22,831 nucleotides of DNA from a virus. Below are positions 1-22,831 of this stretch, piece by piece (position 1 is the stretch's first letter; every line of letters starts with the position of its first letter). A model generated the notes under the pieces. The model saw only the letters and a list, made by a program, of their open reading frames with translations, made no database searches and was not told where the DNA came from. The position numbers and the translations under genes are program-made. The stretch covers positions 1-22,831 of IMG/VR virus record IMGVR_UViG_3300020477_000142; one strand, 5' to 3'.

Positions 1-43
1 ATGAGGGTGAATAAAAATCCACCAAGTTATTTTTAATAACCAT
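1..43 (-). CDS. start of a further late gene, cut by the window edge
   Basis: Only the first 14 codons are visible (MVIKNNLVDFYSPS). The start is well supported: an ATG at 43-41 is preceded by AAGGAG (plus-strand positions 50-55) with a 6-base spacer, the strongest ribosome site at this end of the window. It lies just downstream of an intrinsic terminator and of the lysis genes. In T7-type genomes the next gene in this direction is often a terminase subunit, but the visible residues carry no diagnostic motif, so the product is unknown. Confidence 0.6.
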   Translation of the reverse strand, partial: MVIKNNLVDFYSPS

Positions 44-70
44 AATTTTCTCCTTATTATTAAGCGAGTT

Positions 71-105
71 ATAAAAAACCTAGATACTTATAAAAGCTAT
101 CTAAG
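71..105 (-). terminator. intrinsic (rho-independent) terminator after the lysis module
   Basis: Read on the minus strand, a stem runs from 105 to 79. CTTAGATA pairs with TATCTAGG (one T.G wobble) and CTT pairs with AAG around a TTAT loop, with a single bulged G between the two helices. The stem is followed at once by six T residues (78-73), the classical intrinsic terminator form. It starts 7 bases after the stop of the 36-residue membrane protein and ends before the ribosome site of the next gene. It therefore closes the structural/lysis transcript, possibly only partly because the stem is AT-rich. Confidence 0.75.
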
Positions 106-111
106 CACTAT

Positions 112-222
112 TTATTTAGACTTCTTAAAGAAACCTAAAATCTTGTCAATCCATTCTGGTTTCTGTGTGTAGATTAAAAATCCTACTAAAACCACAACGA
201 TTAAAAATCCTATAAAATCCAT
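112..222 (-). CDS. 36-residue single-TM small membrane protein
   Basis: The gene starts at ATG 222-220 and ends with TAA at 114-112, giving 36 residues. It begins MDFIGFLIVVVLVGFLIY, a single hydrophobic helix of about 15-17 residues, followed by an amphipathic basic tail (about residues 20-36, ending FFKKSK). The start is supported by AGGA six bases upstream of ATG. It follows the 3-TM holin by 7 bases and is the last gene before a terminator, so it belongs to the lysis module. A one-TM peptide with a basic cytoplasmic tail in this position could be a second holin, an antiholin or a spanin-like partner. The sequence does not decide between these, and I do not recognise a named family. Confidence 0.65.
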   Translation of the reverse strand: MDFIGFLIVVVLVGFLIYTQKPEWIDKILGFFKKSK

Positions 223-229
223 ATTTATC

Positions 230-661
230 CTATCGTTTTACTAAACTACCTCCAAAATACATACCAACTATAGCACCTACTAAGTTAGTATCTAATGGAG
301 TTATTACTAGACCTTGTAAAGATTTCCATTGCATTACTTCCTTCTCAGGTATAAACATAAAGCCAGGTCTAAACTCTGTGTATCCTACTGTAACAGGAAC
401 TTCAGGAAAAAATACTGCTATAACTTTTGGAAACACAACAATAGCAAAGATTGCTGTAAGTGCTATAATCCTTCGTGTCCATTGAAATCCAGCATTATTG
501 TACTCTCTAGCATCTTTAACAGTCTCTGCCTGAAACTTAGCACGTTCCATAAGCATCTTCTGTTGAGCTTGTTTAGCCTTAATAGACTGTGACCAAACAC
601 TCATAAGCCCACCTAACATGGTAGAGCCTAACATTGTTATAATTTCAAAAGGTATAGCCAT
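230..661 (-). CDS. putative holin, 3-TM type
   Basis: This 143-residue protein is predicted to form holes in the inner membrane that release the lysozyme. It has a hydrophobic N-terminal segment (about 5-23), a long charged Gln/Lys/Ala-rich amphipathic helix (about 27-60), a strong membrane helix (about 65-84, IIALTAIFAIVVFPKVIAVF) and a C-terminal hydrophobic Gly-rich segment (about 124-141). This matches the three-TM holin pattern of phages and gene transfer agents (GTA_holin_3TM type). The ATG overlaps the TAA of the 50-residue gene upstream by one base (TAATG), implying translational coupling. The only ribosome-site-like sequence is a weak GAAGAAGAA purine run inside the upstream gene. 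Neighbours are a lysozyme and small lysis-region proteins. The holin role is inferred from topology and position. Confidence 0.7.
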   Translation of the reverse strand: MAIPFEIITMLGSTMLGGLMSVWSQSIKAKQAQQKMLMERAKFQAETVKDAREYNNAGFQWTRRIIALTAIFAIVVFPKVIAVFFPEVPVTVGYTEFRPGFMFIPEKEVMQWKSLQGLVITPLDTNLVGAIVGMYFGGSLVKR

Positions 662-813
662 TATTCTTCTTCTTCAGAATATACAATTTCCATAATATCC
701 TCAAACATTAGTCTAAAATCCTCTAATGTCATAAAAGGCATATCCTTTTTTACCTGATGTAATCTATACCTACGATAGCAATCTTCTAGTTGTTTTTCTG
801 TATATAGTACCAT
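661..813 (-). CDS. 50-residue hypothetical protein in the lysis module
   Basis: A short gene fills the space between lysozyme and holin. ATG at 813-811 is preceded by AAGG with a 7-base spacer, and the TAA at 663-661 overlaps the holin ATG by one base. The product is soluble and mixed-charge: an N-terminal basic stretch (DCYRRYRLHQ, about 11-20), a central VKKDMPFMTLEDF, and an acidic end of four Glu. There is no membrane helix or signal peptide. Its tight fit between two co-directional genes and its coupling to the holin argue that it is real. It could modulate holin timing, which is inference from position only. No family is recognised. Confidence 0.6.
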   Translation of the reverse strand: MVLYTEKQLEDCYRRYRLHQVKKDMPFMTLEDFRLMFEDIMEIVYSEEEE

Positions 814-822
814 TATAGTACC

Positions 823-1281
823 TTATTTTAATTTGTCAATAGCTTCTACGAAATCTCTTACTCTTACTGGAGTTTGCTCCATCCAACGAGACTGACCATT
901 TCTTCCAGACCCTGTTGAGACTTGTCGAATAGCCTCATCATAGTCTCTATTATATAAAGCTCTATAAGCTGAAGGAAATTTATTCATCCAGTTTGTGCCG
1001 AGTTGGAAATTAACTGATCCTAGTGCTATAATAAACTCTGGATCACGTATGTTTAATTCTTGCATCTGTTGTGCAGCAGCTTCCCAGGACCTTTGTGCAT
1101 CTTGATCAAGCCAATTATCTCTAATACGTTGTGATACTCTTTCACCTACATCGTATTGTCTACACTCTTGTTCAGTTAATAAGTGTCCAACTCCACAAGT
1201 AGGCTTACCTAATGAGTCAAGGTATACGTGGTCTACGTTACCTTCTCTGTATTCTAAATGATGTAAAAATTCTTTATACAT
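823..1281 (-). CDS. endolysin, GH24 lysozyme (T4-lysozyme type)
   Basis: This muramidase hydrolyses the MurNAc-GlcNAc bond of peptidoglycan at lysis. From the ATG at 1281-1279 it is 152 residues, against 164 for T4 lysozyme. The N-terminus carries the GH24 active-site layout: Glu13-Gly14, Asp22 and Thr28, with the same E-x8-D-x5-T spacing as Glu11/Asp20/Thr26 of T4 lysozyme, followed by CGVGHLL. The open frame extends to 1359, but the 26 extra residues have no place in the family, so the inner ATG is chosen. That ATG overlaps the end of the gp16-like gene by 8 bases (ATGTATAA) and has no clear Shine-Dalgarno, suggesting translational coupling. There is no signal peptide, so release should need the nearby holin. 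Confidence 0.88.
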   Translation of the reverse strand: MYKEFLHHLEYREGNVDHVYLDSLGKPTCGVGHLLTEQECRQYDVGERVSQRIRDNWLDQDAQRSWEAAAQQMQELNIRDPEFIIALGSVNFQLGTNWMNKFPSAYRALYNRDYDEAIRQVSTGSGRNGQSRWMEQTPVRVRDFVEAIDKLK

Positions 1282-4200
1282 TATTAGGTTTTTTATAAAT
1301 AGCTGTATACGGCTCACCTGTAAATGGATTAAGAGGTTCTGCACTAGCTTGAACAGCATAGCTTTGAGTACCTATTCTATCTTTTCTTTCCATTGGTATC
1401 AGAGGTGCATTAGGTACTGGATGGTCTTCAGATACTTTACCACCTTCAAAAAAACCAGTATAATCTTTTGTTCTTTTTCGTGTTGGTTCATCTTTATATT
1501 CTTCATTAATACCTAATAATGCATATATTCTATTTATTATATTTGTTAAATCTTTAGCTAGTGGTAAAGGTTCTATTGCTTTAACAATAGCACCTTCATA
1601 ATCTTCTGCTTCGAAATTTCTAATTACTTTACTAGGCATTTGTGCTGTTTTATTGATATAAGAAAAAAGTGGAGTAATGTTTTCTATAGAAGTACCACCT
1701 GAATTAGTAGCAAAAGACCTAGCTATTTTTTCAACTTGCCAAGGAATTAATCCTTTTAAAGTTGCTGCTTCTTGCCACCACTTAGGACTCCAATTTATAG
1801 GAGCATTGTCTTCGTAGTAATCTCTTGCAGGACTTGCTGCTATTTGTAATTCTCTTAGACCACCAAAAACTACAACACCAGCTAACATTTTAATTGCTAG
1901 TGCAGCATCACCATTTTCAACTCTATTAATTAAACTATTAAGTTGTGTGGTTTTAAATTGAGCCCAAGATAAAAACATTCCTAATGATCTTATAAATGGG
2001 TCTTTATGTTGAGCAAAATGCATCCTATTACCTGACGTAGGAACACCAACATCCCTATCTTTTATTTTATTACCAGATTTAATTAGTATTCTTTGTCCTA
2101 ATGAATCATCAAAAGCTTCATCAACTGTTTTAAATTTTTTCAAATATGTTAAATGGCTGTCTGTTAGACCATGATTATTTAGTTGTATTCTAATATGCTT
2201 TTTAACACGTTGTCCTGCAAATTTATGAGCCATTTTAAAGGCATCTTCAATTCCAGTATTAAAAGCAAAACGTGCCGATATATCTGTTAAAGGTGTCATA
2301 CCATTCCATTTAAAAAGCCATTGATTTGCAGTACCAAAAGCTTCTTGAGTCTTGGTATCAGGATCAGCACCTGCGTACAAAGCCCTGACATCTTTTTCAT
2401 AAGTTGATTTATGATGTAGTCCAAATTCTCTAGCATAATTTCTACCTTTTAAAGACATTTTAGTCATTGCTTTAATAGGTGACCAAAACGAATGAGAATT
2501 TGAAAGAGGCTGTACTAAATCGCCCAACTGTGCAATAGATGAACGAGTCAGCATAGTTGAGTTTCCTAAGAAAGTCAATACTGCCATAGCATTTTTAGGA
2601 ATTTGACTATCCCATATTGCACTACCATGTTTATTAAAATAAAGATCAACATTACGTATTATATTGTTTTGTTTTCTCTTAAAATCTTTGTGGCTTATTT
2701 TACCAGTAGATAAATCTTGCCTTAATGTTTTCAGAAAATTATTTAGAACATTATAATTTACTATAGGAGTTCCGTCTTTTTTAAAACCTCTTAAAGCCAT
2801 TCCCATAGCCCTGCCAAATTCAATGCCTTGTACTGAACTAGAAATAAATTTCTTTAAAACTGTATCAATATTAGTTTCTAAAAATCCTGCGTCAGCAATA
2901 ATTTTAACTGCTTTAGGATCAGTAAATTGTCTTTTTCTATGAAAATGATTTAAAACAGGTGGTCCTTTAAATAACAACTTTCCTTTTTTAGTAACTTCCC
3001 ATAAACTACCATCATCCATTCTTTCTTTAGCTATTCGTGTACCTATTGTTTTATCTCCCCATTGAGCTTTTGAGGCTTTTTGAAGAGTTGTTTTAAATAA
3101 TTCAGGATTAGATTTTATTGCTAGTTGATTATAAATTTGAGGTAATCCCCAATCTTCAATAGGCTTATAAGCAATTCCTGCTTCTTTAACATAGGTATCT
3201 CCTATAAAATCTGTAGCAGGTTTGGAATTTCCAGAAACTTTTTTAGCTTGTATAACATCTTCTGGAGTTAAAGATAATCTTTTAATGGTTGCTTTTTCAG
3301 GTTCTAGATTTCTAGTAAACCACCACGCAGCAGTTAGTTGTTTTTCTGTTGCTCCTTGTGTAACTTTATTATTAATATGTTCGTATAATTTTACTAGTCC
3401 TAAATCTGTTGCTTGTTCTGCTGACGTGATAGACCTTGTTCCACCAAACTGATTGTGAAATAATAACTTAGACATTGATTCATTTACACCACCTAAAGCT
3501 CTACTAATAGAAGCAGTTGTACCAGCAGTATAAAATTTTAAAGCATTATGTAGTATGATAGCCTGTTGATTTTCAAGAATACCAAAAGCTTTAGCTTTCA
3601 TACCAGCATCTATATAGGGATTTTTCATAATTCTACTATGCATGCCACCTAAAAACATCCCTGCTCCAGCTAAAGCATAAGTAAAAGCATTATCTTCATC
3701 AGTATCATCATCTGTAAACACACCTACTGACCAACCAATACCTCCTCCTACAATAGGTCTAGTAGCTTCGTATAATATTTTAGTTAATAAATTTTCTGTT
3801 AATTCTTTAGCTTTAGCTATTTCTGTAATAGCACCATCTACAATTTCTAATTCACCATTTGTAGCTTTATTCAATAATCTAGGATGTGTTTTTGAAGTAA
3901 AGTCAATAGCTGCCTTACTTTTCTTTTCTAAAGTTTTATAAGCATAACCATATTCATCTTTTATTTTTTTCTCTGCTCGTTTTGTATTTTTATAATACGG
4001 ACCTTTATCTCCACGAATCATATCATTATACGCTGTTTTAGCTTTTCTAAAAGTGAGTTCTACTTTTTTATGGTTTTCATACAGCTTATTTATAGCTGGC
4101 ATGACTTGTAAGTCACCTTTTAAAATTGTATCAAATTGACTAGCTATCTGAGTAACACCGATATCATCTAATACTTCAGCTTCTCTAGCAGTTAAAGTTA

Positions 4201-5371
4201 TTTTTGGTTCGTCTACAGTTTTAGAAATTTTAATAACTTCCTCTCCAGACTCATCTAATACACCAAGATTTATAGTTTTCTCTTTAGGAGCTAACATTCT
4301 ATCTCCTATCATCTTACCTGCTAAACCAGAAGCACCACCAATAGTTCCAGCAAACAGTAAAGTAGTAGGATTAACTTCTCCATAAGCAGCATACTCATAT
4401 ATTGACATATCAGTAACACCTACTCCAGCACCAAAACCAGTAGCAGCTATTTTACCTAACTTGGCAGCTTTTGCCCAAGGTAATAAAAATGTTATAGGAT
4501 CAGTAAAGGCAGTTACAATTCTTCCTGCTAGAACTTTAGCATCTCCTTCTCTACCTTCAAAATCCTTGCCATATTTTTCTTTAAGTTCTTCAAAAATAAC
4601 TTGAGTGCGTTCTTTTTCCTGTGCTTTTAAAGCCTCAGTATATTCTATATCATCAGACATGCTTTTCATACCTGCAGTTATCATTCTACCAATATTTCCT
4701 AAAGTATGTCTTTCTATTCTTGCACCAAGCTCAAAAGCTTCTCCTGCAGTTAATTCTTTTCTACCTTTAATTATACCTGCTCTTTTACCAACCTCAGTAT
4801 GTTTTTTACTTTTCTCTTTTGCAGCAAATTCAGCTTCTTGTTCAGTTTTGAAATATTCTATTTTACTAGGGTCGTTCTTGAGCCAGTAATTATATAATTC
4901 TTGTTCTGTATCTGGTGAATTATCATAGACAACTTTACCATCAAGAAGTAAGGATGGAAAGTTAGCAAACTGCCCATCGTCTATTTCATGTCCTCGTGTG
5001 TGCACAGAAATGTGCTTGTTTTGATCTGGATCATAATAGAAAGAAACTCCTTCAGCCTCTCCTTTATATTCCAGTTGTTTACCTTTTAGGTGGGATGTAT
5101 CTGAATCTTGAAAATAAGAAGACTTATAAACATTAGGAAGTTCTATGTCTTCTTCCTCATCTTCTTCTACTGGAGCAGTACTTACTTCAGCAAAAGCTAT
5201 CTCTTCTTCAGAAATTTTTTCTTCTTCCTCTTCTGACGGAAGTTCTTCGTCTTCTGTTAAACCAAGTTCTTCAAGTTGTAGTCTTAGTTTTTCTTCTTCG
5301 GTAAGTTCTTCTTCCTCCTCATCTTGTTGTGTAAAATAAGGACTATCATAAACACTTAAATTATCAGACAT
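1274..5371 (-). CDS. large internal virion / ejection protein (T7 gp16-like role)
   Basis: This 1365-residue protein is the last and largest of the run of virion genes before lysis, the position of T7 gp16. It is likely stored in the capsid and ejected to help DNA cross the host envelope. The first ~75 residues are extremely acidic (runs of Glu at about 18-60), unlike the rest, which is Lys-rich and helical. Hydrophobic Gly/Ala-rich segments appear at about 285-355, again around 535-580 (VGGGIGWSVGV...), and near 1190 (AGVVVFGGL); these could insert in membranes. The C-terminal half (LTRSSIAQLGDL, then SARFAFNTGIEDAF) has the style of large phage virion proteins. No peptidoglycan hydrolase motif is visible here; that domain sits on the preceding protein. 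The gene starts 10 bases after its neighbour's TAG, with only a weak ribosome site. Confidence 0.72.
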   Translation of the reverse strand: MSDNLSVYDSPYFTQQDEEEEELTEEEKLRLQLEELGLTEDEELPSEEEEEKISEEEIAFAEVSTAPVEEDEEEDIELPNVYKSSYFQDSDTSHLKGKQLEYKGEAEGVSFYYDPDQNKHISVHTRGHEIDDGQFANFPSLLLDGKVVYDNSPDTEQELYNYWLKNDPSKIEYFKTEQEAEFAAKEKSKKHTEVGKRAGIIKGRKELTAGEAFELGARIERHTLGNIGRMITAGMKSMSDDIEYTEALKAQEKERTQVIFEELKEKYGKDFEGREGDAKVLAGRIVTAFTDPITFLLPWAKAAKLGKIAATGFGAGVGVTDMSIYEYAAYGEVNPTTLLFAGTIGGASGLAGKMIGDRMLAPKEKTINLGVLDESGEEVIKISKTVDEPKITLTAREAEVLDDIGVTQIASQFDTILKGDLQVMPAINKLYENHKKVELTFRKAKTAYNDMIRGDKGPYYKNTKRAEKKIKDEYGYAYKTLEKKSKAAIDFTSKTHPRLLNKATNGELEIVDGAITEIAKAKELTENLLTKILYEATRPIVGGGIGWSVGVFTDDDTDEDNAFTYALAGAGMFLGGMHSRIMKNPYIDAGMKAKAFGILENQQAIILHNALKFYTAGTTASISRALGGVNESMSKLLFHNQFGGTRSITSAEQATDLGLVKLYEHINNKVTQGATEKQLTAAWWFTRNLEPEKATIKRLSLTPEDVIQAKKVSGNSKPATDFIGDTYVKEAGIAYKPIEDWGLPQIYNQLAIKSNPELFKTTLQKASKAQWGDKTIGTRIAKERMDDGSLWEVTKKGKLLFKGPPVLNHFHRKRQFTDPKAVKIIADAGFLETNIDTVLKKFISSSVQGIEFGRAMGMALRGFKKDGTPIVNYNVLNNFLKTLRQDLSTGKISHKDFKRKQNNIIRNVDLYFNKHGSAIWDSQIPKNAMAVLTFLGNSTMLTRSSIAQLGDLVQPLSNSHSFWSPIKAMTKMSLKGRNYAREFGLHHKSTYEKDVRALYAGADPDTKTQEAFGTANQWLFKWNGMTPLTDISARFAFNTGIEDAFKMAHKFAGQRVKKHIRIQLNNHGLTDSHLTYLKKFKTVDEAFDDSLGQRILIKSGNKIKDRDVGVPTSGNRMHFAQHKDPFIRSLGMFLSWAQFKTTQLNSLINRVENGDAALAIKMLAGVVVFGGLRELQIAASPARDYYEDNAPINWSPKWWQEAATLKGLIPWQVEKIARSFATNSGGTSIENITPLFSYINKTAQMPSKVIRNFEAEDYEGAIVKAIEPLPLAKDLTNIINRIYALLGINEEYKDEPTRKRTKDYTGFFEGGKVSEDHPVPNAPLIPMERKDRIGTQSYAVQASAEPLNPFTGEPYTAIYKKPNNV

Positions 5372-5381
5372 TCTTGTATCT

Positions 5382-7799
5382 CTATGATGGGTTTCTATTT
5401 AATAATGAAGTTGTCGCTGTAACTCTTTTTAGATACTTATCAACAGTTCCTGCTCCTGCTGAAGTGTTATAATATTTTTTCCAATAAGCTGCTCTAGCTT
5501 TTAAAGTAGTTGGAATACTTTCAGGAACTGAGAGTAGATAAGCTCTTGCAAAAGCTGCTCCATATAAAGGAGTATTTAGATCAGAAAATGATGCTGTTGT
5601 TAAATCAATACCAAGCTCTTCTTTTAATTTTTCATTATAATTTCTTATATTTTCACCTACATCAGCATCTGGTTGTAGCCTACGTTGTACTTCATCAAAA
5701 GCTATTCTATCAATTTGAAAAATTCCAGAAGAATCTTGCTTTTTAAAAGTCTTTCTATGTGTACCATACTTTGATTCTACTTCAGCTATTTCTGTTAAGA
5801 ATTGTTTAGCATTTTCAGAATCAGGTAATACATCTGCAACTGTTTGAATAGCTAATTCTGTAATATTTTTACCAGTAATTTCAGAAGTTGTTAATAACAT
5901 ATCTGCCACTACTTCAGGAGAAGCATCAGCAGGTAAATCATATTTTTCTAAGGTTGGTTTTAAATGCATTGAAATTTTACCTGTCTCTGCATATCTTTGT
6001 AATCTTGTTTTATCTTGGCTTATTATAGATTTACTTCCTGCCCAAACTATACCTTTACCTAAGTATTCTGCTCCAGTAGGTCTCGAACCTCTACCAATAG
6101 CTGTTAATTCTTCAACTGTAGTTGGTTTCTTATCTATAGTAGTAGGAGAAGGTGGTGGTACAGCCCTTTGTTTAGAATCTTGATAATTACTATATATTTC
6201 CATTAATTCATCTGTATTATCTGGATAGTCTTTTATAAGTTCAGGAAAAAGTTCTTTAATATAAGCATCGTCTTTCTTATTTATAGCAGCTTGAAATGCT
6301 GTTCTGGCTCGATCAAAAGTAGGTAGTTTAAAAGTACCTGTAGTAGTACCTCTAGTACCTGTAGTAGTACCTCTAGTAGTACCTCTAGTACCTGTAGTAG
6401 TACCTGTAGTAGTACCTTTAGGTTCTTCTATTCTTTCTTTTATAACTCTATATTCATCTACTGGTATAACTATTAAATCTGCTCGTGTATCTCCAAACCC
6501 AAAGAAACGACCAGAATCTTTAAAAACAATCTCTTGTCCGTCTTCATCTTTTGCAAAAGTAATTCTACCTATAGCTCTTTTAGTAGCCTCTCGTACCATG
6601 TCTTCATCAACTTGAACTCTGGCTGGAGAAGGATCAAGAGGATCAATAGTAGCTTCTCTTCTTATAATATCATCTTTTAATTCTTCTTTTATAGCATCAT
6701 AAAACATAGTTTGTTCGGCTTTTGTAAAGTAATCTTCAAATACGTCTTCTAAATTTTCAGACTTTACATTACCTTCTGCGTCAGGTCTAGTAATAGGAAC
6801 TGTAAGTTTTAGACTTGTTAAATAATCAACGAACTCCTCTTTAGAATCTTCTAAATTATCTTTCTCATCCTGTACAGTTTTTGCTCCAAAGATTACTGTA
6901 TCAGTACGATCATCATGTTGTGGAAATAATTCGGCTAATGTTTGATTTTCAAAAGGCGTAGGTGGAGTCTCTCTTATTTCCTTTAATATTTCCTTTCTAG
7001 ATTTACCTGTGTTATTTATCATTACAGTTACTTCTTCTTGTAATTTGACAGCTTCAGAAGTTTTACGACCAAAATCTGAAGTATATTGTTTAATAGTATT
7101 CTCATCTAATTTTATAGTTCTACCAGTACCTAATTTAACATCTCTTAAATCAGCATTAAGGTCTTTAGTAAGTCCAACTTTACCTAAAAGTTTACGAAGA
7201 GTACTCGTATTCTGTGGATTCATTATTTGCTTAGTAGCATTTTTAATTAATGATTTATATTGTTCTTCTACACCCTTTGTAGTTTGACCTAAATATCCTT
7301 TATGTTTATTATATGTCCTTCGTAAAGTTTCTAAAGTTCCATCAGCTATAACAGCCTCACGCATCTGTTCTTCAAAACTCTCAGGGTCTAATTTGTCTAG
7401 TCCTTTCTGAGTTCCTGTACCTCGCCCTGTTCTAAACTTTGCTGCGTGTTGTTCTGCTACTGCCCTATGAATTGCACCACCTTTTTTCCAACTCTCAGGA
7501 TCATCCCAATCAACTACTCCAGTATATTTATTTAATACATTGTCACGAAACTTAGTAGCTTGGTTTATACGATTTAAAGCATTAGCCTTATCTACAGTAA
7601 ATTGATTTGTCATATCTTCTACTCTATTCTGTGCTCTCTTATGTAAGAACATATCACCAATCTGAAAGGCTGCTAAAACCTGATTAACTCTTTTTATCTG
7701 TCTGCTTCTTTTACTTGCTTTCTTACGAGATTTTTCTCTACTAGCTAGTAAAGACTCTCCGTATTCTACTGCTGTTTGATTTGGGTCAAATTGTGCCAT
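5382..7799 (-). CDS. internal virion protein with C-terminal lytic transglycosylase-like domain
   Basis: This 805-residue protein probably combines a scaffold-like helical body with a wall-degrading tip. Residues 1-60 are strongly basic (REKSRKKASKRSRQIKR). The middle is charged and helical. A Thr/Gly/Arg repeat linker (about 461-488) is followed by a Pro/Lys-rich linker. The last ~155 residues resemble an SLT/lysozyme-fold domain: candidate catalytic Glu675 in AEVESKYG, then SSGIFQID (about 690-697), and an aromatic AAYWKKYYNT segment (about 770-779). In T7 the comparable domain is at the N-terminus of gp16; here it lies at the C-terminus of the protein before the gp16-like one. The ATG is preceded by AGAGGA inside the upstream gene, 4 bases away. 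The enzymatic call rests on motif spacing, not alignment. Confidence 0.7.
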   Translation of the reverse strand: MAQFDPNQTAVEYGESLLASREKSRKKASKRSRQIKRVNQVLAAFQIGDMFLHKRAQNRVEDMTNQFTVDKANALNRINQATKFRDNVLNKYTGVVDWDDPESWKKGGAIHRAVAEQHAAKFRTGRGTGTQKGLDKLDPESFEEQMREAVIADGTLETLRRTYNKHKGYLGQTTKGVEEQYKSLIKNATKQIMNPQNTSTLRKLLGKVGLTKDLNADLRDVKLGTGRTIKLDENTIKQYTSDFGRKTSEAVKLQEEVTVMINNTGKSRKEILKEIRETPPTPFENQTLAELFPQHDDRTDTVIFGAKTVQDEKDNLEDSKEEFVDYLTSLKLTVPITRPDAEGNVKSENLEDVFEDYFTKAEQTMFYDAIKEELKDDIIRREATIDPLDPSPARVQVDEDMVREATKRAIGRITFAKDEDGQEIVFKDSGRFFGFGDTRADLIVIPVDEYRVIKERIEEPKGTTTGTTTGTRGTTRGTTTGTRGTTTGTFKLPTFDRARTAFQAAINKKDDAYIKELFPELIKDYPDNTDELMEIYSNYQDSKQRAVPPPSPTTIDKKPTTVEELTAIGRGSRPTGAEYLGKGIVWAGSKSIISQDKTRLQRYAETGKISMHLKPTLEKYDLPADASPEVVADMLLTTSEITGKNITELAIQTVADVLPDSENAKQFLTEIAEVESKYGTHRKTFKKQDSSGIFQIDRIAFDEVQRRLQPDADVGENIRNYNEKLKEELGIDLTTASFSDLNTPLYGAAFARAYLLSVPESIPTTLKARAAYWKKYYNTSAGAGTVDKYLKRVTATTSLLNRNPS
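6333..6416 (-). repeat. 9/12-nt tandem repeat encoding a Gly-Thr-Thr-(Thr/Arg) linker
   Basis: About 84 bases consist of alternating 12-base (GGTACTACTACA or GGTACTACTAGA) and 9-base (GGTACTAGA) units on the coding strand, giving GTTT, GTTR and GTR units in the 805-residue virion protein. Every unit starts with the same GGTACT codon pair, so the array is young at the DNA level and likely varies in length between relatives by slippage or unequal recombination, always in frame. It probably forms a flexible linker between the helical body and the C-terminal enzymatic region. Confidence 0.85.
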
Positions 7800-7803
7800 T
7801 TCT

Positions 7804-8412
7804 TTATCCTCTTGCTAATAAACTATTAGTTTCTTCTATAGTCTCTTCTGTTTCTGGTTTTGCTAATAAACTTTCAGGCACTTGTATATTTCTAATTTTT
7901 TCTGAAATATCTTTAGGTAAGGCTTCTTCTTTAACAGTCTTATCGTTTAAATTACCTTCAGCAACTTTTGCTAAATCATTAAATACATCTGAAACTTGTT
8001 CATCATCTATTTTCTCTTCATCTGGATCATCTTCTTCATCTATTCTATACTTAACACCTGCCTTCTCAGCCATAGACATAATCATAAACATAGTAGGTTC
8101 TAATAACTGTAACATTAAATCAGGATTCCAAGCTCCTTTTTGAAAGCCATCTTCCAATATCATCTGTGTCATATTAGTAACAGGCATACCCTCTCCTAAA
8201 GCAGTTACAATATTAATATAAGTTTCTTCTTCAGTCATCATATCAAATAAAGAATGCAAAGCTGAATTTAATGTAGTATGTGTTGGAGGTTTTTCCCAAG
8301 GTGAAGGTTCATTAGGATTACTCGTCAAAGATTGACCTGGAACTGGTCCTTCCATTTGACCAAGATAGTCTAATGCTTCTTGATTCTTTATATCTATTGC
8401 TTCTTCTGCCAT
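7804..8412 (-). CDS. acidic virion-region hypothetical protein
   Basis: A 202-residue protein lies between two internal virion proteins (11 bases after one, 4 bases before the next). The N-terminal part contains the turn-rich motif PGQSLTSNPNEPSPWEKPP (about 25-43). I associate this with a small hypothetical family in marine phages, from memory and not from a search. Then comes a hydrophobic, Met-rich helical core (about 48-120, LMLQLLEPTMFMIMSMA), an acidic linker (about 126-140, DEEDDPDEEKIDDEQ) and an acidic helical tail. There is no signal peptide. A small virion or assembly factor for the ejection proteins is the best guess. The start at 8412 has TAAGG about 8 bases upstream. Confidence 0.6.
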   Translation of the reverse strand: MAEEAIDIKNQEALDYLGQMEGPVPGQSLTSNPNEPSPWEKPPTHTTLNSALHSLFDMMTEEETYINIVTALGEGMPVTNMTQMILEDGFQKGAWNPDLMLQLLEPTMFMIMSMAEKAGVKYRIDEEDDPDEEKIDDEQVSDVFNDLAKVAEGNLNDKTVKEEALPKDISEKIRNIQVPESLLAKPETEETIEETNSLLARG

Positions 8413-8423
8413 AATATTTTACC

Positions 8424-9641
8424 TTATGCTGTTAGTCTTGTTAAATATTGATAGTAAGGATCAGTATTACTATAATCAACTAGTGATTGAAAATAATTAG
8501 TATTACCAATACCATATAAAGGTTGTCCTGCATATCCTTGATTGACCCAATCTACATTTGCTGATTCATAAGGAATTAAAGCTGCCTCGGCAGGTCCTAA
8601 TCCACCACCACTAATAGAATCATCTCCGTAACCTGCTGCTGTTTGAAGTAAACTTACAGCTCCTCCTGCTGTTGAAACCCCTAAACCCCATTTTTCTAAT
8701 TTAGATAATTCACTTTTTGTTGCTGCAACACCTGCACCCTCAGATACTTTAGGTACAGTAGCCTTTCTGCCAACCTGTCCAGACCACCTTTTACTTCTGT
8801 AATCTTTCGGTACTTCTCCAAATTTTGGTGGTTCAATCCATCCTTCTTGTCCACGAAGTTTCCACGTATTAGGTGTACCTGTCTGTGATAAATCGAATCC
8901 TTGACCAACTTGACCAATAGCTCTAAATGGTTTTGAACCAGATTGTATTTCACCAAGAGTTGAAGCATTTAGATCATCAAAACTATATACATAACCTTCT
9001 GCGTCTTTAATATATCCAAACTCATTTCCTAATTGGGTTGCTAAATCAGGATTACCTACAATATCATCATAAGTTAATCCTCGACTATGTAAAGTTTTAC
9101 CAAGCTCTTGACCAGTTGGAGCATTTATAAATTTATCATATTCTACTTGATCAAAATTAGCATGTGTTGGGTCTAGCTTTTCAAGGTTTTGCGTAAATGC
9201 TCTATTCTGTTGTGTTTCTAAACCTAAGAACTCTCTCCCTTTATCAAGCTGACCACTCATCCAATTTGCAAACTTATCTGATAAACCTGCTTGATACTCT
9301 GCAGTACCAGCAGCAGCCCAAGAACCTCCTGTTACTACATTTAAAACTCTTTTAATGCCTCCTGTTATAGTAGAATAGGCTTGACCAACTTTTGCTCCAG
9401 CCCAATGTAGACCTCTCATAACTGTACCAAAACCTTTTCCTAATGTACCAGCCCATTGACCAAATTGACCCCACCAAGCTCCTAACTGTGGCATCATAAT
9501 CATCATAGCTAACATTCCGATTGGACCAAGCTTACCAAAGAATTTACCTACACCTTTAAAAACTTTCTTAAAAGCTTTACCAACACTTTTTAAACCTGTT
9601 TTAATTCCTTTTCCAATTTTTTTTAATAGTTTTTTTATCAT
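8424..9641 (-). CDS. putative membrane-active internal virion protein
   Basis: A 405-residue protein in the ejection-protein cluster. Its first 37 residues hold 13 lysines spaced every 3-4 residues among Leu/Ile/Phe/Val and Gly (MIKKLLKKIGKGIKTGLKSV...), the pattern of a cationic amphipathic, membrane-disrupting helix. A hydrophobic Met-rich stretch follows (about 41-58, IGMLAMMIMMPQLGAWWG), then a Gly/Ala/Trp-rich region to about 100. The rest is globular and Gly/Tyr-rich with no recognised domain. A role like T7 gp14, the ejection protein that inserts first into the outer membrane, is plausible by position and N-terminal chemistry, but no homology is claimed. The ATG has a strong AAAAGGAG site 5 bases upstream. 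Confidence 0.6.
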   Translation of the reverse strand: MIKKLLKKIGKGIKTGLKSVGKAFKKVFKGVGKFFGKLGPIGMLAMMIMMPQLGAWWGQFGQWAGTLGKGFGTVMRGLHWAGAKVGQAYSTITGGIKRVLNVVTGGSWAAAGTAEYQAGLSDKFANWMSGQLDKGREFLGLETQQNRAFTQNLEKLDPTHANFDQVEYDKFINAPTGQELGKTLHSRGLTYDDIVGNPDLATQLGNEFGYIKDAEGYVYSFDDLNASTLGEIQSGSKPFRAIGQVGQGFDLSQTGTPNTWKLRGQEGWIEPPKFGEVPKDYRSKRWSGQVGRKATVPKVSEGAGVAATKSELSKLEKWGLGVSTAGGAVSLLQTAAGYGDDSISGGGLGPAEAALIPYESANVDWVNQGYAGQPLYGIGNTNYFQSLVDYSNTDPYYQYLTRLTA

Positions 9642-9659
9642 TTTTTCTCCTTTTAATCT

Positions 9660-12263
9660 TTAGGAATCTGTAGATACAGTAGTTGCTCCGTATGATGCAG
9701 AAAGAACACTATTAATTAAAGTACCAACAGTACCACTCCAATTCTCTGCAGCACCAGCCCCATCATTACCAAGAGCAGTTGCTAATAATTGTGTCTTTCT
9801 AGTAGCTTCATTCTCAGCAGCTTTAAATTCATAATCAGCTTTATCTCTTAATTCTTGCCACATCATTGCCATACTTGTTTTTTCTAAATCAAAAGCATTC
9901 ATGGCATTTTGCATATTTACCTGATTTTGTGCTGCTGTATCGGCAAGATTTAATTTTCTTCGCCAATCTACATTAGACATTTCTATAGCTTGTGCATTTG
10001 CCGTATTCCATTTAACCCTTTCAAAATCTCTTTGTGAATTATATTTAGCAATATCATTAATCATTGCTGCATTGGCTTTTGATATATCGGCTTCTATACC
10101 AACTCGTCTAGCTTCAGCAGCATTCTTAGAATTAGCATTAAATTGTGCCATAGCATCTTTTCTTGAAGCATTTTGTAAATCTATTTGTGCTCCTAAGTTT
10201 GCCATAAAGGTATCAACTTGTTGTTGAGATTGTGCATTAAATTGTAAAGAAGCATTTTGAGCAGCTTGATTACTTAACATTCTTTGTTGGTCCATTTGAC
10301 CATTAACAATTCTGGATTGTTGAACATTTGATAAATTTGCTAAGTCCATATTTAAGAAACTTTTAGCATTATTAACTGCTACTCTTTCTCTTGTACCTAA
10401 ATTTGCTACATCTAATTGTGCCCATGAAGCTGCTGTTTGCATGGCTGCTTGTTGTAAATTACTAGCATTAGTAAATGTTACAGTTTGTAAAAATTTACTA
10501 TTACTTAAAGCAGTTTGTTGATCAGCAGTAAACTGAGCCATGTTTAAATTAAAAGTTTTATCAGCATTACTCAAGGCAGTTTGTTGTGCCATTTGAGCAT
10601 CTATTTGACTAGCTTGTGCTTCTATGCTTCGTTGTTGTAAAACACTTTCTTTAATAGTTTGAGCATTAGATTGTGCTAAAGGTGTTGCTGCTGATATAAT
10701 AGCATTAAACAAAGCATCTCTACCAACTGTTGAAGCATCTAATCCTCTTTGAGCTAATAGTTGATTTACTGCTGCAACTGCAGGTTTTGCAAAATTAGGT
10801 ATTTCACCTGATTCCATACCACTTAATAAAGATTCTAATTGTACATTTACTAAAGCTTCATTAGGTAATCCTTCTATTATACCTCTTTCAACTTCGGTAT
10901 ACTCCATTAACTTCTCTTCTAATAAGTCAGGATCATTAGCAAAGTCATTAATATCTTCTTCTGATAGTCCTGCTTTTCTAAGTTGTTTCTTAGCTCTTAA
11001 TACTCTTGGTAAAGTAGTTCCTGCTATTTTAGCAGCAGTAGCTTTTGCTTCAGGGTCTAAAGTTCCAATAACTCTATCAGTTAATCTTGATGCTGCTTCT
11101 TCCTCAGATATAGTAACTCCTTCTGCAGCCATTGTTAAAGACTGTGCTTCTACATTAGCTTTTGACTCTGGACTTAATTCACCAGTAGCAGGATCAATTA
11201 TAGGTGCAGCAGCAATTTGTTCTGCTGTATATTTCCCTGCTGTTATATCGTCAGGGGCTATGACATCAGTAGTAGCAGTTGCTGTAGTAACTCCTTCTGG
11301 TTCTATAACAGGAATAGGTTGTCCTGCTTTAGCATGTCCTGCAGGATATCTTTCGTAATCATCCCCTGCAACATTCATTCTAAAACCACCTGCTGTTGTA
11401 GCATCTAGTTCATCTGCTAGAGCATCTGTTGTTAGTTCTTTTGCTGTTATATCTTTTACAGCAGGTATAAGTTCTCCTGCTTTTTCATGTCCTTCAGGAT
11501 ACCTTACATAATCTGTGCCGTCTGGTGTTAAAACATAACCAGCTTTCATAGGAGCTTTTATAACTGCTTTCTCTTTTGCCCCTTCTCCTGCAGCACCTGA
11601 TATAACATCTTGTGCTGCTGCCTCCCATCTTCTAGGGTCTTGCGTATATTCTCTAGGTGGTTCAATCCATTGTCCATCAGTCCAATTCCAATCATCTCCA
11701 ACACCTTCAGGTCTAACCCATGTATTGTCTTCTGTTAATATAAGACCTGTATCAGGATGTTGATCTCCTATATTATAAGTTATACCATCATCATCAGGAG
11801 GAGGAGGTGGTGGTGGAGGAGGAGGTGGCACATCAGAACCTTTAAGTATCCATACTCCATTTTCCTGATCATATTCAAACTTTCCAGAACGTAGAGCTTC
11901 TCCCATAGTAGCATAACCATAAGCCGTCCACCAACCAACTTCTCTTTCTCTTCCTCTTGTAATAGACGGAGGAGGAGGTAAATCAGACGGAGGAGGAGGT
12001 ACATCAGACGGAGGAGAAGGAGGTACATCTGGTGGATTTGCTAAAGAACCTGCTAGTCCTGTCATGCCTAACCTATTACGATAATCTGCTTCGGTTTCAC
12101 CAGGTTCTTTTTTAAATTGATCTAAATTTTTAAGATTAATACCACCAACTTGTTTAGAAACACGACCACCTTTACGCATATCTAAACGTGCTGGTCCACC
12201 TTTACGATAGCGTAGTTTTTTATTCTTTCTAGCTATTTTTTTATTTTTACTATTTCTTGCCAT
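9660..12263 (-). CDS. large helical internal virion protein with basic, Pro-rich N-terminus
   Basis: An 867-residue virion-type protein in four parts. Residues 1-53 are very basic, with KGGPARLDMRKGGRVSK at 21-37. A Pro-rich region follows at 77-99, plus an 11-proline run at 146-156. Two degenerate repeats of GYVLTPDGTDYVRYPEGH type lie at about 242-268 and 293-320. From about 330 onward there is a long Ala/Gln/Asn/Met-rich helical section with recurring QTALSN and AAQN-like phrases, typical of extended coiled proteins in phage capsids or tails. It begins one base after the stop of the 80-residue gene (TAATATG), with GAGGTG upstream as ribosome site. Ejection-tunnel or core component is inferred from size, composition and place. 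No enzymatic motif is seen. Confidence 0.65.
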   Translation of the reverse strand: MARNSKNKKIARKNKKLRYRKGGPARLDMRKGGRVSKQVGGINLKNLDQFKKEPGETEADYRNRLGMTGLAGSLANPPDVPPSPPSDVPPPPSDLPPPPSITRGREREVGWWTAYGYATMGEALRSGKFEYDQENGVWILKGSDVPPPPPPPPPPPDDDGITYNIGDQHPDTGLILTEDNTWVRPEGVGDDWNWTDGQWIEPPREYTQDPRRWEAAAQDVISGAAGEGAKEKAVIKAPMKAGYVLTPDGTDYVRYPEGHEKAGELIPAVKDITAKELTTDALADELDATTAGGFRMNVAGDDYERYPAGHAKAGQPIPVIEPEGVTTATATTDVIAPDDITAGKYTAEQIAAAPIIDPATGELSPESKANVEAQSLTMAAEGVTISEEEAASRLTDRVIGTLDPEAKATAAKIAGTTLPRVLRAKKQLRKAGLSEEDINDFANDPDLLEEKLMEYTEVERGIIEGLPNEALVNVQLESLLSGMESGEIPNFAKPAVAAVNQLLAQRGLDASTVGRDALFNAIISAATPLAQSNAQTIKESVLQQRSIEAQASQIDAQMAQQTALSNADKTFNLNMAQFTADQQTALSNSKFLQTVTFTNASNLQQAAMQTAASWAQLDVANLGTRERVAVNNAKSFLNMDLANLSNVQQSRIVNGQMDQQRMLSNQAAQNASLQFNAQSQQQVDTFMANLGAQIDLQNASRKDAMAQFNANSKNAAEARRVGIEADISKANAAMINDIAKYNSQRDFERVKWNTANAQAIEMSNVDWRRKLNLADTAAQNQVNMQNAMNAFDLEKTSMAMMWQELRDKADYEFKAAENEATRKTQLLATALGNDGAGAAENWSGTVGTLINSVLSASYGATTVSTDS
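11796..11828 (-). repeat. 11-proline codon tract
   Basis: Eleven consecutive proline codons (CCT and CCA mixed) encode residues 146-156 of the 867-residue protein, directly before three Asp. Shorter Pro runs lie 47-69 residues upstream. Runs of this length stall ribosomes unless EF-P acts (established knowledge). The mix of CCT and CCA shows it is not a simple trinucleotide microsatellite. Confidence 0.9.
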
Positions 12264-12264
12264 A

Positions 12265-12507
12265 TTACTTCACCTCAAAAAGCTTATCAAGCTTCTCTTC
12301 AATCTTATCTAAAGTGTCAAAAACTCTATCCATACCATCTGATAATTCTTTTTTAGTTACATAGTCTTTTGCCATTTCTTCTCTCGTTTTATTTAATAGT
12401 ATATCAAGTCTTTTAGATTCTGATGTATTACTTCTTATTGTATAAAGTAGTGGAGCTACCACCAGTGTTAATAAAATATTCCACATTATATATGGTGATA
12501 ATTCCAT
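12265..12507 (-). CDS. small protein: N-terminal TM helix plus coiled coil
   Basis: An 80-residue protein with one N-terminal membrane segment (about 5-23, PYIMWNILLTLVVAPLLYTI) and a charged heptad-like helix from about 30 to the end (KELSDGMDRVFDTLDKIEEKLDKL). Its start has a strong AAGGAG site and it couples to the large virion gene (1-base gap). The architecture is shared by several small phage membrane proteins (XhlA-like haemolysin accessory proteins, Rz-like spanins, tail-associated TM proteins). Since it is located among virion genes and not with lysozyme/holin, a virion-assembly or ejection role is as likely as lysis. Its function is not recognised. Confidence 0.65.
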   Translation of the reverse strand: MELSPYIMWNILLTLVVAPLLYTIRSNTSESKRLDILLNKTREEMAKDYVTKKELSDGMDRVFDTLDKIEEKLDKLFEVK

Positions 12508-12529
12508 TTAGTTCTCCTTAAATATTATA

Positions 12530-12859
12530 TTAAGAAGGGATTGTATAGCTTTGATCAGGTACAGGGTTTACTACAGGATTTGTAATAACCGAATCAACCT
12601 GACTAGCAAATATATCATCCCAATGTGAAGTTGGGCATAAAGCTTCAATTTGTGATTTAGTCCAATCACCTTTAGCTTTTGCTGTGAAATTAACTGTACC
12701 ATCAGATTCAGTAGCGACTACATACTCACTAAAAGTACTTGTATAGTACGTAGCATCGCCTTCTGAATCGTTTTCATAGGTCATTTCTAAAGCCCACTCT
12801 TCAACCTTACTGTTCTTTTCAGCAGGAATAGCTTTGGTTAGTGTTTTAGTTACTGCCAT
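12530..12859 (-). CDS. conserved-style small hypothetical protein after the fibre locus
   Basis: A 109-residue soluble protein with a good AAGGAG ribosome site 7 bases before ATG. It is beta-rich and hydrophilic: MAVTKTLTKAIPAEKNSK, a Tyr/Thr/Glu-rich middle (YYTSTFSEYVVATESDGTV), then a DWTKSQIEALCPTSHWDDIF segment (about 65-84) that looks helical, and a Pro/Val tail. No membrane helix or catalytic motif is visible. Lying between the MORN-repeat gene and the TM/coiled-coil gene, it could be a minor tail or head component. I do not recognise the family. Confidence 0.6.
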   Translation of the reverse strand: MAVTKTLTKAIPAEKNSKVEEWALEMTYENDSEGDATYYTSTFSEYVVATESDGTVNFTAKAKGDWTKSQIEALCPTSHWDDIFASQVDSVITNPVVNPVPDQSYTIPS

Positions 12860-12880
12860 TTTTATTCTCCTTATTATTAA

Positions 12881-13234
12881 TTATTTTCTAATGCTTCGAC
12901 TTTTGCCGAGAGTTCCTTTTTCTTTTAATTGAAATTTTTTCCAATCGTCAGAACGTCTTCCGTTTTCAATAAGAGTTCCTTTTTCGTTTAATTGTCCATT
13001 TTCATAAAAATGTTCACTTAGTCCATTTGGAATACCATCTTTATACATAGTTTTTTCTTTTACGTTTCCATTTTTCCAATACCAAGTTGCTAATCCATTT
13101 CTATATCCAACTACATTATTTGGTTGATTACCCATTACAATTTTATCAGAAGGTCTATTTTTTGGATGACCAGTTTCATACTCTTCTAAAAAAATTTCAG
13201 TTCCAATTGGTTTATTAATAAGTTCTTTTGGCAT
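12881..13234 (-). CDS. MORN_2-repeat protein (YwqK-like), rearranged at both ends
   Basis: From ATG 13234 this is 117 residues. Residues ~45-93 contain MORN_2-type units: NGLATWYWKNGNVKEKTMY, KDGIPNGLSEHFYENGQLNE, KGTLIENG. YwqK-like proteins of this kind occur in bacteria and phages without a settled function. Two things are odd. The ATG has no ribosome site at a usable distance, while the same frame stays open to the fibre stop and has AGAGGAA just before an ATA codon at 13297; the product may therefore start about 21 residues earlier. The end (GTLGKSRSIRK) is not MORN-like; one frame over it reads KELSAKVEALENN, a coiled-coil end like that of the fibre just upstream. Position suggests a fibre-associated accessory gene, which is inference. 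Confidence 0.65.
   Translation of the reverse strand: MPKELINKPIGTEIFLEEYETGHPKNRPSDKIVMGNQPNNVVGYRNGLATWYWKNGNVKEKTMYKDGIPNGLSEHFYENGQLNEKGTLIENGRRSDDWKKFQLKEKGTLGKSRSIRK
12909..12994 (-). repeat. 23-nt direct repeat, 63 nt apart, inside the MORN gene
   Basis: Two copies at 12972-12994 and 12909-12931 differ at one base in 23 and encode QLNEKGTL and QLKEKGTL. The 63-base period (21 codons) equals one MORN_2 unit, so the copies look like adjacent units. The second unit lacks the usual aromatic-Glu-Asn-Gly phrase before it, and its continuation after GTL is lost. The near-identity contrasts with the diverged earlier units. Confidence 0.85.
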
Positions 13235-13300
13235 CTCTACATAGTAACCAGTAAATTTTAATGTTTTATTATCTGACCTAAATCTTTCAATAAATATTAT

Positions 13301-13307
13301 TTCCTCT
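13301..13307 (-). promoter_or_regulatory. ribosome-binding site without a canonical start codon
   Basis: AGAGGAA on the minus strand lies 11 bases after the fibre stop. The following in-frame codons (for the MORN gene) are ATA, ATA, TTT, ATT, GAA, with no ATG, GTG or TTG in that frame until 13234. Spacing suits the ATA at 13297. A TTG in another frame opens only a 10-codon ORF. This site therefore decides, or contradicts, the annotated MORN start. Confidence 0.5.
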
Positions 13308-13317
13308 GATATTTTTG

Positions 13318-16300
13318 TTAGTTTGATTCTAATTCTTCAATCCTTTTCGCTTGTTCACTCACTTGTGTCGAGAGTTCTTGTATTGCTTTGGTAAGTATAG
13401 GTATTAATGCACTATATTTTAGTGTAAGAGAATGTTCATTATTTGTATCAACAATATGATCATCTTCCCAACCTATAGATTTTTCAATTTCTTTAACTTC
13501 CTGTGCTATAAAACCTGTATGTTTTCGTATTTCTTTTTTAGAATGATCTCTTTCCCCATATTTAAGATCTTCAAAATCATAATAATTAGTTCTATTATCC
13601 CAAACATAAGTTACAGGTCGCATTTGATTGACAAAGTTTAATCCAGCATTATCAGGAAGTGTCTCAATATCTGTTTTATCTCTTACATCTGAACCTGTTG
13701 ACCAACCTACTTTAACAAAAGCATTGGCAATATTATTGTTACCAATTACAACCTGATTATCTGCTGTAGTAATGTTTCCACCGGGAGCAGATGCGTTTCT
13801 TCCAGTTTCTTTACCAAGAGCTATATTATTAGTGCCAGTTGTTACATTTTCCAGAGCTTTATGTCCTACTGCTACATTACTGCCTCCACTGGCAGCACCT
13901 AAAGCAGCATAACCTATAGCAACAGCTTCAGAACCTGTCGTAATGGCATCCATAGCAGTAACACCTATAGCAACATTATAACTTCCTGTTGTATTTGCTA
14001 TTAAAGCATCAGCACCCACAGCAGTATTATTTGCTCCTGTAGTATTAGCAGTTAAAGCCTTTCTACCTAGACCTGTATTTCCGTTTGCCGTGGTATTAGC
14101 TTTTAAAGCTTCAAAACCAACTGCCACATTTATAGTACCTGTGCTATTCGTATATAAAGCATTTCTGCCTACCGCTGTATTATCAGCAGCAGCATTAGTC
14201 GCTAAAGCTGCATAACCAACGGCAACATTACTATCAACTGTAGTTGCAGTTTCTAGAGCATTCTGACCAATCGCTACATTGTAATCACCTGTGGTAATTG
14301 CAGTAGCAGCAGATTTACCAATAGCTGTATTTGATGAACCTGTTGTATTAGCATCTAGTGCTTGATAACCCACGGCAGTATTATTATCACCAGTAGTTAA
14401 AGCTGCAAATACATCAATACCTAAACCAGTATTATAATTTGCTCCACTAATAGTTCCTGTTGTAGCATCTCCCAACATAATTGAACCAGTACCAAAAGTC
14501 TTAGCATCTGATAAATCATTTATAGCAGAAGCACCACCACTTGCAGCATCTTCCCAAGCTACACCACTTCCTGTAGAAGTTAGAACTTGTCCATCACTAC
14601 CCTGTGCTCCACCGACTGTTAAGTTATCTGTTTCTAAAGTTCCGTCAATATCGGCATCACCTGAAATATCTAAACTAGCAGCATCCACTTCACCTGTTAC
14701 TGTTATGGAATCTACGAAAGCATCTTTCCAACGTACTCCAGTAGCCCCTAAGTCAACATCACTATCTGTTTGTGGACCAAAGATATTATCGCCTAAATAT
14801 ACTTGTTCTACATTTGCTGCATAGAAATGAATTTCATCTGCTGTTTCAAAGTCTATCTTAGTTTGATCATCTTCACCAATTTTAATATCTGTTGCTAATA
14901 AAGATGTAATTCCTGTTTGTGCAGCATCTACTGTAAAGGTTAAATCAAATGGATCACCATCTGAACCAGTAGAAGTATCTGTCCAGTTTGTAGTTAGACC
15001 TGAACCAATAAATTTAATTTCTTCAGCATTTGAAATAGAAACTTCTGTACCATCATCATCTTCCATAATAAAAGCTGACATACCACCAGCTTGAGAATCT
15101 ACATAAGCTTTAACTGATTGTTGTGAAGGAATACCTGTTGCACTATCAGAAGACATATCATCTTCATCAAGGAATGCTTTACCATCTAATATATTAAGTT
15201 CGGCTGCTGTAGAACTAACTGCTGTACTTCCAAGTACGAGTTGTCCATCAGGAACTACTACTCTTGCTGCACCTGCTAAAATTAAATCATCTACTGATTC
15301 ATCCCAAAGCATGTATGCACTAGCAGTTGCTCCGAAAAACTTAACATCGTATCCAGTATCATCAACACCAACAGTAACTGTATTATCTATCTGTACTGCT
15401 CCGTCAATATCAACAGCATCTAAGTTTGTTGTTCCATCAATATCTGCATTTCCAGATATATCTAAAGACCCTGCATCTAATTCACCTGCAATAGTTAATA
15501 ATCCACTTGAAGGATTATAGGTAAAGCCAGTATCTGTTTCAGCACCTTGAGAACCTGTTGCACCATCTACGAATATAGGATATACAGTTTCATCAGTACT
15601 ATTATTAGCAGAAGCTGTAAAAGTTGCAGCGTTTCCTGTAGTATCTTGGTTAAGTGTACCAATTACAAAGTCTAATGTATTATCACCATCTTCATAAGTT
15701 ACAGTAATACCTGTCTCAGTATTAGAGCCAACCATAGCTCCTACAGTATCTGCAATAGTTTCGGCTAGAGTAACTCCACCAATAGTTATTGCATCGGCTT
15801 CTAATGTACCATCTATATCAGCATCACCTGAAACATCTAGCGTAGTTAAATCTAACTCTCCTGCTATGGTAACATTACCATCTGCTAAAGTTATTAAATC
15901 TGTATCAGAAGTATGCCCAATAGTTGTTCCATTAATTATAACGTTATCAACTGTTAAAGTTGTTAGTGTGCCTAATGAAGTTATATTAGATTGAGCAGCC
16001 CCTGTTACTGTAGCTGCTGTACCACTTGTATTTCCTGTAACATTACCAGTAATATTACCAGTAAATGTAGCAGTAACACCTGTAGTAGTCAACATTCCTG
16101 TACTAGGATTGTATGTTAAACCTGTATCACTCTCAGCACCTTGCGATCCTGTAGCTCCGTCAACAAAGATTGGGTATACTGTTTCATCAGTACTATTGTT
16201 TGCAGAAATTGTAATATTGTCTGCTGTTCCTGTTGTGTCTTGATTTAATGTTCCAATAACAAAGTCTAAAGTATTATCTCCATCTTCGTAAGTAACTGTT

Positions 16301-17583
16301 ATATTAGTTTCAGTATTTGAACTGACCATAGCACCGACTGTATCGGCTATGTATTCATTTAAAGCAGTTCCATCAACTGTATATGCGTCTGCTTCAAGTG
16401 TACCATCTATATCGGCATTACCTGAAATATCTAAACTTGTAGCATCAACTTCACCAGCAACTGTAACTACACCACTTGATAGTGTTATTAAGTCTGTATC
16501 GCTTGTGTGTCCAATTACTGCACCATCAATTGCAACATTATCTACAGTAAGTGCTGTTAATGTTCCAAGACTTGTTACATTTCCTTGAGCTGCTGTATTT
16601 AGTGTACCTGCTAAAAGTGTAGTAGTTAAAAGACCACTCGAAGGATTATATGTTAATCCTGTGTCGCTTTCTGCTCCTTGACTTCCAGTAGCACCATCTA
16701 CAAAGATTGGATAAACTGTTTCGTCTGTGGAGTTATTAGCTGAAATTGTAATGTTATCAGCAGTACCTGTTGTATCTTGATTAAGAGTTCCAACTGTGAA
16801 ATCTAAAGTATTGTCTCCGTCTTCATAGGCTACTGTTATTCCTGATTCAGTATTAGAACCTACCATTGCTCCAACTGTGTCAGCTATATATTCGTTAAGA
16901 GCTGTTCCGTCTACAGTTATAGCATCAGCTTCGAGAGTTCCATCTATGTCTGCGTTACCACTAATATCTAAAGTAGTTGCGTCTACTTCTCCTGCTACTG
17001 TTAAGACACCACTTGTAAGTGTCATTAAATCAGTATCGCTTGTGTGCCCTATAGTAGTTCCGTTAATTATAACATTGTCAACTGTAAGAGTTGTAAGAGT
17101 TCCTAAACTTGTAATGTTAGACTGTGCAGCAGTTGTTACTGTAGCTGCTGTACCTGATACATTACCTGTAACATCTCCTGTTAATGGACCTGCAAAAGCA
17201 TCCGAAGTTACTGTACCATCAAAATATGCATCTTTAAATTCTAATGAGCTTGTACCTAAATCTATATCGTTATCTGTTACTGGTACTATTGCTCCGTCTT
17301 GTATTCTAATCTGCTCTACTGCTGCAGAAGATACCTCTACAAATACTCCCCACCTATTATTTGTACTATCTGCAACTATCTTATTTAAAAAGTCTAAATC
17401 ACCTATAGTGTGGATATTACCACCATGTCCTGCTGTACCATCGTGTCTGTGTCCTGTTGAACCTGCAGAACTAGATGAGTATGCAAATGCATTGACTAGT
17501 TGATTGTACTCATTATTAAATAAAGCTGCTGTGATAGTATCACCATCACTCATTGAACTTTGTCGTGTATAACTGTATGCCAT
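13318..17583 (-). CDS. tail fibre/spike with YadA-like stalk and peptidase S74 chaperone
   Basis: A 1421-residue receptor-binding fibre. Residues 1-60 form a conserved-style virion-attachment head (ALFNNEYNQLVNAF, then HRHDGTAGHGG). DIDLGTSSLEFKDAYFDGT-type motifs occur at about 106-124 and again near 957. Three long repeats fill about 152-696. Residues ~1051-1265 are about 13 units of 16-17 residues (NTAVGYQALDANTTGSS type), matching YadA-head-like beta-roll repeats. The C-terminal 124 residues are an S74 intramolecular chaperone: SDVRDK gives the predicted Ser1298/Lys1303 dyad, with self-cleavage expected just before Ser1298, then HTGFIAQEV and a terminal coiled coil. The homotrimer should shed the chaperone after folding. 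It follows the nozzle-like gene by 2 bases (GGGAG ribosome site) and precedes the internal virion genes, unlike in T7. Confidence 0.92.
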   Translation of the reverse strand: MAYSYTRQSSMSDGDTITAALFNNEYNQLVNAFAYSSSSAGSTGHRHDGTAGHGGNIHTIGDLDFLNKIVADSTNNRWGVFVEVSSAAVEQIRIQDGAIVPVTDNDIDLGTSSLEFKDAYFDGTVTSDAFAGPLTGDVTGNVSGTAATVTTAAQSNITSLGTLTTLTVDNVIINGTTIGHTSDTDLMTLTSGVLTVAGEVDATTLDISGNADIDGTLEADAITVDGTALNEYIADTVGAMVGSNTESGITVAYEDGDNTLDFTVGTLNQDTTGTADNITISANNSTDETVYPIFVDGATGSQGAESDTGLTYNPSSGLLTTTLLAGTLNTAAQGNVTSLGTLTALTVDNVAIDGAVIGHTSDTDLITLSSGVVTVAGEVDATSLDISGNADIDGTLEADAYTVDGTALNEYIADTVGAMVSSNTETNITVTYEDGDNTLDFVIGTLNQDTTGTADNITISANNSTDETVYPIFVDGATGSQGAESDTGLTYNPSTGMLTTTGVTATFTGNITGNVTGNTSGTAATVTGAAQSNITSLGTLTTLTVDNVIINGTTIGHTSDTDLITLADGNVTIAGELDLTTLDVSGDADIDGTLEADAITIGGVTLAETIADTVGAMVGSNTETGITVTYEDGDNTLDFVIGTLNQDTTGNAATFTASANNSTDETVYPIFVDGATGSQGAETDTGFTYNPSSGLLTIAGELDAGSLDISGNADIDGTTNLDAVDIDGAVQIDNTVTVGVDDTGYDVKFFGATASAYMLWDESVDDLILAGAARVVVPDGQLVLGSTAVSSTAAELNILDGKAFLDEDDMSSDSATGIPSQQSVKAYVDSQAGGMSAFIMEDDDGTEVSISNAEEIKFIGSGLTTNWTDTSTGSDGDPFDLTFTVDAAQTGITSLLATDIKIGEDDQTKIDFETADEIHFYAANVEQVYLGDNIFGPQTDSDVDLGATGVRWKDAFVDSITVTGEVDAASLDISGDADIDGTLETDNLTVGGAQGSDGQVLTSTGSGVAWEDAASGGASAINDLSDAKTFGTGSIMLGDATTGTISGANYNTGLGIDVFAALTTGDNNTAVGYQALDANTTGSSNTAIGKSAATAITTGDYNVAIGQNALETATTVDSNVAVGYAALATNAAADNTAVGRNALYTNSTGTINVAVGFEALKANTTANGNTGLGRKALTANTTGANNTAVGADALIANTTGSYNVAIGVTAMDAITTGSEAVAIGYAALGAASGGSNVAVGHKALENVTTGTNNIALGKETGRNASAPGGNITTADNQVVIGNNNIANAFVKVGWSTGSDVRDKTDIETLPDNAGLNFVNQMRPVTYVWDNRTNYYDFEDLKYGERDHSKKEIRKHTGFIAQEVKEIEKSIGWEDDHIVDTNNEHSLTLKYSALIPILTKAIQELSTQVSEQAKRIEELESN
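13791..14433 (-). repeat. ~51-nt tandem units encoding YadA-head-like repeats
   Basis: Thirteen consecutive units of 16-17 codons, each beginning Asn-(Thr/Val)-(Ala/Gly)-(Val/Ile/Leu)-Gly and mostly ending in Thr-Thr-Gly-x-x. Two units are one residue short (NVAVGYAALATNAAAD and AVAIGYAALGAASGGS). DNA copies are clearly diverged, so the array is old and kept by protein-level selection. Confidence 0.85.
15497..17130 (-). repeat. three long (~180-200 codon) tandem repeats in the fibre
   Basis: Units begin at AAQ(S/G)N(I/V)TSLGTLT: 17130 (residue 152), 16593 (residue 331) and 15999 (residue 529), with periods of 179 and 198 codons. Shared blocks include LTVDN, IGHTSDTDL, LDISGNADIDGTLEADA, ADTVGAMV, YEDGDNTLDF, GTLNQDTTG and DETVYPIFVDGATGSQGA. 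The end of unit 2 carries an extra FTGNITGNVTGNTSGTAATVT segment that also precedes unit 1. DNA differs widely at synonymous sites. Confidence 0.9.
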
Positions 17584-17585
17584 AA

Positions 17586-19217
17586 TTATTGTCTCCCTGA
17601 AGGTACGTAATCTATATATAAACCATTAACTGTATATGGGTCTTTAGTATCATCACTAAAAACTCTAAAATAATTGCTGTGTCCACTTCCCTCTACTACT
17701 TGTCTTGTTATCGGATCAGAAGCTGCACCAAAAACATAGCTTCCTGTGGTAAATGTTGCATTACCAAATAATGAAGGCTTATCTACTGATATAGAATAAT
17801 CTGAGGGTTGTGGACTATCTGGATCATCAAAATTATATCTTATTCTTAAACTAGATGAAATTTCTCCTTCTGGTGTTGCTGATATTTTAACGTATTTTAA
17901 AGTCTTTAATGTGCCTAAATCTCCGTAATCTAAATCTGGTGTTTGATATTCTGCTTTAATATTTGTTTCTACTTCAGCAGGATTAAAACTATTACCTGTA
18001 TCGTGATTATATACATAGCCATTATAATCTCCATGATAATGCTTTTCAACTCCACTTGAATTAAATCCTGAAGCTGCTGCCGTACTCGCATCTATACCAA
18101 ATGTTTCTGCCCATTGGAATTGGGTAAATCCTTGCTCATTTGTTTTAAGTGTACCTATTATTCCTTCTGATGCTGTACCAGTAGAGCTTGTACCATAGTA
18201 TAAGCGATATTGAGATTTATCTCTAATAACAATACTGCTTATATTATAAGTTCCTATGTTGTCTGCAATGTCTTTTATTATTGGCTGTATAGCTCTACTA
18301 ACTGTTCCTAACTCAACGTCACCAATTCTTACTGTACCAGCTAGTGTTCTTATTCCATCTGGTGCTAAGAATACTAAATCACCACCAATCTCTTGAATAC
18401 TCTTTCCATCTAAACAACCTATATTCTTTGTAATTGGTTCTACTGCTATGGTAGAGGAATTATTTATATTGCTTAATTTCCAAATACTATTTCGACAGAA
18501 TATTATTAAGTCTTCCCTAAAGCTTCTTAATCCTACTACTTGATCATCTAATATAATTGTACCAGAACCACTAGAACTAAAATCATCTATATCACTTGTA
18601 CCACTATAATGAATACCATTAGGTTCTGTACTTGAACCACCTACGACTAAATGCTTATCGTGTATTGTACAAAACTTTGGATAAACTGAGCCGTCAACTG
18701 TAATCTCTTTAGCAAAATAAGTTCTATCACTTAATGCTCCAGTTCCTGTCATTTTGAAGTAAAAAGGTTTTACACCTGATCCTTCATCGGTAATAATAAC
18801 TTCTCCGTAAGCTGTATCACCTTCATAAGTTGCGAAGTGTGCTTTACCTTGTGATGTTCTTGCTAATGCACTACGACCTGTAAAGGTACTGTAGTTATCT
18901 CCACCACCTGCTACACTATCTCTATTAATCTGTAACCAACTTGTTCCATCTAAACTAAAATAAATATTAGTTCCTGAACAAGCGATTACACCATCTCCGT
19001 ATACATGTAAGCCTAATACTTGATTAGAACTATTTGGTCTAGCAGCACTATCTCCACCAAATACTGAAAATCCATTAACTCTACGATAACCACCAGCTAC
19101 ATCAACTTCAAAGTTTCTTAATCTTGTTGCTGATCCGGGTCTACGTAAAAGTTCAAAAGAACTAGAAGATTTATCAAGTCCTCCTTCACATGCTAGTGCG
19201 TATGGTTGTGATGGCAT
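17586..19217 (-). CDS. tail nozzle / tail stabilisation-like protein
   Basis: A 543-residue beta-rich protein following the tail adaptor, in the position of T7 gp12 (nozzle) or P22 gp10. It opens MPSQPYALACEGGLDKSSSSFELLRRPGSATRLRNFEVDVAGGYRRVNGF. The FELLRRPGSATRLRNFE-type start with GGYRR fits phage tail proteins that begin with a strand docking on the adaptor. It continues with beta-propeller-like segments (LGLHVYGDGVIACSGTNIYFSLDG, LVVGGSSTEPNGIHYSG, IIFCRNSIWKL). It should form the distal tail tube to which fibres attach, and the fibre gene indeed follows by 2 bases. Its ATG overlaps the upstream TAA by one base (TAATG). The assignment rests on order and N-terminal style; the distinction between gp12-like and gp10-like is not made. 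Confidence 0.75.
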   Translation of the reverse strand: MPSQPYALACEGGLDKSSSSFELLRRPGSATRLRNFEVDVAGGYRRVNGFSVFGGDSAARPNSSNQVLGLHVYGDGVIACSGTNIYFSLDGTSWLQINRDSVAGGGDNYSTFTGRSALARTSQGKAHFATYEGDTAYGEVIITDEGSGVKPFYFKMTGTGALSDRTYFAKEITVDGSVYPKFCTIHDKHLVVGGSSTEPNGIHYSGTSDIDDFSSSGSGTIILDDQVVGLRSFREDLIIFCRNSIWKLSNINNSSTIAVEPITKNIGCLDGKSIQEIGGDLVFLAPDGIRTLAGTVRIGDVELGTVSRAIQPIIKDIADNIGTYNISSIVIRDKSQYRLYYGTSSTGTASEGIIGTLKTNEQGFTQFQWAETFGIDASTAAASGFNSSGVEKHYHGDYNGYVYNHDTGNSFNPAEVETNIKAEYQTPDLDYGDLGTLKTLKYVKISATPEGEISSSLRIRYNFDDPDSPQPSDYSISVDKPSLFGNATFTTGSYVFGAASDPITRQVVEGSGHSNYFRVFSDDTKDPYTVNGLYIDYVPSGRQ

Positions 19218-19975
19218 TAGATATGATCCGTTGACATGTCTTTAGGTGTAGGATTCATTAAAGCTGATCGCATTTGTTTTAATCCTTTTTTATAATCTTC
19301 TAAAGCAAAGGCTGCTTGTTGTGGAGCATCTTTAAATTGATGGAAATGATACCTAGCTCGTGCCATTAATACTGGATTATATACATCTGGGAAAACTGTT
19401 GCATCTCCATGAGCATCTAATGCTGTTGGTAAATCCCAAGCAAAGAACCAAACTCGATAAACTTTATCAGGTATTGGACTTACTCCAAATTTTCTAGCAT
19501 CAGGACTTCGGATAATAAATTTAGGTTCTCCATAAGTTTGAGAATCTGCATCGTCTATATTCTCAGATTCTCTTAGATGGTCTTTCCATTCTTCAGTTGT
19601 AATAAACTTTAAATTTTGACTAGTATAAGGAGTACTTGCTCCACTTACACCAATCGTAGTTAGATAAAAGTTATCCCAATCTACTGAACCATAATCTGCT
19701 GTAATACTGGAACTGGAAGCTTTTAATTCATACCACCTAGTTCCTGCGACAGTCTCTACATAAACATTACCATAGAACGGATCAGTTGCTCCACTTTCGC
19801 CTGTGGCTAAGAAAGCCCATTGAGGCTCTGCCATTACTATATCACTATATGCTCTGTTGATACAGTCTTTAGCATGTCCTTGTATACCTATGGCACTACT
19901 AAAGTTTGCTGAAGTTAAAACAACTTCATTTAATTCTCTTAATAATTCGTTAGTTAAGTTTAGATATGTTGCCAT
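19217..19975 (-). CDS. head-tail adaptor / tail tubular protein A-like (gp11 type)
   Basis: A 252-residue protein with the usual N-terminal helix pair of podovirus adaptor proteins: LTNELLRELNEVVLTSANF, then IGIQGHAKDCINRAYSDI (about 6-44), a beta domain (residues ~60-170), and a C-terminal helix (AAFALEDYKKGLKQMRSAL). It sits between portal ring and nozzle in T7-like virions. Length is close to T7 gp11 (about 196) and marine homologues, which run longer. It is translationally coupled to the nozzle-like gene through TAATG, and its own start has AAGGG about 10 bases upstream. Confidence 0.85.
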   Translation of the reverse strand: MATYLNLTNELLRELNEVVLTSANFSSAIGIQGHAKDCINRAYSDIVMAEPQWAFLATGESGATDPFYGNVYVETVAGTRWYELKASSSSITADYGSVDWDNFYLTTIGVSGASTPYTSQNLKFITTEEWKDHLRESENIDDADSQTYGEPKFIIRSPDARKFGVSPIPDKVYRVWFFAWDLPTALDAHGDATVFPDVYNPVLMARARYHFHQFKDAPQQAAFALEDYKKGLKQMRSALMNPTPKDMSTDHI

Positions 19976-20000
19976 TCTTATTTACCCTTATTGTAGCTTT

Positions 20001-20189
20001 TTATGGATTAAACGCTGCTTTAGTAGTTGTATAAGCTTCGTTTTCTGGTGTTGAAGGATCATCTTTTTTATAAGTTCCTTTCTTAGTTCTTGCACGAACT
20101 CTTTTACCAAAGTAAAACTCCATTTTTTTATTAAAATTATTTAACCAACTCTTTTGGTATTTATTAAATTCTGTTTGATCCCAACTCAT
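20001..20189 (-). CDS. small basic hypothetical protein
   Basis: A 62-residue soluble, basic protein (MSWDQTEFNKYQKSWLNNFN, then KRVRARTKKGTYKKDD). It has no membrane helix. An AAGGA site lies 8 bases before ATG. It lies 10 bases after the other small basic gene and 25 bases before the tail adaptor. The basic C-terminal half could contact DNA or an acidic partner in the head-tail region. No family is recognised. Confidence 0.6.
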   Translation of the reverse strand: MSWDQTEFNKYQKSWLNNFNKKMEFYFGKRVRARTKKGTYKKDDPSTPENEAYTTTKAAFNP

Positions 20190-20199
20190 GTTGTAATCC

Positions 20200-20412
20200 T
20201 TAATTAGCTTTTGCTACTGGTCCACCACTTGAAAGTTTAGCTCTTATTGAGCCACCTTTTGAAACCCACTGTCTTACAGGTTTTGGTGGAGGTGGTTCTT
20301 TAGGTTCTTCTATCCTTCCTTTTTTTAAAAGTCTTTGTAAAGTTCTTACCTTTAATCCTTTCCCACTTCTTGCTTGTCTCTTAAGTCTTCGTACAAGTGC
20401 TTTTTTCCCCAT
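20200..20412 (-). CDS. small very basic protein with KGG/SGG motif
   Basis: A 70-residue protein: an N-terminal half with Lys/Arg at about every third residue (MGKKALVRRLKRQARSGKG), a central PKEPPPPKP linker, and a C-terminal SKGGSIRAKLSSGGPVAK. The tail resembles the KGGPARLDMRKGGRVSK segment of the 867-residue virion protein. Basic N-terminus plus Gly-Gly tail suggests a nucleic-acid or virion-interior role, which is inference. It is the first gene after the hairpin that follows the head genes, with an AAGGA ribosome site about 7 bases before ATG. Confidence 0.6.
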   Translation of the reverse strand: MGKKALVRRLKRQARSGKGLKVRTLQRLLKKGRIEEPKEPPPPKPVRQWVSKGGSIRAKLSSGGPVAKAN

Positions 20413-20429
20413 TTTATTTTCCTTGTTGT

Positions 20430-20489
20430 TTATTTATCCTTAAAAATGTATGGGAGATAATTGAATAAGAACCATTTGGTAATAGTCAT
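20430..20489 (-). CDS. possible 19-codon leader peptide in the post-head hairpin
   Basis: ATG at 20489-20487 opens MTITKWFLFNYLPYIFKDK, ending in TAA at 20432-20430. GGGGAG lies 6 bases before the ATG, within one arm of the hairpin 20448-20505; the start codon sits in the loop and the last third of the ORF covers the other arm. The peptide is hydrophobic and aromatic in the middle. It may be a chance ORF in a terminator, a leader peptide, or a tiny membrane protein. Nothing outside its ribosome-site spacing supports translation. Confidence 0.25.
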   Translation of the reverse strand: MTITKWFLFNYLPYIFKDK

Positions 20490-20506
20490 CCTTATCTCCC
20501 CATACG
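20441..20506 (-). terminator. large hairpin after head genes, putative partial terminator
   Basis: Plus-strand 20448-20460 (GTATGGGAGATAA) pairs with 20492-20505 over 13 base pairs with a single bulged C; the loop is 31 bases and itself contains ACC...GGT. On the minus strand the stem is followed by ATTTTTAAGG. It lies 25 bases after the stop of the head-associated protein, matching where T7 places its late terminator (after the capsid gene). The U tract is short and the loop long, so attenuation or RNase-processing is as possible as full termination. Confidence 0.55.
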
Positions 20507-20513
20507 ATTGTTT

Positions 20514-20530
20514 TTCTTATATTATAAGAA
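20514..20530. repeat. perfect 7-bp inverted repeat adjoining a stop codon
   Basis: TTCTTAT-ATT-ATAAGAA lies directly against the stop codon (20531-20533) of the head-associated gene. There is no U tract on the minus strand, so it is not a terminator in the direction of transcription. It may stabilise the mRNA 3' end or be a protein site. Confidence 0.6.
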
Positions 20531-21118
20531 TTAATCAGGTAATACACCTAAATGTAAAAACTCGATTAAATAAGTCACAGTTGTAGCTGCAGTTGCCAAG
20601 TCATTTGCTAAAGGTTTTAACCTTGCATAAAGTGTACGGGCTGATGCACTGTACAAAGTAGCTGCAATAACGATTGCTTCTGAAGTAGCTGGACCACCAT
20701 AAACACCTGCAGTTACTCCAGTACCTACAAAGGCATTGGCTGCGTGTCCATGTGAATTTTGAATGATATATAAAGGTACATTGGCTGTCCATGTTACTGC
20801 TGATCCACCATCATCTAAGATAGCTTTTTCATCAATAAGTTGACCACCACCTGCAGCAGTTCCTAAATCGAAATCAACATCATCGCCTGAAGCTCCTGCT
20901 GTAACAATGTTACCTGCTGGAATTGCGATAAGATTACGAATAATAGTATCTGCTGGTTGTGTGAATGAAACATCATAAGTTGCGTCAGCAGTTACTGCAA
21001 TAGTTCCTGTAGTAGCTGAAGTCCATGAAGTAACTGAATTATCAGCAAGTGCACGAACATCGCTTACCTTTGATGAGTTTCGCCCTGTATCTCTTATATC
21101 TATAACTGGATTTGCCAT
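20531..21118 (-). CDS. head-associated (capsid decoration?) protein
   Basis: A 195-residue protein between the capsid gene and the tail genes. It is Ala/Thr/Gly/Val-rich with alternating hydrophobic residues, so mostly beta (MANPVIDIRDTG, TGTIAVTADATYDVSF, DDVDFDLGTAAGGG, VIAATLYSASARTLYARL). No cleavage site, membrane helix or enzymatic motif is visible. Head decoration or cement proteins commonly have this size, composition and place. GAGGAG lies about 9 bases before the ATG, a strong site fitting high expression. The gene is flanked on both sides by hairpins. Alternative: a minor head protein of other function. Confidence 0.6.
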   Translation of the reverse strand: MANPVIDIRDTGRNSSKVSDVRALADNSVTSWTSATTGTIAVTADATYDVSFTQPADTIIRNLIAIPAGNIVTAGASGDDVDFDLGTAAGGGQLIDEKAILDDGGSAVTWTANVPLYIIQNSHGHAANAFVGTGVTAGVYGGPATSEAIVIAATLYSASARTLYARLKPLANDLATAATTVTYLIEFLHLGVLPD

Positions 21119-21196
21119 TTTTTTTATTTCTCCTCTATTTAATTAAAAATAGTTATGTTGTTATTAAAATATAATTATACTATAAAAGTAAAGAAG

Positions 21197-21218
21197 TGGG
21201 AGGCTATTACACCTCCCA
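21197..21218 (-). terminator. hairpin 11 bases after the capsid gene
   Basis: TGGGAGG at 21197-21203 pairs perfectly with CCTCCCA at 21212-21218 around an 8-base loop. On the minus strand it begins 11 bases after the capsid stop codon and is followed by the pyrimidine-rich CTTCTTTACTTTT, which is T-rich but not a clean U run. It is likely a partial terminator or a 3'-end stabiliser that sets capsid mRNA above downstream genes. Confidence 0.6.
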
Positions 21219-21229
21219 AATCTGTTTCG

Positions 21230-22204
21230 TTAGTCTATTCCGTAGAATGCACCAACAAGAGCTTCATCTCTTAGTACTTTCGCACCAAAAACATGAAGAC
21301 CTCTTACAATGTCACCAAACGATGTTGGGTCTCTCAACACTTCTGTTGAAAGAATTGTATTTGCAGTCGCAGTAGATGAGATGTGACCTGCCAAACATTT
21401 ACCTGCAGCATTAGATGTTGCAGCTATGTTATTTGACTTGTACATGTCAAAACCACGAAGTTTTCCACTAGAAACTAAGCCGTTTCTAATCGAACCCTGT
21501 CCAGCGTTGTAGTCAACAGACAACAATTTAGAACTAGAACTTCCTAGAACTTCATAGAAGTCAGGACTAGCAACGAACCATCTACCTTCTTCAGGTACAT
21601 TTTGGTCGTCTAGTAATCTTGACATTCTACCCATAAGGTCTAGAGGATCATGTTCATCAGTTCCAAAACCAATGTCTAGGTTACCTGTTCCATCAAAAGT
21701 TCCAGACGCTAAATCAGTAGCTGAGTCTGAACCTAATACGTGGTTAGGTGATGAAGCAGATAGACCAGCAAACATAGTTACTATTACAGCAGCATCATAA
21801 GCATCTTTCAATGCGTATGCAGCAGAACTGGAAGCAACTTCTTTAAAGTTAACATGTGACATATTTGTTTCAATATCATCTACGATGAATTTAAACGCAT
21901 TAGCACTATCAACCACTAAAGATGTTTCTTGGTCTGTTAGTCTAGTTTCAGTTGTATCACTATTTCTAGTGTACGCTGATACAGAGATAACGGGTTCTTT
22001 GATAATCTTTACTGAGTCTCCGAAAGCAGATATTTCACCCGAATAATCGGTGTTTGTAATAGCTTCTACTACCGAAGATTTTCTAAAAAAGTTTAAAACC
22101 TTTTTAGAATAAACCGAAGGTAAAAAGAAACTATTAGTTTGTCCACTTACGGAGTTAGCAAAGTTAGCATTAGTATCCGTTGACGGTTCAAAATATTGAG
22201 CCAT
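21230..22204 (-). CDS. major capsid protein
   Basis: This 324-residue protein is preceded by a scaffold gene and followed by head/tail genes, the standard place for the coat protein. HK97-fold signs: a charged N-arm (KKVLNFFRKSSVVEAITNTDYSG, about 34-56), then GDSVKIIKEPVISVSAYTRN (E-loop/A-domain beta strands), a spine helix-like segment (KEVASSSAAYALKDAYDAAVIVTMFAG, about 120-146), PEEGRWFVASPDFYEVL (about 203-219) and a C-terminal strand set (RGLHVFGAKVLRDEALVGAFYG). The phrase WFVASPDFYEVL is typical of P22/T7-like coat proteins, where the central region reports a substrate-like fold. AAGGAG lies 8 bases before the ATG. The hairpin after the stop suggests high, independently regulated expression. 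Confidence 0.88.
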   Translation of the reverse strand: MAQYFEPSTDTNANFANSVSGQTNSFFLPSVYSKKVLNFFRKSSVVEAITNTDYSGEISAFGDSVKIIKEPVISVSAYTRNSDTTETRLTDQETSLVVDSANAFKFIVDDIETNMSHVNFKEVASSSAAYALKDAYDAAVIVTMFAGLSASSPNHVLGSDSATDLASGTFDGTGNLDIGFGTDEHDPLDLMGRMSRLLDDQNVPEEGRWFVASPDFYEVLGSSSSKLLSVDYNAGQGSIRNGLVSSGKLRGFDMYKSNNIAATSNAAGKCLAGHISSTATANTILSTEVLRDPTSFGDIVRGLHVFGAKVLRDEALVGAFYGID

Positions 22205-22248
22205 TTGGATATCTCCTTAGTTAGAATTTAGTTATTAAACTAAATAGT

Positions 22249-22831
22249 TTATTTAATGATTCTGCCTTCTTGCATTGCATCGCTGATTTCACTTTCGTAT
22301 TTATCAAACTCTGCAACACTCATGGCAGCAATCTCTCTTTCAGACCACACTCTTTGTTGATTTGTATCTACACTAGTTGTTTTAGTGGAAATCATATCAG
22401 CAGCAGATTGTGCAGCCTGTTTAGAATTTGACGTAGGTTGTGTAACCTCTAATCCAATATCCTTTTTAAATAAATCTAAAGCTCTACTGGCTAAAGTTGC
22501 ATCATTTGGGTTATTAAAAATCCAATCTTTAATAGCCTCTGGTTGCAAATTAGCCCAATCTTGAAATTCATCGCTGTTTCTAATTTCATCAAAATCAGGA
22601 TGTTTTTCTCGAAGGTCCTTTTCAGCTTCTCGTTTTAGTGTTTCTGTTTCACGATTCTGCATTGCATCTAATCTTGTTTGCAATTCAGCAACTTGATTTT
22701 CACTTTGCATGTGAGCAACAGACTCTACTACTTCGTAAACATCAGGATACTCGTTTTTAAACTTTTCTAGTTCTTCTGGAGATTTTGGAGCTTTATACTC
22801 TGGTCTGTTTGCAACAGCTTCCTGTATTAAC
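22249..22831 (-). CDS. capsid scaffold/assembly protein, N-terminus beyond the window
   Basis: The frame is open to the right edge, giving 193 visible residues; an internal Met at 22710 is not a required start, because the 40 codons before it are open and continue the same composition (AVANRPEYKAPKSPEELEKF). The protein is highly charged and helical. It has a coiled-coil middle (QVAELQTRLDAMQNRETETLKREAEKDLREKHPDF), then DEFQDWANLQPEAIKDWIF, a Gln/Ser/Thr-rich linker, and a short helical end (WSEREIAAMSVAEFDKYESEI) closing with GRIIK. Helical, charged, directly before the coat gene and with a C-terminal helical hook: this is the usual scaffold pattern. It should guide procapsid assembly and then leave. 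Confidence 0.8.
   Translation of the reverse strand, partial: LIQEAVANRPEYKAPKSPEELEKFKNEYPDVYEVVESVAHMQSENQVAELQTRLDAMQNRETETLKREAEKDLREKHPDFDEIRNSDEFQDWANLQPEAIKDWIFNNPNDATLASRALDLFKKDIGLEVTQPTSNSKQAAQSAADMISTKTTSVDTNQQRVWSEREIAAMSVAEFDKYESEISDAMQEGRIIK

Follow-up and report, generated by a model that had tools for sequence, protein, structure and literature searches.

Exchange of receptor-binding modules between phages is well established, including among proteins that carry C-terminal chaperones (PMC6872550), as is phage mosaicism arising through diverged homology, described for lambda and defective prophages (PMC3945230). In Klebsiella phage receptor-binding proteins with autocleavable chaperones and in the endosialidase family, domains of fibres or spikes with a C-terminal chaperone are shuffled horizontally behind a conserved rest (PMC6872550), and relaxed homologous recombination works in short or diverged homologous stretches, side tail fibre genes among them (PMC3945230). 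Morons and other accessory cargo are small extra genes of deviant G+C content standing between genes that are adjacent in relatives. The locus described here resembles each of these and differs from each. Its fibre also has a C-terminal chaperone, but the border of exchange appears to lie 3' of the chaperone, within the terminal coil, an unrelated gene has been brought in, and an out-of-frame relic is left behind; the homology that we would invoke at the right join is only ~7-10 nt, unlike that in lambda-type recombination; and the extra gene, unlike a moron, sits inside the fibre's coding end. Modular fibre exchange is already known, and what is new is not a system but a well-resolved scar that preserves a foreign gene beside an out-of-frame relic.

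The window, a stretch of 22,831 nucleotides from a viral contig, carries all features of the locus on the minus strand, in the order fibre, MORN_2 ORF, 109-aa gene, and 80-aa gene (Table 1). The fibre is an S74 tail fibre, with the Peptidase_S74 domain (PF13884) at its C-terminus, residues 1298-1366 (47.2 bits against a cut-off of 22). It ends (17583-13318) in KAIQELSTQVSEQAKRIEELESN-stop, and 83 nt separate its stop from the MORN_2 ORF. Capsid similarity groups the virus with the HMO-2011-type marine podoviruses, with identities of 60% to HTVC115P, 51% to HTVC103P, and 43% to HMO-2011. What sets it apart from these phages is the downstream MAVTKTLT gene, for which phage records, Pfam, PHROG, and NCBIfam gave no match and homologues (of 12530-12859) occur in at least 80 viral contigs. 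In HTVC115P, the tail-side gene cluster holds a gene annotated as a toxin-activating lysine-acyltransferase (L215 511-960; MN698247.1 28510-28959).

Table 1. Features at the fibre-MORN locus, in coordinates of the window
Feature	Position	Strand	Evidence or remark
Tail fibre gene (1421 aa) with S74 intramolecular chaperone domain at its C-terminus	13318..17583	-	Pfam PF13884 E 2.7e-12; PHROG tail spike E 2e-71
Present terminal coil of fibre, ELSTQVSEQAKRIEELESN-stop	13318..13377	-	Opens with the left copy of the duplicated coil box (17 nt, 13377-13361)
Segment that relatives lack (new fibre end, spacer, MORN gene)	12916..13360	-	27.9% G+C; empty site in L089/L014
Possible original MORN start region	13235..13307	-	Putative; open frame above ATG 13234, SD-like AGAGGA 13307-13302, ATA at 13297
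MORN_2 repeat ORF, 117 aa	12881..13234	-	PF07661 E 3.2e-10; last codons are out-of-frame relic sequence
MORN-unit repeat ending in GGAACTCT at the join	12909..12931	-	Copy of 12972-12994, 22/23
Relic of ancestral fibre 3' end, ELSAKVEALENN-stop	12877..12915	-	Opens with the right coil-box copy (17 nt, 12915-12899); amino-acid identity to L158 fibre end
Downstream gene MAVTKTLT..., 109 aa, family unknown	12530..12859	-	Directly 3' of the fibre in relatives
Next conserved gene MELSPYI..., 80 aa, PHROG 462-like	12265..12507	-	PHROG

Taken as a whole, the locus is very probably the product of an exchange in which a foreign fibre 3' end together with a MORN gene replaced or split the ancestral fibre end. 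Evidence of the old end is apparent in the tail of the MORN ORF (13234-12881), which ends ...FQLKEKGTLGKSRSIRK-stop, with GTLGKSRSIRK as its last residues. One frame over, the bases of these residues read KELSAKVEALENN-stop, and the overlapping frame, KKKELSAKVEALENN-stop, opens after an in-frame TAA that cuts it off upstream. The first-pass annotation had taken this tail for a fibre-like coil in another frame, and both the frame reading and the in-frame fibre C-termini of relatives confirm it; a base-calling indel is not needed to account for the frame. A 17-nt coil box is duplicated at the locus, as GAACTCTCGGCAAAAGT (12915-12899) in the relic and GAACTCTCGACACAAGT (13377-13361) in the present fibre, 15/17 identical and 462 bp apart, with no third copy at ≥13/17 anywhere in the window. 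The earlier count of 17 matches in 21 was slightly generous, since the best 21-nt alignment tried gives 16. As unrelated 15-17-nt repeats of 82-87% identity are also present in the same 1.3 kb, the repeat alone says little, and the relatives are decisive.

Those relatives place the relic in a working gene. An exact-pattern scan of viral contigs recovered S74 fibres with the C-terminus ...KELSAKVEDLEKQLNNKE-stop, followed immediately by homologues of the 109-aa and 80-aa genes, the 109-aa protein being 53% identical to a relative's homologue among these loci. The fibre of L158 ends in ...KAIQELSAKVEALENN-stop, the exact peptide of the relic, followed by nearly the same intergenic sequence; the coil DNA of the two has three differences, all synonymous in the fibre frame, one of which is a stop in the MORN frame. 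Among 38 distinct coils, differences from the relic fall 71, 39, and 117 times on fibre-frame codon positions 1, 2, and 3, respectively, and a stop interrupts the MORN-equivalent frame in 16 of the 38. The alternate frame is conserved as a true fibre C-terminus in dozens of relatives. GTLGKSRSIRK, in turn, is not conserved, and neither the viral contigs nor the phage records yielded a relative of the MORN gene; the last codons of the MORN ORF are accidental. A scan of the collected loci for orphan coils gave one high match, the window's own (29/30), and no other relic, as places without a long in-frame ORF before them reached at most 24/30.

The site into which the MORN gene came is found empty. 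With 12200-14000 as the BLAST query, both flanks of the MORN segment were found in 34 loci, in most of which, as listed, they are contiguous with an overlap of 17 nt, although many of the 34 are near-duplicates or overlapping contigs and the independent lineages are fewer. In the closest empty site, which is one contig (L089/L014), the left flank (13759-13361) is 77% and the right flank (12915-12257) 80% identical, again with the 17-nt overlap. A search with the 109-aa gene yielded 80 loci, none of which has a MORN match; wherever upstream sequence suffices, the fibre directly precedes the gene, the exception being L128. The first-pass annotation had proposed a search of relatives for sites lacking the MORN gene or holding another gene between the same flanks, and both kinds exist: flanks that meet, and, in L128, an unrelated gene that separates the fibre from the same downstream gene.

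This 141-aa gene of L128 (5574-5999) marks a second occupied site behind an S74 fibre, one without a recognizable coil relic; it belongs to no Pfam family and is present in a single copy in the viral contigs. Upstream of the MELSPYI gene in L010, L011, L022, L024, and L025, other genes take the place of MAVTKTLT, either two ~210-aa genes that by eye resemble 2OG-Fe(II) oxygenases (the one tested has no Pfam match) or a MAQTVAECLTAATDSV gene. The entire stretch 3' of the fibre holds variable cargo.

Base composition also distinguishes the inserted segment, at 27.9% G+C against 37.1% in the fibre flank and 33.1% in the downstream flank. Homology to L089 on the left stops at 13361, and the segment's left part resembles the fibre end of a different phage, L194/L206, at 80% DNA identity over 70 nt across the coil (13396-13327). 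The two coils are different fibre ends, the relic of the VEALENN type and the present one of the heptad-longer QVSEQAKRIEELESN type. The earlier proposal that the MORN gene was inserted between, or recombined with, two copies of the fibre 3' end holds in its core, the insertion, and fails in taking them for copies of one end. A degenerate search for the present coil returned L206/L194 as the only fibre end, the remaining matches being unrelated proteins. At the right join, the MORN-unit repeat stops exactly at that point: both 23-nt copies (22/23 identical) end in GGAACTCT, as the first-pass annotation had noted for the MORN unit, and the fibre coil starts GAACTCTCG.

A sequence of steps can be proposed from these joins, whose structure rests on a single assembled contig. 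In the ancestor, an S74 fibre with the end ...ELSAKVEALENN-stop would have stood immediately upstream of the MAVTKTLT gene, and foreign DNA consisting of another fibre's 3' end and a MORN gene would have replaced or split that end. The left exchange would have fallen within conserved coil DNA, around AAAGCAATACAAGAACTCTCG, and in frame, leaving the fibre whole with a new terminal coil. The right exchange would have used GAACTCT, present both in a MORN repeat unit and in the coil of the old fibre; a crossover on seven or more shared bases could explain why MORN coding switches to out-of-frame fibre sequence. What would remain is the old fibre's stop with the 12 codons before it, together with the next gene's ribosome-binding site, and the MORN ORF would run out of frame into this relic, acquiring the accidental tail GKSRSIRK. 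The first-pass suggestion of a microhomology join agrees with the presence of GAACTCT on both sides, and such a crossover is likely at the right join, though searches of viral contigs, phage records, and genome contigs turned up no donor carrying this MORN gene across the join. The relic, the empty site, the duplicated box, and the deviant base composition are observed; we infer a single event, its direction, and microhomology as its mechanism. Because L089 is the closest match for the S74 part and for the downstream gene alike, the S74 part may be native and the insertion may have been into a native fibre; the present coil could even be the native coil with one extra heptad.

Among the loci, only the L194/L206 fibre end and a generic MORN gene, L214, resemble the inserted segment. 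Protein searches and a degenerate DNA motif found no relative of the gene in viral contigs, phage records gave none at E 0.01 and two unconvincing ones at E 10, and the one match in genome contigs, L214, is a generic MORN protein (27%) from a bacterial MAG and no close relative. No MORN relative adjoining any fibre was found, nor, in the literature searched, a paper combining MORN repeat, bacteriophage, and tail fiber. MORN repeats were enriched in long reads relative to assemblies in a marine long-read study (PMC9238414).

The ORF has MORN_2 repeats above the Pfam gathering score (39.5 bits against 29.6), as do the MORN_2 (PF07661) proteins in general, including LIC20035-family adhesins and YwqK-type proteins, but it is shortened, has no close relative, and lies far below the LIC20035 cut-off (18.6 bits against the ≥250 of the NCBIfam equivalog), so we do not assign it to that adhesin family. 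No toxin-like gene that would partner a YwqK-type antitoxin was recognized beside it, and a single-sequence structure prediction of the extended ORF was too low in confidence to use (mean pLDDT 41). The ATG at 13234 has no good Shine-Dalgarno sequence, and the MORN frame, open upstream of it, has no convincing start; AGAGGA lies at start-codon distance from ATA 13297, where an ATG would be expected and which is possibly the lost start codon. As read from the sequence, a lost start and a shortened 3' end suggest a decaying gene, and its product is probably dispensable or decaying cargo.

Other histories for the locus can be weighed against insertion. A possible one, to which we give clearly less than an even chance, is one ectopic crossover at GAACTCT between a parent with fibre, spacer, and MORN gene and a parent with a VEALENN-ended fibre before MAVTKTLT. 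It needs only one unusual join, and L194/L206 shows that the present type of fibre end exists in another phage, but the first parent was not found, and insertion into one lineage fits better with an S74 part and a downstream gene that are both closest to L089. An assembly chimera of two marine phages is improbable: there is one contig only, from a metagenome assembly, but the flanks on both sides have the same virus family and gene order, and the sequence common to the joins, ~7-17 nt, is below usual assembly word sizes. More doubtful still is a transposon-like insertion with target-site duplication of a 9-17-nt box, as the direct repeats flanking the segment at 462-bp spacing might suggest, for the box copies are not identical and in relatives belong to the fibre coding sequence, the segment holds the MORN ORF and no transposase ORF, and its ends lack terminal inverted repeats; we do not regard it as a transposable element. 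That GTLGKSRSIRK is a genuine C-terminus resembling a coil by chance, through coiled-coil codons in A-rich DNA, hardly deserves credence, since, short as the match in the window is and frequent as chance repeats are nearby, the 29/30 match stands well above the next orphan, the homologous flanks extend into the next gene, the corresponding frame is often stopped, and the empty-site relatives refute it.

Beyond the single exchange, we asked how the coil behaves across 49 distinct relatives. Coil-box identity, a noisy measure because the box is only 33 nt, tracks downstream-gene identity (Spearman rho 0.35, a value reached by 0 of 5000 label permutations) but does not track identity of the S74 sequence just upstream (rho -0.05); downstream-gene and S74 identities are uncorrelated (0.03, 831 of 5000 permutations). 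Since the coil varies with the downstream gene and not with S74, fibre tips appear to be reshuffled relative to the coil and the downstream gene together, and on these sequence comparisons the terminal coil looks like the border where tips are exchanged. The likely reason that the coil stays while the tip moves is that the next gene's Shine-Dalgarno-like motif begins inside the fibre coding sequence, as it does in 36 of 57 distinct loci. We suggest, tentatively and a little short of an even chance, that in this family of marine phages coil DNA is a standing exchange hinge at which S74 tips are swapped, on occasion along with an accessory gene, the coil being kept with the downstream gene because its last codons contain that gene's ribosome-binding site.

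The host that a phage infects is set by its fibre tips. At this host-recognition protein, the scar of one exchange can be read alongside empty-site relatives and a plausible join, and statistics across the family indicate a definite border for such exchange, the terminal coil, which stays with the downstream gene.
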